A stretch of 64,000 nucleotides of DNA from Bacillota bacterium (lineage in GTDB: Bacteria > Bacillota > Clostridia > Lachnospirales > CAG-274). A model generated the notes under the pieces. The model did no database searches, was not told the origin of the DNA, and was given only the letters and a program-made list of their open reading frames with translations. Below, piece by piece: positions 1-64,000 of the stretch. The DNA is taken from positions 1-64,000 of the forward strand of contig JAFYGI010000063.1 in NCBI GenBank assembly GCA_017543265.1. The letters are read 5' to 3'. Position 1 is the stretch's first letter. Each line of letters starts with the position of its first letter. The translations under genes were made by a program, and so were the position numbers.

Positions 1-98
1 AGGAGGACGACGACAGCGACGATTGGGACAGCGACAGCAGCTGGGACTCAAGCGACAGCTGGGACAGCGGCGGCACGGATTGGGACTCCGATTGGTAA
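1..98 (+). CDS. C-terminal tail of an unknown protein (partial, 5' end outside window)
   Basis: The frame entering the window at base 3 runs without a stop to TAA at 96-98. It encodes about 31 residues made almost only of Asp, Ser, Trp and Gly, with the unit D-S-x-W-D-S repeated. Such acidic, Trp-punctuated low-complexity tails occur at the ends of some membrane-anchored or surface proteins of Firmicutes, but the body of the protein is not visible, so no function is assigned. A terminator follows at once, which supports this as a true gene end. Confidence 0.6.
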   Translation, partial: EDDDSDDWDSDSSWDSSDSWDSGGTDWDSDW

Positions 99-124
99 TA
101 GATTTAAAGACAGCATAAAAATAT

Positions 125-170
125 CCCCTGCATAGCGTAATATCGCCGTGCAGGGGCTTTTTTATTTTTT
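125..170. terminator. Bidirectional intrinsic terminator between converging genes
   Basis: CCCCTGCA (125-132) pairs with TGCAGGGG (149-156), followed by a T-rich run on the plus strand (158-170). On the minus strand the stem is followed by ATATTTTTA. It can end both the rightward partial gene and the leftward clpC operon. Confidence 0.85.
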
Positions 171-2609
171 CTTTATCTCAAATGAGGTATTATATGTGAC
201 CCTTGCCTTGTCACCCGCAGCCAGCTCGCCGTTTAAAACGGCCTCGGCCAGCTTATCCTCGATGCTTGTTTGTATGGCGCGTCTTAACGGTCTTGCGCCG
301 TATACGGTATCAAAGCCCTCCTCGGATATTTTTTCGACAGCTTTTTTGTCGAAGCTTATATCTATACTCATAGCCGCCATACGCTGTTTTACCTTATCGA
401 GAAGAAGTTTTGTAATGCCCCTTATCTCGTCCTTGCTCAGCGGACGGAAAACTATGGTTTCGTCTATACGGTTGAGAAATTCGGGACGGAAAACTTCTTT
501 TATATCCTCAAGCACGCCCGAGCGCATGCTTATATAATCCTTTTCGGCAGTATCACCGCTTATAAAGCCCAGTCTTTTGGGTGCGCTGATATTTCTTGCA
601 CCCGCATTTGAGGTCATGATGATAACGGTGTTTTTAAAGTTTATCTTCCTGCCCTGCGCATCGGTCACATAACCGTCGTCAAGTATCTGCAAAAGGATAT
701 TGAAAACGTCGGGATGTGCCTTTTCTATCTCGTCAAAAAGCACGACGGAATAAGGCTTTCTGCGTATTTTCTCCGCAAGCTGACCGCCCTCGTCAAAGCC
801 GACATAGCCCGGAGGCGAGCCTATAAAGCGCGAAACGCTGTGTTTTTCCATAAACTCGGACATATCCACACGCACGATGGCATCCTCGCTGCCGAACAGC
901 ACCTCGGTAACGGCCTTTGAAAGCTCCGTTTTGCCCACACCCGTCGGACCGAGGAATAAAAACGAGCCTATAGGCCGCTTGGGGTCCTTAAGACCCACAC
1001 GTCCGCGCCTTATCGCACGCGAAACGGCATTTACGGCCTCATCCTGTCCGATGACACGCTTGTGCAGCTCCTTTTCCATGTTTTTAAGACGCTTTATCTC
1101 GTCTGTTTGGAGCTGTTTTACGGGTACGCCCGTATGGCTTGAAATAACAACGGCAACATCCTCCGCCGTTACCCTGACGTTTTTGAGCAATGCACCCTCT
1201 GCGCCGTTTTCCTCCATACGCTTTTTTATGCCCGATATTTTTGTCTGAAGCTTTTTGACCTGCGCAAAATCGTTTTCGGCAAGAAGTTCTTCCGCCTGCT
1301 GTTCAAGCAGTTTAAGCTTGTTTTCAAGCGCTTCCCTGCCTGTACGCTTGCCAGAATTGCGCATACCGACCATTGCCGCCGCCTCATCGAGCATATCTAT
1401 TGCCTTATCGGGCAGGAAACGATCCGTAATATAGCGGTCGGAAAGCCTTACCGCAGCCTCCGCAGCCTCATCCGTTATCTCTATCCTGTGGTGCTTTTCA
1501 TAGCTTGGTTTAAGCTTTAAAAGCATCTCCACGGCAGTCTCCGCAGACGGCTCCTCTATCTCCACGGGCTGGAAGCGGCGCTCAAAGGCCGCATCCTTTT
1601 CGACAAATTTGCGGTATTCCTTTATGGTCGTAGCACCTATTACCTGAAGTTCATTCGCCGAAAGCGCGGGTTTAAGCATATTGGAGGCATTTATGGAGCC
1701 CTCCGAGCCGCCTGCATTAAGTATGGAGTGTATCTCGTCGATAAACAGAATAACATCCGTCCTTTCGCGCAGTTCCTCCAGCAGGTTTTTCATTCTTTCC
1801 TCAAATTCGCCGCGGTATTTTGTGCCTGCTACCATGGCGGGCATATCCAGCGAATAAACAAGCTTGCCTTTAAGCATTTCATGCACGCCGCCGTCTGCAA
1901 TACGCTGTGCAAGACCCTCCGCAACGGCAGTTTTGCCTACGCCGGGGTCACCGATAAGCACGGGGTTATTTTTGGTGCGGCGTGTCAGTATGCGTATAAG
2001 CGTTTCTATCTCACGGTCCCTGTCTATAACGGGGTCAAGTCTGCCGTTTTTCGCCCATTCGTTAAGATTGCGGCCGTATGCCTCCAGCATACTTTCGGGC
2101 TGCGGCGGCAGCATCATGCCGTCGTCGTCATGGAAAACGGGCGCATTGGTCTCGTATTCGTGATGTTCGGACGAATTCATGATATAATCCAGATCGTCTA
2201 TTATTTTATTGATATTTATTTTAAGGTCGTTAAGTACCTTGATGGCGATATTGTTCCTGTCGCTTACAAGCAGCGCGTACAAAAGATAATCCGTGCTTAC
2301 CTCGGAGCGTCCGTTCCTTAAACACTCCTCCCACGCAAAATCGAGCGCCTTGTTGAGCTTTGGCGAAAAATCCTTTTCCGTCAGCATTTTTTTTGGGTTT
2401 GTATGCGCCATGTCGGACACGATATTGTTGAAAACAGTCGCATCAAAGCACTTTTCCCTTAACAGCACCTCATACGCAACGGAGCGTTTGTCTCCGCGCA
2501 GTATGCCCAGCAGCATATGCTCCGTGCCTATATAATCCGCATGAAGAAGCTGTGCGGCCTCTATGGCCTTTTTTATTGCAAGATCGGCTTTTGCCGAGAA
2601 GTTTCGCAT
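162..2609 (-). CDS. clpC: ATP-dependent Clp protease ATP-binding subunit ClpC
   Basis: An 815-residue class I Clp/Hsp100 unfoldase that would feed substrates to ClpP in the cytosol. The N-terminal Clp repeat domain (about residues 1-145) opens with MRNFSAKADLAI. The first AAA+ module has Walker A GDPGVGKTAVAEG. A coiled M-like linker (about residues 405-455) is followed by the second AAA+ module with GPTGVGKTELSKA, and then the C-terminal ClpB-D2-small domain. Length and short linker fit ClpC rather than ClpB. The start is set by a GGAGGTG site just upstream. The usual ctsR-mcsA-mcsB partners are absent; ylxP lies 32 bases upstream. I see no CtsR direct-repeat operator in that gap. Confidence 0.95.
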   Translation of the reverse strand: MRNFSAKADLAIKKAIEAAQLLHADYIGTEHMLLGILRGDKRSVAYEVLLREKCFDATVFNNIVSDMAHTNPKKMLTEKDFSPKLNKALDFAWEECLRNGRSEVSTDYLLYALLVSDRNNIAIKVLNDLKININKIIDDLDYIMNSSEHHEYETNAPVFHDDDGMMLPPQPESMLEAYGRNLNEWAKNGRLDPVIDRDREIETLIRILTRRTKNNPVLIGDPGVGKTAVAEGLAQRIADGGVHEMLKGKLVYSLDMPAMVAGTKYRGEFEERMKNLLEELRERTDVILFIDEIHSILNAGGSEGSINASNMLKPALSANELQVIGATTIKEYRKFVEKDAAFERRFQPVEIEEPSAETAVEMLLKLKPSYEKHHRIEITDEAAEAAVRLSDRYITDRFLPDKAIDMLDEAAAMVGMRNSGKRTGREALENKLKLLEQQAEELLAENDFAQVKKLQTKISGIKKRMEENGAEGALLKNVRVTAEDVAVVISSHTGVPVKQLQTDEIKRLKNMEKELHKRVIGQDEAVNAVSRAIRRGRVGLKDPKRPIGSFLFLGPTGVGKTELSKAVTEVLFGSEDAIVRVDMSEFMEKHSVSRFIGSPPGYVGFDEGGQLAEKIRRKPYSVVLFDEIEKAHPDVFNILLQILDDGYVTDAQGRKINFKNTVIIMTSNAGARNISAPKRLGFISGDTAEKDYISMRSGVLEDIKEVFRPEFLNRIDETIVFRPLSKDEIRGITKLLLDKVKQRMAAMSIDISFDKKAVEKISEEGFDTVYGARPLRRAIQTSIEDKLAEAVLNGELAAGDKARVTYNTSFEIKKK

Positions 2610-2641
2610 ACCGCTTCACCTCCATAAAATTTATAATACAG

Positions 2642-2929
2642 CTATATTCTTATTATTTCCGTTTCGGCGCTGTCAAGTACAGCGTCCGTGCTGTATTCCA
2701 TAAAATCCACGGCGTTGTCTATCATTTGGCGGGCGTGCACGGCATCGTTCGTAACACAGGCAATGCCTATAACGATTAGCTTGTGTACGTCCTGACAGTC
2801 CACCTCCGCGGCCGAAATATTAAATTTATGCTTTGTCTTTTCCACAAGACTTTTTACGACCATGCGCTTTTCCTTGAGGGATGTGACCCAATCTGCGGTA
2901 AAGCGCAGTGTACAGCAGCCGATAACCAT
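2642..2929 (-). CDS. ylxP: YlxP/DUF503 family protein
   Basis: A 95-residue protein matching the DUF503 (YlxP) family: N-terminal hydrophobic strand MVIGCCTLRF, the conserved SLKEKRMVVKSL helix, and a ferredoxin-like alternation of strands and helices. The role is unknown; the family is linked to ribosome biology because in Bacillus ylxP sits between infB and rbfA. Here it lies at the far end of the same gene block, after rnpB and before clpC. AAGGAG precedes the ATG. Confidence 0.85.
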   Translation of the reverse strand: MVIGCCTLRFTADWVTSLKEKRMVVKSLVEKTKHKFNISAAEVDCQDVHKLIVIGIACVTNDAVHARQMIDNAVDFMEYSTDAVLDSAETEIIRI

Positions 2930-2952
2930 GATATGCTCCTTTATATGAAACC

Positions 2953-2973
2953 GCGGTGCCTTTGGGGCACCGC
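2953..2973 (-). terminator. Hairpin between rnpB and ylxP
   Basis: GCGGTGCC (2953-2960) and GGCACCGC (2966-2973) form a perfect 8-bp stem just downstream of the RNase P RNA 3' end on the minus strand. No good U-run follows (CGGTTTCAT), so it may be a weak terminator or an RNA processing/stability element rather than a full stop. Confidence 0.45.
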
Positions 2974-2980
2974 ATAAAAA

Positions 2981-3312
2981 CCGAGCCGGGCTGTAAGCCG
3001 GGTTCTGTATTTGATGTTCATCTGTCTGAGCCGATCGTTGCCGAAGGGCTTAAGCGGTCGATTTATGGGATAAGACGAGCAGCCTGTGTATCCCAATGAC
3101 CTTGCTGCAGGTGGGGTTTACATAGCCAATGCCGTTACCGACAAAGCGGTAAGCTCTTACCTTACCTTTCCACCCTTACCCGCCGAAGCGGGCGGTTTAT
3201 TTCTGTTGCACTATCCTTAGAGTCGCCTCCACCGGACGTTATCCGGCACCCTGCTCTGTGCAGCCCGGACTTTCCTCATGCCAAAGGCACGCGAACATCT
3301 GCCTGACTCGGG
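2981..3312 (-). ncRNA. rnpB: RNase P RNA, bacterial class A
   Basis: The catalytic RNA that removes tRNA 5' leaders. On the minus strand it starts near 3311 with CCGAGTCAGGC and ends near 2981 with GCCCGGCTCGG; these pair as helix P1, with one G-U and one mismatch. Conserved core segments are present: GAGGAAAGTCCGGGCT after P2/P3, GGTGCCGGATAACG, the CR-II/III region around TAAGGGTGGAAAGGTAAGG, and the 3' AGAACCCGGCTTAC. The arrangement fits type A, as expected in Clostridia but not Bacilli. The 5' end lies only 8 bases after the stop of the upstream CNNM/CBS gene, so its promoter must overlap that gene or it is processed from the long transcript. Confidence 0.95.
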
Positions 3313-3320
3313 TAAATATG

Positions 3321-4646
3321 TTACTGTGCGGTTTCCTCCGCCGATTCGGGCTTTTTTTTCGCCCTTACTGCCGCTATACGCTTATCCTCTATTTTTTCGA
3401 CGGTAAAGGTATAGCCGCCGTAGTCTATGACCACATTTTCGTATTCCTCGGGGATATGACCCATCTGTCCGACGATAAAGCCGCCGAGCGTATCGTAATC
3501 GTCCACGGGCAGCTCTATTTCAAGCTCCTCCGCAACATCCTCCAGCGGGGTCTTGCCCTCTATAAGGATGCTTTCGTCCTCCTGCACCTCTATCTCGGGC
3601 TGTTCTTCCTCGTCGTACTCGTCCTGGATATTGCCCATTATCTCCTCGATAAGGTCCTCCATTGTGACGATACCCGCCGTTCCGCCGTACTCGTCAACTA
3701 TGACGGCCATGTGGAACTTGTTTTTCTGCATCTCGGAAAAAAGCTCGTCGGTCTTTTTGTTAAAGGGCACATACTCGGGCTCACGCAGAAGCCGTTTAAG
3801 GTCAAAGCCCTCACTGCCCCTGACGATAAGCGTGGTCATAAGATCCTTTGTATTCAATATGCCGATTATATTGTCTATGTTTTCCTCGTAAACGGGAAGA
3901 CGCGAATATTTCTCGGCCGTTATTATCTGTATTATCTCATCCAGGCTTGTATTTATTTCAAGCCCTATTATATCCTTGCGGTGGGTCGCTATTTCGCCCA
4001 CTATTTTGTCGTCAAAGTCGAAAATGTTATTTATCATTTCCTTTTCGGCCTCGTCTATGCCGCCGCTCTCGCCGCCTGCATCGACCATCATAAGTATCTC
4101 GCCCTCGCTGACCTCCTCGTTGTCTGCGCCCTTGTCGCCAAGGAGCTTGTCCACAAGGATATACGACAGATCGACCATCCAGACTATGGGAAAGAGTATC
4201 GCCGAAAAGAACTTCAGACCCCACAGGGTCTTTAAAACCAGCTTATCGGGAAAGCGGTCTGCCAGAAACTTGGGTATAACGATACTTACAAAGGTATAAA
4301 GATAAATAAATATCACTATAAACAGCACCGACGGCAAAACATCCACAACATCGCGGTCGGTAAAGGTATAATGCGTACTTAAAGTATAAACGAATACCGC
4401 AAGCACTATACCCGTCAGTATACCCGTGACCGCCGTGACCACACTTGCCGCGTTGGTGTATTTTTCCAACCTGTCAAGGGAGGCGGTAAGTTTTTCCTCC
4501 GTCTGCTTGTCGGTCTCGGATATATATTTTGCTTTTTTAAGGTCAAGCACCCTTAACGCCGTTGATATGGCGGTCGCCCAGCCTTTTATAAGCATTAATA
4601 CAAACAGTATTATTATTTGCCGTATTAAAATAATTAAACCCTCCAA
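3321..4646 (-). CDS. CNNM/CorC (HlyC-type) membrane protein with CBS pair; start uncertain
   Basis: A haemolysin-like CNNM-CBS-CorC protein of about 440 residues. Several hydrophobic membrane segments lie in the first 180 residues. A CBS pair follows, around the stretches LEINTSLDEIIQII and VPFNKKTDELFSEM, then an acidic linker and a CorC_HlyC C-terminal domain (DYDTLGGFIVGQMGHIPEE). Family members are implicated in Mg2+/Co2+ transport or efflux; the substrate here is unknown. The frame is open upstream to an ATG at 4724, but that would overlap ribF by 77 bases. TTG at 4646, right after the ribF stop, is given as the start. The only good SD (GGAGGG, 4644-4639) lies downstream of it and would suit an ATT codon at 4631; the first in-frame ATG after that is 4595 without an SD. 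Confidence 0.85.
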   Translation of the reverse strand: MEGLIILIRQIIILFVLMLIKGWATAISTALRVLDLKKAKYISETDKQTEEKLTASLDRLEKYTNAASVVTAVTGILTGIVLAVFVYTLSTHYTFTDRDVVDVLPSVLFIVIFIYLYTFVSIVIPKFLADRFPDKLVLKTLWGLKFFSAILFPIVWMVDLSYILVDKLLGDKGADNEEVSEGEILMMVDAGGESGGIDEAEKEMINNIFDFDDKIVGEIATHRKDIIGLEINTSLDEIIQIITAEKYSRLPVYEENIDNIIGILNTKDLMTTLIVRGSEGFDLKRLLREPEYVPFNKKTDELFSEMQKNKFHMAVIVDEYGGTAGIVTMEDLIEEIMGNIQDEYDEEEQPEIEVQEDESILIEGKTPLEDVAEELEIELPVDDYDTLGGFIVGQMGHIPEEYENVVIDYGGYTFTVEKIEDKRIAAVRAKKKPESAEETAQ

Positions 4647-4647
4647 A

Positions 4648-5592
4648 TTACTTTTTGTTGAATTTGTTTTCAAAATCAAGGTACGGGAACGGGAAGGACA
4701 TGGCTGTCTGTCTGTCCCTGCCAAGCTGCTCCTTTAACTCGTCCATGCTTGAAAACTTCTGTTCTGTCCTTATCCAATCGTAAAAGCCCACAAGTACCTC
4801 TTCGCCGTAGATATCCTCGTCAAAGTTGATGATATTGGTCTCCACGGTGCGCACATCGCTGTCAAAGGTGGGATTATAGCCGACATTTGTAATGCCCCTG
4901 TATACCGTGCCCCTTACATTGACAAGCGATACATAAACGCCGTCTGCGGGCAAAAGCTTTTCATCGGGCGGGATAAGATTGATGGTGGGAAAATTCATCT
5001 GTCTGCCGCGTTTATTGCCCTCCACCACTTTATTGATAATAAAGTACGGCTTTTTAAGCATGGGTATAACATCGTTAAGCCTGCCGCAGTCGATAAGGCC
5101 GCGTATCCTTGTGGAGCTGACGCGCATATCACGGTAGGTCAGCGACGGTATGGCAATGACCTCTATGCCGCGTTCCCTGCCAAGTCTTTCCAGCGTTTCG
5201 TAATTGCCTGCCCTGCCCTTGCCGAAGTTATAGTTTTCGCCGACAACGAGCATTTTGCAGTTGACCTTTTTTACTATGTAATCAACAAATTCCTCGGGCG
5301 AAAGCGACGAAAACTCCTGTGTGAAGGGATGCTGGATAAGATAGTCTATATCCATATTGCCAAGCACAAAGCTTTTTTCGCGCGGGTCAAGCATCGTTCT
5401 GAACCCGCCCTTGTGCCCGAAAAAGGCAACGGGATGCGGATAAAACGAAAAAACGACCGTTTTAAGACCCGAATTGTTGTTTTTTATGGTTTCTATAAGT
5501 TTTTGGTGGCCGAGGTGTATCCCGTCAAAATTGCCGAGAGTAACAGCCGTCGGCTCTTCTATGATAAAATCATCCGTGTTATAAACTATCAA
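4648..5592 (-). CDS. ribF: Bifunctional riboflavin kinase / FAD synthetase
   Basis: A 314-residue RibF that turns riboflavin into FMN and FMN into FAD. The N-terminal nucleotidyltransferase domain has GNFDGIHLGHQKLI and the downstream SSTRIRGLI motif. The C-terminal flavokinase domain (from about residue 185) has GNKRGRQMNFPTINL, then GVY. Translation starts at a TTG with GAGGTG five bases upstream. It follows truB, as in the Bacillus truB-ribC order. Confidence 0.95.
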   Translation of the reverse strand: MIVYNTDDFIIEEPTAVTLGNFDGIHLGHQKLIETIKNNNSGLKTVVFSFYPHPVAFFGHKGGFRTMLDPREKSFVLGNMDIDYLIQHPFTQEFSSLSPEEFVDYIVKKVNCKMLVVGENYNFGKGRAGNYETLERLGRERGIEVIAIPSLTYRDMRVSSTRIRGLIDCGRLNDVIPMLKKPYFIINKVVEGNKRGRQMNFPTINLIPPDEKLLPADGVYVSLVNVRGTVYRGITNVGYNPTFDSDVRTVETNIINFDEDIYGEEVLVGFYDWIRTEQKFSSMDELKEQLGRDRQTAMSFPFPYLDFENKFNKK

Positions 5593-5616
5593 ATTATCAC
5601 CTCTTTGTGTGATCTG

Positions 5617-6525
5617 TCAGCAAAGCATGATATCGGGATAGGCAAAGCCGTCACGCACCTTGTAAAGTCCCGCTATTTTGCCGTCTTTATCGTATAACAG
5701 CACTCTGTCGCCGTTTTCTATGTTGGCCTTGTTAAAAAGAAAGCCCACGTTTATTTTGTTGCCGTTGTAAAGGTAGTTGTTGGCCTTTGGCGCTACCTTT
5801 GAGCTTTTGCACTCACCCACGACCTTTTCAATGGGGATAAGCACCTTTTCCGTCTCTCCCGCCTCCATAAGGGCACGGAATTTGTCCAGCGTGATGCTGT
5901 CCTCTATTAAGAACCTGCCGCTGCGTGTCCTGACAAGGCCCGACATATGCGCACCGCAGCCCAGCTTTTCGCCTATATCCTTGCAAAGCGTCCTTATATA
6001 TGTGCCCTTTGAGCAGCGCACCGTAAAGGCCAGCTTATGCTCGTCAAAAAGTGAAAAGTCGATATCCGTAATATCATAAATATTGATAAGCCTTGGGGTG
6101 CGCTCCACCTCGACCCCGCTGCGTGCAAGGTCGTAGAGCTTTCTGCCCTCGTGCTTAACGGCAGAATACATGGGCGGTATCTGCTCGTACTCGCCGATAA
6201 AGGAAAGCACCGCCGCCTCTGCCTGTTCACGGGTACATTCCACGGCGCGGCTTTCAAGTATCTCGCCTGTATGGTCCTCCGTATCCGTGGTAACGCCAAG
6301 CGTGAGCTGTGCGCGGTATTCCTTTACATCGGCGGCTATGGTGTCACAAAGCTTGGTGGCCTTGCCCACACAAACGGGCAAAACGCCCTCCGCCTGCGGA
6401 TCCAGCGTACCCGTATGCCCCGTTTTGGCACGGTTAAAGGCACGCCTTACTATATTTACAATATCATGCGAGGTGTAGCCCTTCTCCTTATAAATATTGA
6501 CTACGCCCGATATATTCTCATCCAT
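5617..6525 (-). CDS. truB: tRNA pseudouridine(55) synthase TruB
   Basis: A 302-residue TruB that makes pseudouridine 55 in the tRNA T-loop. The catalytic motif GHTGTLDPQAEGVLPV contains the essential Asp. The substrate segment YSAVKHEGRKLYDLAR and the conserved CSKGTYIRTLCKDIG are present. A C-terminal PUA-like region ends the protein. The start overlaps the nrnA stop by 8 bases, so translation is probably coupled. Confidence 0.96.
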   Translation of the reverse strand: MDENISGVVNIYKEKGYTSHDIVNIVRRAFNRAKTGHTGTLDPQAEGVLPVCVGKATKLCDTIAADVKEYRAQLTLGVTTDTEDHTGEILESRAVECTREQAEAAVLSFIGEYEQIPPMYSAVKHEGRKLYDLARSGVEVERTPRLINIYDITDIDFSLFDEHKLAFTVRCSKGTYIRTLCKDIGEKLGCGAHMSGLVRTRSGRFLIEDSITLDKFRALMEAGETEKVLIPIEKVVGECKSSKVAPKANNYLYNGNKINVGFLFNKANIENGDRVLLYDKDGKIAGLYKVRDGFAYPDIMLC

Positions 6526-7483
6526 GCTTTATTTCCTTAACTATCAAAGCGACTATCTTTTCGGCAACCTCTGCCGCACTACCGTCACAGGTAACACCCG
6601 CCGCCAGCGCATGACCGCCGCCGCCGAGGCTGACAACTATATCGGCAATGGGTATCTTTTTTGACCTTACGCTTGCCTTGGCCGCAGTTTCGCTGCGCTG
6701 TGTAACAAGCACGGCACATTCGGAAATATCGAGGTTAAGCAGATAATCCACTATACCGTCAAGATCCTCCGATGTGCAGCCGCAGCCCTCTATTTCGGCA
6801 GTTGTAAGCGTTGTATAGGTAACGCCGTCAAGGTGCTTCATATTGCCAAGCGCAATGCCGAAAAGCTTTGCCTGCGGATAGGTATGCTCAAAAAGCACAC
6901 GCGAATGGATAACGGATGTATCCACACCGCCGTCCACCAGCATACCCGCTATCTCGTGCGTGCGTCTGCCCGTGCAGTTATGTCTGAAACCGCCCGTGTC
7001 AAACACTATGCCCGAATAGATATCCGCCGCTATCTCGCTGTCCTTTTCGGGGTCGAACCCGTTTTTCTTCATAAGCTCAAATACTATCTCGCTTGCCGAG
7101 GATGCGTTTGCATTTATGATATTGACATCGGCAAAGCCCGTATTTGTCCTGTGATGGTCTATGCAGTAGGTAAGCCCCGCACGGTCGAACACCTCGCCGG
7201 CATTACCCAGACGTGCCTTGTCGCCGCAGTCCACGGCAAAAAACACATCGGGTACAAGGCCGTCGTATGCACCGTTGTACCAAAGCTGTGTACCGCCGAA
7301 AAAGGCAAATCTTGCCGGTATGCTTTCAAGCAGCACACGCGGTGTCTTGCCCAGCCTTTTTAAATAAAGCGCCAGCGCAAGCACCGAGCCCACCGCATCA
7401 CCGTCGGGATTTATATGCCCTGCGATACATATTTCCTCTGCATTTTCTATGTCTTTTAAAATATTGTTGTCATACATCGTCAT
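6518..7483 (-). CDS. nrnA: NrnA-type DHH/DHHA1 phosphoesterase (oligoribonuclease / pAp phosphatase)
   Basis: A DHH-family phosphoesterase of 321 residues. The DHH domain has AGHINPDGDAVGS and the signature DHH in CIDHHRTNTGF; the C-terminal DHHA1 domain has the glycine-rich GGGGHALAAG loop. NrnA degrades nano-RNA and removes the 3' phosphate from pAp in Firmicutes. Upstream in-frame ATGs exist (to 7525), but the ATG at 7483 is chosen because GGAGG lies 12 bases ahead and because it overlaps the rbfA stop. In Firmicutes nrnA-like genes often sit between rbfA and truB, as here. Confidence 0.92.
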   Translation of the reverse strand: MTMYDNNILKDIENAEEICIAGHINPDGDAVGSVLALALYLKRLGKTPRVLLESIPARFAFFGGTQLWYNGAYDGLVPDVFFAVDCGDKARLGNAGEVFDRAGLTYCIDHHRTNTGFADVNIINANASSASEIVFELMKKNGFDPEKDSEIAADIYSGIVFDTGGFRHNCTGRRTHEIAGMLVDGGVDTSVIHSRVLFEHTYPQAKLFGIALGNMKHLDGVTYTTLTTAEIEGCGCTSEDLDGIVDYLLNLDISECAVLVTQRSETAAKASVRSKKIPIADIVVSLGGGGHALAAGVTCDGSAAEVAEKIVALIVKEIKHG

Positions 7484-7865
7484 TGCTTTCATCAGCCTCC
7501 GTATTTTCCTCGTCATCCTTAACAACGGATCGTATAAGACTGTCTATTTTAAAGCTGTACTCCAGAGAGTCGTCAAGTATAAACTTAAGCTCGGGTGTAA
7601 GGCGCAGGTTTATCCTCTGCGCGATAAGGCTTCTGATAAAGCCTGCGGCGTTTTTAAGCACGCCCATTACCTCCTGCTTTTTCTCGTCGTCGCCGAGAAC
7701 GCTTATATATACCTTGCAGTATTTAAGGTCGTTTGTGGTATCGACCTTAAGCACGCTCGTTATGACCCCCACTCTGGGATCCTTTAGATCGCCGCGGATA
7801 ATGGCGGATATTTCCTTTTGTATCTCGTCATTTATGCGGATCATTCTGTTAGAGCCTTTTTTCAT
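7470..7865 (-). CDS. rbfA: Ribosome-binding factor A
   Basis: A 131-residue RbfA, the 30S subunit maturation and cold-adaptation factor. The KH-like core is visible: RINDEIQKEISAIIRGDLKDPRVG, then CKVYISVLG and LRLTPELKFILDDSLEYSFKI. The acidic C-terminal tail beyond is common. The start codon shares one base with the infB stop (TGATG), which implies coupling. Confidence 0.95.
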   Translation of the reverse strand: MKKGSNRMIRINDEIQKEISAIIRGDLKDPRVGVITSVLKVDTTNDLKYCKVYISVLGDDEKKQEVMGVLKNAAGFIRSLIAQRINLRLTPELKFILDDSLEYSFKIDSLIRSVVKDDEENTEADESNDDV

Positions 7866-10210
7866 CAGCGTTTAACTTCCTCCATAACATAGGCTTCCAC
7901 CTGGTCGCCTTCCTTAATGTCGTTGAATTTATTGAACAGCAGACCGCACTCGTAGCCCGCGTTTACCTCCTTGACATCGTCCTTGAAACGTCTTAATGTC
8001 GCAAGCTCGCCCTCGTATACAACTATACCGTCACGCACTATTCTTACCTTGGCGTTGCGCTGGAACTTGCCGTCGGTCACATACGAACCGCCGATAGTGC
8101 CTACGCCCGATGCCTTGAAAAGCTGTCTTATCTCTGCGTGGCCGATTATCTTTTCCTCGTAAACGGGGTCAAGCATACCCTTCATAGCCGCCGTTATATC
8201 CTCTATTGCGTTGTAGATAACGCGGTAAAGGCGTATATCGACCTTCTGGTCGTCCGCAACAGCCTTTGCCGATGCCTCGGGTCTTACGTTAAAGCCGATA
8301 ATAATGGCGTTTGATGCACTTGCAAGCATAACGTCCGACTCCGTAACGGCACCTACGCCGCCGTGGATGGTGCGTATGCGCACTTCCTCGTTGGAAAGCT
8401 TTTCAAGCGAGGAACGTACAGCCTCGACCGAGCCCTGTACATCGGCCTTGATAACGATATTAAGCTCTTTTATATTACCGCTTTGTATCTGGCTGAACAG
8501 ATCGTCCAGGCTGACTTTCTGCGGTGTCTGCTTTATCATGCTTTCGCGGTCTTTTGCGATAACGCTTTCAGCGACCTGTCTTGCGTGCTTTTCGCTTTGC
8601 GCAACATAGAACATATCGCCTGCGTGCGGTACCTCGTTAAGGCCGAGTATCTCAACGGGCATTGAAGGTCCTGCCTTCTTTACCTTTTGTCCCTTGTCGT
8701 TCATCATGGCACGGATACGGCCGTAAGCGCCGCCCGCAACTATCGGGTCGCCGACTTTGAGCGTACCGTCCTGCACAAGCACCGTGGCAACGGAGCCGCG
8801 TCCCTTGTCAAGCTGTGCCTCGATGATATTTCCCCTTGCACGTTTATTGGGATTAGCCTTTAATTCCTTAAGCTCGGCAACAAGAAGTATCATTTCAAGC
8901 AGCTGGTCGATACCCGATTTTTTAACAGCCGAAACGGGTACACAAATAGTCTCGCCGCCCCAGTCCTCGGATACAAGGCCGTATTCCACAAGCTCCTGCT
9001 TAACGCGGTCGGGGTTTGCGGAGGGCTTATCTATCTTGTTGATGGCTACTATTATCTCAACACCCGCAGCCTTTGCGTGGTTGATAGCCTCTATAGTCTG
9101 GGGCATAACACCGTCGTCTGCCGCAACCACAAGCACGGCGATATCCGTTACCTGCGCACCGCGCATTCTCATTGCGGTAAATGCCTCGTGACCGGGTGTA
9201 TCAAGGAAGGTGATAGGCTTGTTGTTTATGGCAACGGTATAAGCACCGATGTGCTGTGTGATGCCGCCCGCCTCCTTTGCTGTAACGCTTGAATGTCTGA
9301 TAGCATCGAGCAGGGATGTCTTGCCGTGGTCAACGTGACCCATAACAACTACAACGGGAGGTCTTTCCTTAAGGTCCTTGGGATCGTCCTCCACCTCCTT
9401 GAATTCCTCTTCAAGAAGGTCTATTTCCTCTGCCTTTTCAACGATAACGTCAAAATCCTCGCATACCTTTTCGGCAGTATCAAAATCTATCTCCTGGTTC
9501 ATGCTTGCCATAACGCCCTTTTTCATCAGCGCCATAACTATCTCGGAACCCGTTTTGCCTATCTTGTCGGCAAGCTCCTTTACGGTCACGGTGTCGCTTA
9601 TCTGTATCACCTTGATCTCGTCGTCTGCCGATACTTCCTCAACAACAGGTGCAGGCTGCTCCTGTGCCTTGTTTTTCTTGTTCTTTTTGTTTTTCTTGTT
9701 CTGCACGGGCTGAACATCCTGACGGATATCCTGCTTTTTGCCGCCGTGCTTTTTGTCGCCGTGCCTATTCTGCTGACCGTCGTCCTGCTGTCTTCTGTCG
9801 TCCTTTTTCCTTTGCTCCTGCTTTTTGCCCTCGGCCTTTCTGTTATCCTGCTTTTTCTCGGCAGGCTTGCCTTCCTTTGCCTTTACGGGCTTTGCATCGG
9901 TCTTTTCAGGCTTTTCGGTCTTTTCGGTCTTTACGGGCTTTCCCGGCTTTTCCGGTTTTTCGGCCTTTGCGGCAGGTGCCTTAGCGGGTGCTGCCTTTGG
10001 CTTTTTGGGCTGCACGGGCTTTTCTTCTTTCTGAGGTACTGCGGGCGTTCTGTAGCTTTTGTATATGCCCCTGAGCACCTTTACGGTCTTGTCATCAACA
10101 CCGCTCATATGGTTTTTAACGTCAACATCAAGCTCTATCAGCTTTTCAAGCAGCTCTCTGTTGGTAATATTAAATTCTTTTGCCAATTCGTGAACACGCA
10201 GTTTTGACAA
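7865..10210 (-). CDS. infB: Translation initiation factor IF-2
   Basis: A GTPase of 781 residues that delivers fMet-tRNA to the 30S subunit. The N-terminal IF2_N module ([21 protein letters not shown]) is followed by a long Lys/Glu/Pro-rich linker to about residue 195, a second IF2_N, and the G domain with [20 protein letters not shown] and NKIDKP. Domains II to IV follow. The start is taken as TTG at 10210, because GGAGG ends 8 bases ahead. A GTG at 10219 is in frame but lies inside the Shine-Dalgarno sequence. Confidence 0.96.
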
Positions 10211-10270
10211 ATTACCCACCTCCTTGATCGTTCCCGCACGGGTACGGGTCGGATACCTTGATATACAGGT

Positions 10271-10591
10271 TTATGACAAGGCGGGATCGGTCAGCTGCAA
10301 TATTCTTTGGGCAAAGCCATCGTTATCCGTCACGGCAAAGACCGCTTTATTTTCTTTGCCGACGGCATTGCTAAGATCCTGCTTGCTGCCATAAACAACA
10401 ACATTTACATTATAGTGATTGGATTTATTCAAAAATTTCTTTTTTGTATTTTCCGATGCATCCTGTGCTATTATGATAAGCTTTGCCCTTTTATCCTTAA
10501 CGGCAAGCTCCACGGCCTGTTCGCCCGAGACCATAAAGCCCGCTCTTTGGCAAAGCGACAGCATGGATGCGGTCTGTCTACTTATCTGCAT
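10271..10591 (-). CDS. ylxQ: L7Ae-family RNA-binding protein YlxQ
   Basis: A 106-residue L7Ae/L30e-like protein: LSLCQRAGFMVSGEQAVELAV, then KLIIIAQDASENTKKK and a hydrophobic VVVYGSKQDLSNAVGKE strand-helix. It probably binds K-turn RNA in ribosome assembly. The frame is open upstream to 10747, but that part is antisense-like and overlaps ylxR. The ATG at 10591, overlapping the ylxR stop by 14 bases, gives the normal family length. Order nusA-ylxR-ylxQ-infB is as in Bacillus. Confidence 0.9.
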   Translation of the reverse strand: MQISRQTASMLSLCQRAGFMVSGEQAVELAVKDKRAKLIIIAQDASENTKKKFLNKSNHYNVNVVVYGSKQDLSNAVGKENKAVFAVTDNDGFAQRILQLTDPALS

Positions 10592-10853
10592 TGCTTTCAA
10601 GCTCCGCACGAAGCCTGTCGTAGACTTCCTTAGGCACCGCACATTTAAAGCTGCGCTCCAGCCCCTTTGACTTATGCGCCTTTTCAAGGCAGTCAAGGTT
10701 GGGGCAGACATAAGCGCCTCTGCCCTGCATCTTGCCGGTAAAATCAAGCGAAAATACGCCGTCCTCGCTTCTGACGATGCGGATAAGCTCCTTTTTGCTT
10801 TTCATTTCGCGGCAGCCGGTACACTTTCTTAAAGGTACTTTTCTGTTTATCAT
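10578..10853 (-). CDS. ylxR: YlxR/DUF448 family nucleic-acid-binding protein
   Basis: A 91-residue YlxR protein. It carries the hallmark RKCTGCREMKSKKELIRIVR and the conserved GRGAYVCPNLDCLEKA segment with paired cysteines. In Bacillus, YlxR has been linked to RNase P and to regulation of many genes. It lies directly after nusA and overlaps ylxQ. Confidence 0.93.
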   Translation of the reverse strand: MINRKVPLRKCTGCREMKSKKELIRIVRSEDGVFSLDFTGKMQGRGAYVCPNLDCLEKAHKSKGLERSFKCAVPKEVYDRLRAELESNADK

Positions 10854-10864
10854 AAGTCAATACC

Positions 10865-12046
10865 TCAATCGACGCTTTCGGATGCTTCCTCGGCGGTCTC
10901 TGCGGCAGCCTCCTCAACAGCCTCATCGACTGTTTCCTCTGCCGTATCGGTATTATCGGGAAGCTCCTCGTCGTCGGGCACCGCAAGCGCCTCCTCTTCT
11001 TCCAGAAGCTTCGCCTGTGTCTGCGACTTGATATCCACCTTCCAGCCCGTAAGCTTTGCGGCAAGACGAACATTCTGTCCCTCCTTGCCTATGGCAAGCG
11101 AAAGCTGATTGTCGGGCACTACCACCCTTGCGGAATGCTCCTCCTCGTTGATTATATCAACGGAAATTACCTCTGCGGGGTTAAGCGCCGATGCAATAAA
11201 CTTTTTGGGATCCTCGTTCCAGGGAACGATATCTATTTTTTCGCCCTTAAGCTCGTTTACGACCGCATTTACTCTTGCGCCGTTTTTACCGACACAGGCA
11301 CCTACGGGATCCACCGACTCGTTTTGTGAGTAAACGGCCATTTTGGAGCGTGAGCCCGCCTCTCTTGCGATGCTCTTTATCTCGACCGTGCCGTCCTTTA
11401 CCTCGGGCATCTCCAGCTCGAACAGACGCTTTACAAGCTCATAATGTGTGCGTGATACCGTTATCTGCGGACCCTTTGTTGTCTGACGTACCTCCATGAT
11501 ATATACCTTTATCCTGTCGTCAAAGTTGTAGGTCTCGCCGGGTATCTGCTCGTTGAGCGGAAGCACCGCCTCATACTTGCCAAGCGCAACTATAACATTT
11601 TTTCTTTCGGTGCGCTGTACTATGGCCGTATCTATCTCGCGTTCCTTTTGTATAAATTCGTTGTATATCTTTTCTCTTTCCGCCTCGCGTATCTTTTGCA
11701 CAACGACCTGCTTTGCGGTCTGTGCCGATATCCTGCCGAAGTTTTTGGGAGTGATCTCAAAGTCGATAAAATCGCCTATCTCGTAAGCGGGGTTTATAAG
11801 CTTTGCATCCTCCAGCGCGATCTCAAGGAAACCGTCGTATTCATCCTCTACGACCTCCTTGCGTGCAAATACCTTTATCTCGCCGGTCTCTCTGTTGATA
11901 TCGACATGGATATTGTCCGAAGTACCGTAATTTTTCTTGCAGGCAAAAACGAGTGATGCCTCTATCGCCTCGAAAATCACTTCCTTGTCGATGCCTTTTT
12001 CCTTTTCGATAAGATCAAGAGCCTTGATCAGTTCTCGGCTGTCCAT
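10865..12046 (-). CDS. nusA: Transcription termination/antitermination factor NusA
   Basis: A 393-residue NusA that binds RNA polymerase and nascent RNA to modulate pausing and termination. Order of domains: N-terminal RNAP-binding domain (1-125), S1 domain (about 130-200), KH1 and KH2 (about 200-345; GACVGKNGARVNAVVNEL and IGKEGQNVRLAAKLTGW). It ends in an acidic Glu/Ala-rich tail and has no C-terminal acidic repeats of the E. coli type, as usual in Firmicutes. GGAGG precedes the ATG. Confidence 0.96.
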   Translation of the reverse strand: MDSRELIKALDLIEKEKGIDKEVIFEAIEASLVFACKKNYGTSDNIHVDINRETGEIKVFARKEVVEDEYDGFLEIALEDAKLINPAYEIGDFIDFEITPKNFGRISAQTAKQVVVQKIREAEREKIYNEFIQKEREIDTAIVQRTERKNVIVALGKYEAVLPLNEQIPGETYNFDDRIKVYIMEVRQTTKGPQITVSRTHYELVKRLFELEMPEVKDGTVEIKSIAREAGSRSKMAVYSQNESVDPVGACVGKNGARVNAVVNELKGEKIDIVPWNEDPKKFIASALNPAEVISVDIINEEEHSARVVVPDNQLSLAIGKEGQNVRLAAKLTGWKVDIKSQTQAKLLEEEEALAVPDDEELPDNTDTAEETVDEAVEEAAAETAEEASESVD

Positions 12047-12070
12047 TTTAGTTTTTATCCTCCTTTAAAA

Positions 12071-12529
12071 TCAAAATCTTACGGCAAGTCTGGTGGAAGC
12101 AACGTCCTTTTTGTCAAAGGACATTTCCCCGTCCACCGTGTTGATGACCACTTTACCGTCGGCAAGGGCAACAAGTGCGCCTTCAAACTGCTTTACGCCG
12201 TCCACGGGCTTAAACAGCTTTACCTCGACATCCCTGCCTTTGTACTTAATATACTCGTGATCTCTTTTGAGTATTCTGTCTATACCGGGGGAGCTTACCT
12301 CCAGTATATAAGGCTTATCCGTAATATCCTCGGGCAGCTTTTCATCCAGCGCCCTGCTGACAAGCTCGCATTCGTCTATGGAAACGCCGCCCTCCTTGTC
12401 GATATACAGCCTTAAAAAGAGACCTGCGCCCTCCTTTACGAACTCACAGTCCACAAATTCCAGACCGTTTTGCTGAAGGATAGGCATTGACAGCTTTTCT
12501 GTCAGCGCGACTATCTCCTTTGCCTGCAT
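12071..12529 (-). CDS. rimP: Ribosome maturation factor RimP
   Basis: A 152-residue RimP needed for 30S assembly. The signature region VDCEFVKEGAGLFLRLYIDKEGGVSIDECE (split here as VDCEFVKEGAG and LRLYIDKEGGVSIDECE) and ILEVSSPGIDRIL are present, followed by a C-terminal SH3-like fold. It is the first gene of the translation/transcription operon, with an AAAGGATG ribosome site and a promoter about 120 bases upstream. Confidence 0.95.
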   Translation of the reverse strand: MQAKEIVALTEKLSMPILQQNGLEFVDCEFVKEGAGLFLRLYIDKEGGVSIDECELVSRALDEKLPEDITDKPYILEVSSPGIDRILKRDHEYIKYKGRDVEVKLFKPVDGVKQFEGALVALADGKVVINTVDGEMSFDKKDVASTRLAVRF

Positions 12530-12606
12530 TGTATCATCCTTTCCGTATAAATGCCTTTATATAGGCCAAAGCGCATAAAAGCGCCGAATTTCCCGTAGCA
12601 TAAAAG

Positions 12607-12629
12607 TAGAGTGGGCATAACCCACTCTA
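12607..12629 (-). promoter_or_regulatory. Leader hairpin upstream of rimP-nusA
   Basis: TAGAGTGGG (12607-12615) pairs perfectly with CCCACTCTA (12621-12629) around a 5-base loop. It lies within the first 40 bases of the predicted rimP transcript and is followed on the minus strand by CTTTTATG, a short U-run. It could be an attenuator that NusA itself responds to, or simply a 5' stabilising hairpin. Confidence 0.5.
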
Positions 12630-12653
12630 TCCTAAACAACGTTAACTATTGGT

Positions 12654-12682
12654 ATTATAACATATAAAAAACTATATTTCAA
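12654..12682 (-). promoter_or_regulatory. Sigma-A promoter of the rimP-nusA-infB operon
   Basis: On the minus strand TTGAAA (12682-12677) and TATAAT (12659-12654) are separated by exactly 17 bases. Transcription would start near 12647, about 118 bases before rimP. Confidence 0.85.
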
Positions 12683-12833
12683 GTGTTTTGTTGTATTTTT
12701 TTCCTTTTATATGGCGCCGTGCAATATGGCGGGTATTTACGGCTGAATAATTTTGCATTATTGCCTTGCCAAGCCGAAAAAACGGGTGTAAAATAATAAT
12801 ATAAAAATTTTTTTAAATTTTTTGAAAATTTTT

Positions 12834-12848
12834 CCGACACTTTGTCGG
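12834..12848 (+). promoter_or_regulatory. Palindrome in the ECF sigma promoter region
   Basis: CCGAC (12834-12838), five bases, GTCGG (12844-12848), about 37 bases before the sigma ATG, followed by TTTCGATTG and TATTATAAG. No standard TTGACA at the right distance is seen, so this may be the -35 zone of an autoregulated ECF promoter or an operator. Confidence 0.4.
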
Positions 12849-12884
12849 TTTCGATTGTATTATAAGTGAAAGGAGGGCAAAAAG

Positions 12885-13373
12885 ATGAAAAAGCCTATGA
12901 CGGAAGAAAGAATAACGCAGATATATGAACGGCACAAGCTGACGGTTTACCGTGTATGCTTTACATATATGAAAAACGCATCCGACACCGAGGATGCCGT
13001 TTCCGACACATTTATACAGATGATAAAGGCAAATCCCGATTTTCAGAGCGAGGAACACGAAAAGGCATGGCTGATACGCACGGCATCAAATATATGCAAA
13101 AACGTGCTGAGAAGCTGGTGGCGAAAGCGCACGAGCCTGGACGAGGTACAGGAGACCGAGGCCCCGCCCGCACCGACAAACGACGTTTTAACTGCCGTAA
13201 GGGATCTGCCCGACAAGCTTAAAAATGTGGTCTATATGTATTACTACGAGGGTTATTCCTCCGTCGAGATAGCGAAGGCCCTCTTCAGACCGCAGTCCAC
13301 AATAAGGAATTATCTGCATGATGCCAGAAAGATATTAAAAGAAAAACTTGGAGGTGATTTTAATGAAGAATAA
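12885..13373 (+). CDS. ECF-type RNA polymerase sigma factor
   Basis: A 162-residue sigma-70 family factor with only regions 2 and 4. Region 2 (about 10-75) reads YERHKLTVYRVCFTYMKN, DTEDAVSDTFIQMIK and AWLIRTASNICKN. Region 4 (about 105-157) has LPDKLKNVVYMYYYEGYSSVEIA and the recognition helix QSTIRNYLHDARKIL. GGAGGG precedes the ATG. It heads a rightward operon and overlaps the next gene, a small membrane protein that may be its anti-sigma factor. Its likely targets are its own promoter and the lipid genes downstream. Confidence 0.92.
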   Translation: MKKPMTEERITQIYERHKLTVYRVCFTYMKNASDTEDAVSDTFIQMIKANPDFQSEEHEKAWLIRTASNICKNVLRSWWRKRTSLDEVQETEAPPAPTNDVLTAVRDLPDKLKNVVYMYYYEGYSSVEIAKALFRPQSTIRNYLHDARKILKEKLGGDFNEE

Positions 13374-13596
13374 CCTTATCACAGAGGCATATGACCTTGT
13401 AAGACCCTCATCCGATGCCGACGAAAGGATGCTTGCCGAGATACTCAGCTTCAGCCGCGATTATTTAAAAAGGAAAAACCGCACGGCATCTGCCGTAAAA
13501 ATGTTTGCATCCGTTGCAGCCTGCTTTTTGTTTGTGTTTGCGGCTGTAAGATTTTTCGGCATAGACATTGCATCCCTGCAAAACAAGATAAACTAA
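13363..13596 (+). CDS. Small single-pass membrane protein, candidate anti-sigma factor
   Basis: A 77-residue protein starting at the ATG inside the sigma factor's last codons, preceded by GGAGGTGATTTTA. Residues 1-45 are a charged, helical cytoplasmic part (AYDLVRPSSDADERMLAEIL). A membrane helix follows at about 48-67 (FASVAACFLFVFAAVRFF), and only about 10 residues lie beyond it. Overlap with the sigma gene and topology suggest an anti-sigma factor, but it lacks a ZAS zinc motif and has almost no sensor domain, so this is inference. Confidence 0.65.
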   Translation: MKNNLITEAYDLVRPSSDADERMLAEILSFSRDYLKRKNRTASAVKMFASVAACFLFVFAAVRFFGIDIASLQNKIN

Positions 13597-13609
13597 AGAG
13601 GTGACAGAC

Positions 13610-13969
13610 ATGAAAAACGCGACCTTCGGCGCAAGCTTTAAAACCGCATTCAAGGGCATATTGTATGCCTTTGCGCATGAAAAAAATTTCAGATACTACT
13701 TTTACAACTTTTCTGCGGCACTTTTGATAAACCTTTTGATACGGGTGCCGATATACTGCCATCTTTATTATATGCTCACGGTCGCGGGTGTCTGCTCTGC
13801 GGAGTGCATGAACACGGCCATGGAGCATATGGCTGATTTTGTATGCCCCGAATTCAACAAAATAATAGGCGCACTCAAGGACATGGCGGCGGCAGCCGTT
13901 TTATGGTGGGGTCTCGCCTTTTACATCGGTGAAGGAGCTATGGTGCTGAAATGGATATTCTGCTTGTAA
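13610..13969 (+). CDS. DgkA-family lipid kinase (diacylglycerol/undecaprenol kinase)
   Basis: A 119-residue three-helix membrane kinase of the DgkA/undecaprenol kinase family. It has FKTAFKGILYAFAHEKNFR at the N-terminus, the family core AECMNTAMEHMAD with catalytic and metal-binding glutamates, and the terminal GALKDMAAAAVL segment. It would phosphorylate a lipid alcohol with ATP at the membrane. In Gram-positives the usual substrate is undecaprenol; the neighbours (CarS, UbiA) suggest another prenyl or ether lipid. ATG at 13610 has a GAGGTG site; an in-frame GTG at 13601 lies inside that site. It overlaps the next gene by 19 bases. Confidence 0.85.
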   Translation: MKNATFGASFKTAFKGILYAFAHEKNFRYYFYNFSAALLINLLIRVPIYCHLYYMLTVAGVCSAECMNTAMEHMADFVCPEFNKIIGALKDMAAAAVLWWGLAFYIGEGAMVLKWIFCL

Positions 13970-14505
13970 CGATAATGCCCGTCATACTCGGCGGCATATT
14001 CAATATGCTTTTTTGCAAAACAAACTTTTACCGTGCGCACAACGCCCCCATCGACGGCGGCAGGACTTTAGGCGACGGCAAAAGGATATTCGGCGAAAAC
14101 AAGACCTTTGCGGGCTTTGCGGGCATGATAGTCTTTTGCATGATATTTCAGGTCTTAACGGGACTTGTATGCAGCGTATCCTCACTTTCAAGCGAGCTTT
14201 ACACGCACCATGCAAACACGCTTATATTCAACCTGTACACGGGCTTTTTGCTCGGCTTTGCCTATATGATATGCGAGCTTCCAAACAGCTATGTAAAGCG
14301 CAGGCTCGATATAAGCCCCGGCAAAACACGCTCCCCGCTGTCTTTTGTTATCGACCAGATAGACTCCGTAATAGGCGTTGCCTTTGTTATATGCCTGTTT
14401 TCGGGTCTTTGGCAGCACTATTTTATGTATATCGTGCTTGGCGGGGCAATACACATAGCCGTAAATTTTGTACTGTATCGGCTTAAAATAAGGCGGGATC
14501 CGTAA
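13951..14505 (+). CDS. CarS-like CDP-lipid synthase (DUF46/CDP-archaeol synthase family)
   Basis: A 184-residue membrane protein with at least four hydrophobic segments. It has the DUF46/CarS signature LGDGKRIFGENKTFAGF at about residues 32-48, then PNSYVKRRLDISPGKTR and IDQIDSVIG. CarS moves CMP from CTP to the phosphate of a dialkyl glycerol lipid; CdsA is its bacterial cousin, but the GENKT motif and short length fit CarS. The bacterial substrate is unknown. The neighbouring lipid kinase could make the lipid phosphate it needs and UbiA could build the prenyl lipid. AAGGAG lies 13 bases upstream of the ATG. Confidence 0.8.
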   Translation: MDILLVTIMPVILGGIFNMLFCKTNFYRAHNAPIDGGRTLGDGKRIFGENKTFAGFAGMIVFCMIFQVLTGLVCSVSSLSSELYTHHANTLIFNLYTGFLLGFAYMICELPNSYVKRRLDISPGKTRSPLSFVIDQIDSVIGVAFVICLFSGLWQHYFMYIVLGGAIHIAVNFVLYRLKIRRDP

Positions 14506-14543
14506 TACCCGTTTACACAGACAGTTAAAATGAGGTGATAAAA

Positions 14544-15452
14544 ATGACGGCTTCTATAAAAAGACTTAATATATATTTTAAAGAAATGTACCCCATAATA
14601 CCGAGAATTGTTCTGGGCGGGCTTTTGTTTTTTGAGATATACTTTATCGTGCTTTTAAACCACGGTGTAACAAGCTTTGACATAGGCGCGGGCGAATGTG
14701 TGGGCGCATTTACGGTGTTCAGCTTTTTATGCTGGCTGCGCATTGCCGATGACTTTAAGGATTACGAGCTGGACTGCCGCCTGTTTGCACACCGCCCGCT
14801 CCCGTCGGGCAGAACGACAAAAACGGATCTGGCTGTTTTTGTAAGCCTGCTTATTGCGCTTACATTGGCACTTAATTTTGTTTTTATGAATAATTTTATT
14901 TTCTGCATAATTTTGTATACCTACGGCAGTCTTATGGCGATATGGTTCTTCCAGAAGCACAAAATACAAAAATCCCTGCCATTGGCGCTGCTTACGCACA
15001 ACCCCGTGCAGATAATAATGAATATATACATAATAAGCTATGTCGTTATAAAATACGGCATACGCCCCTTTGACCTGACCAACTGCCTTGCGGTAATGAC
15101 ACTTTACTTTCCCGCCCTTATATGGGAGGTATCGCGCAAGATACGCGCACCAAAGGACGAGACAGAATATGTCACCTACTCCAAGCTTTTCGGCTACAAA
15201 AAAAGCGTGGATTTTGTCTTTATAATGACATGGGCGGATATTATAACCAATTTTATACTGGTGTGGAATTTGAATAAGCTTTCCGTAATAGCGCTTTTGA
15301 TAAATGTGCTGTGGATGAGCGCAAAGTTTATTGAATTCAAGAAAGATCCTACCGTTTACAAGCTGGTCGATAAGGTGGAAAAATACACCTACATACAGGA
15401 AAGCCTGATGATACTGACGGTTGCAACATATTTACTGGGGTGGACGATATAA
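14544..15452 (+). CDS. UbiA-family prenyltransferase
   Basis: A 302-residue integral membrane protein with about eight to nine hydrophobic helices. The first Asp-rich motif is clear (RIADDFKDYELDCRLFAHRP, about residues 69-88, the NDxxDxxxD position). The second is the divergent KIRAPKDETEYVTYSKLFG near residue 218. UbiA enzymes join a polyprenyl diphosphate to an aromatic or glycerol-based acceptor. The neighbouring CarS homologue points to a prenylglycerol-like acceptor (as in archaeal DGGGP synthase), but this is inference. The start ATG has GAGGTG seven bases before it. Confidence 0.85.
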   Translation: MTASIKRLNIYFKEMYPIIPRIVLGGLLFFEIYFIVLLNHGVTSFDIGAGECVGAFTVFSFLCWLRIADDFKDYELDCRLFAHRPLPSGRTTKTDLAVFVSLLIALTLALNFVFMNNFIFCIILYTYGSLMAIWFFQKHKIQKSLPLALLTHNPVQIIMNIYIISYVVIKYGIRPFDLTNCLAVMTLYFPALIWEVSRKIRAPKDETEYVTYSKLFGYKKSVDFVFIMTWADIITNFILVWNLNKLSVIALLINVLWMSAKFIEFKKDPTVYKLVDKVEKYTYIQESLMILTVATYLLGWTI

Positions 15453-15465
15453 TGAGGTGATACGC

Positions 15466-17598
15466 ATGAAAGCCGACAACCTTAAAATCTTATATAAAAA
15501 CGGTTTTAACGTACCGCCGTTTATCACGGTGACGGACACAAAAAACATCGACCTTTCGTTCAGCCGTGCGGAGCTTTTTGCGGTGCGTTCCTCCTTTGGC
15601 GGCGAGGACGGGGAAAAACACTCGTTTGCGGGACAGTACAAAACGCTTTTAAATGTCAAAAGAGCGGATGTGCCCGCCGCCGTTTCAAAGGTATTCAAAA
15701 GCCTTGACAGCGCCGCGGTCTATGCCTCGGCAAAGGGCATAAAAAACGAAAACGGCTGTGTTATAATACAGGAAATGATAGATGCGTCGCTGTCGGGTGT
15801 GGTATTTACCGCAGACCCGCGTGGCGTGCTTAATGAGGCGGTCGTGACCGTCGGCCGCGGCACGGGCGACAATGTGGTAAACGACAGCGGTGAAACGCAG
15901 ACCTATTTTTTTAACCGCAGCGACAAGCTGTGGTACAGCGGCGGACAAGGCGATTTGGCAAGCGGCGATACTCTGACTGCGCTTTTGCAGACAGCCGACC
16001 GCATACAGGCATTGTTCGGCACCTATATCGACATGGAATTTTGCATAAGGGACGATATCGTCTATATTTTGCAGGCACGTCCCGTTACATCCATACACCC
16101 GAAAAGGATAATAATGCTTGACAGCAGCAATATATCGGAAAGCTATCCGGGGATCACCCTCCCGCTTACCCAAAGCTTTGTAAACGAGGTGTATTACCGC
16201 ATTTTTGAGGGCTGTCTTAAAAGATTGTCAAACGACAAAAAGCTGGTCAAAAAAATGCGGCCGTTTTTAAAAAACATGACCGCCTGTGCAAACGGGCGTG
16301 AATACTATGTTATCTCAAATTGGTACGCCTTTTTGTCGCTGCTGCCGTTTTCAAAAAAGATAACGGGTATATGGCAGGAAATGCTCGGCGTGGAGGAAAA
16401 CGACTTTTACGCGCCGAAGATAAAAACAAATGTCTTTCAGCGGGCAAAAATACTTTTTTCGTTTATATATTATCTGTGCACCACACCAAAGCACATGAAA
16501 AAGCTTAACGGCGATTTTGCAAAAAACTACCCTTTCTACCGCCTTAAAGCCGCACAGGCAGGCGATATATATGAGCTTTTGGCGGTATATGAGGATATAA
16601 AGACGGAGATACTGTCCGTATGGGACATTACGCTTGTAAATGATATGTATGCCTTTATTTTTACGCATCTTTCGGGCAGGGGCAAAAAGCTTGATGACAT
16701 AACGCCCGAGAGTATGCAGCCCGTGTTCGCTCTTGACGGCGTAATAAAGGCGTATAAGGCATACGGGGCAAAAAGCGGCGAATATACCGCACTTAAAAAC
16801 AGATATATCGACCTTTACGGCGACAGGATATCGGGCGAGCTGAAGCTGGAAACACCCACATACCGCACCGACCCCGCTCTGCTTGACGTATATGCCGCGA
16901 CCCACGAGCCAAGCGGCATAAAACAGCCGCGCAAAAAAATATTTATTGCACCGTTTACAAGGCGTGCCGTTAAAGGCATAGCAAACCGCGAGACCTCGCG
17001 CCTTAACCGCAGCCGTATTTTCGGCCTTATACGCACGATAATGCTTGATATAGGTGAAATACTGGTAAAAAACAGACTTTTGGACGAAAAAGAGGATGTG
17101 TTTTATCTTTATGCAAGGGAGCTTGAAAATGCGCTGCACCTTGACCCAAAAGCGCTGAAAGCGCTTATTGCGGACAGAAAGCGGCTGTATGCGGGGCTTG
17201 GATCGGTGCCCTATTTCAGGCGGCTGATATTTGCGGACAAAATTGTTGAAAAGACGGGCATTTACACCGTTTCGGCATCGAACAGCCGTGTTTTGTACGG
17301 TGTGGGAACATCGGGTGGAAAGGTCACGGGCGAGGTGCTTGTGGTCAGCGACCCGACCAATGTTAATGCCGAGGGGAAAATAATAGTCACACAATCCACC
17401 GACCCGGGATGGATATTTCTTATACAGGGCTGCAGGGGCATGATAGCCGAAAGAGGCTCTCTTTTAAGCCATACGGCCATAATCTCGCGCGAGCTTAAAA
17501 AGCCCGCGGTCGTAAACGTAAAAAACGCTTCGCGCATACTTAAAACGGGGATGAACGTGGAGCTGGATGCAGACAGAGGGAGGATAAGGATATTATGA
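15466..17598 (+). CDS. PEP-synthase / rifampin-phosphotransferase-like dikinase
   Basis: A 710-residue three-domain enzyme. Residues 1-215 are an ATP-grasp-like PPDK_N domain (VRSSFGGEDGEKHSFAGQ, GVVFTADPRG, ILQARPVTS). A helical middle domain (about 225-600) opens with SESYPGITLPLTQSFVNEV, a pattern typical of rifampin phosphotransferase relatives. The C-terminal swivelling domain carries the phosphohistidine loop RGSLLSHTAIISREL (His about 669). ATP would phosphorylate this His, which passes phosphate to an acceptor. The canonical PEP-synthase pyruvate-binding TIM barrel is not present, so the acceptor is more likely a small molecule or lipid than pyruvate. It overlaps the next gene by 4 bases. 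Confidence 0.85.
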   Translation: MKADNLKILYKNGFNVPPFITVTDTKNIDLSFSRAELFAVRSSFGGEDGEKHSFAGQYKTLLNVKRADVPAAVSKVFKSLDSAAVYASAKGIKNENGCVIIQEMIDASLSGVVFTADPRGVLNEAVVTVGRGTGDNVVNDSGETQTYFFNRSDKLWYSGGQGDLASGDTLTALLQTADRIQALFGTYIDMEFCIRDDIVYILQARPVTSIHPKRIIMLDSSNISESYPGITLPLTQSFVNEVYYRIFEGCLKRLSNDKKLVKKMRPFLKNMTACANGREYYVISNWYAFLSLLPFSKKITGIWQEMLGVEENDFYAPKIKTNVFQRAKILFSFIYYLCTTPKHMKKLNGDFAKNYPFYRLKAAQAGDIYELLAVYEDIKTEILSVWDITLVNDMYAFIFTHLSGRGKKLDDITPESMQPVFALDGVIKAYKAYGAKSGEYTALKNRYIDLYGDRISGELKLETPTYRTDPALLDVYAATHEPSGIKQPRKKIFIAPFTRRAVKGIANRETSRLNRSRIFGLIRTIMLDIGEILVKNRLLDEKEDVFYLYARELENALHLDPKALKALIADRKRLYAGLGSVPYFRRLIFADKIVEKTGIYTVSASNSRVLYGVGTSGGKVTGEVLVVSDPTNVNAEGKIIVTQSTDPGWIFLIQGCRGMIAERGSLLSHTAIISRELKKPAVVNVKNASRILKTGMNVELDADRGRIRIL

Positions 17599-18617
17599 GA
17601 TACAGATGTATATGTTCAAAACCGAATACCGCACTGCTGAAAAAATTTCTTGCTCTTCCCGCGGAAATATACGGCAGCGCACCAAACAGGGAAACGGAAG
17701 AAAAGATATTAAACGGCACACATATTTTAAGCGGGTACTTCGACATAATCCCCTTTGCCGTGCTGGACGAAAACAGGCGGCTTGTAAACCGCTGCATACT
17801 TGCGCACTACAAGGGCGAGGATAAGGCGTACATCGGCTTTTTTGAGGCGCTTGACAATGTTCCCGCGTGCAGGATGCTTTTTGCGTCGGTGGAAAGCCGT
17901 GCCAAAAGTCTTGGCATAAAAAGGCTTATAGGGCCGTACAACTGCTCGCTTTGGCTCGGCAGCCGCTTAAAGCTGGATAAATTTGAAGATACCTATACGG
18001 GCGAACCCTTCAACCCGCACTACTACCCTAAATTATGGCGTGAAAGCGGTTTTGAGATATTCGAGCAGTATCACTCCAATATCTACAAAATACCCGATAC
18101 ACACAACGAAAAATGCCGCAGAAGACTTGAATTTTTCAAGACCTGCGGCTATGAATTTACACATATGACAAGCAGGGACTACTGCCGTCAGCTCGGTGAG
18201 ATATACGAGCTTTTAAGCCGTGTATATTCCGGCTTTCCCGAATACAGGGATATAACAAAGGCGGAATTTATCGCGCTGTACACGCCGCTAAAAAAAATGC
18301 TTAATCTTAAGCGCGACCTGCTTGTTTACAAAGACGGGAAGCTTGCGGCGTTTATGATAGCCTTTCCCGATTATTCAAGGGCAAAAAATATTTTTGACCG
18401 CGCACGGATAAAGCACGACCCACAAAGGCTGGTATTTATGTACCTTGGTGCAGATCCCTCACATATGGGGCTCGGCTCGGCACTTGCGGAGCTTATGCGT
18501 GAGGCACAGGAGGGAAAGCCCTCTGTGGGTGCGCTTATCCACGGCCAAAAGCCGCGCTATTACAGCGAGCTTATAGTGGACAGATATAATTATGCACTCA
18601 TGGCAAAAAATATATAA
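17595..18617 (+). CDS. GNAT-fold N-acyltransferase-like protein
   Basis: A 340-residue protein. The first half has YIGFFEALDN, a hydrophobic helix-strand and GPYNCSLW, followed by GEPFNPHYYPKLWRESGFE. This resembles large GNAT-like proteins of the YghO type. A second acyltransferase-like half (about 180-340) includes LVYKDGKLAAFMIAFPDY and the acyl-CoA loop-like MGLGSALAELM. The substrate is unknown; as the last gene of the lipid island it may acylate the head group made by its neighbours. Its start is ATGA-coupled to the preceding gene. It ends 6 bases from the converging vWA gene, with no obvious terminator between. Confidence 0.7.
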   Translation: MRYRCICSKPNTALLKKFLALPAEIYGSAPNRETEEKILNGTHILSGYFDIIPFAVLDENRRLVNRCILAHYKGEDKAYIGFFEALDNVPACRMLFASVESRAKSLGIKRLIGPYNCSLWLGSRLKLDKFEDTYTGEPFNPHYYPKLWRESGFEIFEQYHSNIYKIPDTHNEKCRRRLEFFKTCGYEFTHMTSRDYCRQLGEIYELLSRVYSGFPEYRDITKAEFIALYTPLKKMLNLKRDLLVYKDGKLAAFMIAFPDYSRAKNIFDRARIKHDPQRLVFMYLGADPSHMGLGSALAELMREAQEGKPSVGALIHGQKPRYYSELIVDRYNYALMAKNI

Positions 18618-18623
18618 GCCGAC

Positions 18624-19262
18624 CTATTCCGTGCAGTAGCTTTCTATCTCTTCTTTCCAGTCCTCGGGTACCGCCATGCAGTCTTTTTGCGTAAAAGTGC
18701 ATACCGCCTTTGCAAGCGCCCTGTAGTTAAGTGCCGTGCCCTTGCGGTCACACTTATACTTAACGGCCTTATCGGCGCTTATGCCCATTCTGCCCGCCTC
18801 TGCCGCGGCATCTATATTGGCACCCAGAAAGAGAAACTCCCAGTTGTGTTTCTCTTTCTTTTTTTCGATAAGCTTTTTTACCTTTTTATAGTCATATTTT
18901 ATGCTGGCATTTTCCATGCCGTCCGTTGTTATAACGACAAGTGTTTTATCGGGACGGATGCCGTTTTTGTGGCGCTTGCCAACACTCTCCACCGTACTGC
19001 CCACAGCGTCCAGAAGCGCGGTGCAGCCCCTGACAAAATATTGCTTTTCGGTCATTTCATCGACCTTGTCAAGCGGTACGTTGTCGTACAATGTTTCGAC
19101 CCTGTCGTCAAACAGCACGGTCGTTACAAAAATGCTTTGCGTTTTATCCTGCTTTTTAAGCATGGAATTGTAGCCGCCTATGGTATCGCTTTCAAGCCCG
19201 CCCATAGAGCCGCTTCTGTCAAGGATAAAGATGATCTCCGCAGTGTTTTTTGTTTCTTTCAT
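18624..19262 (-). CDS. von Willebrand factor A domain protein (TerY/YegL-like)
   Basis: A 212-residue single-domain vWA protein. The metal-ion-dependent adhesion site is intact: DRSGSMGG near residue 15, a Thr in GCTALLDAVG (about 95) and the Asp of VITTDGMEN (about 128). It has no signal peptide or membrane helix, so it is cytosolic, like TerY proteins linked to tellurium-type stress systems. The gene upstream encodes an HTH-like accessory protein. GGAG precedes the ATG. Confidence 0.85.
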   Translation of the reverse strand: MKETKNTAEIIFILDRSGSMGGLESDTIGGYNSMLKKQDKTQSIFVTTVLFDDRVETLYDNVPLDKVDEMTEKQYFVRGCTALLDAVGSTVESVGKRHKNGIRPDKTLVVITTDGMENASIKYDYKKVKKLIEKKKEKHNWEFLFLGANIDAAAEAGRMGISADKAVKYKCDRKGTALNYRALAKAVCTFTQKDCMAVPEDWKEEIESYCTE

Positions 19263-19365
19263 GATAATTATCTCCTTTCAGGGTAGTTTTCCTTTGTTTT
19301 GAGATAATTATATATTAAAGAATATGGCTTGTGGTCGCTTTTGAAGCGACATTTTCGGGGATATT

Positions 19366-19905
19366 TTATACCAGCGTCTGAACGCCGTGCTCGTAAAGGG
19401 CGGTGTTTATCGTATACATATCATAAACGCCGTTTTCGATAAAAAAGCGGATTATAAGGTCAAAAACGCTGCTCGGAGAGAAGGCATAGCCCGCCCGTGC
19501 AAGCATATCCCGTGCCTCGTCAAGGTTCAATTCAAGTGCGATGATAAGCGCAAAGGCTGTCTTTTTGGACGGTTTATAGCTGCTGTCGCACTGCATTTTG
19601 GAAAACAGCTTTCTGTCTATGCACGCACGCTTGTAGACCTCGGCATTGGACAGACCCTTTTCGCCGATAAGCTCAAAAAGCCGTTCTGTGAAGGTCTCTT
19701 CAAGCTGATCTATAACATCGCTTAAATGCCTGCCGCTTGCCTGCATGGGCTCCGCCGCATTGTCACAGACCTCCTCCGACACACAAGCGGACTCCTTTTG
19801 GCGGAAATTTCGCCCCAATGCCGCAGAAAATACTGCCATAGGCTTTGGCTCGGGTATATAGTGCTGTTTTATGTACAGGTCAAGTTTTAAAAATAGTTCT
19901 TTCAT
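19366..19905 (-). CDS. Accessory protein with a C-terminal HTH-like domain, function unknown
   Basis: A 179-residue protein. The N-terminal 25 residues (LFLKLDLYIKQHYIPEPKP) and a variable linker lead to a conserved C-terminal domain of about 110 residues. This begins ETFTERLFELIGEKGLSNAEVYKRACIDRK and ends ARAGYAFSPSSVFDLIIRFF (named here in parts). From memory, the same domain occurs next to vWA or macro-domain proteins in Clostridia and looks like a degenerate Xre-type helix-turn-helix. No catalytic motif is seen. It is followed by the vWA gene 103 bases downstream, with a GTCGCTT/AAGCGAC hairpin between. Confidence 0.6.
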   Translation of the reverse strand: MKELFLKLDLYIKQHYIPEPKPMAVFSAALGRNFRQKESACVSEEVCDNAAEPMQASGRHLSDVIDQLEETFTERLFELIGEKGLSNAEVYKRACIDRKLFSKMQCDSSYKPSKKTAFALIIALELNLDEARDMLARAGYAFSPSSVFDLIIRFFIENGVYDMYTINTALYEHGVQTLV

Positions 19906-19963
19906 ATTCTTTCACCGCATTTCCGATAATAATGACCGCGCCCGCAGCACGGGCAAAGTCAAC

Positions 19964-19989
19964 AAAAAACGCCGCCCCGTAAGGGCGGC
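19964..19989 (-). terminator. Intrinsic terminator after dut
   Basis: GCCGCCC (19971-19977) pairs with GGGCGGC (19983-19989), followed on the minus strand by GTTTTTTG. It ends the nrdD-nrdG-dut operon. Confidence 0.88.
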
Positions 19990-20017
19990 ACAAAAAAGGA
20001 GTAAAATGAAAAGCATT

Positions 20018-20536
20018 TTATTTCCCGCTGCTGCCCAGCTTACCCGCGCCTCTTTCGGACGGTACAGCCTTGAGGACATCATAGGGTATCTCTTCACGCT
20101 CCAGCTCGTTATGCACGCTGTGTACAACGCCCTGGAACAATGCCTTTGTGTAGGGATACACAATATAGGCATCTTCGATCAACTCCCGGATCGCTTCATC
20201 TGTTTTTTCAAGGTCAAGCTTGGTTATAAGCACGGGCTTGTCGTTGGTGTTGGTAGCTGCAAGAAACCACTCGCCGCGGTAGCTTGAATCTATCACGCCT
20301 GCGCTGTATTTAATGCCCTTGCTTCCGCTTGAACCCCTCTCATATATCTGTATATAGTAATCTGCGGGGATGGCGCTTGCTATGCCCGTGGGCACAAGTA
20401 CCGTGGAATGCGGCGGTATCACCATGTTTGTCTGCTCAAAGCAGGGATATATATCCACACCCGCGTTCCAGATCTCCCTTGTCGGTATTTTTGCATCGGG
20501 TCTGACCTTTGCAAAATAAATTTTATCGTCTGTCAT
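20018..20536 (-). CDS. dut: dUTP diphosphatase (dUTPase)
   Basis: A 172-residue trimeric-type dUTPase that hydrolyses dUTP to dUMP. Visible motifs are AGVDIYP (motif I), ERGSSGSKGI (II), GVIDSSYRGEW (III), and the C-terminal P-loop-like ERGAGKLGSSGK (V). The length is a little above the usual 145 because of an insert near residue 115 (TKLDLEKTDEAI). It follows nrdG by one base and belongs to a nucleotide metabolism operon. AAGGAT is its SD, inside the end of nrdG. Confidence 0.9.
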   Translation of the reverse strand: MTDDKIYFAKVRPDAKIPTREIWNAGVDIYPCFEQTNMVIPPHSTVLVPTGIASAIPADYYIQIYERGSSGSKGIKYSAGVIDSSYRGEWFLAATNTNDKPVLITKLDLEKTDEAIRELIEDAYIVYPYTKALFQGVVHSVHNELEREEIPYDVLKAVPSERGAGKLGSSGK

Positions 20537-20537
20537 A

Positions 20538-21032
20538 TCAGTTATCCTTGTGTAAAGTTACATTGTTGTTTGAAAGCGATGCCTGCACGTCGATAACACG
20601 CTGGTTTGACGAGCCCTTCCAATGAAGCTGCGGGTCGCGCAGTTGCTTGACATACGGTCCGTCCACAAGCACGTCCACATATCTGACCGCTTCCAGATCC
20701 TTTATATCATCCCAAAGATAGCCCGTGTACAGCCATACACTTTTTTCGGGGAATTTTTGCTTTACAGTCTCGGCAAGACGTGCTATCTCTTCCCTGTTTT
20801 GCGGATGGAGCGGGTCGCCGCCCGAAAATGTGATACCGGATATATAATCCTTTGACAAATCACGGAAAAGTTCCTCCTCCGCTGCCTTATCAAAAGGCAG
20901 TCCGCCGTTTATATCCCATGTGACGGGATTTTGACAATCCTCACACCGGTGCGTACAGCCGCTCACCCAAAGCACGGTGCGCAGGCCGTCGCCGTTTAAC
21001 ATATCATCATGCGTAATATTATGATATCTCAT
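20538..21032 (-). CDS. nrdG: Anaerobic ribonucleotide reductase activating protein NrdG
   Basis: A 164-residue radical SAM activase. The CX3CX2C cluster motif is Cys26, Cys30 and Cys33 (GCTHRCEDCQ). It also shows the WDINGG segment and the GG of TFSGGDPLHP. It installs the glycyl radical on NrdD, encoded just upstream with only 3 bases between. Confidence 0.95.
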   Translation of the reverse strand: MRYHNITHDDMLNGDGLRTVLWVSGCTHRCEDCQNPVTWDINGGLPFDKAAEEELFRDLSKDYISGITFSGGDPLHPQNREEIARLAETVKQKFPEKSVWLYTGYLWDDIKDLEAVRYVDVLVDGPYVKQLRDPQLHWKGSSNQRVIDVQASLSNNNVTLHKDN

Positions 21033-21035
21033 AAC

Positions 21036-23204
21036 TTACATACTCACCCTATCTGCGATCTCCGCCATTTTTGCGTCGTTAAGACGTGTGTCGCCGTGTA
21101 CGCGCGAATAACTTAAATAGCCGTTCATGCGGTCTATCTTTGTAAGATTGCGGCTGCCGCATTTCGGACATACATCCATTTCAAGCTCCTGATGGCCGCA
21201 GTTGTCACAATACGAAAGGCTGAGGTTCACACCCTCGTAAAAGCCCATATCCATAGCACGGTGTATAAGTGAAACTATAGCGCCCTTATTGTAGTCTATG
21301 GGGTATTTTACATACTGTATCTTGCCGCCGTTCATCAAATTCCAGAAACGCTTTTCAAGGTTTTGCTTCTGTATCGGCGATATCTGCTCGCATACATGGC
21401 AATGGAAGCTGTTTGATACATACTCCCTGTCGGATACGTTTTCAACGATGCCGTATTTCTTTCTGAACTGCTTTACCTGAAGGCCGCAAAGACTCTCTGC
21501 GGGCGTGCCGTAAAGCGCATATAAAACGCCGTCCTCTTTCTTGAATTGATCGACCTTTTTATTTATATACTCCATAACTTCCAATGCAAACTGGCCGTCC
21601 TCCACAAGGCTCTTGTGGTTGTAAAGCTCCTGAAGCTCGTTAAGGGCCGTGATGCCAAAGCTTATCGTTGCAGCCTTAAGCAGGGGCTTTATCTTGTCGT
21701 TAGGCTTTAAATGGCCGCCGTAGAAGCCGCCCTCGCAGTATGCCATGGGGTTGGTCGAGGCCTTCATTTCGCCAAGATACTCTATGGTACGCTTGTGCAG
21801 ACCCCTTATCATTTCCAGATAATAGTCAAGTACCTCGTAAAAATCACGGCTCTCGGAGCGTGCCTTTGCCAGTATCATAGGCAGGTGCAGGCTTATTGCG
21901 CCCATATTGAAGCGGCCTACCGTGATAGCCTTGTCGTTTTCGTCCGCAGGCTGCATACCGCCGCGTTCAAACCAAAGCGAAAGAAAGGCGCGGCAGCCCA
22001 TGGGACTGATAACAACGCCGTATTTTTTATATGCCTCGGCAACATAGCTGTCGCCCGTAAGGCTAAGCCAGTCGGGATACATGGTGTGCGCGGAGCACTC
22101 CACACCCGCCTCAAAAACATCGTAAAGCGGCTTGCCCTCGCCGTGAAGATTTTCGTCATACAAAAATACTATCTTGGGGAACAAAACGGGCTTTTTGTTT
22201 TCTTTTTTGCCCTGTCCGCCGCGGTGTACCTCCAGCGCGGTTATGGATGCCATTTTACCGAATTCACCCTGCGCAAGGCCGAGGGTAATGGTGATAAAAG
22301 GATAATCGCCGCGGGACGAGCCAACGGAGTTAAGCTTGTATTCAAGGCCCTGGAAGCCCTGCTCAAAATCACGCTTTACGCGCTTTTTAGCTGTATCTGC
22401 AATATATTCTTCATCGGCCTGTGTAATGGGAGCGCCGTTTTTGGCAAACTCCATATAGCCGCGCAGCTCGCCGCAGTATTTTTCAAACGACTTTTCTGCG
22501 TAGGGCTCCAGTATTTTGTCTATCTCGGGCACCGTAAAGCCGCCGTACTGCTGGCTTGCGGTGGACAAAACAACATCGCCGATAACATCAAAAGCAACTG
22601 CAAGCGTCTTGGGCTCGTTATACCAAAGGTTGCCCATTTCAAAGCCGCCCTTTAAAACATTTGCCATATCAAAAAGACAGCAGTTCATGGTATCACGCCT
22701 TGCGGACATATCATGGATATAGATATAGCCGTCCTTGCAGGCCTGCTTTTCGTTTGTGGTCAAAAAGAACTTCTGATAAAGCTCCTTGTTAAGGTGGTTG
22801 TATATAAGGCTTCTCTTGGTGGCAACCAGCGCCGAGTCGGTGTTGGAGTTTTCCTTGTCGCCTATATACATAACGGACTGTGCCTTCTGATATACGTCAT
22901 CAAGCATATGCACAAAGTCCTTCTTGTAGTTTCTGTAGTCCTTGTAGCTTTTGGCTACCTTGGGCTCTATTGCCTCAAGTGCGCTTTCAACAAGGTTGTG
23001 CATGGTCTGTATGGGGATCTGTGTAAGGCCCTCCTGCTCTATCCTTGTTTCGACCCAATCACACACCTTGTCATATTCTTCCTGTGTAAATGTATACATA
23101 ACGCGGCTTGCCGATTTGGTGATAGCCGCGATTATTTTCTTATTGTCGTATAATTCAAGAGTATTGTCCTTCTTGATTATATACCTTTTTACTTCACTTT
23201 CCAT
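21036..23204 (-). CDS. nrdD: Anaerobic ribonucleoside-triphosphate reductase NrdD
   Basis: A 722-residue class III ribonucleotide reductase. The N-terminal ATP cone (about 1-95; IIKKDNTLELYDNKKIIAAI) is the allosteric site. The barrel core is followed by a C-terminal zinc motif with CDNCGH and CPKCGS. The glycyl-radical loop is RMNGYLSYSRVHGDTR near the end. It reduces NTPs to dNTPs with formate, and the enzyme is oxygen-labile, so the organism grows anaerobically. It is probably controlled by NrdR through the box at 23411-23426. Confidence 0.96.
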   Translation of the reverse strand: MESEVKRYIIKKDNTLELYDNKKIIAAITKSASRVMYTFTQEEYDKVCDWVETRIEQEGLTQIPIQTMHNLVESALEAIEPKVAKSYKDYRNYKKDFVHMLDDVYQKAQSVMYIGDKENSNTDSALVATKRSLIYNHLNKELYQKFFLTTNEKQACKDGYIYIHDMSARRDTMNCCLFDMANVLKGGFEMGNLWYNEPKTLAVAFDVIGDVVLSTASQQYGGFTVPEIDKILEPYAEKSFEKYCGELRGYMEFAKNGAPITQADEEYIADTAKKRVKRDFEQGFQGLEYKLNSVGSSRGDYPFITITLGLAQGEFGKMASITALEVHRGGQGKKENKKPVLFPKIVFLYDENLHGEGKPLYDVFEAGVECSAHTMYPDWLSLTGDSYVAEAYKKYGVVISPMGCRAFLSLWFERGGMQPADENDKAITVGRFNMGAISLHLPMILAKARSESRDFYEVLDYYLEMIRGLHKRTIEYLGEMKASTNPMAYCEGGFYGGHLKPNDKIKPLLKAATISFGITALNELQELYNHKSLVEDGQFALEVMEYINKKVDQFKKEDGVLYALYGTPAESLCGLQVKQFRKKYGIVENVSDREYVSNSFHCHVCEQISPIQKQNLEKRFWNLMNGGKIQYVKYPIDYNKGAIVSLIHRAMDMGFYEGVNLSLSYCDNCGHQELEMDVCPKCGSRNLTKIDRMNGYLSYSRVHGDTRLNDAKMAEIADRVSM

Positions 23205-23275
23205 AAAAATAGTCCTCCCCGGTCAAAAAATGACCATAATGTTTTAACAAAATTCAAACGGTTATATTTACCCCG

Positions 23276-23301
23276 AAAAAACAGTCACCGCAGACTGACT
23301 G
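23276..23301 (-). promoter_or_regulatory. Terminator-like hairpin in the nrdD leader (candidate attenuator)
   Basis: On the minus strand CAGTCA (23301-23296) pairs with TGACTG (23287-23282), followed directly by TTTTTT (23281-23276). It sits between the promoter and the nrdD start, where a terminator would only make sense as an attenuator. No known riboswitch consensus is recognised. Confidence 0.5.
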
Positions 23302-23402
23302 CCCCGTCAATGGCGGAAACATCATGCCCGCAGCAGCACAAAACAACTATATCTACAGCGGACAGCGCGCTCCTGTCCGCACCCATATTTAGTTCTTATA
23401 CT

Positions 23403-23432
23403 ATTTTACAACTCTATATATAGTATTGTCAA
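23403..23432 (-). promoter_or_regulatory. Sigma-A promoter of nrdD-nrdG-dut
   Basis: TTGACA (23432-23427) and TAAAAT (23408-23403) on the minus strand with an 18-base spacer. The spacer is occupied by the NrdR-like box. Confidence 0.75.
23411..23426. promoter_or_regulatory. NrdR-like box in the nrdD promoter
   Basis: ACTCTATATATAGTAT matches the NrdR consensus acaCwAtATaTwGtgt at 14 of 16 positions and lies inside the promoter spacer, ideal for repression by NrdR-dATP. A weaker second half-matching site begins about 30 bases away at 23381 (9 of 16); NrdR boxes usually come in pairs 31 or 32 bases apart. nrdR itself is not in the window. Confidence 0.65.
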
Positions 23433-23564
23433 CCCAAAATATATTAATTTTTAGTTAACAAAATATCAATGCGGCATAGCGCCCCTCAAACAGCGGATAG
23501 TTAAATTTTTGTGTAACATAACCGTAATATTTGTAACCTTGGTGTAAAACATACGTTTGAGACG

Positions 23565-23599
23565 GGAATAAAAAAGGATACCCGCGGGGATATCCTTTT
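23565..23599 (-). terminator. Intrinsic terminator after coaX
   Basis: AAAAGGATA (23572-23580) pairs with TATCCTTTT (23591-23599); the minus-strand stem is followed by a T-rich run. It closes the iorA-paaK-panT-coaX operon. Confidence 0.87.
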
Positions 23600-23604
23600 A
23601 ATAA

Positions 23605-24369
23605 TTATGTATTCTTTTTGTAGATGATATAAAGTCCCGTCAAAAGCAGGTCATCCGCATAAACCATCTCGCGCCTGCAAAGGGGCTTTACAAATTTGCT
23701 CAGCCCGCCCGTGATTATCACGGTCGCTTTTTGGCCGAGCTGCTCCTCCACCTTTTCCACACAGCCGTCAAGCATACTTGCAAAACCGTATAAAAAGCCG
23801 CTGCGCATACAGTCCACCGTGTTTTTGCCGATTATGTTTTTGGGCAGTTCAAGGCTTATTTCGGGAAGCTGTGCCGTTTTTTCGGACAGGGAGTCAAGAC
23901 TTGACCTGAGTCCCGGCATAATACAGCCGCCTATATAGTTTTTCTTACCGTCCACAACATCTATCGTTGTGGCCGTGCCCATATCTATCATAACAAGCGG
24001 CGGCTTGTGCATGGAAAGACCCGCTATGGCGCAGACAATTCTGTCGGCACCTACAGAGCCGGGATTATCCATCACAATATTAAGCCCCGTCTTTACACCC
24101 GGACCCACGATAAGCGGCGTAGAGCCTGTTACAAGCTCCACTGCGCCCTTCATGGCGTTAAGCACGGGCGGAACGACGGATGCGATTATACTGCCGTCTA
24201 TCTTGTGTATATCCACGTTATACAGCTCAAGTATGTTTTTTATCTGTATGCCGTACTGATCGGCCGTTTTTATGCGGTCCGTCGATGTACGCGCTATAAA
24301 ATCTATCCTGCCGTCGGTTATACCGCCCAGCACGATATTGGAGTTGCCTATATCAATTGCTAAGATCAT
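23605..24369 (-). CDS. coaX: Type III pantothenate kinase
   Basis: A 254-residue CoaX that phosphorylates pantothenate, the first committed step of CoA synthesis. It shows ILAIDIGNSNIVLGG (phosphate loop), GPGVKTGLNI, the catalytic Asp in GADRIVCAIAG, and MGTATTIDVVDG. Its start overlaps the panT stop by 4 bases (ATGA), so import and phosphorylation of the vitamin are coupled. Confidence 0.96.
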   Translation of the reverse strand: MILAIDIGNSNIVLGGITDGRIDFIARTSTDRIKTADQYGIQIKNILELYNVDIHKIDGSIIASVVPPVLNAMKGAVELVTGSTPLIVGPGVKTGLNIVMDNPGSVGADRIVCAIAGLSMHKPPLVMIDMGTATTIDVVDGKKNYIGGCIMPGLRSSLDSLSEKTAQLPEISLELPKNIIGKNTVDCMRSGFLYGFASMLDGCVEKVEEQLGQKATVIITGGLSKFVKPLCRREMVYADDLLLTGLYIIYKKNT

Positions 24370-25004
24370 GCCAATTCCCTTTTTCTGTTTACAACAAGCA
24401 GTGCCTTGCCCACGCCTACGGTGATGATGCCCGCAACTATAGCCTCGGGTACGCCGTTGCCCACAACGACACCCGTTATGATATAATTGAGTATACCACT
24501 CACCTCTTTACCCACAGCATCAGCAAACTGCTGTGCAAAAAAGATATATGCCATACCCATAACAAGTATGGTATTTGTAAGCGAGCCGCATACGCCTGCT
24601 ACCGCAAGTGCCGTGACATCCGCGTCCTTGCCCTTTATAAGCGCCCTGATCGCATCAAACACAGCCGAAGCCGCAACACCGATAAGTATACGGGGTACAA
24701 AGCAGATAACAAGGCTCCACACATTACCGCCCGGATATAAGGGGGTAAAGAGAAAGCTTGTTATATTGGGCGAGAAAAACGATGCCTTCAAAAAGCTTGT
24801 AAGGCCGAAAATAAAGCCCGTTACAGCGCCTTTTTTCTTGCCGAGCACAATACCTGCCAGAATGACCGGTATATGCATCGTAGTTGCGTTAACACCGCCC
24901 ACGGGAATATAGCCCAGCGGAGTAAATGCCAATACAAGCATTATTGCCGCGAAAAGTGCCACTTCCACCATGCCCTTTACGTTTACCGTCTGTTGATTTT
25001 CCAT
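24366..25004 (-). CDS. panT: ECF transporter S component for pantothenate (PanT-like)
   Basis: A 212-residue membrane protein with about six hydrophobic helices. LAFTPLGYIPVGGVNATTMHIPVILAG is the PanT-type signature (FTPLGYIPVGGVNATTMHIP). It would bind pantothenate and use shared ECF energising subunits (EcfA1A2T) encoded elsewhere. Operon overlap with coaX supports pantothenate as substrate. GGAGG precedes the ATG. Confidence 0.85.
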   Translation of the reverse strand: MENQQTVNVKGMVEVALFAAIMLVLAFTPLGYIPVGGVNATTMHIPVILAGIVLGKKKGAVTGFIFGLTSFLKASFFSPNITSFLFTPLYPGGNVWSLVICFVPRILIGVAASAVFDAIRALIKGKDADVTALAVAGVCGSLTNTILVMGMAYIFFAQQFADAVGKEVSGILNYIITGVVVGNGVPEAIVAGIITVGVGKALLVVNRKRELA

Positions 25005-25104
25005 ATTTAATTTCCTCCTTGCTGCCGTTCCCCTTGGGATACAGCGCTTATCCGCATCGCGGACCTTATTGTTGCAACGCAGGCCTTACCGCAGGCAAGG
25101 TTTG

Positions 25105-25593
25105 TCAAAAGCCCTGACTTCGCCTTTGTCTGCGCATTTCTATACGCTTTTGCGCACCCTCCCATTCCGCCTGCTCGGCGGTATTTTCGGGTACTATGGT
25201 ATACGGTACCGGGACAGGCCTGCCATCCGCCTCGATACATACCTCGGTGAAATAGGCGCGGTTTATGACGTGGCGTATGCCTGTTTCTATCTCCTCGACA
25301 TACACGTCCACACGCACCTCCATAGAGGTATTGCCGACATAGGTGACCTTTGCCGTTACTGCAACGACATCGCCTACAGCGGCACCCTTTTTAAACTGAA
25401 GATTATCCACCGCCGCCGTGGTTATCAGCATACCGCTGTGACGCATGGCGCAGATGCCTGCCGCCTCATCCATCCACTGCATCAGCCTGCCGCCGAAAAG
25501 GCGTGCACCGCCGTTGATATCTTCATTTTTAACAAGTCTTACACATTCGGTCACGGAGTCCTTAACACTCCTGACCTCCCTTTCGGTCTCCAT
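25105..25593 (-). CDS. Hotdog-fold acyl-CoA thioesterase
   Basis: A 162-residue YciA/BACH-like thioesterase with the hotdog helix FGGRLMQWMDEAAGICA (catalytic Asp in MDEA) and a following strand set (DVVAVTAKVTYVGNTSMEVRV, read in parts). It probably hydrolyses acyl-CoAs, perhaps arylacetyl-CoA made by the upstream enzymes. It overlaps the amidohydrolase gene by 32 bases and is followed by panT after a 100-base gap. Confidence 0.85.
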   Translation of the reverse strand: METEREVRSVKDSVTECVRLVKNEDINGGARLFGGRLMQWMDEAAGICAMRHSGMLITTAAVDNLQFKKGAAVGDVVAVTAKVTYVGNTSMEVRVDVYVEEIETGIRHVINRAYFTEVCIEADGRPVPVPYTIVPENTAEQAEWEGAQKRIEMRRQRRSQGF

Positions 25594-26383
25594 ATAAAAG
25601 TCTCCATGCGTTTTCGCCCAGAACGGCGTTTCTTATATTGCTGTCGGGCAAAAGCTGCGTCAGTCTGTCTATATATCCCTTCTGCGGGCTCCACGGGCTG
25701 TCGGTGGCAAAAAGCATACGCCTGCAGCCGTGCTTTTCAAGTATTTCGTAAAAGCTTTCCATCTTGATATATTCAAGGCAAAAAGCGGTATCAAGCCATA
25801 TATTTCTGCCGCAAATAAGCTCCGCCACGGCATCCCACTGCTCCCAGCCGCCAAGATGTGCAAGCACAAGCTTTTCGGGGTTTATCTCGTCTATTACGCC
25901 GATGACTCTCTCGGGCGGACAATGCACGGGGTCGCCCCAGCCGATGTCGCGTCCCGCATGGACAACGGTTATCAAACCGAGTACGGAGGCCTCATATATA
26001 ATGCGTTTACAGCCTATATCGTCAATATAGCTGTCCTGATAATCGGGATGCAGCTTTATGCCGCGAAGCCCCTCTGCCTTTATCTGTCTTAAATGCTGCT
26101 TATAGTCCTCGTCAAGAGGATGTATACCGCCGAAGGACAAAAGCCTGCCCTCATACTTTTCGTTTACCTCGCAGGCATAACGCAGTATGGAGTCAAACTG
26201 CTGCGGCTTTGTCGCAACAGGAAGCACAACGGACATATCCACACCGCTTTGCGCCATGCTCTCCGCAAGACCCTGCGCGGTGCCGTCCGTATTGTTTTTT
26301 ACCCCGCTTTTTTCCGACAAATAGCTGATACTTTTTGCAGCTATCTTTTCGGGAAAAATGTGTGTGTGAAAATCTATTATCAT
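25562..26383 (-). CDS. Amidohydrolase-2 family TIM-barrel metal hydrolase/decarboxylase
   Basis: A 273-residue protein starting with the metal-binding DFHTHIFPEKIA. It continues with KLHPDYQD (His), VVHAGRD (His) and LAHLGGW, ending with the barrel Asp in FATDSPWSP. This is the amidohydrolase-2 (ACMSD-like) pattern; substrates range from aromatic carboxylates to amides. Located between paaK and a thioesterase, an aromatic acid substrate is plausible but unproven. The start shares one base with the paaK stop. Confidence 0.8.
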   Translation of the reverse strand: MIIDFHTHIFPEKIAAKSISYLSEKSGVKNNTDGTAQGLAESMAQSGVDMSVVLPVATKPQQFDSILRYACEVNEKYEGRLLSFGGIHPLDEDYKQHLRQIKAEGLRGIKLHPDYQDSYIDDIGCKRIIYEASVLGLITVVHAGRDIGWGDPVHCPPERVIGVIDEINPEKLVLAHLGGWEQWDAVAELICGRNIWLDTAFCLEYIKMESFYEILEKHGCRRMLFATDSPWSPQKGYIDRLTQLLPDSNIRNAVLGENAWRLLYGDRKGGQEC

Positions 26384-27702
26384 TATTTCAATGTATTCTC
26401 TTCAAACAGTTTACGCTTGTCTATGATCCTTACGGCCTTACCCTCGCTTCTCGGTATGGTCTTGGGCTCTACCAGCTTGACCTTTACGGCTATGCCGAGC
26501 ATGGATTTAAGCTTGGCAATAAGCTTGCCCTCACGCTCGATCTTGTCCATAACGTCCTTGGGCGGGTTATCGGGCAGCCACTCGACATCACAGGCAATGG
26601 TATCGGAATTGTTCTTTCTGTCAACTATAAGCTGATAATTTGCCTCATAGCCGTTTGCAAGAAGAACAGTCTCTATCTGTGACGGGAATACGTTTACGCC
26701 CTTTACTACCATCATATCGTCGCTTCTGCCCAAAGGCTTACTCATCCTGATATGTGTTCTGCCGCAGGAGCAGGGCTTGCGTGAAAGCACGCAGATATCC
26801 CTTGTTCTGTATCTTAAAAGCGGGAAGCCCTTTTTGGTAAGGCAAGTAAATACAAGTTCACCCTTTTCGCCCTCGGGAAGGACCTCGCCGGTAACGGGAT
26901 TTATGACCTCGGCGATAAAGTGATCCTCGTTTATATGCATACCGCGCTGTTCCTTACATTCATAGGAAACACCGGGGCCGCTTATTTCCGTAAGGCCGTA
27001 AATATCATACGCCTTTATGCCCAAAAGCCTTTCAATATTGCGGCGCATTTCCTCTGTCCACGCTTCGGCGCCAAAGATACCCGCTTTAAGCTTTATCTTG
27101 CCCTTTACCCCACGTTCTCTGATGCTTTCGCCGAGATATGCGGCATATGAGGGTGTACAGCAAAGGATAGTCGAGCCGAGATCCTGCATAAACTGTATTT
27201 GTCTGTCGGTATTACCCGATGACATGGGCAAAGTAAGCGAGCCCAATTTATGTGAGCCGCCGTTAAGACCGGGACCGCCGGTAAAAAGGCCGTAGCCGTA
27301 GCTTACATGCACTACATCATCTTTTGTACCGCCTGCGGCAACGATCGCTCTTGCACAGCAGGTCTCCCAGATGTCAAGATCTTCCTGTGTGTAGAAAGAA
27401 ACCACACGTCTGCCCGTTGTACCGCTGGTAGACTGTATTCTTACGCAGTCCTTGAGCGGAACGCCGACAAAGCCGTAGGGATACTGGTCACGAAGATCGT
27501 CCTTTGTGATAAACGGAAGCTTGTGCAGATCCTCTATGCCTTTTATATCCTCGGGCTTAACGCCTGCCTTGTCCATTTTCTTTTTATAATACTTTACATG
27601 CTCGTAAACATGCTTCACCTGTTCGACCAGTCTCTCGCTCTGAAGCTTTTTAATGTCCTCAACAGGCATTGTTTCGATTTCGGGGTTAAAATAGTTATTC
27701 AT
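26383..27702 (-). CDS. paaK: Phenylacetate-CoA ligase (PaaK)
   Basis: A 439-residue adenylate-forming ligase of the PaaK type. It has the phosphate-binding loop QSTSGTTGRRVVSFYT, the adenine motif YGLTEISGPGV, and the C-terminal RSDDMMVVKGVNVFP hinge. It makes aryl-acetyl-CoA from the acid, CoA and ATP, or runs in reverse to conserve ATP in fermentation. It directly follows iorB, the usual partner in amino acid fermenters. Confidence 0.93.
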   Translation of the reverse strand: MNNYFNPEIETMPVEDIKKLQSERLVEQVKHVYEHVKYYKKKMDKAGVKPEDIKGIEDLHKLPFITKDDLRDQYPYGFVGVPLKDCVRIQSTSGTTGRRVVSFYTQEDLDIWETCCARAIVAAGGTKDDVVHVSYGYGLFTGGPGLNGGSHKLGSLTLPMSSGNTDRQIQFMQDLGSTILCCTPSYAAYLGESIRERGVKGKIKLKAGIFGAEAWTEEMRRNIERLLGIKAYDIYGLTEISGPGVSYECKEQRGMHINEDHFIAEVINPVTGEVLPEGEKGELVFTCLTKKGFPLLRYRTRDICVLSRKPCSCGRTHIRMSKPLGRSDDMMVVKGVNVFPSQIETVLLANGYEANYQLIVDRKNNSDTIACDVEWLPDNPPKDVMDKIEREGKLIAKLKSMLGIAVKVKLVEPKTIPRSEGKAVRIIDKRKLFEENTLK

Positions 27703-27722
27703 ACTTGATTCTCCTGTGGTAT

Positions 27723-28298
27723 TTAGGAATTTCTTCCCAAATAGAATGCTTTTTTATTTAATTCCAAAAACTTTGGCGGAACACAGGCTTCAAGCGAATT
27801 GAGCCATTCCTCCTCGGTTATGTCGCCGAAGTATTTGGAAAATCTTCCCATAAGCGCGATATTTGCCGCCTTCGGGCTGCCTGCCTCGTTTGCAAGGGAA
27901 AGTGCATCCATTGCACTTACATCAGCGCCCGCAGCCGTCATTTTATCCAAAAGGTTTTCGGGATACTGTGCGGCACCCGTGATAACGGGCATGGGGTCTA
28001 TCTCCTGCGCATTTACGATGACCTTGCCGCCTTTTTTAAGGAACGGAAGGTAACGTGCAGCCTCCAGCACCTCAAACGAGATGATGTAATCGGCCTCGCC
28101 CTTATCTATTACCGGAGAATATACCTTGTCGCCGAAACGCACATAGGTAACAACACTGCCGCCGCGCTGGCTCATGCCGTGTACCTCCGACACCTTAACA
28201 TCATAGCCCTTTGTCATTACAACATGGCCCAAAAGCTTGCTGGCAAGCAGGGAACCCTGTCCGCCTACACCAACTATCATTATATTGACTGTATCCAT
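27723..28298 (-). CDS. iorB: Indolepyruvate:ferredoxin oxidoreductase, beta subunit
   Basis: A 191-residue gamma/beta-type subunit. It begins NIMIVGVGGQGSLLASKLLG and has SEVHGMSQRGGSVVTYVRFG and the FEVLEAARYLPFL segment. With IorA it oxidises aryl pyruvates to aryl-acetyl-CoA, reducing ferredoxin. The start overlaps the iorA stop (TGATG). Confidence 0.93.
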   Translation of the reverse strand: MDTVNIMIVGVGGQGSLLASKLLGHVVMTKGYDVKVSEVHGMSQRGGSVVTYVRFGDKVYSPVIDKGEADYIISFEVLEAARYLPFLKKGGKVIVNAQEIDPMPVITGAAQYPENLLDKMTAAGADVSAMDALSLANEAGSPKAANIALMGRFSKYFGDITEEEWLNSLEACVPPKFLELNKKAFYLGRNS

Positions 28299-30043
28299 CA
28301 GACATTACCCCCTTCATCGACTAAAGCATCAAACTTGCAAAGCTGCTGGCATACGCCACATCCTACGCAAAGCGTATTGTCAACGTGCGCCTTGCCGTCC
28401 TTAAAGCTTATCGCGGGACAGCCTATCTTCATACAAGCGCGGCAGCTGCGGCACTTGTCCGTATCAACGTGAAGAGACGGTTTATGCTTGACATATTTCA
28501 AAAGTGCGCACGGACGGCGGCTGATTATTACGGAAGCCTCGTCTGCGGCAAGCTCTTCTTTGATGACTTTTTCGGTCTGGGCAAGGTCATAGGGGTCCAC
28601 TACCGCAACACGGTTAAAGCCCATTGCACGGCAAAGTGCCTCAAGGTCGATCTTGCCTGCGGGGTCGCCCTTGATGTTATAGCCCGTTGTGGGGTTCTGC
28701 TGGTGACCCGTCATACCCGTGATAGAGTTGTCAAGGATAATTACGGTAGAATTGCTCTGATTATAAGCAATATTTGCAAGGCTTGTCATACCCGAGTGCA
28801 TAAAGGTAGAATCACCTATAACACATACGGTATCCTTTTCGCTTGCATCGCCCATAGCCTTGTTAAAGCCGTGGAGAGAGCTTATTGACGCACCCATGCA
28901 AAGTGTCATATCCGTAGCGCTCAGCGGTGCAACAGCACCGAGAGTATAGCAGCCTATATCGCCGAGTACCCTTATTTTATGCTTTGAAAGTGTGTAGAAA
29001 AGGCCCCTGTGAGGACAGCCCGCACACATTACGGGAGGTCTTACGGGAAGTCCCTCTATTGCGGGACAGGCTTCCTTTTCGGCCTCACCCAGAGCCTTTG
29101 CAACAACAGACTGCGAAAACTCGCCGAGTAAGGAGAAAAGCTCCTTGCCCTTTACATCAACACCGATATTTTTGCAGTGTGTTTCGATAACGGGGTCAAG
29201 CTCCTCTATAACTATGACCTGCTTTACTGTCTTGGCAAAGTTCTTTATCTTTTCAACGGGCAGGGGATTTACCATACCGAGTTTAAGCACGGGGTACTTG
29301 TCGCCCACAGCCTCCTTTGTGTACTGATAGCAGGTACTGGAGGTGATGATGCCCACGGAGTTGTCCTTACCTTCTTCAATGCGGTTTATAGGTGTTTCCT
29401 CCGCATATTTGATAAGGTCGAGGGTTCTCTGCTCAACGATGGGATGTCTCTTGATGGCATTGCCGGGCATCATAACATATTTTGCTATATTCTTTTCGTA
29501 TTTTTTGGGCTCGGGCACAACTCTTTCGCTTGTTTCAACGATACTCTGGGAGTGTGCGACCCTTGTACACATTTTTATAATAACGGGAGTGTCGTACTTT
29601 TCGGAAAGGTCGTATGCAAGCTTGGCAAATTCAAGGCTCTCGCGTGAGTTTGAGGGCTCAAGCATAGGAACCTTGGATGCAATGGCATAATGTCTTGAAT
29701 CCTGCTCGTTCTGTGAGGAATGCATACCGGGGTCGTCTGCCACGCAGATTATCATACCGCCGTTCACGCCCGTGTAGGAGATGGTGAAAAGCGGGTCGGC
29801 AGCCACGTTAAGGCCAACGTGCTTCATGCCGCAAAAGCTTCTCTTGCCCGCAAGGCTCGCGCCGAATGCGACCTCCATGGCAACCTTTTCGTTAGGTGCC
29901 CACTCACAGTATATCTCGTCATATTTAGCCGCTTCCTCGGTGACCTCCGTACTGGGCGTACCGGGATAGGAGCTTACGACCGCAGCACCGGCCTCATACA
30001 GACCGCGTGCAAAGGCCTTGTTGCCCAACATTATCTCTTTCAT
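28298..30043 (-). CDS. iorA: Indolepyruvate:ferredoxin oxidoreductase, alpha subunit
   Basis: A 581-residue IorA. It has an N-terminal pyrimidine-binding domain (SSYPGTPSTEVTEE) and a TPP-binding domain in the middle third (GDIGCYTLG, GDSTFMHSGMTSLANI, with the Asn of DNSITGMTGHQ). Two C-terminal [4Fe-4S] motifs follow: CRSCRACMKIGCP and CVGCGVCQQLC. It oxidatively decarboxylates indolepyruvate and related aryl pyruvates from Trp, Phe and Tyr. Confidence 0.95.
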   Translation of the reverse strand: MKEIMLGNKAFARGLYEAGAAVVSSYPGTPSTEVTEEAAKYDEIYCEWAPNEKVAMEVAFGASLAGKRSFCGMKHVGLNVAADPLFTISYTGVNGGMIICVADDPGMHSSQNEQDSRHYAIASKVPMLEPSNSRESLEFAKLAYDLSEKYDTPVIIKMCTRVAHSQSIVETSERVVPEPKKYEKNIAKYVMMPGNAIKRHPIVEQRTLDLIKYAEETPINRIEEGKDNSVGIITSSTCYQYTKEAVGDKYPVLKLGMVNPLPVEKIKNFAKTVKQVIVIEELDPVIETHCKNIGVDVKGKELFSLLGEFSQSVVAKALGEAEKEACPAIEGLPVRPPVMCAGCPHRGLFYTLSKHKIRVLGDIGCYTLGAVAPLSATDMTLCMGASISSLHGFNKAMGDASEKDTVCVIGDSTFMHSGMTSLANIAYNQSNSTVIILDNSITGMTGHQQNPTTGYNIKGDPAGKIDLEALCRAMGFNRVAVVDPYDLAQTEKVIKEELAADEASVIISRRPCALLKYVKHKPSLHVDTDKCRSCRACMKIGCPAISFKDGKAHVDNTLCVGCGVCQQLCKFDALVDEGGNV

Positions 30044-30063
30044 TTTTATTTCTCCTTAAATAA

Positions 30064-31713
30064 TTATTTTTCGCTGTAATGCTCCTCGTTTTCATACGCA
30101 ACAAGGTATTCCTTGCCGTATTTCTTGCGGAGCAGCGGTTTTTCTATCTTGCCTGTGGGGTTTCTGGGTACATCGGCAAAGATGACCTTCTTGGGACGCT
30201 TGTATCTGGGAAGAGCCATACAGAATTCGTTTATTTCTTCCTCCGTACACTCCACACCCTCTTTAAGCTGGATAATGGCACCCGCGATCTCTCCCAGACG
30301 CTTGTCGGGCAGACCGATGACCGCAACATCGTGTATTTTGTCGTTTGTGCGCAGGAAGTCCTCTATCTGTACGGGATAAAGGTTTTCACCGCCCGAAACG
30401 ATAACGTCCTTTATACGGTCAACAAGGTAGATAAAGCCGTCCTTGTCCTGCATTGCGGCATCGCCCGTGTAGAGCCAGCCGTCTTTGAGCACCTCTGCGG
30501 TGGCCTTGGGGTCGTTATAGTATTCCACCATAACACCGGGGCCCTTTACGCAAAGCTCGCCCGCCTCGCCCTGCTTTACAGGGTTGTCGTTTTTGTCCAC
30601 TATCTTGCATTCCCAGCCGTAGCCCGGAACACCGATAGCGCCTACTTTGTATATATGGTCAACACCAAGATGTACACAGCCGGGGCCGATAGACTCGCTC
30701 AGGCCGTAGTTGGTGTCGTAGTCGTGGTCGGGGAAGTATTCCTTCCAATGCTTTATAAGCGACGGGGGCACGGGCTGTGCGCCGATGTGCATAAGACGCC
30801 ACTGTGAAAGCTTGTAATCCTCTATTCTCAGCTTGCCGCTGTCAAGCGCATCGAGTATATCCTGCGCCCAGGGCACAAGAAGCCAGACTATTGTGCAGTG
30901 CTCGCGCGATACGGTGCTGAACACATACTCCGCCTTGGTGCCCTTTAATATAACGGCTCTCGAGCCAGATATAAGGCTGCCGAACCAGTGCATCTTTGCG
31001 CCCGTATGGTAAAGCGGCGGTATGCAGAGGAAGCAGTCGTCGCGTGTCTGTCCGTGATGAGCCTGCTCTACCTTGCAGGAATGCACAAGGCTTCTGTGGC
31101 GGTGCAAAATAGCCTTCGGGAAGCCTGTTGTACCCGACGAGAAGTAGATGGCAGCGAAATCGTCGTCACTTATATATATTTTAGGGTCCTTGCTGGAGCA
31201 GAAAGAAACCAGCTCGTTGTAGTCCTCCGCAAATGTCGGGCAGGAGTTTCCCACATAGATAAGCACCCTGTTTTTGCCTAATTTTTCCTCAACGGATTCT
31301 ATACGGCCGATAAATTCGGGACCGAACACAAGTATATCCAGCTCCGCAAGGTCGGCGCAGTAAAGGATCTCGTCCGCGGAATATCTGAAGTTAAGGGGTA
31401 CGGCAATAGCACCGGTCTTTAAAATGCCAAAATAAATAGGCAGCCATTCAAGGCAGTTCATCATAAGGATACCTACCTTGTTGCCCTTTTGTATGCCGCG
31501 TGCCAGAAGCATATTGGCCATACGGTTGGCTTTTTCGTTAAAAACGCTCCAGCTTATCTCGCGTCTGTAATACTGATTTGAGGTAGGCTGTATCAGCTCG
31601 TAATCCTTCCATGTTACTTTACCCGGCTCCTTCTGCTCGGGATTAACCTCTACAAGCGCAGTCTCGTCGCCATAGAGCGAGGCATTGCGTTCAAGAAAAT
31701 CTATTATTGGCAT
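30064..31713 (-). CDS. AMP-dependent acyl-CoA synthetase
   Basis: A 549-residue adenylate-forming ligase. AMP-binding motif FSSGTTGFPKAILHRH, then NYGLSESIGPG, GWLYTGDAAM and the hinge RIKDVIVSGGENLYP. The C-terminal catalytic Lys lies in NPTGKIEK. It activates a fatty or aromatic acid to its CoA ester. First gene of the iorAB-paaK operon, with its promoter at 31785-31813. Substrate cannot be told from sequence; as a second ligase in a ferredoxin oxidoreductase operon it may handle a different acid from PaaK. Confidence 0.9.
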   Translation of the reverse strand: MPIIDFLERNASLYGDETALVEVNPEQKEPGKVTWKDYELIQPTSNQYYRREISWSVFNEKANRMANMLLARGIQKGNKVGILMMNCLEWLPIYFGILKTGAIAVPLNFRYSADEILYCADLAELDILVFGPEFIGRIESVEEKLGKNRVLIYVGNSCPTFAEDYNELVSFCSSKDPKIYISDDDFAAIYFSSGTTGFPKAILHRHRSLVHSCKVEQAHHGQTRDDCFLCIPPLYHTGAKMHWFGSLISGSRAVILKGTKAEYVFSTVSREHCTIVWLLVPWAQDILDALDSGKLRIEDYKLSQWRLMHIGAQPVPPSLIKHWKEYFPDHDYDTNYGLSESIGPGCVHLGVDHIYKVGAIGVPGYGWECKIVDKNDNPVKQGEAGELCVKGPGVMVEYYNDPKATAEVLKDGWLYTGDAAMQDKDGFIYLVDRIKDVIVSGGENLYPVQIEDFLRTNDKIHDVAVIGLPDKRLGEIAGAIIQLKEGVECTEEEINEFCMALPRYKRPKKVIFADVPRNPTGKIEKPLLRKKYGKEYLVAYENEEHYSEK

Positions 31714-31784
31714 ATAATAAAACTCCTTCCGTTAATATATGTGGATACACAAACCCATAGGCACCCATAATAAACTCACATTAC

Positions 31785-31813
31785 ATTATAACTAATTTTA
31801 CAACAATAATCAA
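31785..31813 (-). promoter_or_regulatory. Promoter of the acyl-CoA synthetase-iorAB-paaK operon
   Basis: Minus-strand TTGATT (31813-31808), 17 bases, TATAAT (31790-31785). Start of transcription near 31778, about 65 bases before the first gene. Confidence 0.8.
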
Positions 31814-31844
31814 GTTTAATCTTCATGAATTATAAAAAAAATTG

Positions 31845-31881
31845 CATAAAAATAAAAGGGGCTTTTATATGACCCCCTTTT
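31845..31881 (-). terminator. Intrinsic terminator after thiN
   Basis: AAAAGGGG (31854-31861) pairs with CCCCTTTT (31874-31881); the minus strand continues into TTATTTTTATG. Confidence 0.82.
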
Positions 31882-31926
31882 CGGGCAAAAACAATGCCGT
31901 TTTTACCTGCAAAACACAACGGTATT

Positions 31927-32550
31927 TCAATCTTCTGCGGATATTATCGCAATTACGCCTTTATCAAGCGAAACGGTACCTTTTTTGCCGGATATTTTAT
32001 TGCTTACGCAAAGAGATGTGCCAAGTTCGAGCGTATGACCGCAAAGCGGATATTCAAACCCCGTCATGGTAAGACCCTCCGCCCTTTCGCACAGCGGCAT
32101 TACGGAGATATAGCGCCCCGTATCGGCAATATCCGCGGACATACCGCCCTTTAAAAGAAAGATATCGTTGGTGGCATTTATCGCCCTTGCGGCTATGCCC
32201 CTGTCGGCGCATTTTTTCAAAAGCTGGATATTGCACAGGGTATGGTCGAGCCTTGTGCCGCTCAATACGCCCGTCAGCACGATATCCTTTGCCCCAAGCT
32301 CAAACGCAAGCTCTATGCCAAGCTCTATATCGGTTTTATCTTTTTTTACGGGAAAAACTGTCATCTGCCTGTCCTTAAAATGCCCGAGACTTTCGGGCGA
32401 GACCGAGTCCATATCACCTATTATGCGGTACGGGTCGATGCCGTGTGCCGCACAATGGTCAAGACCGCCGTCACAGGCAATAACGCATCTTTCCTTAAAA
32501 TCAGAAGGGCAGCAGAAGTCTCCGCTGCCTATTATCAGAAATTTATCCAT
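31927..32550 (-). CDS. thiN: Thiamine pyrophosphokinase
   Basis: A 207-residue ThiN that makes thiamine diphosphate from thiamine and ATP. It shows VIACDGGLDHCAAHGIDPYRIIGDMDS (in parts ACDGGLDHC and IIGDMDSVSP), the metal-binding DKTDIELGIELA, and VLTGVLSGTRLDHTL. Last gene of the rsgA-rpe-thiN run, the normal Firmicute order. Its SD is formed by the end of rpe. Confidence 0.95.
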   Translation of the reverse strand: MDKFLIIGSGDFCCPSDFKERCVIACDGGLDHCAAHGIDPYRIIGDMDSVSPESLGHFKDRQMTVFPVKKDKTDIELGIELAFELGAKDIVLTGVLSGTRLDHTLCNIQLLKKCADRGIAARAINATNDIFLLKGGMSADIADTGRYISVMPLCERAEGLTMTGFEYPLCGHTLELGTSLCVSNKISGKKGTVSLDKGVIAIISAED

Positions 32551-32554
32551 AAAA

Positions 32555-33205
32555 TTACCTCAGCATGGCATTAAAGGCCTTTATATTTGCGGCCGTATCG
32601 CCCTTGAATATGGCGGAACCCGCAACAATGACCTCCGCACCCGCCTGCTTTACCTCTTCCAGGTTATCAAGCTTTACGCCGCCGTCTATCTCCAACTCAA
32701 AGCGGCAGCCGTTGGCCTTTTTATACTCCGCAAGCCACCTGACGTTTTCAAGGGTCTCGGGTATAAGCCCCTGACCGCCAAAGCCGGGCTCCACACTCAT
32801 AACAAGCACCAGATCCACCTTGTCAAGGTACGGTACTATCGTTTTGGGTGAGGTCTTGGGCTTGATGGTCACGCCCGCACGCTTGCCGAGAGCGTGTATC
32901 TCGTCTATTATCTGTGCGCCCTTTTCCGTGGCCTCGGCATGAAAATTGATTATATCCGAGCCTGCCGCGGCAAACTGCTTGATATAGCGCTCGGGCCTGT
33001 CTATCATAAGATGTGTGTCAAGCACGATGTCGGTTATTTTTCTGAGACATTCCACAACGGGTATACCGATCGAAATATTCGGCACAAAAAGTCCGTCCAT
33101 AACATCTATATGCACATAGGGCACATTATTGCTTTCAAGAATTTTGATTTCCTCGCCAAGTCTTGCAAAATCGCAGGACAAAAGCGACGGCGAAAGTTTA
33201 TACAT
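32555..33205 (-). CDS. rpe: Ribulose-phosphate 3-epimerase
   Basis: A 216-residue TIM-barrel epimerase interconverting ribulose 5-phosphate and xylulose 5-phosphate. Motifs: SLLSCDFARLGEEI, the metal-site VHIDVMDGLFVPNI, LDTHLMI, MSVEPGFGGQ, and the C-terminal EIDGGV with phosphate loop VAGSAIF. AAAGGAG precedes the ATG. Confidence 0.97.
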   Translation of the reverse strand: MYKLSPSLLSCDFARLGEEIKILESNNVPYVHIDVMDGLFVPNISIGIPVVECLRKITDIVLDTHLMIDRPERYIKQFAAAGSDIINFHAEATEKGAQIIDEIHALGKRAGVTIKPKTSPKTIVPYLDKVDLVLVMSVEPGFGGQGLIPETLENVRWLAEYKKANGCRFELEIDGGVKLDNLEEVKQAGAEVIVAGSAIFKGDTAANIKAFNAMLR

Positions 33206-33219
33206 TTTGACGTTCTCCT

Positions 33220-34077
33220 TTAATTGTCAGACAGCATTTCGTAAAGCTTTACAAAGCGCTCGTAGCGCTCGCGCGAGATCTCCCTGCCGACGTGTTCTTT
33301 AAGCACGCAGCCCGGCTCGGCGATATGGCGGCAGTCGTTAAAGCGGCAGCCGTCCAGATACGGCTCAAATTCTTTAAAATAATGCTGAAGCTCCTCGGGC
33401 TTTATCAGGTCGAGGCTGAGCGAAGTGAACCCCGGAGAGTCCACAATATATGTATCGCTGCCCGCGCCGAGAAGCTCCACCTGTCTTGTGGTGTGCCTGC
33501 CGCGCTCTATTTTGCGGCTTATCTCGCCCGTCATGCGGGTCTCGCCCGGGATGAGCCTGTTTATGATGCTGGATTTGCCGACACCCGACGGCCCCGCAAG
33601 CACGGAGACCTTGCCCCTGAGATATTCCCCCAGCGGCTTGATGCCGTCGTTTTCAAGCGCCGATACATGAAACACCCTGTATATCGGCGAATATATCCCG
33701 CTTATTTTTTCGGCCGCGGACAGGTCGCTTTTGTTTATGCAGATAACGATATCTTCTATCTTCTGATATTCCGCAAGCACAAGAAATCTGTCCAGCAGGT
33801 CAAAATTTATGTCGGGGCTTTTGGCCGCAAAGGTGATAACGGCGCAGTCGATATTGGCAACGCGCGGGCGGATAAGGCAGTTACGCCTTGGCATAATGCT
33901 TTCTATCGTGCCCTTTTTCTCGCGTGCCGACTGCACGCTTATCTCAACATTGTCGCCAATGGTGGGTATTATTTTCTTTTTTCTGAATATGCCTCTTGCC
34001 GCACATTCATATACAAGGCCGTCGGCGGCCACAAAATACAGACCGCCGACACCTTTTATTATTCTGCCTTGTATCAA
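33220..34077 (-). CDS. rsgA: Ribosome small-subunit GTPase RsgA
   Basis: A 285-residue circularly permuted GTPase that checks 30S maturation. It has an N-terminal OB domain, then G4 (INKSDL), G1 (LAGPSGVGKSSIIN), G2 region and G3 (DSPGF), and the C-terminal zinc motif (CRFNDCRH with a later Cys). The start is a TTG overlapping the prkC stop (TTGA), with GGAGG 7 bases ahead. Neighbour of prkC as in Bacillus (yloQ). Confidence 0.95.
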   Translation of the reverse strand: MIQGRIIKGVGGLYFVAADGLVYECAARGIFRKKKIIPTIGDNVEISVQSAREKKGTIESIMPRRNCLIRPRVANIDCAVITFAAKSPDINFDLLDRFLVLAEYQKIEDIVICINKSDLSAAEKISGIYSPIYRVFHVSALENDGIKPLGEYLRGKVSVLAGPSGVGKSSIINRLIPGETRMTGEISRKIERGRHTTRQVELLGAGSDTYIVDSPGFTSLSLDLIKPEELQHYFKEFEPYLDGCRFNDCRHIAEPGCVLKEHVGREISRERYERFVKLYEMLSDN

Positions 34078-36227
34078 TATTTTTCCTCCCGTTCAAGTAT
34101 TACCTCGTTATCGACATATATCTTATAGTTTGTATCCTTATCTATCTGATCGTTTATCGAGAACGGGAACTCCTTGCCGGAAACATACTTTTCGTACAGT
34201 ATGCGCGTATTCTCGGCATCTATCGCAACAGCCTTGACAAGATAGTTCTTTTCCAGATACTCCTTGTCCTCCACCACTTGCAGACGTGTCGTCACGCCGT
34301 TGGGTATCCTGCCCTGCTCGTCCTTGATGACTTCCTCGCCCGTATCGACATCTATCACCACGGTCTTTGTGGGCGGATTGCCGACAAACGAAGGTATGAC
34401 GGGTATGCTTACAGCCCTTTTAACGGGCTCTATAGGTGCCGCCTGATACTCTGTGGTGGTCTCTGTCGTGGCCTCCTCCGTAAGCTTAAGCGCAGGGTCG
34501 GGGCCCTTGCTTATAGTTGCGGTGACAGTAAAGCCGTAGGGCACCATCGTGCCTGCGGGTACACCCTGGAAAGCGACCTGACCGACAGGGTATTTATCGC
34601 TGTAGGACTCCTCCAGGAATTTAACGGTAAAGTTTTGCAGAGCCTGCGTAGCCTGCTCCTTTGTCATGCCGAGGATATCGGGCACGGGGATATTTTCCTC
34701 CGCAGCACCGAGACTTATATAAAATACGACCTTGTCGTCCTTTCCTATCTCCGTGCCTGCGGGCGGTGTCTGTCTGATGACCGTACCCACGGGTATCCTT
34801 TCGTTGTTTTCGTACTTTATCTCGTCGATATGGATGTTTTTGGCTTCAAGGATGGCTACAGCCTCCTCTTCCGTTTTATCGAGTATATTTTCCATAGGCA
34901 CCTTTTCGCTGCCGAGGCTTACGGTAAGGGTGATGCGCGAATTTCTTGCGACCCTTATGCCCTCGTCTATGCTCTGTGCCATTACCGTACCTGCCTCGAC
35001 CTTATTATCGTTGATATTTTCCTTGGTAAGATAAAGCTTTTTATTCTCCGCAAGCTGCTCCGCAGTTTCTATATCAAGGTCGATAAATCTGGGTACTACG
35101 ACTGTGGGATTGATAACATTTGAATAAACGTAATAAATGCCGAAGGTAAGCACCGCGATTATTGCCAGCGCAAGCGCCACGGAGCCTATAATGACCTTTC
35201 TTTCGTTCTTTCTGTTTTCAAATTCCTCCTCTGTCTCGTCATAGTCGTCGTCGGATATATCATCGCCCGATATATCGTCGCCGACTATCAGCTCGGAGGC
35301 ATCCCTTGTCTTGTTTCTGATTTCCTGAAGTTCCTCGGGTGTGGCAACAACGGTCTTTCCGTCGTTTATGTCATTTTCCTTTACAAACTTGCCGCTCGGG
35401 TCTGTCAGCGCAAGGCGAAGATCGTTGATAAGCTCTTCTGCGTTCTGATAGCGCTCTGCCGCAAGCTTTCTCGTACATTTGTCTATTATTTTTATTATAC
35501 TCTGGCTGGCCTTTGTATTGAATGATTTAATGTCGGGTATCGGGTCGTTGCTGTGCTTTATCGCCATTTCGACGATATTGTCACCTACAAACGGCAGTCT
35601 GCCCGTTATCATTTCAAACATTACTATACCCAGCGAATAAATGTCGCTTCTTGCGTCGGTGTGCATACCGCGCGCCTGCTCGGGCGAGAAATAATGCACA
35701 CTGCCGACAGCCTCGGCATTTATGGTGTTGGATGTTGCCGCCCGCGCTATACCAAAGTCCGTTACCTTGATATTGCCGTGCTTGCCGTCCTTTGTGACAA
35801 GTATGTTCTGCGGCTTTATATCCCTGTGTATAACATTGTGATTGTGCGCGTGCATAAGTCCCTCGGCTATTTGCAGCGCAACGCTTATGGTCTCCTCGTT
35901 TGACAGCGGCGCCTTGTTTTTGATTATCTCCTTAAGCGTACAGCCGTCAACATATTCCATGGCAATATAATAAATATCGCCGTCATTGCCGTAGTCGTAT
36001 ATTCTTACTATATTCTGATGGTTAAGCTTGGCAGCCGCCTTGGCCTCTGCACGGAAACGCTTCACAAACTCGTTGTCCGAGATAAATTCCTCTTTGAGTA
36101 CCTTAAATGTTACGTCACGGTCCAGCGTTTCGTCCATTGCATGATACACAACAGCCATGCCGCCTACACCAAGCTTATCTATGATCTTATATTTACCCAG
36201 TACAACTGTGCCTATATCTATGTTCAT
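34074..36227 (-). CDS. prkC: PASTA-domain Ser/Thr protein kinase (PrkC/StkP type)
   Basis: A 717-residue membrane kinase. The cytosolic kinase domain (about 10-270) has LGVGGMAVVY, the catalytic HRDIKPQN and DFGIARA. After an acidic juxtamembrane region a single membrane helix (about 345-370, ALALAIIAVLTFGIYYVY) leads to three extracellular PASTA repeats (about 375-580). A Thr-rich linker and a further roughly 110-residue C-terminal domain of unknown type end the protein. It senses muropeptides/lipid II and controls growth and spore germination in relatives. ATG at 36227 overlaps the prpC stop (ATGA); an upstream in-frame ATG at 36251 lacks an SD. Confidence 0.95.
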   Translation of the reverse strand: MNIDIGTVVLGKYKIIDKLGVGGMAVVYHAMDETLDRDVTFKVLKEEFISDNEFVKRFRAEAKAAAKLNHQNIVRIYDYGNDGDIYYIAMEYVDGCTLKEIIKNKAPLSNEETISVALQIAEGLMHAHNHNVIHRDIKPQNILVTKDGKHGNIKVTDFGIARAATSNTINAEAVGSVHYFSPEQARGMHTDARSDIYSLGIVMFEMITGRLPFVGDNIVEMAIKHSNDPIPDIKSFNTKASQSIIKIIDKCTRKLAAERYQNAEELINDLRLALTDPSGKFVKENDINDGKTVVATPEELQEIRNKTRDASELIVGDDISGDDISDDDYDETEEEFENRKNERKVIIGSVALALAIIAVLTFGIYYVYSNVINPTVVVPRFIDLDIETAEQLAENKKLYLTKENINDNKVEAGTVMAQSIDEGIRVARNSRITLTVSLGSEKVPMENILDKTEEEAVAILEAKNIHIDEIKYENNERIPVGTVIRQTPPAGTEIGKDDKVVFYISLGAAEENIPVPDILGMTKEQATQALQNFTVKFLEESYSDKYPVGQVAFQGVPAGTMVPYGFTVTATISKGPDPALKLTEEATTETTTEYQAAPIEPVKRAVSIPVIPSFVGNPPTKTVVIDVDTGEEVIKDEQGRIPNGVTTRLQVVEDKEYLEKNYLVKAVAIDAENTRILYEKYVSGKEFPFSINDQIDKDTNYKIYVDNEVILEREEKY

Positions 36228-36976
36228 AACTGTACCTCCCCGTCTTCCCATGGTGAGATTATTACTGCGGAGATATTATCCTTGCCGCCGTTTTCGTTTG
36301 CCCTGGCGATAAGGCGCTCCGCACGCTGCTCAACTGTCATATTTCTGTTACGGACGATGTCCCTTATTTCGTCGGCGTGTACCATATTGCTTAGTCCGTC
36401 GCTGCATATAAGATAAATCGTATCATGCGCAACGGGCCGTATGATGCCGTCAACATTGACAAGTCCCGCAGAGCCGACAGCCCGCGTAATAACATTTTTT
36501 CTGGGGTGGTTTTCCGCCTCTTCCTGCGTGAGCTGACCGTTTCTTACCATTTCCATAACATAAGAATGGTCATTTGAAAGCTGCTCTATTTTTTTATCCG
36601 TGACCGCATACAGCCTGCTGTCGCCGACGTGCGCCGCATATAAAACATTGCCCGCCAGAGTGACCGCAAGAAAGGTCGTGCCCATGCCGTTAAATTCCGG
36701 CGCGGAGCTGCCTTTGTTGTATACGTCAGCGTTTGCCGCAGTCACCGCGGTTATCAGGTTGTCGAGATATTCGCCGTTTGCCTGGCGTGAGGTCAGCGAC
36801 GCAATAAAGCTTTTTATTGCAAGATCGCTTGCCACATCGCCCGCAAGCTCGCCGCCCATTCCGTCGGCAACGACAAATACATTCGGCACACAGCCCACAG
36901 GTGCTGTGCTGACAAATATATTATCCTGATTGACAGTTCTTACCCTGCCCACATCAGTCTTTCCTACTGCAATCAT
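36224..36976 (-). CDS. prpC: PP2C-type protein phosphatase (PrpC/Stp)
   Basis: A 250-residue PPM phosphatase that removes phosphates placed by PrkC. Motifs: GRVRTVNQDN, the metal-binding VADGMGGELAGD, HVGDSRLY, and ICSDGLSNMV. GAGGTG precedes the start. It is coupled to prkC by the ATGA overlap. Confidence 0.96.
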   Translation of the reverse strand: MIAVGKTDVGRVRTVNQDNIFVSTAPVGCVPNVFVVADGMGGELAGDVASDLAIKSFIASLTSRQANGEYLDNLITAVTAANADVYNKGSSAPEFNGMGTTFLAVTLAGNVLYAAHVGDSRLYAVTDKKIEQLSNDHSYVMEMVRNGQLTQEEAENHPRKNVITRAVGSAGLVNVDGIIRPVAHDTIYLICSDGLSNMVHADEIRDIVRNRNMTVEQRAERLIARANENGGKDNISAVIISPWEDGEVQL

Positions 36977-36992
36977 TTAAACACCTCTTATG

Positions 36993-38018
36993 TTACTTTG
37001 TTTTGTCCTTGTAGTGCTTTCTAAGCTGGCCGCAGGCAGCGTTTATATCACTGCCGAGCCGTCTTCTGATGGTGGTCTCTATGCCCTTTGCCTGCAAGAT
37101 GTCCGCAAACGCCTTTATGGTGCGTTCCTCGCTTCTTATAAAGTTGTTTTCCCTGACATCGTTTACGGGTATAAGGTTTACATGACACAAGCTGCCGCAC
37201 AGCCTTTGAGCAAGCTCGTGCGCATTGTCCTCGCTGTCATTCACGCCTTTTATAAGGGCATATTCGTATGTAACGCGCCGTCCGGTGACATTTGCGTAGT
37301 CCTTTGCTGCACCGATAACGCGGTCTATGCTGTATTTGTTTGCAATGGGCATGGTCATGCGCCTTATGTCGTCATTGGGCGCGTGCAGCGATATTGCAAG
37401 CGTGATCTGCAGTTTAAGCTGCGCAAGCTGTTCTATCCTGTCTGCAAGCCCACAGGTAGATACCGTGATATGCCGCTGTCCGATCTTTATGCCCTCGCCC
37501 ATTATTTTAAGAAAAGCTATAAGCTGGTCATAATTATCCAGCGGTTCACCGCTGCCCATTATAACGATATTGCTTATCCGCTCCCCTATGTCCTGCTGTA
37601 TCTTATATACCTGCAGCGCCATCTCGCCCGCGGTAAGGCTCCGTTCAAGGCCGTCCACCGTTGACGCACAAAATCTGCAGCCCATACGGCAGCCCGCCTG
37701 CGAAGATATACAGACCGCATTGCCGTAGGAATATTTCATCAGCACACTTTCTATTATAATATCATTTCCCAGATCAAACAAGTATTTTCTTGTATTATCT
37801 TGTTTTGATATCAATTTTTCCACTATTTCTATGTTGGAGAGAGTATACTCCGCCTTTAGTTTTTCCCTCAGGGCTTTGGAAATATCGGTCATTTCGTCAA
37901 TACTTCCCACCTGTTTAACGTGCAGCCAGTCGAATATCTGTCCCGCACGGAAGGGCTTTTCACCCAGCCGCACCATTTCTTCCTTAAGCTGCGCCGTTGT
38001 AAGCGAACGTATATCCAT
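36993..38018 (-). CDS. rlmN: 23S rRNA (adenine2503-C2)-methyltransferase RlmN
   Basis: A 341-residue radical SAM methyltransferase for A2503 of 23S rRNA and A37 of some tRNAs. CX3CX2C motif at Cys110, Cys114 and Cys117 (GCRMGCRFC); the GSGEPLDNYD loop and a Cys near the end (NAACGQL) are the catalytic features. It sits 6 bases downstream of rsmB. Confidence 0.96.
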   Translation of the reverse strand: MDIRSLTTAQLKEEMVRLGEKPFRAGQIFDWLHVKQVGSIDEMTDISKALREKLKAEYTLSNIEIVEKLISKQDNTRKYLFDLGNDIIIESVLMKYSYGNAVCISSQAGCRMGCRFCASTVDGLERSLTAGEMALQVYKIQQDIGERISNIVIMGSGEPLDNYDQLIAFLKIMGEGIKIGQRHITVSTCGLADRIEQLAQLKLQITLAISLHAPNDDIRRMTMPIANKYSIDRVIGAAKDYANVTGRRVTYEYALIKGVNDSEDNAHELAQRLCGSLCHVNLIPVNDVRENNFIRSEERTIKAFADILQAKGIETTIRRRLGSDINAACGQLRKHYKDKTK

Positions 38019-38024
38019 ATAATA

Positions 38025-39359
38025 TCACCTTTTTACAAAACGTGCAATAAAAAATCCGTCTGTCATAAAATCACAGGGCAGGACTTGTATATAGCCGTCT
38101 TTTGCCGTTGCACATTCAAAGTTGAGATATTTGCTTATATCCTCCGGCTCAAAGCCGTAGGTATCGCAGAACCATTTTACGTTTTCAAGGTTTTCCTTAA
38201 GCGATATGGTGCAGGTGGAATAAACCAGACAGCCGCCCTGCTTGACATAAGCCTGACAGGTGCCGAGGATATCCCTTTGCAGCTTTGCAAGTGCCTCAAC
38301 GTCTTCCATGGTCTTGTTGTATTTTATATCGGGCTTTTTACGGAAAAGACCGAAGCCCGAGCAAGGTGCATCGGCCAGCACGCAGTCCATTTTGCCGTCA
38401 TACGCCGCGTTATGCACGGAGGCATCCGACAAAACAGGCTTGATGATGCCGATACCGAGTCTTTCCGCACCCGAGCGTATAAGCTCCAGCTTATGCTCGT
38501 ATATATCGGCAGAAATGATCTCGCCCTCGTTTTTCATTTTATATGCACAGTAAAAGCTTTTGCCGCCCGGTGCCGCGCAGCTGTCAAGCACCTTGTCGCC
38601 CGGCTTGGGGGCAAGGATATCGACCGCCAGCATGGAGCTTTCGTCCATAACATGGAAAAGCCCGTCGGCAAAGGTCCTTGTCTGCGTTATATCACGGGTC
38701 TTGGACAGATACAGCGCATTTTCCTTGAATACGCCGTCCGTCATGGCAATATTGTCTGCCGAGAGCGCCTTTTTAAGCCCCGCCTTGTCGATCTTAAGCG
38801 TGTTTATGCACGCGCTGACCTTCGGCGGCACTCTGTTTGACAGACATATTTTCTCTATGGTGTCTATATCCAGCTCTTTAAGCCAATATTCTATTATCCA
38901 CACGGGATAGGAATACTTCACACTGATATAGTCCACAGGGTGTTTTTGCTTATCGGGATAAGAAATATTATCCTTGTTGCGTGCAATATTCCTTAAAACG
39001 CCGTTCACAAAGCCCGCGAGCGTTGCAAAGCCCTTTTGCTTTGCCAGCTCCACCGCCTCATTGCAGGCGGCGCTGTCGGGCACCTTGTCCATATACATTA
39101 TCTGGTATACGCTTATCCTGAGGTTATTGATGATAAGCGGCTTCATTTTTTCAAGCGCCGTTTTGGAATACAGCGATATGATATAGTCTATATTTATCAT
39201 ATTGCGCAGCGTGCCGTTGACCAGCTCCGTCACAAACGCCCTTTGCACCATTGACAAATGGCTGTTGCGGGCAAGCACACTGCGCAGCACGATATTATTA
39301 TAGGCCTTTTCGTTTAAAATATCAATAATTGCGTAAAGTGCTATTTCTCGTTCTTTCAT
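38025..39359 (-). CDS. rsmB: 16S rRNA (cytosine967-C5)-methyltransferase RsmB
   Basis: A 444-residue m5C methyltransferase. N-terminal NusB-like RNA-binding domain (1-140), then the SAM-binding part with LDSCAAPGGKSFYCAYKMK (motif I), DAPCSGFGLFRKKPD (motif IV) and the catalytic Cys in VYSTCTISLKENLE. The family adds m5C967 in helix 31 of 16S rRNA. Confidence 0.95.
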   Translation of the reverse strand: MKEREIALYAIIDILNEKAYNNIVLRSVLARNSHLSMVQRAFVTELVNGTLRNMINIDYIISLYSKTALEKMKPLIINNLRISVYQIMYMDKVPDSAACNEAVELAKQKGFATLAGFVNGVLRNIARNKDNISYPDKQKHPVDYISVKYSYPVWIIEYWLKELDIDTIEKICLSNRVPPKVSACINTLKIDKAGLKKALSADNIAMTDGVFKENALYLSKTRDITQTRTFADGLFHVMDESSMLAVDILAPKPGDKVLDSCAAPGGKSFYCAYKMKNEGEIISADIYEHKLELIRSGAERLGIGIIKPVLSDASVHNAAYDGKMDCVLADAPCSGFGLFRKKPDIKYNKTMEDVEALAKLQRDILGTCQAYVKQGGCLVYSTCTISLKENLENVKWFCDTYGFEPEDISKYLNFECATAKDGYIQVLPCDFMTDGFFIARFVKR

Positions 39360-39391
39360 TTAAAATCTCCGCCTGTTGATATCTATGGGCA

Positions 39392-39838
39392 TTACTTTTT
39401 GCCGCCCTGCTGTCTGTTCTTGGAACGAAGATGATCGTCATCATGGTTCTGTACTGCGGGTTCATCATCTTCCTTGGGCTTTTCTTCGACAAATTCGTCT
39501 GCTTCGAGGAAATCCTGCTCCTTGAAGATAAACTTTTCTATCAGCGGGAAGATGAAGGGTGCGTCGGGAACTATGTCCCTGTATTTTTCCGCAAAAAGCT
39601 CCTTGCTGAAATACAGCGGGAAAAGAGCCTCAAACTCCTTCCTGCCCATCACTATAGGCTCGGTTATCTTCAGGCCGCCCATCTTTGGCTCGCCGTAAAA
39701 GATAAGGTTGTTGTCCCTGTCCCTTTTTGCATAATATGCAAGCGACGGATGGTTAAGTATGGTAAAAGTTTTAAGAAGATACAGCTCGTCCTCCTTCATA
39801 AGTTTGCAAAGCTTTAACCATGCTTCTGTTGGCATCAT
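39392..39838 (-). CDS. Hypothetical protein with acidic tail
   Basis: A 148-residue protein I do not recognise. About 110 residues look globular and mixed alpha/beta (GEPKMGGLKITEPIVMGRKE); the C-terminal 40 are Glu/Asp/Lys-rich, then H-D-D-D and a basic end. No signal peptide or membrane helix. GGGGGA precedes the ATG. It leads the rsmB-rlmN-prpC-prkC run, 32 bases ahead of rsmB, so a translation or signalling link is possible but only from context. Confidence 0.7.
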   Translation of the reverse strand: MMPTEAWLKLCKLMKEDELYLLKTFTILNHPSLAYYAKRDRDNNLIFYGEPKMGGLKITEPIVMGRKEFEALFPLYFSKELFAEKYRDIVPDAPFIFPLIEKFIFKEQDFLEADEFVEEKPKEDDEPAVQNHDDDHLRSKNRQQGGKK

Positions 39839-39882
39839 AAAAATTCCCCCTTAATTTTCGTTGATAATTGATTTTTATATCT

Positions 39883-39911
39883 TGTTTTTTTTCTGTAAAA
39901 CCATTATACTA
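39883..39911 (+). promoter_or_regulatory. plsC promoter
   Basis: TTGTTT (39883-39888), 17 bases, TATACT (39906-39911). Its -10 element overlaps the -10 of the opposite-facing promoter. Confidence 0.72.
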
Positions 39912-39935
39912 TAACTATAACACATTTTCGTCAAT
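39907..39935 (-). promoter_or_regulatory. Promoter of the hypothetical-rsmB-rlmN-prkC operon
   Basis: Minus-strand TTGACG (39935-39930), 17 bases, TAGTAT (39912-39907). The two promoters share the -10 region and face opposite ways, so they should compete for polymerase. Confidence 0.65.
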
Positions 39936-39969
39936 ATAAAAAGGTTTTTTTTAAAAAAGGAGTCAAAAA

Positions 39970-40698
39970 ATGATAAGAACTTTGATCTATAATCTCGGTC
40001 TTGCCTTCGGACTGCTTAAAATGATGCTTTCCGCGCCGAAATGCGCACGTTACATAAAAGAAGGAAATATGCAGGCGCATGACAAACTGGCCAACGATCT
40101 GGTAATCCGCTGGGGCAAAAGAAGAATAAAGCAATCGGGTGCCAGACTGGAGGTAACGGGGCTTGAAAACGTCCCAAAGGACAGACCCGTGCTGTTTGTT
40201 GCCAACCACCAGAGCAATTTTGATATACTGGTGCTGTGCGGCACGCTTGAATGCTGCAAGGGCTTTGTGGCCAAAAAGGAGCTGAAAAAAATACCTTTGC
40301 TTGGCTACTGGATGGTACATACACACTGTCTTTTCCTTGACAGAGAGGATATGAAGCAGTCCATGCAGGTCATAGTAAAGGCTTACGAGCAGCTTAAAGA
40401 CGGCTACAGCATGATAATCTTCCCCGAGGGCACAAGAAGCAAGGGCGGCCCCGTAAAGGAATTCAAGGCAGGCAGCTTTAAGCCCGCCATCAAGGCAAAG
40501 GTCCCTGTTGTGCCGATAACGATAGACGGCACCTACCGTGTAATGGACGGGGATGACAAAAAGGTGCGTCCCGCAGATGTAAATCTGGTTATACATCCGC
40601 CGATAGAAACGGCCGATCTGACAAAGGACGAAATAAAGGAGCTGCCGTCAAGAGTCAGGGATATTATAGTAGGCAGCATGAAATACACAAAGGCATAA
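39970..40698 (+). CDS. plsC: 1-acyl-sn-glycerol-3-phosphate acyltransferase PlsC
   Basis: A 242-residue acyltransferase making phosphatidic acid. An N-terminal hydrophobic segment (about 5-22) anchors it. Catalytic HX4D is His80 to Asp85 (NHQSNFD), and the glycerol-phosphate motif is FPEGTRS (151-157). AAGGAG precedes the ATG. It is followed after 11 bases by the editing-protein gene. Confidence 0.94.
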   Translation: MIRTLIYNLGLAFGLLKMMLSAPKCARYIKEGNMQAHDKLANDLVIRWGKRRIKQSGARLEVTGLENVPKDRPVLFVANHQSNFDILVLCGTLECCKGFVAKKELKKIPLLGYWMVHTHCLFLDREDMKQSMQVIVKAYEQLKDGYSMIIFPEGTRSKGGPVKEFKAGSFKPAIKAKVPVVPITIDGTYRVMDGDDKKVRPADVNLVIHPPIETADLTKDEIKELPSRVRDIIVGSMKYTKA

Positions 40699-40709
40699 GG
40701 GAAAACAAA

Positions 40710-41858
40710 ATGGAAAAATTATACTACAAATCAGCTTATATAAAGGAATTTGATGCAGAGGTAACAAGCTGCGAAAAGGCGGAGAAAGGCTTTGCGGTAA
40801 CGCTGGATAAAACGGCATTTTACCCCGAGGGCGGCGGTCAGCCCTGCGACAAAGGCAAATTAAACGACATTTCGGTCTATGATGTACAGGAAAAGGGCGA
40901 GGACGTTGTGCACTATGTGACCCGTGAGATACCCGTCGGTACAAGCGTACACGGCGTTATAGACTGGGAGCGCCGCTTTGACCTGATGGTACAGCACTCG
41001 GGCGAGCATATAGTAAGCGGCTTTATAAACGCACGCTTCGGCTACAACAACGTAGGCTTCCACATGGGCGCGGATATGATAACCGTTGACCTTGACGGCG
41101 ATATCATAAAAGAGCAGTTAAAGGAAATAGAGGCTGATGTAAACAGCTATATATGGCAAAACCGCCGTGTTGAGGTGCTCTATCCCACCGCTGAGGAGCT
41201 TAAAGCGCTTAAATACCGCAGCAAAAAGGAGCTTGAAGGCGAGGTAAGGATAATACGCTTCCCCGACGGCGATACCTGCGCCTGCTGCGGCACACACGTT
41301 GACACCACCGCGGAGATAGGCCTTGTAAAGCTTATATCCGTACAAAAATTTCATGAGGGCGTAAGGATAGAGATGATATGCGGCAAACGCGCCTATGAAT
41401 ACTGCGCAAAGGCCGTTGAGGAAAACTCGGCGATATCAAACCTGCTCTCGGCCAAGGTCTTTGAGACATCTGCCGCCGTGGAAAGACTTTTAAGCGAAAA
41501 TCAGCAGCTTAAAATAAAGCTGTCCGAGTCCGAAAACAATATGCTGGATATGATAGCCGAAAATTACGTTGGCATTAGTGACAAAATAGTTTTAAACAAG
41601 AAAAATCTTACCCCCGACACGGTAAGAAAGCTGGCTGCCGCGCTTATAGAGCAAAACAGCGGCCTTGTCGCGGTATTTTCGGGCGATGAGGAAAACGGCT
41701 ACAAGTACGCAGTTGCCCAAAAGGACGGCGACCTGAAACAGCTTGTAAAGGATATGAATGGCGCACTTAACGGCCGCGGCTGCGGCAAGCCGTTTTTTGC
41801 ACAAGGCTCGGTAAACGCAAAATGGGTCGAGATAGAAAATTTCTTCTCGGATAAATAA
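40710..41858 (+). CDS. AlaX-type alanyl-tRNA editing protein with DHHA1 domain
   Basis: A 382-residue stand-alone editing protein that would hydrolyse Ser- or Gly-mischarged tRNA(Ala). Zinc-binding HSGEH (His96, His100) and CxxxH (Cys192 to His196) match the AlaRS editing site. The N-terminal FYPEGGGQPCD is the family signature. Residues from about 240 form a coiled linker and DHHA1-like C-terminal domain. It lacks the AlaRS catalytic domain, as in AlaX-L proteins. Confidence 0.9.
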   Translation: MEKLYYKSAYIKEFDAEVTSCEKAEKGFAVTLDKTAFYPEGGGQPCDKGKLNDISVYDVQEKGEDVVHYVTREIPVGTSVHGVIDWERRFDLMVQHSGEHIVSGFINARFGYNNVGFHMGADMITVDLDGDIIKEQLKEIEADVNSYIWQNRRVEVLYPTAEELKALKYRSKKELEGEVRIIRFPDGDTCACCGTHVDTTAEIGLVKLISVQKFHEGVRIEMICGKRAYEYCAKAVEENSAISNLLSAKVFETSAAVERLLSENQQLKIKLSESENNMLDMIAENYVGISDKIVLNKKNLTPDTVRKLAAALIEQNSGLVAVFSGDEENGYKYAVAQKDGDLKQLVKDMNGALNGRGCGKPFFAQGSVNAKWVEIENFFSDK

Positions 41859-41900
41859 AAAAAAGCGAAGAATGGGATCTATACCCGTTCTTCGCTTTTT
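41857..41900. terminator. Bidirectional terminator between the editing gene and accA
   Basis: GCGAAGAA (41865-41872) pairs with TTCTTCGC (41888-41895), and the stem extends through GGG/CCC. An A-run lies on the left and a T-run on the right, so it works for both converging genes. Confidence 0.9.
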
Positions 41901-41921
41901 ATTTATGACAGTTTCATTATC

Positions 41922-42719
41922 TTACTCGCTGAATTCACCGAATTTTCTGAAGCGTGCATATCTTTCGCTTAAAAGCTGATCTATAGGCTTATCGCAAAGC
42001 ATATCCAGTTCTGTGACCAGTTTGCTTTTAAGCAGGTTTGCGGTAAAACCGAAATCATTCTGGGCACCGCCCTTGACCTCTTTTATGACCTTTTCGATCA
42101 TTCCCATTTCAAGCAGATCGTTTGCGGTCAGCTTCATAACATCCGCAGCCTCTTTTGCACGGTTTGCATCCTTCCAGAGGATACTTGCAAAGCCCTCGGG
42201 GCTGAGTATGGCATAAACGGAGTTTTCAAGCATCCAAACCCTGTCCGTTACGGCCAGCGCAAGCGCACCGCCGCTGCCGCCCTCGCCGATAACAACGGAT
42301 ATCGTGGGCACCTTAAGCTCCGCCATTTCAAGCAGATTTCTTGCAATAGCTTCACCCTGTCCGCGTTCCTCTGCACCGACACCGCAGTATGCACCGCTGG
42401 TATTGATAAGGTTTATTATGGGACGGCCGAATTTTTCCGCCTGCTTCATAAGGCGAAGCGCCTTGCGGTAGCCCTCGGGATGCGGCGAACCGAAGTTACG
42501 CTCGATATTTTCTTCCATGGACTTGCCCTTTTGTATACCGATAACGGTCACGGGTCTGTCCACAAGCCATGCAACACCGCCGACAACAGCCTTATCGTCA
42601 CGGAACTGTCTGTCACCGTGCAGCTCGACAAAGCCTTCAAAAATATGGTTTATATAATCAAGTGCGGTAGGTCTTGACACCTTACGCGCAATTTTGACGT
42701 TATCATAAGCGCCTGCCAT
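41922..42719 (-). CDS. accA: Acetyl-CoA carboxylase carboxyltransferase alpha subunit
   Basis: A 265-residue AccA lacking the long N-terminal helix of the E. coli protein. It contains [39 protein letters not shown], the oxyanion loop [15 protein letters not shown] and [14 protein letters not shown]. With AccD it transfers CO2 from carboxybiotin to acetyl-CoA. The start overlaps the accD stop (TAATG). Confidence 0.95.
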
Positions 42720-43612
42720 TATTCCGCACCGTCCTTTCTGCCCGAATGAAGCCTTAAAATATCACGAAGCTTTATAGGCATTTCTTCTCTTGTAACGATG
42801 AGATCCACAAAGCCGTGTTCAAGCTGGAACTCCGCTGTCTGGAACTCGTCGGGGAGCTTTTGCTTTATAGTGCCCTCGATAACACGTCTGCCGGCAAAGC
42901 CGATAAGCGCCTTGGGCTCGGAGATGATAATGTCGCCGAGCATGGCAAAGCTTGCGGTAACGCCGCCCGTTGTGGGGTCGGTCAGCACGGTTATGTACAA
43001 AAGCCCTGCCTGTGAGTGCTTTGCGGCCGCAGCGGACACCTTAGCCATCTGCATAAGCGACACGATACCCTCCTGCATTCTTGCACCGCCGGAGCAGGCA
43101 AAAATGATGATGGGGAGCCTGTTTTTTGTTGCGTATTCAAATGCCCTTGTAAGCTTTTCGCCGACAACGCTGCCCATAGATGCCATCATAAAGCCGCTGT
43201 CCATTACGCCTATAACGGTCTTTTCGCCGCCTATGGTACAGGTACCGGTTATTACGGCATCCTTAAGGCCCGTTTTTTCCTGCATCCTTGCGATCTTTTC
43301 CTCATAATCGGGGAAATCAAGCGGATTTTTTGCCCTGAGTGCCGCGTCCATTTCCTTAAAAGAGCCCTCGTCTGCCGTCAGGCGAATTCTTTCCTTGGAG
43401 TTAAGGCGGAAATATCTTGCGCATTTGGGACAAATTTTAAGCTTTCCAAGCTCTTTCTTTTCAAAAACATTCTCGCACGAGGGGCACTTTATACCGCCCG
43501 CAGGTACGGGCACATCTTCCTTTGCCGGTTCTTTTTTGCCCGGCAGTTCAAGCTTTATATCCTTTACCCTGCTTCTGAGAGTATCCAAATCGGGTAATTT
43601 AAAACCTGCCAT
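42719..43612 (-). CDS. accD: Acetyl-CoA carboxylase carboxyltransferase beta subunit
   Basis: A 297-residue AccD. The zinc ribbon uses Cys43, Cys46, Cys61 and Cys64. The crotonase-like body has [20 protein letters not shown] (in parts) and [19 protein letters not shown], then [24 protein letters not shown] precedes the ATG. The biotin carrier (accB) and carboxylase (accC) genes are missing from this cluster. Confidence 0.96.
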
Positions 43613-43622
43613 AATGCCCTCC

Positions 43623-44045
43623 TTATCCTATCATAAATGTCAGTTCGGCTTCCGCGACCTTTTTGTCGTCCACATAAGCAACGCCCTTGCCTATGCCTGC
43701 GACCTTTTTAAGCTTGACTATTTCAAGCTCGAGCCTTAATGTATCGCCCGGAACGACCTTGCCGCGGAATTTTGCCTTATCTATGCCGCCGAAGTACGCG
43801 GTCTTGCCCTTGAACTGTTCAAGCGACAGCAGCGCAACGGCACCTGCCTGAGCCATAGCCTCAACGATAAGCACGCCGGGCATAACGGGCTCCTGCGGGA
43901 AATGTCCGTTAAAAAATTCCTCGTTGTTGGTCACGTTTTTAATGGCAACGACCCTTTTGCCCTCCTCGAGCTCGATAACGCGGTCGATAAGCAAAAACGG
44001 GTATCTATGCGGTATAATAGCCTTTATATCCTGTGAATAAAGCAT
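43623..44045 (-). CDS. fabZ: 3-hydroxyacyl-ACP dehydratase FabZ
   Basis: A 140-residue hotdog dehydratase. [14 protein letters not shown] near the start and the catalytic His in [22 protein letters not shown] (read as [11 protein letters not shown] with Glu in VEAMAQ) define FabZ. ATG at 44045 is used because GGGAGGG stands 8 bases before it; an in-frame ATG at 44060 lies inside fabF. Confidence 0.95.
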
Positions 44046-44047
44046 TT

Positions 44048-45292
44048 TCAGCCCTCCCATTTTTTAAGGCATAAAACAGCGTTGTGTCCGCCGAAGCCAA
44101 ATGTGTTGGAAAGTGCATATTTCACTTCCCTTTCAACTGCCTTGTTGGGTGTATAGTCAAGGTCGCATTCCTCGTCCGGCACCTGATAGTTGATAGTCGG
44201 CGGGATAATGCCGTGCTGCATTGCAAGAGCCGTTGCGATGACCTCCACCGCACCCGTTGCACCGAGAAGATGACCCGTCATGGACTTTGTGGAGCTTATG
44301 CTTATTTTTTTAGCCTGCTCCTCGCCGAAGGCTATCTTTATAGCGGCTGTTTCGCCTGCATCGTTAAGATGTGTGCTGGTGCCGTGTGCATTTATATAAT
44401 CTACCTGTGTGCTTTCGATGCCTGCCTCACGCATAGCGGCCGTCATGGCCTTTGCAGCACCCGTACCGTCGGGCAGCGGGCTTGTCATATGGTATGCGTC
44501 GCAGGTCGAGCCGTAGCCGACTACCTCTGCCAGTATCTTTGCCCCGCGAGCCTGTGCGCTTTCAAGTGATTCCATAAACACGATGCCCGCACCCTCGCCC
44601 ATTACAAAGCCGTTTCTTTCCTTGTCGAAAGGCATTGACGAGCGTTTGGGGTCGTTATTGGTGGAAAGGGCTTTAAGCGATGTAAAGCCGCCGATACCGA
44701 GTGGGCATACGGTAGCCTCCGCACCGCCCGCAATAATATAATCGGAATAGCCGTGCTTGATGTTCCTGAACGCCTCACCGATACAGTTTGTCGAGGATGC
44801 GCAGGCCGTAACAACGTCTATACAGGTACCCTTTGCCTGATATTTGATAGCGACCTGTCCTGCCGCCATATTGCCTATGGTCATAGGGATACAAAGCGGG
44901 CCTATCTTGCTCGGGCCTTTTTCAACCAGCTTTACAGTAGCTTCCTCTATAACGGGAAGTCCGCCAATACCCGAGCCTATAACAACGCCAAGGCGGTCTT
45001 TGTCTATCTTTTCAAGGTCGATACCGCTGGACTTTACAGCCTCGTCGGCTGCAACCATAGCAAAAACGGTAAACCTGTCCATACGTTTAAGGTCTTTTTT
45101 GTCAACGGCCACAAGGGGATCGAAATCATCCTTTACCTCGCCTGCGACCTTTACCTTAAAGTCCGTCGTATCAAAATTTTTGATAAAATCTATACCGTTT
45201 CGTCCGCTTTTAAGGCCGTCCCAAAACTGTTCAACATTGTTGCCGATGGGTGTTACCGCACCCATACCGGTAATAACAACTCTTCTTTCCAT
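44048..45292 (-). CDS. fabF: Beta-ketoacyl-ACP synthase II
   Basis: A 414-residue condensing enzyme of fatty acid elongation. The catalytic triad is visible: Cys164 in VVTACASST, His in [11 protein letters not shown], and His in [15 protein letters not shown] at 45292 gives [11 protein letters not shown]; the upstream in-frame ATG at 45310 overlaps the likely SD GGAGG. Confidence 0.96.
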
Positions 45293-45320
45293 AAAAATAT
45301 GTTCCTCCATTAAAGCAGTT

Positions 45321-46043
45321 TTACATTATCATACCGCCGTCAATATTAACGACCTGACCCGTGATATAGGGTGCATTTGCAAGAAATACCGCAAGCTCTG
45401 CGACCTCCTCGGGCTCGCCGAGTCTTTTAAGCGGTACGTTTGCCAGTATTCCCTCTTTTACGCTGTCACTTAAAACATCCGTCATTGATGTTTTGATAAA
45501 GCCCGGAGCGATGGCATTACAGGTAATGCCGCGTGATGCAAGTTCCTTTGCGGTCGCCTTGGTAAGGCCGATAACGCCCGCCTTGCTTGCGGCATAGTTG
45601 GCCTGACCCACATTGCCCGCAACGCCGACAACACTGCTCATATTGACGATGCTGCCGCTTTTTTGCTTGAGCATCACCTTGCTTGTATGCTTTATCATAT
45701 TGAATGTACCCTTAAGGTTTGTTGCTATTACCGCATCAAAATCCTCTTCCTTCATGCCGAGCAAAAGCTTGTCGCGTGTGATGCCCGCATTGTTTACAAG
45801 CACATCCACCGTGCCGAATTTTTCAACAGAAGCCTTTACAAGAAGCTCCGCCTGCTTAAAGTCGCTGACATCGCACTGAACGGCAAGGCACTCCACGCCG
45901 CAGCCCTCTATTTCCTTAATAAGCTCGTCGGGCACCGTACTTCTGTAGTTTAACACTATATTGCAGCCTTTTTTGGCAAAGGCAACGGCAACAGCCCTGC
46001 CTATACCCTTTGCACCGCCTGTAACAATAACATTTTTAGCCAT
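45321..46043 (-). CDS. fabG: 3-oxoacyl-ACP reductase FabG
   Basis: A 240-residue short-chain dehydrogenase. NADP-binding TGGAKGIGRA, NNAGITRD, and the Ser-Tyr-Lys triad (NMSSVVGV, then YAASKAG). Start overlaps the fabD stop by one base (TAATG). Confidence 0.95.
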   Translation of the reverse strand: MAKNVIVTGGAKGIGRAVAVAFAKKGCNIVLNYRSTVPDELIKEIEGCGVECLAVQCDVSDFKQAELLVKASVEKFGTVDVLVNNAGITRDKLLLGMKEEDFDAVIATNLKGTFNMIKHTSKVMLKQKSGSIVNMSSVVGVAGNVGQANYAASKAGVIGLTKATAKELASRGITCNAIAPGFIKTSMTDVLSDSVKEGILANVPLKRLGEPEEVAELAVFLANAPYITGQVVNIDGGMIM

Positions 46044-46987
46044 TATAAACCCAATCCTCCGATCGCCTTTTCAAGCGTTTTTACATCCTCAATGTTGTAT
46101 ACCTCGATATTTTCCGCGCCCATATCCTTTGCGACCTTCTTGACAAAGGAAGAAAGCGTTTTGCCCGGACCCATTTCAACAAAGGTATCAACGCCGAGTT
46201 CTATCATTTTTCTGACAGACTGATCCCATTTTACGGGGTTCATTACCTGCTTGGTGAGTATTTCCGGTATATCCGAGGCACTTGCGACAAGGTCGCCCGT
46301 AAGGTTTGTAGGCACGGGTACCTGCATATCGTGGAAATCTATATTTTTAAGTTCCTCTTTAAGCTTGTCCGAAGCGGGCTTTAAAAGCGATGTATGGAAG
46401 GGGCCGCTTACATTGAGCATAACGGCACGCTTTGCGCCCATTTCCGTCACTATTTCGGCAGCCTTTTCAACCGCAGCCTTATCGCCCGCAATTGCTATCT
46501 GGCCGGGGCAGTTGTAATTTGCTATCATGCACCTGCCGATGTCGGAAACGCTGTCGCAGGCCTCCTGTATCTTTTCCGCGGGGAGATTTAAAACGGCACA
46601 CATACCGCCCTCGCCCACGGGCACAGCTTCCGTCATAAAGCGTCCGCGCTTTCTTACAAGTGTCACCGCCTGCTCGAAATCAAGCACGCCGCTTGCCACC
46701 AGCGCGGAATATTCACCCAGGCTGAGGCCTGCCGCATAATCCGCCTTAAGGCCTTTATCCCTCATAAGTTCAAGCACGGCAACACTCATTGTAAGGATAG
46801 CCGGCTGTGTATACTCCGTCTCGTTGAGGCGCGGATCATCGTTAAAGCAGATGTCGCTTATTTTAAGGCCGAGAGCCTTATCCGCAGTATCAAATACATT
46901 CTTTACGCAGTCAAAGTTTTCGTAAAGCTCCTTGCCCATACCTGCGGCCTGGGCACCCTGTCCGCTGAAAATAAAAGCTGTTTTCAT
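46043..46987 (-). CDS. fabD: Malonyl-CoA:ACP transacylase
   Basis: A 314-residue FabD. FIFSGQGAQAAGMG at the start, the nucleophile Ser89 in AAGLSLGEYSAL, and the active-site His in SGPFHTSLLKPAS. It loads malonyl groups onto ACP. AAAGGAA precedes the ATG. Confidence 0.96.
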   Translation of the reverse strand: MKTAFIFSGQGAQAAGMGKELYENFDCVKNVFDTADKALGLKISDICFNDDPRLNETEYTQPAILTMSVAVLELMRDKGLKADYAAGLSLGEYSALVASGVLDFEQAVTLVRKRGRFMTEAVPVGEGGMCAVLNLPAEKIQEACDSVSDIGRCMIANYNCPGQIAIAGDKAAVEKAAEIVTEMGAKRAVMLNVSGPFHTSLLKPASDKLKEELKNIDFHDMQVPVPTNLTGDLVASASDIPEILTKQVMNPVKWDQSVRKMIELGVDTFVEMGPGKTLSSFVKKVAKDMGAENIEVYNIEDVKTLEKAIGGLGL

Positions 46988-46991
46988 AATT

Positions 46992-47933
46992 TTAATATTC
47001 CTTTACCAAAGCTGTAAATTCGCTCATTATCTCTTCTATTATTTCCTTTGCGGGCTGCTCCTTTGTGACCATACCCGCTATCTGACCGCTCATTACCGAG
47101 CCAAAGTCCATATCGCCCTCTTTAACGGCACGCTGAAGTGCGCCGCGGCCGAGTGCCTCTATTCTTTCAAGGTCGGGCTTTTCCTTGCCGCCCTCTTCCT
47201 TTTCAACTACCGCAAACTGTCTTGCAAGCTTGTTTTTAAGCACACGCACGGGATGACCCGTTATCTGGCCTGTCGTAACGGTATCCATATCCTTGGCCTT
47301 AAGTACCTTCTTTTTGTAGTTTTCGTGTACCGTACACTCGTTTGCCACAAGGAAGCGTGTACCTATCTGTACGGCCTTTGCACCAAGCATAAAACCTGCT
47401 GCCATACCTCTGCCGTCCGCAATACCGCCCGCCGCGATAACGGGGATATTTACCGCATCAACGACCTGCGGAACAAGTGCCATGGTGGTAGTCCTGCCCA
47501 CATGGCCGCCGCTTTCCATACCCTCGGCTATAACTGCGGCACAGCCGAGCTTTTCCATCTTTTTTGCATGCGCAACGCTGGGCGTAACGGGGATAACACA
47601 GATACCGTGTTCCTTGAACTTGTCCATATACTTGCCGGGGTCGCCTGCGCCCGTTGTTATTACCTTAATGCCTTCCTCGCATACAAGATCGACTATATCC
47701 TCGACAAAGGGAGAAAGAAGCATGATATTAACGCCAAAAGGCTTGTCCGTTTTTTCCTTGCACTTGCGTATCTCCTCGCGCACGATGTCGGCGGGAGCGT
47801 TGCCCGCAGCGATTATGCCAAGGCCGCCTGCCTCGGATACCGCACTTGCCAGGCTGGCATCTGCTATCCACGCCATAGCGCCCTGAAAAATAGGATACTT
47901 GATACCTAAAAGGTCACATATTACATTGCTCAT
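46992..47933 (-). CDS. fabK: Enoyl-ACP reductase II (FabK)
   Basis: A 313-residue FMN-dependent FabK of the nitronate monooxygenase fold: KYPIFQGAMAWIADASLASAVSEAGG, GVNIMLLSP, GMESGGHVG and VIAAGGIADGRG. It does the final reduction of each elongation cycle and replaces FabI. FabK enzymes are insensitive to triclosan. Only 4 bases separate it from fabD. Confidence 0.94.
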   Translation of the reverse strand: MSNVICDLLGIKYPIFQGAMAWIADASLASAVSEAGGLGIIAAGNAPADIVREEIRKCKEKTDKPFGVNIMLLSPFVEDIVDLVCEEGIKVITTGAGDPGKYMDKFKEHGICVIPVTPSVAHAKKMEKLGCAAVIAEGMESGGHVGRTTTMALVPQVVDAVNIPVIAAGGIADGRGMAAGFMLGAKAVQIGTRFLVANECTVHENYKKKVLKAKDMDTVTTGQITGHPVRVLKNKLARQFAVVEKEEGGKEKPDLERIEALGRGALQRAVKEGDMDFGSVMSGQIAGMVTKEQPAKEIIEEIMSEFTALVKEY

Positions 47934-47935
47934 TT

Positions 47936-48316
47936 TTATTCGTCCCCTTCCTTATCGTCCTCTGCTGCCGTTTCGTCCTCCTGCGGCTCGATAAAATAGC
48001 CGAAAAGGATGTCTCTTTGCTTGAATTTTTCCGCAATTTTTGCGTAGATCTCCTGTACCCTTACGGTTATGGGATATTTGCACTGTATAACAATGCCCAC
48101 GCCGTAGCCGACGGATTCGGGATAATTGTCAAGCACCTGACCCGTAGTGATATATTTGAAATAATTGTTGATCTTGGTCTCGATCATTTTGATATGCTTT
48201 TTCTTTTCCTCGGGTGTGGTGTCCCAGCTGATGTCGTCAACTATCGTAAGGATAACTCTCTTTTGCTCGTTACTGATGCTTGTCGCATCTATGATCCCTA
48301 AATTTGAAAGTGCCAT
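47936..48316 (-). CDS. Unknown small protein between fabH and fabK (DUF6572-like by eye)
   Basis: A 126-residue soluble protein. The core reads RVILTIVDDISWDTTPEEK, then KMIETKINNYFKYITTGQVLDNYP and VGIVIQCKYPITVRVQEIY (in parts), which resembles DUF6572 from memory. The tail is Glu/Asp-rich. It occupies the slot where acpP often lies, but lacks the ACP motif DSLD and is not an ACP. GGAGG precedes the ATG. Function unknown. Confidence 0.75.
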   Translation of the reverse strand: MALSNLGIIDATSISNEQKRVILTIVDDISWDTTPEEKKKHIKMIETKINNYFKYITTGQVLDNYPESVGYGVGIVIQCKYPITVRVQEIYAKIAEKFKQRDILFGYFIEPQEDETAAEDDKEGDE

Positions 48317-48333
48317 TATAGTATACCTCCTGT

Positions 48334-49308
48334 TTATATCTCAATTAAAAGGCTGCCCCATGTAAGGCCGCCGCCAAAGCCTGTCAAAACTACCTTGTCC
48401 CCTTTTTTCAACAAGCCCTGCTCGTCCATCTCCGCAAGCGCGATAGGTATGCTTGCCGAGGATGTATTGCCGCATTTGTCAATATTCATAAAAAACTTTT
48501 CTATCGGCATATCAAGCCTTTTTGCCATGGCCTCTACTATGCGGTAGTTTGCCTGGTGCGGTACGACGTATGCAACATCATCCTTTGAAACACCTGCCTT
48601 TTCAAGCAAAGCATCAACGCTTTGAGGCACCTTTTTGGTAGCAAAGGTGAATATTGCCCTTCCGTCCATCCACAAATAAGGCTGTTTTTCCTTATCGTTA
48701 TCAAAAAACGGCGTATCTATATGCAGCGAATTGCCCGTAAGCTTAAGGCCGTCCGCGCCGTTTGAATGTATGTCCTCCGCGATAACGCCCGCGCAGCTTT
48801 CGCTTGCCTTAACAAGCACACCGCCCGCGCCGTCGCCGAAAAGCACACAGCTGCTTCTGTCTGTCCAGTCGGTTATGGCCGAAAGCACCTCCGAGCCGAA
48901 CACAAGAATATTTTTTGCAGTACCGCATTTAATATACTTGTCCGCAACGCTCATTGCATATACAAAGCCCGAGCACGCCGCCGAAACATCAAAGGCAAAA
49001 GCATTGTCCGCGCCTATTGCCGCCTGAACAAGGCAGGCAGTATTGGGGGTGGCAAAGTCGGGCGTGATGGTCGCAACGATTATCATATCTATCTCAAGCG
49101 GTGATATACCGCTTTTTTCGATCAGTTCTTCCGCGACCTTGACGCACAGATCCGACGCTGTTTCACCCGTTGTTATGTGTCTTGTCGAAATGCCCGTCCT
49201 GGTTCTTATCCATTCGTCGTTTGTTTCCACCATAAGGCTCAGGTCGTCGTTTGTGACAGCCCTGGGCGGCAGATATTTGGCATAAGCCGCTATTTCTGAA
49301 TTATACAT
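48334..49308 (-). CDS. fabH: Beta-ketoacyl-ACP synthase III
   Basis: A 324-residue initiating condensing enzyme. Nucleophile Cys112 in DVSAACSGFVYAMS, His in VPHQANYRI and Asn in KCGNTSSASIP form the triad. It starts fatty acid synthesis from acetyl-CoA or a branched acyl-CoA. First gene of the fab operon; AAGGAG precedes the ATG. Confidence 0.96.
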   Translation of the reverse strand: MYNSEIAAYAKYLPPRAVTNDDLSLMVETNDEWIRTRTGISTRHITTGETASDLCVKVAEELIEKSGISPLEIDMIIVATITPDFATPNTACLVQAAIGADNAFAFDVSAACSGFVYAMSVADKYIKCGTAKNILVFGSEVLSAITDWTDRSSCVLFGDGAGGVLVKASESCAGVIAEDIHSNGADGLKLTGNSLHIDTPFFDNDKEKQPYLWMDGRAIFTFATKKVPQSVDALLEKAGVSKDDVAYVVPHQANYRIVEAMAKRLDMPIEKFFMNIDKCGNTSSASIPIALAEMDEQGLLKKGDKVVLTGFGGGLTWGSLLIEI

Positions 49309-49423
49309 AGAAATCTCCTTGATCTTCCCCGACTGTGCGGTGTCAGGTCTTCCTTATTAGTATCCGCGAAAAAAGTCCCGCGCGGGGCGCAGGTAATATT
49401 TTCCGCAGTACACCTATAATAAA

Positions 49424-49452
49424 AGTATATGCTTTTTTTGCTTAAAAGTCAA
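49424..49452 (-). promoter_or_regulatory. fabH operon promoter
   Basis: Minus-strand TTGACT (49452-49447), 17 bases, TATACT (49429-49424). The 5' untranslated region would be about 110 bases. Confidence 0.83.
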
Positions 49453-49564
49453 GGCATTTCTATATATTGTGTAAATAAACGTATTTTTTACTAATAATAG
49501 TGCCCCGCAAATCGGTACATTATAAATTATTATGGCTTTTTTTGTCAATTCGCAATAAAATCAC

Positions 49565-49593
49565 TTGTAATACACCGCAAAATATATTATAAT
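49565..49593 (+). promoter_or_regulatory. livH operon promoter
   Basis: TTGTAA (49565-49570), 17 bases, TATAAT (49588-49593), about 40 bases upstream of the livH coding start. Confidence 0.78.
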
Positions 49594-49639
49594 ATTAAAG
49601 ATTGGAATTATCCCGTTCTGGACGAAAGGAGAAAAAATT

Positions 49640-50518
49640 ATGCAGCAATTTTGCGAGCAGCTGCTCAACGGTCTTAATCTGGGCAGTGTATATGCTCTTA
49701 TTGCACTTGGCTATACCATGGTTTACGGTATTGCAAAAATGCTTAACTTTGCGCACGGCGATATTATCATGGTCGGCGCGTACACCCTGCTTTTATCAAG
49801 CACCCGTTTTGGGCTGCCGTGGTATCTGGCGGTGCTTTTATGTGCCGTTGTATGCTGCGTGCTTGGTGTGAGCATAGAAAAAATAGCGTATAAGCCTTTG
49901 AGAAACGCTTCGCCCCTTACAGTGCTTATCACAGCCATAGGCGTAAGCTACTTTCTGCAAAGCTCCGCCCTGCTTATCTTTGGCTCTAATAAGCAGAAGG
50001 TGGATTCACTTATCAAAATAAAGGGCTTTACCGTAAACGGCATAAATGTTTCGGGCGAAAGCATAGTAACGCTCAGCGTTACCATAGTTATTATGATACT
50101 TCTTACACTTTTCATAAAGAAAACAAAAATGGGCAAGGCCATGCTCGCCGTATCGGAGGACAAGGGTGCGGCACAGCTTATGGGTGTCAACGTAAATGCG
50201 ACCATATCGCTGACATTTGCCATCGGTTCCGCACTTGCTGCCGTTGCGGGCATACTTTATATGTCGTCCTACGGCTTTGTAGGCCCTTATACGGGTTCTC
50301 TTCCCGGCATCAAGGCCTTTGTTGCCGCTGTTCTCGGCGGTATCGGCTCCATCCCCGGTGCCATGCTCGGCGGCATACTGCTGGGCATAATCGAAAGTAT
50401 GGCAAAGACCTACATCAGCACCGATCTTGCCGATGCGATAGTTTTCGGCATACTTATCGTTGTTTTGCTCTTCCGTCCTACGGGTCTTCTGGGCAAAAAA
50501 CGTATAGAAAAGGTTTAA
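49640..50518 (+). CDS. livH: Branched-chain amino acid ABC transporter permease LivH
   Basis: A 292-residue inner-membrane permease with about eight hydrophobic helices. LNGLNLGSVYALIALGYTMVYG and LNFAHGDIIMVGAY form the LivH signature; the EAA-like loop is near AVSEDKGAAQLMGV. GGAG precedes the ATG. The sequence cannot tell leucine-type from other hydrophobic or aromatic amino acid transport, or from urea. Confidence 0.92.
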   Translation: MQQFCEQLLNGLNLGSVYALIALGYTMVYGIAKMLNFAHGDIIMVGAYTLLLSSTRFGLPWYLAVLLCAVVCCVLGVSIEKIAYKPLRNASPLTVLITAIGVSYFLQSSALLIFGSNKQKVDSLIKIKGFTVNGINVSGESIVTLSVTIVIMILLTLFIKKTKMGKAMLAVSEDKGAAQLMGVNVNATISLTFAIGSALAAVAGILYMSSYGFVGPYTGSLPGIKAFVAAVLGGIGSIPGAMLGGILLGIIESMAKTYISTDLADAIVFGILIVVLLFRPTGLLGKKRIEKV

Positions 50519-50531
50519 GGAGGTATCGGCA

Positions 50532-51509
50532 ATGGAAAAATTCAAAAGCTTTCTTATCAGAAAGAAAAAGCCCGTTATCTTCTCCGTACTCGGCATAGCC
50601 GTATTTATAATATGCAATGCGCTTATTTCCTCGGGAACGCTCGGCAGACAGGGCGCGGGTCTTTTGGTGCCCATTTGCATAAACATAATGCTGGCGGTAA
50701 GCCTTAACCTTATTGTAGGCTTTCTCGGCGAGCTCAGTCTCGGCCACGCGGGCTTTATGTCAGTCGGCGCTTATGCGGGCTGTCTTTTTACGATACACTT
50801 TGACCTGCCCGTATATATCGAGTTTCCGCTTGCACTTATTATCGGCGGCCTTGTTGCGGCAATTTTCGGCGTGATAATCGGCCTTCCCGCACTCCGTCTC
50901 AACGGCGACTACCTTGCCATTGTTACACTTGCATTTGGCGAGATAATCCGCTCCATTATAAATTCGCTTGAATTTACGGGCGGCGCAGGCGGTCTTAAAG
51001 GCATCAACAAATTTTCAAACTTCAGCGTTGCCTACATTGCGGCAATGCTTACCATTATTGTTATAGTCAATCTGGTACACTCCCGCCACGGCCGCGCAAT
51101 AACCGCCATACGCGACAATATCATCTCCGCGGAGGCAATGGGTATAAACGTAGTGTTCTACAAGCTTATATCCTTTGTTATGGCTGCGTTTTTCGCAGGT
51201 GCGGCAGGTGTGCTTTACGGACACCATCTGGCAATTTTAAAGCCCGGTACATTTGACTTTAACAAATCCATAGAGATACTTGTTATCGTCGTGCTTGGCG
51301 GCATGGGCAATATCACGGGCAGCATAATAGCGGCAATAATAATAACCATACTGCCCGAGGTGCTGCGCGACCTTTCGGACTACAGAATGCTTATATATTC
51401 GATAGCACTTATCGTGATGATGCTTTCAAGCTCCTCACCCAAGCTTGCGGAGCTGCGCTCGAAGATAAAGGGCAGACTTCGTCCTTCAACGGGAAAGGAG
51501 GTCGCTTAA
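50532..51509 (+). CDS. livM: Branched-chain amino acid ABC transporter permease LivM
   Basis: A 325-residue permease with nine or so hydrophobic helices: LNLIVGFLGELSLGHAGFMSVGAY at the conserved turn, AITAIRDNIISAEAMGIN as coupling loop, and VVLGGMGNITGS. It pairs with LivH. GGAGG lies upstream. Confidence 0.92.
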   Translation: MEKFKSFLIRKKKPVIFSVLGIAVFIICNALISSGTLGRQGAGLLVPICINIMLAVSLNLIVGFLGELSLGHAGFMSVGAYAGCLFTIHFDLPVYIEFPLALIIGGLVAAIFGVIIGLPALRLNGDYLAIVTLAFGEIIRSIINSLEFTGGAGGLKGINKFSNFSVAYIAAMLTIIVIVNLVHSRHGRAITAIRDNIISAEAMGINVVFYKLISFVMAAFFAGAAGVLYGHHLAILKPGTFDFNKSIEILVIVVLGGMGNITGSIIAAIIITILPEVLRDLSDYRMLIYSIALIVMMLSSSSPKLAELRSKIKGRLRPSTGKEVA

Positions 51510-52268
51510 ATGTCATTGTTACAGGTAAAAAATCTGGGTATAAACTTCGGCGGTCTTAAGGCCGTTGACGATTTCAGCGTAAATATTGAAAAAGGCACGC
51601 TTTACGGCCTTATCGGCCCCAACGGCGCGGGCAAAACAACGGTTTTTAACCTGCTGACGGGCGTTTACAAGCCTTCTACCGGCACATTCAGGCTGGACGG
51701 CGAGCTTTTGAACGGCAAAAAGCCCATGGAGATAAACCGCATGGGTATAGCCCGTACATTTCAGAATATCAGGCTGTTTTCCAATATGTCCGTTATTGAC
51801 AATGTAAAGGTAGGTCTGCACAATCACCAGACGTACAGCGTATTTGACGGGGTATTCCGCACGCCGAAATACTACCGCGAGGAAAAGTCCATGAACGACG
51901 AGGCTGTCGAGCTTTTAAAGGTATTTGACCTTGAAAACGAGAAAAACAACCTTGCCTTTAACCTGCCCTACGGAAAGCAGCGTAAGCTGGAAATAGCGCG
52001 TGCGCTTGCGACAAAGCCGAAACTTTTGCTGCTTGACGAGCCTGCGGCGGGCATGAACCCCAACGAAACGGAGGAGCTGATGAGCACTATCCGTTTTGTA
52101 CGCGATAATTTTGATATGACGATCCTTCTTATAGAGCATGATATGCGTCTTGTAGGCGGTATCTGCGAGGAAGTTACCGTGCTTAACTTCGGTACGGAGC
52201 TTGCCAAGGGCAAGACAAGCGAGGTCCTCAACGACCCGCGCGTAATTACCGCATATCTGGGAGAATAA
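51510..52268 (+). CDS. livG: Branched-chain amino acid ABC transporter ATP-binding protein LivG
   Basis: A 252-residue ATPase. Walker A GPNGAGKTTVFNLLTG, signature region NLPYGKQRKLEIARAL (the Leu-Pro-Tyr-Gly variant normal for LivG), Walker B LLLLDEPAAGMNP and switch IEHDMRLV. The gene starts one base after the livM stop. Confidence 0.94.
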   Translation: MSLLQVKNLGINFGGLKAVDDFSVNIEKGTLYGLIGPNGAGKTTVFNLLTGVYKPSTGTFRLDGELLNGKKPMEINRMGIARTFQNIRLFSNMSVIDNVKVGLHNHQTYSVFDGVFRTPKYYREEKSMNDEAVELLKVFDLENEKNNLAFNLPYGKQRKLEIARALATKPKLLLLDEPAAGMNPNETEELMSTIRFVRDNFDMTILLIEHDMRLVGGICEEVTVLNFGTELAKGKTSEVLNDPRVITAYLGE

Positions 52269-52280
52269 GGGGGAATAAAA

Positions 52281-52985
52281 ATGCTTACTGTTGAAAATTT
52301 AAAGGTATATTACGGCATGATAAATGCCATAAAGGATGTTTCCTTCCGTGTAGAACAGGGCGAAGTAATTGCCCTTATCGGCGCAAACGGCGCGGGCAAG
52401 ACCACTATACTGCACACTATAACGGGTCTTGTACCCGCCAAAAGCGGCAGCATAACTTTTAAGGGCATAAACCTTTTAAAGACTCCCGCACACAAGATAG
52501 TCGGTATGGGTATGGCACACGTCCCCGAGGGCAGACGTATTTTTCAGGAGCTTACCGTATACGAAAACCTTATGCTCGGCGCATACACACGCAAGGACAA
52601 AAAGGCGATAAGCGACACCCTTGCAAAGATATACAAGCGCTTCCCGCGTCTTGAAGAAAGAAAAACGCAGATAGCGGGCACACTTTCGGGCGGCGAGCAG
52701 CAGATGCTTGCGATGGGTCGTGCGCTTATGTCAAAGCCGTCCATTATACTGATGGATGAGCCGTCAATGGGACTTTCGCCCCTGTATGTAAACGAGATAT
52801 TTGACATAATACGGGAGATAAGCAAAAGCGGCACCACTATTTTGCTGGTGGAACAGAACGCAAAAAAGGCGCTTTCCATAGCGGACAGGGCGTATGTGCT
52901 TGAAACGGGCAATATCGTACTGGACGGCGATGCCAAGGAGCTTATGAACGACGATAAGGTAAAAAAGGCATATCTGGGCGAATAA
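52281..52985 (+). CDS. livF: Branched-chain amino acid ABC transporter ATP-binding protein LivF
   Basis: A 234-residue ATPase with Walker A GANGAGKTTILHTITG, signature LSGGEQQMLAMGRALM, Walker B IILMDEPSMGLSP and VEQNAKKAL. The short spacing to livG shows one operon. No substrate-binding protein gene is present in the cluster. Confidence 0.94.
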   Translation: MLTVENLKVYYGMINAIKDVSFRVEQGEVIALIGANGAGKTTILHTITGLVPAKSGSITFKGINLLKTPAHKIVGMGMAHVPEGRRIFQELTVYENLMLGAYTRKDKKAISDTLAKIYKRFPRLEERKTQIAGTLSGGEQQMLAMGRALMSKPSIILMDEPSMGLSPLYVNEIFDIIREISKSGTTILLVEQNAKKALSIADRAYVLETGNIVLDGDAKELMNDDKVKKAYLGE

Positions 52986-53002
52986 CAAAACGAGGGAATG
53001 AA

Positions 53003-53926
53003 ATGGGACTATTTGATTTTCTGAAAAAGGATACACACAAGGATTGGGCGCTCTTATCCCTGAACGATATTTCGGCCTTTATAAACGGATTTACGACCGA
53101 ACAGCTGCACGAGGCCATACTTGACATAGATGTCGGCAGAACGCTTACATTGATGCCCAAAGAGCCGCCGCAGTACGGCTGTATATGTATTGAATACACA
53201 AAGGACGAAAAGACGAAAAAGCTTTGTCTGTATGCGGGCTTTGAGCAGGAGGACGGCTACCGGAACTACAAAAGCGAGAACGTACCGCCCGAGGAGGCTT
53301 TCCGCATAATGTCGGCATATACCGACCTTAAGCTGGAGCCCGATGTATCCGGCTGGAAGCTTGAAAAGTTTCTTAAAAACATGGAGCCCGTTACCTTTAA
53401 TCAATTTGTTATGATGTTTACGGGTGACAAGGATATTATAGCGCGTCTGGAGCAATGCGCGGACTCACCGCTAAGCTATCTGATGGCTCATCCCGAGATA
53501 ATCCCTCCCGATGATATTGACGAAAGCTACGCCGACAGGGAGTTTAACGACATTTTAAAAGAGGGCGCGACCAAGCGCAACACCGAATATATCCTGCTTA
53601 ATGCCTTTGCATACGAAATGTACAAGGCGGGCATTATGGCGCGTGTATCCGTCAGCCCCGATGTTGAGGAGTTTGCGGCGGCTGTGGAGCCCCTTGCGAA
53701 AAAGCACAATCTCCAGTTTAACACGGGTTGGTTTGACCCCGATGCCGATGACAGCGACTGGTGTACCGTGCTGGAGGAAAAATGGCATTATGACGGCTAT
53801 GTGATAATCGAGCCCGACATAAGGTCGATATATACCTTTTATTATGTATGTTCCTGCGAGGAAAAGGACGAGATATTGCTGATGGCAAAACGCGCGGGGA
53901 TAAGTATATTGAGTTATGGTGAATGA
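53003..53926 (+). CDS. Unknown protein downstream of livF (possible DUF6630-like C-terminus)
   Basis: A 307-residue soluble, acidic protein I do not recognise with confidence. The first half (MGLFDFLKKDTHKDW, then a Glu/Lys-rich body) is followed by a second half (about 185-307) with FNTGWFDPDADDSDWCTVLE and YVIIEPDIRSIYTFYYV. From memory this looks like DUF6630. Its start is 18 bases after livF with a GAGGGAATG site, so it may ride in the same transcript. No signal peptide, so it is not the missing binding protein. Confidence 0.65.
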   Translation: MGLFDFLKKDTHKDWALLSLNDISAFINGFTTEQLHEAILDIDVGRTLTLMPKEPPQYGCICIEYTKDEKTKKLCLYAGFEQEDGYRNYKSENVPPEEAFRIMSAYTDLKLEPDVSGWKLEKFLKNMEPVTFNQFVMMFTGDKDIIARLEQCADSPLSYLMAHPEIIPPDDIDESYADREFNDILKEGATKRNTEYILLNAFAYEMYKAGIMARVSVSPDVEEFAAAVEPLAKKHNLQFNTGWFDPDADDSDWCTVLEEKWHYDGYVIIEPDIRSIYTFYYVCSCEEKDEILLMAKRAGISILSYGE

Positions 53927-53958
53927 CAGGCGGAAAACAGGTTTCCGCCTGTTTTTTT
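53926..53958 (+). terminator. Intrinsic terminator of the livHMGF operon
   Basis: ACAGGCGGAAA (53926-53936) pairs with TTTCCGCCTGT (53942-53952), followed by seven T. The stem begins inside the last codons of the preceding gene. Confidence 0.9.
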
Positions 53959-53963
53959 ATGCA

Positions 53964-53995
53964 AAAAAGGTCTCTCCCGAAGGAAAGACCTTTTT
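53964..53995. terminator. Second, bidirectional terminator facing the pseudokinase operon
   Basis: AAAGGTCT (53966-53973) pairs with AGACCTTT (53986-53993), with A-run to the left and T-run to the right. It would mainly end the leftward operon finishing at 54010. Confidence 0.82.
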
Positions 53996-54009
53996 GTGGT
54001 TTAATTATA

Positions 54010-55500
54010 TTAATACATTGCGTGAGCGGCTCTCCACTTCTTGACCTCATCACTGTAGCCAAGAACCTCAAGCCATGCGAAAAACCTTGTGTCGTCAATA
54101 AACTCTGCGCATATCGAATCAAGATTATCGACATTTGCACGGATATATTGAACAAGGTCTGCAACACTCTTGCAGGGAGTATTTCTGAAATCGTAGGTAT
54201 AGTCACCGGAAACATAGTAGTTAAGCTTGTAAGCTATCATTTCCTCGTTTCCGCCGCCCTCTGCGGCCTCCTGCTCAACACTCTTGATCTTGTCAACAAC
54301 ACTGCTGTCCATGCCGCGCTGCTGTGCAACAAGGCTTACGATACCGCTTCTAAGCGAATCAAGGAAGGGATCCTTGTCGTATGCGATCGCCATTTCGTTT
54401 GCAAACTGCGCGATATCGCCGATCTCCTGACCCTTCCAATAAGGCGGAAGAGAAGGATTGAGGATGGATATAAGGTCGAAAAGCGCCCTATCCTTATCCT
54501 CGTTTTTGCAGATTGCAACGACCTCGGGGAATTTATCCTCCGCATAGTTGTCAACTATCTCCAAAAGTGCGGGGTCGCCTACACAGCTGACTGCTGCGCT
54601 CCAGTTTTGCGCAAACGCCTGTGCGATGTTTTCAAGACCTTTAACGGGTACGCCGTCAAACTGATATACATCTGTAGGCGGCTCGTATACATACTCATCA
54701 ACGATGGGTACATCCTCGCCCGCAAGGCATTTCTTGATCTCGTCATAACCCCAGCGCGTCTTATAATCCTTTACGGTAAGACCGCGGATGATATTTTTAA
54801 GCTTGTCGCTTGCCTTATCCGGTATTTCCAGATCGTAGGTAGCAGCCTTTTTAAGCATCTGCTTTCTGTTAAGGCCGTCAAAAACGCCCCTGCCCGTTAC
54901 CAGCATAACAAGCGTGATACCAAGCGACCAATAGTCGGCCTCCTTACCGAAGATACCCTTTAAGTTTTCGGGCGGAAGGAAAGCAAAACCCGTCTGCTTT
55001 GTAAATTCGCTTATGTTGGCCAGATCCACGCCAAGGTCACCCAAAAGCACCTGGTCGGGACCGAAAGGACTGTAGAAAATATTGGTGGGCTTTACATTGC
55101 CGTGCGTAAGACCGCTGTCATGCACCACCTTAAGTGCCTCGTTTACATTGGGGATGATAGTTTCAAACAAACGCTTGTCATTAACTGCCTTGCCGCTTGA
55201 GATGAGGTCTGCCTTGTTAAAGAAAGGCATTATCTCGCAGCTGCATCCGTTGCATGTAAACCTATCGGACTTTTTAACAAGATAAGGCGAATTCATGGAT
55301 TTTTCCTTTTCCGTCTTTTCGGCGGAAGGCTCCTTGCCGGGGAAATAAACCTTTGCAAGGAAGGGGAAATCATCATACTCGCAGACAAACAATGCTGCCT
55401 CGCCATTATCGGGATTTATTACTCTTTTTAATACATAACGGCTTGCCAAAGTGTCGCCGACACTGAAACCTGCCGGTAACTTATTTGCTCCATCAGCCAT
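54010..55500 (-). CDS. Protein-kinase-fold protein with degenerate catalytic loop (likely pseudokinase)
   Basis: A 496-residue cytosolic protein. Residues about 18-265 have a kinase fold. The ATP Lys50 (FLAKVYF) is kept, but the glycine-rich loop is absent. The HRD motif is HGN (133-135), so the catalytic Asp is Asn, although Lys137 and Asn140 remain. The metal loop is DLG (155-157), the APE analogue is PPE, and DYWSLGITLVML is the F-helix. Residues about 270-496 are a helical domain of unknown type. With the catalytic base changed it is probably a binding or scaffold protein, perhaps a weak kinase. It follows an acidic coiled-coil gene by 23 bases in one operon. Confidence 0.75.
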   Translation of the reverse strand: MADGANKLPAGFSVGDTLASRYVLKRVINPDNGEAALFVCEYDDFPFLAKVYFPGKEPSAEKTEKEKSMNSPYLVKKSDRFTCNGCSCEIMPFFNKADLISSGKAVNDKRLFETIIPNVNEALKVVHDSGLTHGNVKPTNIFYSPFGPDQVLLGDLGVDLANISEFTKQTGFAFLPPENLKGIFGKEADYWSLGITLVMLVTGRGVFDGLNRKQMLKKAATYDLEIPDKASDKLKNIIRGLTVKDYKTRWGYDEIKKCLAGEDVPIVDEYVYEPPTDVYQFDGVPVKGLENIAQAFAQNWSAAVSCVGDPALLEIVDNYAEDKFPEVVAICKNEDKDRALFDLISILNPSLPPYWKGQEIGDIAQFANEMAIAYDKDPFLDSLRSGIVSLVAQQRGMDSSVVDKIKSVEQEAAEGGGNEEMIAYKLNYYVSGDYTYDFRNTPCKSVADLVQYIRANVDNLDSICAEFIDDTRFFAWLEVLGYSDEVKKWRAAHAMY

Positions 55501-55523
55501 AGTTCACACCTCGATTCATCTGA

Positions 55524-57068
55524 TTATTTCGCCTGGAAACAAAGAACGTTGTTTCTTAAGATCTTATCGATCCTTGTATACAGCTTCATATTCTTGCCGA
55601 CCATCTTGGTATCCTGCTCGATAACAGCCTGTATACTGTCTTCAAGTTCCTTGACCTTTGCGTTGTATTCATCCTCAAGAGCTTTCTTCTTGTTTTCGTA
55701 GTCGCTCTTGCCGCCGCCGAATATCTTCTTTCTTGCGGCGTAGAATTCTCTTTCCAGATTGCGCATATCTTCAAAGTGCTTGTCGTCAAGCTTTTCTCTT
55801 TCAACGGAGATACGCTTGTTCTTATCAAGCTCACGTCCGGAGCAGTTCTTGTAGATAGTCTTAAGGAAGTTGATGGTATCTACCATGTAGAACTGGTGAA
55901 GCTTTGTTGCCTTTTCGTCATACTCACCGCTTACATCCATAAGCTTAAGGATGTCGTCGATATTGGGTATTGCGCCTGCGGGATAAAGTGATTCGTCAAA
56001 CTCCTTAAGAAGGCCGTAAACCTTCTCAACCATCATCATATCGTAGCGTACAGCCTCAACAGGCATGATAACGCCGCGCTGTGCATAGCCGCGCAGCTTT
56101 ATAAGCTCGTTTTTGATGATCTCGATCTCGGGATCCTCATCCTCGCCGTCCTCGATATTTTTAAGAGCGTACTTTATTCTTAAATACTCAAAACGCTTGT
56201 TAAGATATACCTGCGGCGATGCGCCGGTGAAGATAAACTTGCTGCCCTGGTCGATAATATATGCGGCCTCGTCAAGGATATCCTTCTTCTCCGTCTTTGT
56301 AACATCGTCGGTAAAGAGCGAATTAAGCTTGGGCTTTTCATCCTCACCGAGAAGCTCCGACTCGGACTGCTTAAGGAAGTAGTCATCCTCATCGGGCTCA
56401 TAATCGGGTGCCCATGATGTATCATATTCTTCTTTATAGATACCAACGATACGTTCTTCGGTCTCTTCGGGCTCAGCGGGTTTTTCCTCTTCCTTGGGTG
56501 TTTCTTCTTCGGAATCATAACCACCGTAGAAGTTGCCAAGCTGAGGCTCGTCGGGATATGTCTGTGCAGGTTCACCCTCTGTGTCGCTGGATGTATCGTT
56601 GTCCTCCGGCTGCTCGGTTTCATCTGCCTCGTCAACAGAGTCGCTGTCCTGGAATAAGGGATAGCCCTCTTCCTCTTCTTCCTCATCCTCGTCTGCACCG
56701 TATGACGGCATAACCGATGAAGAAAATCCCTCTGCACTGCTGTCGTTGTCATAATCGTCAACTTCCATGTAAGCGATAAGAAGCTCGTCGTCAAGATACT
56801 GGTTGATCTTTGCGATGTCGTCATCTATCTCAAAGAAATCATCGATAATACCCTTAGCGTTTTCGATGTTGTTGACTTTCTGTCTGAGTTCGGCAAATTC
56901 CGGTAATTCACCGAAGGGGATCATATCGTCCTCTTTAAGGCAGATACAGTTTTCCACACTGTAATAAACGTTTAATTTATCAGCCACATAGGATTTGGCA
57001 ATGTCAAGAAAGACCTTTTTATCGTCGCTTACGCTTTCAAGCAATGCCAATGCGTCCTTTGTACTCAT
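55524..57068 (-). CDS. Large acidic coiled-coil protein of unknown function
   Basis: A 514-residue soluble protein. N-terminal helical part (1-105), then a Glu/Asp-rich, probably disordered segment (about 105-255; runs such as DEDEEEEEEG). A folded helical domain (about 255-430) and a C-terminal coiled coil (about 430-495; REKLDDKHFEDMRNLEREFY) follow. No membrane segment or known domain. GGAGGTG precedes the ATG, with a promoter at 57180-57208. It is the first gene of a two-gene operon with the pseudokinase; the partner relation suggests a shared complex. Confidence 0.7.
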   Translation of the reverse strand: MSTKDALALLESVSDDKKVFLDIAKSYVADKLNVYYSVENCICLKEDDMIPFGELPEFAELRQKVNNIENAKGIIDDFFEIDDDIAKINQYLDDELLIAYMEVDDYDNDSSAEGFSSSVMPSYGADEDEEEEEEGYPLFQDSDSVDEADETEQPEDNDTSSDTEGEPAQTYPDEPQLGNFYGGYDSEEETPKEEEKPAEPEETEERIVGIYKEEYDTSWAPDYEPDEDDYFLKQSESELLGEDEKPKLNSLFTDDVTKTEKKDILDEAAYIIDQGSKFIFTGASPQVYLNKRFEYLRIKYALKNIEDGEDEDPEIEIIKNELIKLRGYAQRGVIMPVEAVRYDMMMVEKVYGLLKEFDESLYPAGAIPNIDDILKLMDVSGEYDEKATKLHQFYMVDTINFLKTIYKNCSGRELDKNKRISVEREKLDDKHFEDMRNLEREFYAARKKIFGGGKSDYENKKKALEDEYNAKVKELEDSIQAVIEQDTKMVGKNMKLYTRIDKILRNNVLCFQAK

Positions 57069-57179
57069 AAAATCACCTCCGTAAAAATGTTAAGCGGGCC
57101 GGATATACAGCTTGCCGTTGCGAGGCGCCTGCTAAGGGAAAAAGCCCTCAAAACGGAAGCACAGCCTTATTTACTTAAT

Positions 57180-57208
57180 ATAATACCACTTTTTATACGA
57201 TACGTCAA
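57180..57208 (-). promoter_or_regulatory. Promoter of the coiled-coil/pseudokinase operon
   Basis: Minus-strand TTGACG (57208-57203), 17 bases, TATTAT (57185-57180). Confidence 0.75.
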
Positions 57209-57282
57209 ACAAAATCACAAAAAAAAATTCACAATTTTAAAAAAATTTTTAAAATTTGGTTCTTTTGTACCCGTTTTATCCC

Positions 57283-57329
57283 AATAAAACAAGGGTTAGG
57301 TTACGTAACTATATTTCGTAACCTAACCC
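57283..57329 (-). terminator. Intrinsic terminator after spo0A
   Basis: GGGTTAGGTTACG (57293-57305) pairs perfectly with CGTAACCTAACCC (57317-57329); the minus strand continues TTGTTTTATT. Confidence 0.88.
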
Positions 57330-57383
57330 GCATAAGGGATTTTGCCGTTGTATCATGCTAAAACAGCGGGATCTACAGTTATA

Positions 57384-58163
57384 TCAACCCGCTTTCAATT
57401 CTAAACGCAGTCTGTCGGCTATAAGCGCAATAAACTCGCTGTTGGTGGGCTTGCCCTTGTGTGTGGATACCGTATAGCCGAAAAGACTGTCTATAGCATC
57501 CACCTTGCCGCGGCTCCACGCCACCTCTATCGCGTGTCTTATGGCACGCTCGACACGGCTGGGCGTTGTATTGCATTTTTTGGCTATAGTGGGATAAAGC
57601 TCTTTTGTGATATAGTTTAGCACATCTATATCGTCAATGGCCATAAGTATCGCCTCGCGCATATAATGGTAGCCGCGTATGTGTGCGGGCACACCTATCT
57701 CATGCAGGATATTCGTTACCCTGGTCTCAAGGTCCACATCCGCAAGCCTTGCATAGCCGTATTTTGTGTTTTTAACGGGCACGGGCTCCTTCAGCTGGCG
57801 TATGCGCGACACCAGAAGCTCCATATCAAAGGGCTTTGCTATGTAATACTTTGCGCCGAGCGTAAATGCCTTTTGCGTTATCTGCTCCCCCGTTATGGCG
57901 GTAAGCATTATACACATGGTAAGGTTTTCGTTGCCGTCCTTGGCCAGCCTTTCCAGCACGCCTATCCCGTCAAGTTTTGGCATAATGCCATCTATCAGTG
58001 CAATATCCGGCTTGTCGGAAAGTATTTTGTTGTACGCTTCCACACCGTCATAGGCCTTTGATATGACCTCCATATCGGGCTGTTTTTCCAGAAAGTTGCA
58101 CAGGCAGTCACAAAAATCCTTATTGTCGTCCGCCACCAAAATACTGATTTTTTCGTTATTCAT
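57384..58163 (-). CDS. spo0A: Sporulation master regulator Spo0A
   Basis: A 259-residue response regulator. Receiver domain (1-125) with [10 protein letters not shown] and phospho-acceptor Asp58 in [13 protein letters not shown]. The DNA-binding domain (about 145-257) shows [15 protein letters not shown], the recognition region [22 protein letters not shown] (in parts) and [19 protein letters not shown]. Its presence marks an endospore-forming lineage. Unlike Bacillus and many Clostridia there is no spoIVB just upstream. The gene has its own promoter. Confidence 0.97.
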
Positions 58164-58200
58164 TTAATTTTCCCTCCGTTGGATATATATTTTTTATAAT

Positions 58201-58215
58201 TGGTAATTTTTACCA
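58201..58215. promoter_or_regulatory. Palindrome just downstream of the spo0A promoter
   Basis: TGGTAA (58201-58206) ttt TTACCA (58210-58215), centred about 20 bases downstream of the -10 element, where a repressor could bind. It does not match the 0A box (TGTCGAA). Confidence 0.4.
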
Positions 58216-58224
58216 TTTATGTAT

Positions 58225-58253
58225 ATTATATACCATTAAAAGGAAAAAATCAA
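58225..58253 (-). promoter_or_regulatory. spo0A promoter
   Basis: Minus-strand TTGATT (58253-58248), 17 bases, TATAAT (58230-58225). This is a sigma-A type site; no clear sigma-H promoter is seen. Confidence 0.75.
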
Positions 58254-58265
58254 GAGTAAATTATA

Positions 58266-58748
58266 TTATTTTACAGGAATGCCATATTTTACCAAAGAAG
58301 CATTGGAATAACGCCTGTCTCCTGTTACTTCTGCACCAAACCATTCGGGCGCGTCAAACAAAAGCGCATCTTTTAATGAAGAAAACTCCACTTCGACATT
58401 CATAAAACCGTCAAGCTGCCCGCCGTAAATGTCGAGCTCCGCCGTATGCTCCCCGTCAAGCGGCACAAGATAGCGTTTTTTGACTATTGCCCCCGTTTCG
58501 ACCTTCTGCCACAGCTTATCGTACTGCTCGCGCGTGAGCGAAAGCTCAAACTCCGCACGGTCAAGACCGTTTGCATAAGCCGCGCCCTTTACGGTAAGGA
58601 TATATTCATCGTCACGTCTGCGCAGCCTTATCGTCGGGTCGGTGGAGATATAGCCCTGCTGTATGTTATAATGGGTATAATCATCAAGGTTTTCGGGCAG
58701 ACTTGCCACCAAAAATTTTCGTTCTATTTCGCGGTTATTTGTGTTCAT
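58266..58748 (-). CDS. CYTH-domain triphosphate tunnel metalloenzyme
   Basis: A 160-residue CYTH protein. The signature EIERKFLV (ExExK) is at residues 7-14, followed by alternating charged strands such as TIRLRRRDDEYILTVKG and the C-terminal EVEFSSLKDALLF. Family members hydrolyse inorganic triphosphate or related compounds in a metal-lined beta tunnel. ATG at 58748 is used because GAAAGGAAA precedes it; the frame is open to 58835. A RelQ-type synthetase gene lies nearby on the other strand, as in the Bacillus yjbK-yjbM pair. Confidence 0.85.
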   Translation of the reverse strand: MNTNNREIERKFLVASLPENLDDYTHYNIQQGYISTDPTIRLRRRDDEYILTVKGAAYANGLDRAEFELSLTREQYDKLWQKVETGAIVKKRYLVPLDGEHTAELDIYGGQLDGFMNVEVEFSSLKDALLFDAPEWFGAEVTGDRRYSNASLVKYGIPVK

Positions 58749-58815
58749 TTTATATTTCCTTTCAATAAATAACGGTAAGGCAGACTGCAGGTGTGTCAAA
58801 ATTTTGCTGCCCCCC

Positions 58816-58844
58816 TTGAAAAAATCTTTCTGCAATAGTATAAT
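58816..58844 (+). promoter_or_regulatory. Promoter for the DUF6648-like gene
   Basis: TTGAAA (58816-58821), 17 bases, TATAAT (58839-58844). Confidence 0.78.
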
Positions 58845-58892
58845 AACATAAAATAAGTAATAATAAAAGATTTATTTGCGGGATGTGATCCA

Positions 58893-59402
58893 ATGAACGC
58901 CTTACAGAAGTATTTCAGCTACCGCCAGGCATTGATAGACCAATATATAAAAGGCGACATGACCAAAAGAGAATATCTGGACAGAAACCTTGACGCGGTG
59001 CTTTCGCTTAATATCAAGCCGTTCAAAAATATCGACACCGTGGACAAGGCCCTGTTTAACTACCAATACTATAACGCCATGGCCAAGGACTGCAAGATGG
59101 GCGCATACGGAGAGTACGAATACAGCTTTAACGAGCGGATGAACTACTATTACGCCTGCAAGGACAGGGCCACGCTTAAAGTGCTGGAGCTGCTGGATTT
59201 TACGGGTGTTACCGCCTATTATATTTCCGTGCGCAGCAAGGAGCTTAAAAACAGGCTGTTTGAAATAGTATTAAAGGAAAACAACAACACTATCCTTCAC
59301 TCCACAAGTGAGCTGATAAAAAAGCGCCTTACCGACGAGGGTGTGTTTGAAAGCGGCACCAAAAAGTCGCTTATAGATTATTATATCAATCACAGATATT
59401 GA
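58893..59402 (+). CDS. DUF6648-like protein of unknown function
   Basis: A 169-residue soluble helical protein matching DUF6648 from memory: YIKGDMTKREYLDRNLDAVL, IKPFKNIDTVDKALFNYQYYN (in parts), VTAYYISVRSKELKNRLFEI, and the C-terminal KKSLIDYYINHRY. No catalytic motif. It lies between the CYTH gene and the (p)ppGpp synthetase gene, in the position of yjbL of Bacillus. Confidence 0.75.
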   Translation: MNALQKYFSYRQALIDQYIKGDMTKREYLDRNLDAVLSLNIKPFKNIDTVDKALFNYQYYNAMAKDCKMGAYGEYEYSFNERMNYYYACKDRATLKVLELLDFTGVTAYYISVRSKELKNRLFEIVLKENNNTILHSTSELIKKRLTDEGVFESGTKKSLIDYYINHRY

Positions 59403-59470
59403 AATTTTTTATCCCCCAACAGTTTTTTGCATTTTTCGTAAGTTTTATATGATAAAATTACTATAACCCA

Positions 59471-59499
59471 TTGTAAAACTTTTTGAGTTATGTTATACT
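59471..59499 (+). promoter_or_regulatory. Promoter of the RelQ-type synthetase operon
   Basis: TTGTAA (59471-59476), 17 bases, TATACT (59494-59499), about 22 bases upstream of the start codon. Confidence 0.75.
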
Positions 59500-59521
59500 A
59501 AAAAAAATTGGGGGAATTTTT

Positions 59522-60328
59522 ATGGGAATTATAAATTGGAATACCGCTCTGCTGCCATACGAACAGGCAGTGGACGAAATGGTCTTAAAACTGAAAAATG
59601 TTCAGCGCGAATTTAAGCGTGCGCAGATACACTCGCCTATAGAACAGGTCGAGGGTCGCGTAAAAAGCATAGCCAGCATACTGACAAAGGCAGGCAGCCG
59701 CAATATACCCGTGGACAAGGCACTTGACGTGCTGGAGGATATAGCGGGCATACGCATAATCTGCCGCTTTGTTGAGGATATCGAAAAGGTGGCTGCCATT
59801 ATCCGCTCCCGCAGTGATTACGACATGAAGGTAATACAGGAGGAGGACTATGTGACCAACACCAAAAGCAGCGGCTACCGCAGCTATCACATGACCGTTG
59901 AATATAAAATAATGTACGAGAACCAACTGCGCATACTCAAATGCGAGATACAGATACGCACCCTTGCGATGAATTTCTGGGCGACGATAGAGCACTCCCT
60001 GCGCTACAAGTATGACGGACATCTGCCCGTGGAGCTGCAGGAAAGGCTGCGCAACTGTGCCGAGGCGGCTTTCCGTCTGGATACGGAAATGACCACCATA
60101 CGCGGCGAGCTTTTGCAGGCGCAAAAAACACAGCAGACACAGGACTTTCTTGTAAACGAGATAGTCAAAAACATACATAACCTTTACGCCTACGGCAAGG
60201 TCGAGCATATGAACGATTTTAACAAGCAGTTTATGGAGATCTTCCAGGAGGGAAATGTCGATAAGCTGTCCGAGTTTAATCAAAAGCTTGAAACCATGGC
60301 CGAGATATATAATGTGAGATACGTTTGA
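59522..60328 (+). CDS. relQ: Small alarmone synthetase (RelQ/YjbM type GTP pyrophosphokinase)
   Basis: A 268-residue stand-alone RelA_SpoT synthetase domain. IAGIRIICRFVEDIEKVA, SSGYRSYHMTVEY and EIQIRTLAMNFWATIEHSL are the synthetase motifs. No HD hydrolase or TGS/ACT domains, so it only makes (p)ppGpp. A C-terminal helical tail completes it. ATG at 59522 has GGGGGA six bases ahead; an upstream ATG at 59483 lies within the promoter. Confidence 0.93.
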   Translation: MGIINWNTALLPYEQAVDEMVLKLKNVQREFKRAQIHSPIEQVEGRVKSIASILTKAGSRNIPVDKALDVLEDIAGIRIICRFVEDIEKVAAIIRSRSDYDMKVIQEEDYVTNTKSSGYRSYHMTVEYKIMYENQLRILKCEIQIRTLAMNFWATIEHSLRYKYDGHLPVELQERLRNCAEAAFRLDTEMTTIRGELLQAQKTQQTQDFLVNEIVKNIHNLYAYGKVEHMNDFNKQFMEIFQEGNVDKLSEFNQKLETMAEIYNVRYV

Positions 60329-60329
60329 T

Positions 60330-61025
60330 ATGAGCATATATGCAATAGCAGACCTGCATTTAAGTCTGTATAAACACAAGCCGATGGATATTTTCGGTGA
60401 CAACTGGAAGGATCACCACCTTAAAATACAGCAAAACTGGAACAGCACCGTGACCGATAACGATACCGTGCTTGTTGCGGGTGATATTTCATGGGCAATG
60501 AATATGACGGAGTTTGCCCCCGACCTTGAATTTTTGCGTACCTTAAATGGCAAAAAGGTTTTTACCAGCGGAAACCACGACTATTGGTGGGCATCGGTGC
60601 AAACGCTTAACAGCCTGGATGAAAATATGTACTTTATAAGGACAAATTATTATCCTTTGGGCGATTTCGCCGTATGCGGCACACGCGGCTGGGTCTGCCC
60701 CAACGACACCATGTATGAGCCCCGTGACGAAAAAATATTCCGTCGCGAGTGCATCAGGCTTGAAATGTCGCTGCAAGCGGCACAAAAAGCGGGATATGAC
60801 AAATTTATCGTCATGCTGCACTACCCGCCCGCAAACGACAAATGCGAGCATTCGGCATTTATGGATATAATAGAAAAATACGGTGTAAAGACCGTTGTTT
60901 ACGGACATCTGCACGCACCCGCCGCACACGCCACGGGCATCAGCGGCAATGTAAACGGCACAAACTACTATCTGACGGCAAGCGATTATCTGGATTTCAG
61001 ACCGCTGCAAATAAATATTTACTAA
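60330..61025 (+). CDS. Calcineurin-like metallophosphoesterase
   Basis: A 231-residue phosphoesterase of the COG1768 type. Metal ligands are seen in IYAIADLHLS, VLVAGDISWAM, SGNHDYWWAS, MLHYPPAND and YGHLHAPA. Substrate unknown (phosphodiesters). Its start follows the synthetase stop by one base, so it is likely translationally coupled; a role in nucleotide signalling is possible but only inferred. Confidence 0.9.
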   Translation: MSIYAIADLHLSLYKHKPMDIFGDNWKDHHLKIQQNWNSTVTDNDTVLVAGDISWAMNMTEFAPDLEFLRTLNGKKVFTSGNHDYWWASVQTLNSLDENMYFIRTNYYPLGDFAVCGTRGWVCPNDTMYEPRDEKIFRRECIRLEMSLQAAQKAGYDKFIVMLHYPPANDKCEHSAFMDIIEKYGVKTVVYGHLHAPAAHATGISGNVNGTNYYLTASDYLDFRPLQINIY

Positions 61026-61040
61026 GAAAGGAAAAACAAC

Positions 61041-61559
61041 ATGGCAAATCCCATAGTAACTATCAAAATGGAAAACGGCGACATTATCAAGGCGGAGCTT
61101 TACCCCGATATTGCGCCCAACACGGTAAATAACTTTATAAGCCTTATAAATAAGGGCTTCTACAACGGTCTTATCTTCCACCGCATAATAAAGGGCTTTA
61201 TGATACAGGGCGGCTGCCCGCAGGGACGCGGCACAGGCGGCCCCGGCTACGGCATAAAGGGCGAATTTGCGCAAAACGGCTTTAAAAACGATTTAAAGCA
61301 TACAGCGGGCGTACTTTCGATGGCACGTTCCATGATGCCAAACTCCGCAGGCTCGCAGTTTTTCATCATGCACAAGGATGCGCCCCACCTTGACGGCGCT
61401 TATGCCGCATTCGGCAAGGTAATAGAGGGCATGGATATTGTTGACAAGCTTGCAAGCGTACCTACAGGCATGATGGACAGACCCGTTGAGGATCAGGTAA
61501 TGGACGATGTTACCGTTGAGACCTTCGGCGTTGACTATCCCGAGCCCGAAAAAATGTAA
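61041..61559 (+). CDS. Cyclophilin-type peptidyl-prolyl cis-trans isomerase
   Basis: A 172-residue cytosolic cyclophilin. FHRIIKGFMIQGGCPQGRGTGG (catalytic Arg in FHRII), SMARSMMPNSAGSQFFI and HLDGAYAAFGKV are signature segments. No signal peptide. AAAGGAA precedes the ATG. Confidence 0.95.
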   Translation: MANPIVTIKMENGDIIKAELYPDIAPNTVNNFISLINKGFYNGLIFHRIIKGFMIQGGCPQGRGTGGPGYGIKGEFAQNGFKNDLKHTAGVLSMARSMMPNSAGSQFFIMHKDAPHLDGAYAAFGKVIEGMDIVDKLASVPTGMMDRPVEDQVMDDVTVETFGVDYPEPEKM

Positions 61560-61565
61560 TATATC

Positions 61566-61615
61566 AAAAGACGGTATCTTACAGCGTATCCTGCTGTAAA
61601 ATACCGTCTTTTTTT
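61566..61615. terminator. Bidirectional terminator between cyclophilin and carboxypeptidase genes
   Basis: AAGACGGTAT (61568-61577) pairs with ATACCGTCTT (61601-61610), with an inner TTACAG/CTGTAA stem and flanking A and T runs. Confidence 0.9.
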
Positions 61616-62768
61616 ATCCGATAAACCAGAGCTTTATCACTTCTTTTAGATTTTTGCCAAAGCCGCACTTCTCCACGGTTTTTTCGGCAATAAGCTTACT
61701 GCTGCCCACCTCTTCACCGTCACAGGTATAGGTTATCACGCCCAGTTCGTCCCCCGCATTTATCGGTGCCTTGATATTTTCGGGCAGATCCGTTTTATAT
61801 TCCAGCTTTTTGCTGCCCTTTTGTGCCAGATAGGACACATTTTCCGCAACCGCCGCATTTACGCTGTCCTCTGTTCCGCCCAGAACGGGCACACTTGAAA
61901 CAATTTTCCCCGCAGGCTCGCCCTTTAAAAGCATATAATTGGCATAGCCGTAGTCCAACAGCTTCATAACCTCTTTAAAGCGCAGTTTTGGCTCGGGACA
62001 GCCCATAACGACCGCAACAAGCTCCATGCCGTCGCGCTTGGCCGTACCCGACAGGCAGTATTTGGCGTTGCCCGTAGAGCCCGTTTTAAGCCCCGTTGCA
62101 CCGTCATACCACTTTATAAGGCGGTTTGTATTGGTCAGCCCAAACTCGCTTTCGCCCTTTGCCGTTTTATGAGTTATCATATCTTGCCATTTTGTGGTAT
62201 ATTCCGTTATCTGCGGATACTTTGTTATAAGCTCGCGGCTCATAAGCGAAATATCCCTTGCACTCATTTCATGCCCCTCGGTATCAAGGCCGCAGGCATT
62301 TTTAAAAACGGTATTTTTCATGCCGAGACCCTTTGCGCGTTCGTTCATCATCTCCACAAATGCCGACTCGCTTCCCGCAATATATTCGGCCATTGCTACG
62401 GCCGCATCGTTTGCCGAGGCTATGGCAACAGCCTTTGTCAGCGTGGCTGCCGTCTGTTTTTCGCCCGCCTCCAGAAATATCTGCGACCCGCCCATGCTTG
62501 CCGCGTGCTCCGATACCGTCACAACATCATCCCATTTTATTTTTCCCTGCGCCTCGCTGTCGTAAATAAGCAAAAGCGTCATGACTTTTGTCACGCTTGC
62601 AGGCGGGAGCGGCGTATCGGCATTTTCCTCCATAAGCACCGTTCCCGTCGAGGCCTCCGCAAGTATCGCCGCCGCAGCATCAACAGACGGCGGCTGCGCC
62701 GCATTGACCGCACACGCAGGCATCAACGCAGTCAGTATAAAAACAGCCGTAAATTTTTTTATCCTCAT
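61614..62768 (-). CDS. Serine-type D-Ala-D-Ala carboxypeptidase (PBP5/DacF-like)
   Basis: A 384-residue peptidase S11 precursor. N-terminal signal peptide (about 1-23). Catalytic SxxK is Ser58-Lys61 (SVTK), SxN is in ASAND, and KTG is in LKTGSTG. A C-terminal beta domain (about 270-384) ends in a hydrophobic-amphipathic LKEVIKLWFIG. It trims the terminal D-Ala from peptidoglycan stem peptides. ATG at 62768 has GGAGG upstream; the open frame reaches 62858 without another SD. Confidence 0.93.
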   Translation of the reverse strand: MRIKKFTAVFILTALMPACAVNAAQPPSVDAAAAILAEASTGTVLMEENADTPLPPASVTKVMTLLLIYDSEAQGKIKWDDVVTVSEHAASMGGSQIFLEAGEKQTAATLTKAVAIASANDAAVAMAEYIAGSESAFVEMMNERAKGLGMKNTVFKNACGLDTEGHEMSARDISLMSRELITKYPQITEYTTKWQDMITHKTAKGESEFGLTNTNRLIKWYDGATGLKTGSTGNAKYCLSGTAKRDGMELVAVVMGCPEPKLRFKEVMKLLDYGYANYMLLKGEPAGKIVSSVPVLGGTEDSVNAAVAENVSYLAQKGSKKLEYKTDLPENIKAPINAGDELGVITYTCDGEEVGSSKLIAEKTVEKCGFGKNLKEVIKLWFIG

Positions 62769-62853
62769 ATCCGAACCTCCGAAAATAGTATCTTTGCTTC
62801 CTAATATCATAATTATTATAATATTTTCGCGGTCAGAATATGCTGTAAAATAA

Positions 62854-62884
62854 TACAAAAAAACCGCGGAAATATCTCCGCGGT
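62854..62884 (-). terminator. Intrinsic terminator after the substrate-binding lipoprotein gene
   Basis: ACCGCGG (62863-62869) pairs with CCGCGGT (62878-62884); the minus strand continues with seven T. Confidence 0.88.
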
Positions 62885-62891
62885 CGTATTA

Positions 62892-63947
62892 TCATCCGAT
62901 ATAATAAAAGCCGTCATCCGGCAGCTTGTCCCCGAAAACCGCGCTGTTTGCGCCAAGGAAGGACTGCACTGCCCGCTTCATATCCTCACCCTCCGTAAAG
63001 GTGAAATTGCAGTTTTTCATGCTGGATATAGCCTCGCTCTTATCGGCAACTATATTAAATTTGCTTGAATACTCCAATGTTTTGGTAACGCCGTAAATAA
63101 CGGTATTTACCGATTGTCTGAAATCATCCATGATATATATCATGCTGTCGGCATTGTCCTTGACAAAGCTGCCGCGTGCAACAAGTACGCTGGAGATTAT
63201 CTCACTGCCGTCAACATCCGCCCAAAGCTCCTTAACATCGGGGCCAAGCTCTATGTTGTCGTTTTGCATTTTTGCGCGTGTTATATAAGGCTCCGATGTG
63301 ACAGCCAGCTTAACGGAAGAACTTTCCAGAGCAGCCTGGAGACTGTCGCCGCTTTCGGCACTCTGTGCCTGTGCGCCCGCCTTTTCAAGTATCTTTTCGG
63401 CAACCGAGGCCGTAAGCGAGCCGTCATTCACATAAACGACCGTCTGTCCCGCAAGTGCGCTTTTTTCGGTGCCTATAGAGGAAAGATCGGCAATGTAGAT
63501 ATTGTTGTAGGTATTTGTTGCCAGCAAAACTATGTCCTTGCCGTCATTGTACATCCTGACCGCCTTGTCAAGCGGCAGTATCGCAACATCAGCCGCACCG
63601 CTTTCAAGCTCCGCAGCGGCCTCGTCAGCCGTGGCCTTTACGGACAGCTCGTACTTTTCGTGGTTTTTGTCCTTTTCACCCCAGCCCATTATCGGCGCAA
63701 AGCCAATGCCCGTGCAGTCGCCGACCACAGCGGCCTTTACATTTATACGCTTTGCCTCATCGGGCTTTTGAAGCTCGTCATTCTCTTCGTCATCGGGGTC
63801 TTCTTTATTATTATCATTAAGGGATATCTCATTTATGCTGCCGTTTGCACTATCGTCCGGCACATCTTCTTTTTGTCCGCCGCACGCCGTCATAAGCATA
63901 ACAAGCGCCAGAGCGGCAGTTGTCAGTAGTTCTTTTCTTTTGAGCAT
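62892..63947 (-). CDS. Substrate-binding lipoprotein (NMT1/SsuA-TauA-like)
   Basis: A 351-residue secreted lipoprotein. Lipobox LMTAC gives Cys22 as anchor, followed by a disordered Asp/Glu/Asn-rich linker (about 24-65). The periplasmic-binding-like body (about 66-345) has an ADVAILPLDKAVRMYNDG segment, typical of NMT1/SsuA/TauA-like binding proteins. No permease or ATPase gene is visible downstream, and upstream lies beyond the window. The substrate cannot be named. Confidence 0.82.
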   Translation of the reverse strand: MLKRKELLTTAALALVMLMTACGGQKEDVPDDSANGSINEISLNDNNKEDPDDEENDELQKPDEAKRINVKAAVVGDCTGIGFAPIMGWGEKDKNHEKYELSVKATADEAAAELESGAADVAILPLDKAVRMYNDGKDIVLLATNTYNNIYIADLSSIGTEKSALAGQTVVYVNDGSLTASVAEKILEKAGAQAQSAESGDSLQAALESSSVKLAVTSEPYITRAKMQNDNIELGPDVKELWADVDGSEIISSVLVARGSFVKDNADSMIYIMDDFRQSVNTVIYGVTKTLEYSSKFNIVADKSEAISSMKNCNFTFTEGEDMKRAVQSFLGANSAVFGDKLPDDGFYYIG

Positions 63948-64000
63948 CTGTGTACTTCCTTTCCGTACAAAAATTACTTTACTATATTTTATCTTATTCG

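Follow-up and report, generated by a model that had tools for sequence, protein, structure and literature searches.

The described systems most like the locus reported here are the archaeal polar lipid pathway (DGGGP synthase, CarS, archaetidylserine synthase and archaetidylserine decarboxylase), the bacterial PE pathway (CdsA, PssA and Psd), BtaA betaine lipid synthesis and, for one of its enzymes, the rifampin phosphotransferase/PEP synthase family. For archaeal CarS, the phosphates of unsaturated isoprenoid ether lipids are strongly preferred substrates compared with phosphatidic acid (reviewed in PMC9385802). The clostridial operon analyzed here resembles the archaeal pathway in combining UbiA-fold, CarS, PssA-type and Psd-type superfamilies in matching logical order, but it differs in having a lipid kinase (DgkA or a swivel phosphotransferase, DIK-beta) before CarS, in adding a swivel phosphotransferase, an acyl ligase and a GNAT, in the altered second Asp motif of its UbiA and in carriers without a detected GGGP synthase. 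With the bacterial PE pathway it shares a motif-intact PssA and Psd for serine and ethanolamine head groups, whereas its cytidylyltransferase is CarS, with CdsA encoded separately, and it is linked to UbiA, dikinase and GNAT genes. One operon form (class C) shares a DUF3419 gene with betaine lipid synthesis, but there the gene is part of an operon that also encodes UbiA and dikinase, adjoining UbiA-dikinase-GNAT-ligase. The added swivel phosphotransferase (DIK-alpha) shares the ATP-grasp domain, central domain and C-terminal phosphohistidine swivel of the rifampin phosphotransferase/PEP synthase family, but scores under its model cut-offs, lacks the PEP/pyruvate barrel and occurs in a lipid-synthesis setting. 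A search of open-access literature on CarS, UbiA, DUF3419, Lachnospiraceae and lipids found no description of the operon, in agreement with the preliminary description, which knew of no named pathway; the available passages of the Lipocone paper (PMC12419801) describe other systems.

The locus lies in a 64,000-nucleotide stretch of a Bacillota bacterium contig (JAFYGI010000063.1), hereafter the window. Seven packed rightward ORFs occupy positions 12885-18617 and are flanked on both sides by leftward genes, nusA- and rimP-like genes at 10865-12529 before the unit and a VWA-type gene at 18624-19262 after it, so that the ORF coordinates confirm the compact rightward unit noted previously. The unit begins with an ECF-type sigma factor (SIG, 12885-13373; Sigma70_r2 7e-14, Sigma70_r4_2 2.5e-10) and, in an overlapping frame, a small protein that probably crosses the membrane once (ANTI, 13363-13596, ATG start). 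A DgkA-type lipid kinase (ATG at 13610, to 13969; PF01219 DAGK_prokar 7.5e-22) is overlapped at its 3' end by 19 bases by CarS, a CTP:lipid-phosphate cytidylyltransferase of the CDP-archaeol synthase family (13951-14505; PF01864 1.3e-19). These are followed by a UbiA-fold membrane transferase (ATG at 14544, to 15452; NF010118/PRK13592-like), a swivel-domain ATP-dependent phosphotransferase (DIK-alpha, 15466-17598; PPDK_N 4.3e-30, PEP-utilizers 2.2e-20) and a tandem GNAT acyltransferase (17595-18617), which overlaps the dikinase end (17598) by 4 bases. The start of DIK-alpha was taken as the ATG at 15466; the ORF list gives a TTG at 15421. The motifs reported earlier were seen again, namely CarS GENKT, UbiA DDFKDYELD, the DgkA core and the phosphohistidine swivel SHTA. 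Composition was not decisive for a foreign origin (GC 46.3% in the island versus 48-50% in the flanks), and a plasmid origin was rejected, the UbiA protein being encoded in none of the plasmid records.

The operon block was found in at least 80 clostridial loci, many from gut Clostridia, and its gene order is conserved well beyond this strain. Carriers belong to the Lachnospiraceae, Ruminococcaceae and other groups and include cultured Roseburia (for example the culturable R. inulinivorans), Oribacterium and Lachnoanaerobaculum. Because dozens of other loci keep the order and strand of its genes, the island is more than a chance assembly. The usual order is DgkA-CarS-PssA-Psd-UbiA-dikinase-(acyl ligase)-GNAT, and UbiA and dikinase lie within 150 bases of each other in 73 of 75 cases. 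Among the 51 loci with sufficient flank, 22 had DgkA-CarS-PssA-Psd-UbiA-dikinase-GNAT, 13 had the same genes without PssA-Psd, and nine had the core only (UbiA-dikinase-ligase-GNAT). The gene set first described is thus a real unit but an incomplete one, since most relatives add PssA and Psd and often an AMP-dependent acyl ligase. The neighbor of CarS was DgkA in 63 loci and DIK-beta in three, never both and never neither, and a separate class search gave six further DIK-beta loci; in this second form (class B) DIK-beta replaces DgkA beside CarS. In the third form (class C), a BtaA-like DUF3419 gene accompanies UbiA-dikinase-GNAT-ligase, and DgkA, CarS, PssA and Psd are all absent from the operon. 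Core-only genomes lacked CarS genome-wide (11/11) and DgkA (4/4), which implies that the core works without these enzymes and that its product may in some cases be something other than a phospholipid. Newly recognized here are the PssA/Psd membership, the DIK-beta and DUF3419 forms, the replacement of the second UbiA motif, the sole-DgkA status and the absence of CarS and DgkA from core-only genomes.

The window DgkA matched PF01219 at 77.5 bits (cut-off 22.3), and residues E27, E68, N71, E75, K93 and D94 were present in 62-64 of 64 relatives. In eight class A genomes the operon copy is the sole DgkA, and the window's genome has no DgkA but that of the operon. As a point against our main reading, diacylglycerol could be the substrate of DgkA, and phosphatidic acid that of CarS. 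CarS matched PF01864 at 71.3 bits (cut-off 22), although PF01864 alone over-counts CarS because CdsA also matches it at low score. The motifs GxxKTxxG, SxxKRR and DQxDS were kept in 66/67, 66/67 and 67/67 sequences, and the profile could be aligned to A. pernix CarS (5guf) across 16-191. The window protein fell below the equivalog cut-off of NF003114, the model for true archaeal CDP-archaeol synthase (82.5 bits versus 148), and below that for CdsA (PF01148, 16.1 bits versus 24); its family match is to CarS and not to CdsA. A separate true CdsA is present (G000:C3), which argues against the operon CarS being the enzyme for CDP-DAG in general.

The UbiA-fold transferase scored 23.6 bits (3.7e-5) against PF01040, under the Pfam cut-off of 34.2, while a class C relative reached 36.4 bits. 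Against NF010118 (PRK13592 prenyltransferase) it scored 409 bits over its full length (E 1.2e-122), just under the equivalog cut-off of 443, and on this profile evidence it is a close relative of that prenyltransferase. Foldseek matched its model best to 7bpu and 6m31, the closest being the DGGGP synthase 6m31 (Z 18.4, rmsd 3.6, 269 aligned). The MenA and CyoE NCBIfam models gave no match to it at E up to 1, placing it far from the two families that had been named as possible ordinary relatives. The first Asp-rich motif was kept in 82 of 83 UbiA proteins, and in all 83 when D[DE] was allowed. The second (D-x3-D before G-x2-T) was found in none of the 83, and RK[IL][RK]AP-x-[DE]-[ENQ] stands in its place in 80; with this motif missing, a prenyl diphosphate donor is not assured. 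When its profile was compared with that of the other UbiA paralogue in the genome, the alignment was confined to the region of the first motif.

DIK-alpha is of the rifampin-phosphotransferase/PEP-synthase-like type, with PPDK_N and PEP-utilizers as its only Pfam matches, and its swivel His and ATP-site motifs are conserved among relatives. It scored under the equivalog cut-offs for PEP synthase (TIGR01418, 126.5 bits versus 739.75) and rifampin phosphotransferase (NF041857, 161.6 versus 999); against NF004882 (PRK06241.2-3, cut-off 850) the window protein reached 607 bits and a class B relative 930. DIK-beta forms its own clade, with the ATP-site motif in 9/9 and a CHAA/CHTA swivel in 8/9 by the pattern used. 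Since DIK-beta substitutes for DgkA beside CarS, at least this paralogue probably phosphorylates a lipid, which disfavors the earlier suggestion that the dikinase phosphorylates a small precursor. The window GNAT had no Pfam match, and PF00583 was matched in 10 of 37 relatives. Its AlphaFold model (pLDDT 93.9) is a tandem GNAT, and the best Foldseek matches (2wpw, 5kf1 and 7q3a) are all tandem GNATs. An acyl ligase adjoins the GNAT in many relatives, and head-group acylation by this candidate enzyme, as proposed before, is possible.

PssA and Psd are absent from the window operon and lie inside it in most relatives. The window's genome has its only PssA-Psd pair elsewhere, and Psd likewise lies outside the operon in 12 of the 13 other class A genomes whose operon carries no Psd. 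Within the genus, stand-alone and operon pairs replace each other, the sole pair being outside the operon in genomes G000 and G001 and inside it in G004. PssA kept D-x-x-DG-x-x-AR in 40/40 sequences and the full CDP-alcohol motif in 32/40, and was about equally near pssA and archaetidylserine synthase models; Psd kept GGS[TS] in 43/44 and is single-copy in most carriers. The class C DUF3419 gene, BtaA-like by sequence, matched PF11899 at 210 and 225 bits (cut-off 28.2). Between its DUF3419 and GNAT genes, class C encodes a membrane protein that by eye resembled a dolichol kinase; a Pfam search gave no match for it.

Control by the ECF sigma factor, part of the original proposal, would be a trait of the window's genus and not of the pathway as a whole. 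SIG homologues head the operon in G004 (82% identical) and G001 (76%); SIG is confined to this genus, and operons of other genera lack it. ANTI had no family match in profile searches, and partners 56-64% identical follow SIG in G001 and G004, a position suggesting a possible anti-sigma role. A promoter-like stretch on the same strand (12820-12884; CCGACA...GATTGTATTATAAGTGAAA) was conserved in the upstream DNA alignment of three genus members.

These observations support a single functional unit that very likely serves lipid metabolism and that combines CarS with a UbiA-fold enzyme which is neither MenA nor CyoE. From gene content, order and conservation, the intact catalytic motifs and the replacement of DgkA by a second phosphotransferase gene, we consider it moderately probable that the island represents a conserved clostridial operon, here under sigma control, whose product is a dedicated membrane phospholipid made via a CDP-lipid. 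The core (UbiA-fold transferase, swivel phosphotransferase and tandem GNAT, with the acyl ligase in many relatives) would make or alter a lipid alcohol, possibly prenylated; DgkA would phosphorylate it, and CarS would convert the lipid phosphate and CTP to a CDP-lipid. PssA and then Psd, encoded elsewhere in the window's genome, would yield a serine lipid and, from it, an ethanolamine lipid, with the sigma factor and small membrane protein heading the unit in this genus. We infer both this step order and the CDP-lipid intermediate; a prenylated alcohol as the hydrophobic part is plausible.

Ordinary PE supply is one alternative. DgkA would recycle diacylglycerol, which can be a DgkA substrate, CarS would act as an additional phosphatidate cytidylyltransferase, common PE would come from PssA and Psd, and UbiA, dikinase and GNAT would either modify PE once it is made or have a separate role in the envelope. 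The interchange of stand-alone and operon PssA-Psd pairs fits this, as do the operon Psd being the only Psd in G004 and the single Psd of most carriers. We nevertheless judge it rather unlikely: CdsA exists as a separate enzyme, the occurrence of CarS is tied to UbiA-dikinase, CarS is missing genome-wide from core-only carriers, and archaeal CarS disfavors phosphatidic acid (PMC9385802).

An archaeal-type ether lipid (prenyl glycerol-1-phosphate), the logic of the preliminary description, would account for the nearness of the UbiA model to DGGGP synthase, the CarS family and a PssA about as close to archaetidylserine synthase models as to pssA models. That logic is weakened by the lack of GGGP synthase (PcrB family) in all five carrier genomes searched, which makes a classical archaeal ether lipid unlikely, and by the loss of the second Asp motif in 83/83 UbiA proteins; against the DGGGP synthase model NF009522 the window UbiA scored 16 bits (equivalog cut-off 353), and we regard this reading as very improbable. 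The core could instead make a small natural product or a meroterpenoid lipid, with a ligase-activated acid being prenylated, phosphorylated and acylated and the phospholipid module serving solely to anchor or export what is formed. Core-only operons, the ligase beside GNAT, the patchy distribution across genomes and the relatedness of the dikinase to rifampin phosphotransferase and PigC, the prodigiosin ligase, among others, are consistent with this, but the commonest arrangements include DgkA-CarS and no recurrent transporter or further biosynthetic genes were found beside the operon loci, making it improbable.

Extending the dedicated-phospholipid reading, we tentatively propose an undescribed phospholipid class, found in Lachnospiraceae, Ruminococcaceae and other gut Clostridia, whose hydrophobic part may come from a non-canonical UbiA-family transferase and be phosphorylated by DgkA or a phosphohistidine-swivel lipid kinase, with interchangeable ethanolamine or SAM-derived (BtaA-like) head groups. 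If this is true, many common gut and oral Clostridia would hold a membrane lipid class unassigned by lipidomics. CarS, otherwise a hallmark of archaeal lipids, would then also have a settled place in bacteria, acting behind a kinase, and lipid kinases would occur within the PEP-synthase/rifampin-phosphotransferase family, most members of which carry the annotation PEP synthase.

The interval 12885-18617 of the window was filled by seven rightward open reading frames that overlapped or almost touched, specifying an ECF sigma factor, a small membrane protein, DgkA, CarS, a UbiA-fold transferase, a swivel-domain phosphotransferase (the dikinase) and a GNAT. Leftward rimP/nusA-like genes flanked the unit on one side and a leftward VWA-type gene on the other, bearing out the preliminary description of seven tightly packed rightward genes inside a leftward block. 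Pfam matches within the unit were to sigma-70 regions 2 and 4, DAGK_prokar, CarS-like and PPDK_N plus PEP-utilizers; the UbiA protein matched its Pfam family below the cut-off, and the small second protein and the last gene product had no convincing Pfam match. The latter was modeled as a two-domain GNAT (pLDDT 93.9), whose best structural matches were the clavulanate-cluster tandem GNAT, glucosamine N-acetyltransferase and mycothiol synthase; FemX and MprF ranked lower. Positions 18624-19905, between the operon and a dUTPase-like gene, held a second small gene besides the leftward VWA-type gene; in that place a second genome of the genus, G004, had a permease-like gene. All pathway functions discussed here are predictions from protein families, motifs, gene neighborhood and exclusivity.

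The operon was present in three of six sampled genomes of the window's genus, and all seven genes were found in both of the other carriers, G001 and G004; the G004 unit adjoined rimP/nusA as in the window and the G001 unit sat elsewhere. A search of GTDB species genomes with a UbiA alignment as query found more than 80 relatives, a lower bound; the 80 listed shared at least 66% identity and belonged to Lachnospiraceae, Ruminococcus, other Oscillospiraceae and unnamed Clostridia. The gene order was conserved far beyond the strain; its confinement to one strain would, according to the preliminary description, have refuted the proposal. In an even draw across the class (n=391 genomes), the close family occurred in 7 genomes and a distant one in 3, and the operon family is therefore widespread but patchy. 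Because many loci come from metagenome-assembled genomes, gene absences in them are weaker evidence.

Four forms of the operon were distinguished. Class A, the form in the window, has the order DgkA-CarS-[PssA-Psd]-UbiA-dikinase-[acyl ligase]-GNAT, with bracketed genes variable. Class B (L078, L088, L090 and L109-L114) has no DgkA in the operon and combines CarS and DIK-beta, a separate dikinase paralogue, with UbiA-dikinase-GNAT; PssA-Psd is usually present as well, the ligase in some cases. Class C (L011 and L106-L108, with operons at 862-8688 of L011 and 6020-14670 of L107) consists of UbiA, dikinase, DUF3419, a polytopic membrane protein that matched no Pfam family, GNAT and ligase, and class D of UbiA-dikinase-ligase-GNAT and nothing else. 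The UbiA-adjacent dikinases of classes A to C formed a single group in a tree and DIK-beta a clade apart from them, although the relative placement of class C and DIK-beta is unsure since their long branches may attract each other. The gene order was rotated in Lachnoanaerobaculum (dikinase-GNAT-DgkA-CarS-PssA-Psd-UbiA), where a UDP-galactopyranose mutase-like gene came next after the operon (L042, 10975-12072, and other loci of this genus). In the draft record of Roseburia inulinivorans DSM 16841 (L028, 10920-13038), the dikinase was broken into three reading frames, reflecting either sequencing error or decay.

Every CarS gene in the listed loci was adjoined by a kinase gene, DgkA in 63 loci and DIK-beta in 3, and the class search added six further CarS-DIK-beta loci; in neither set did DgkA and DIK-beta occur together beside CarS. 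This mutual exclusion is the pattern expected if DIK-beta performs the job of DgkA. DIK-beta proteins kept the ATP-site motif (9/9) and, by the pattern used, the CHAA/CHTA swivel histidine (8/9). The operon DgkA was the sole DgkA in eight class A genomes, and core-only genomes, whose operons lack DgkA-CarS, had no DgkA (4/4 searched) and no CarS (11/11 searched). DgkA was also absent from five of nine class B genomes, the remainder carrying a higher-scoring DgkA outside the operon. From this distribution of DgkA across classes A and B and core-only genomes, the operon enzyme seems to serve this pathway specifically. All five genomes checked also had a separate CdsA.

The UbiA model most resembled archaeal DGGGP synthase (Z 18.4, clearly higher than the Z of about 12 for soluble prenyl synthases), and its first motif, allowing D[DE], was kept in 83/83 sequences. 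DGGGP synthase, the nearest fold, has both Asp motifs (PMC9385802), whereas the usual second one was found in 0/83 UbiA sequences, 80 of which carried RK[IL][RK]AP-x-[DE]-[ENQ] in the corresponding region. Because this second motif was missing and a PcrB-type GGGP synthase was not found in the five genomes searched, we do not call the operon an archaeal ether-lipid pathway, and the archaeal logic of the original proposal is weak. The window genome's other UbiA-family gene (contig G000:C29; L105, 4085-4954) appeared by eye to be of the phosphoribosyl-transferase type and not a quinone enzyme.

The proposed control by the ECF sigma factor is plausible only in a restricted sense. In an alignment of upstream DNA, the element TATTATAA and its surroundings, about 19 bases in all, were identical in 3/3 genus members. 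Genes for the sigma factor and the small membrane protein lay upstream of the operon only in this genus, and any regulation of this kind would be local in scope.

In most loci of classes A and B, PssA and Psd were part of the operon. The only pair in the window genome, at contig G000:C49, was 83% and 72% identical to a stand-alone pair in G001, and the only pair in G004 sat in the operon. The G004 Psd was nearer to operon Psds from other families than to the window genome's Psd (50% identity with that of L028 vs 37%). With the pair stand-alone in two genomes and within the operon in the third, the two kinds replace each other, which fits a common head-group step. In class C, DUF3419 takes the place of DgkA-CarS-PssA-Psd, which suggests an alternative head group on a lipid alcohol. 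This DUF3419 gene is BtaA-like and is joined with UbiA, a swivel phosphotransferase, GNAT and acyl ligase, and class C may give Clostridia a pathway to a betaine-type lipid.
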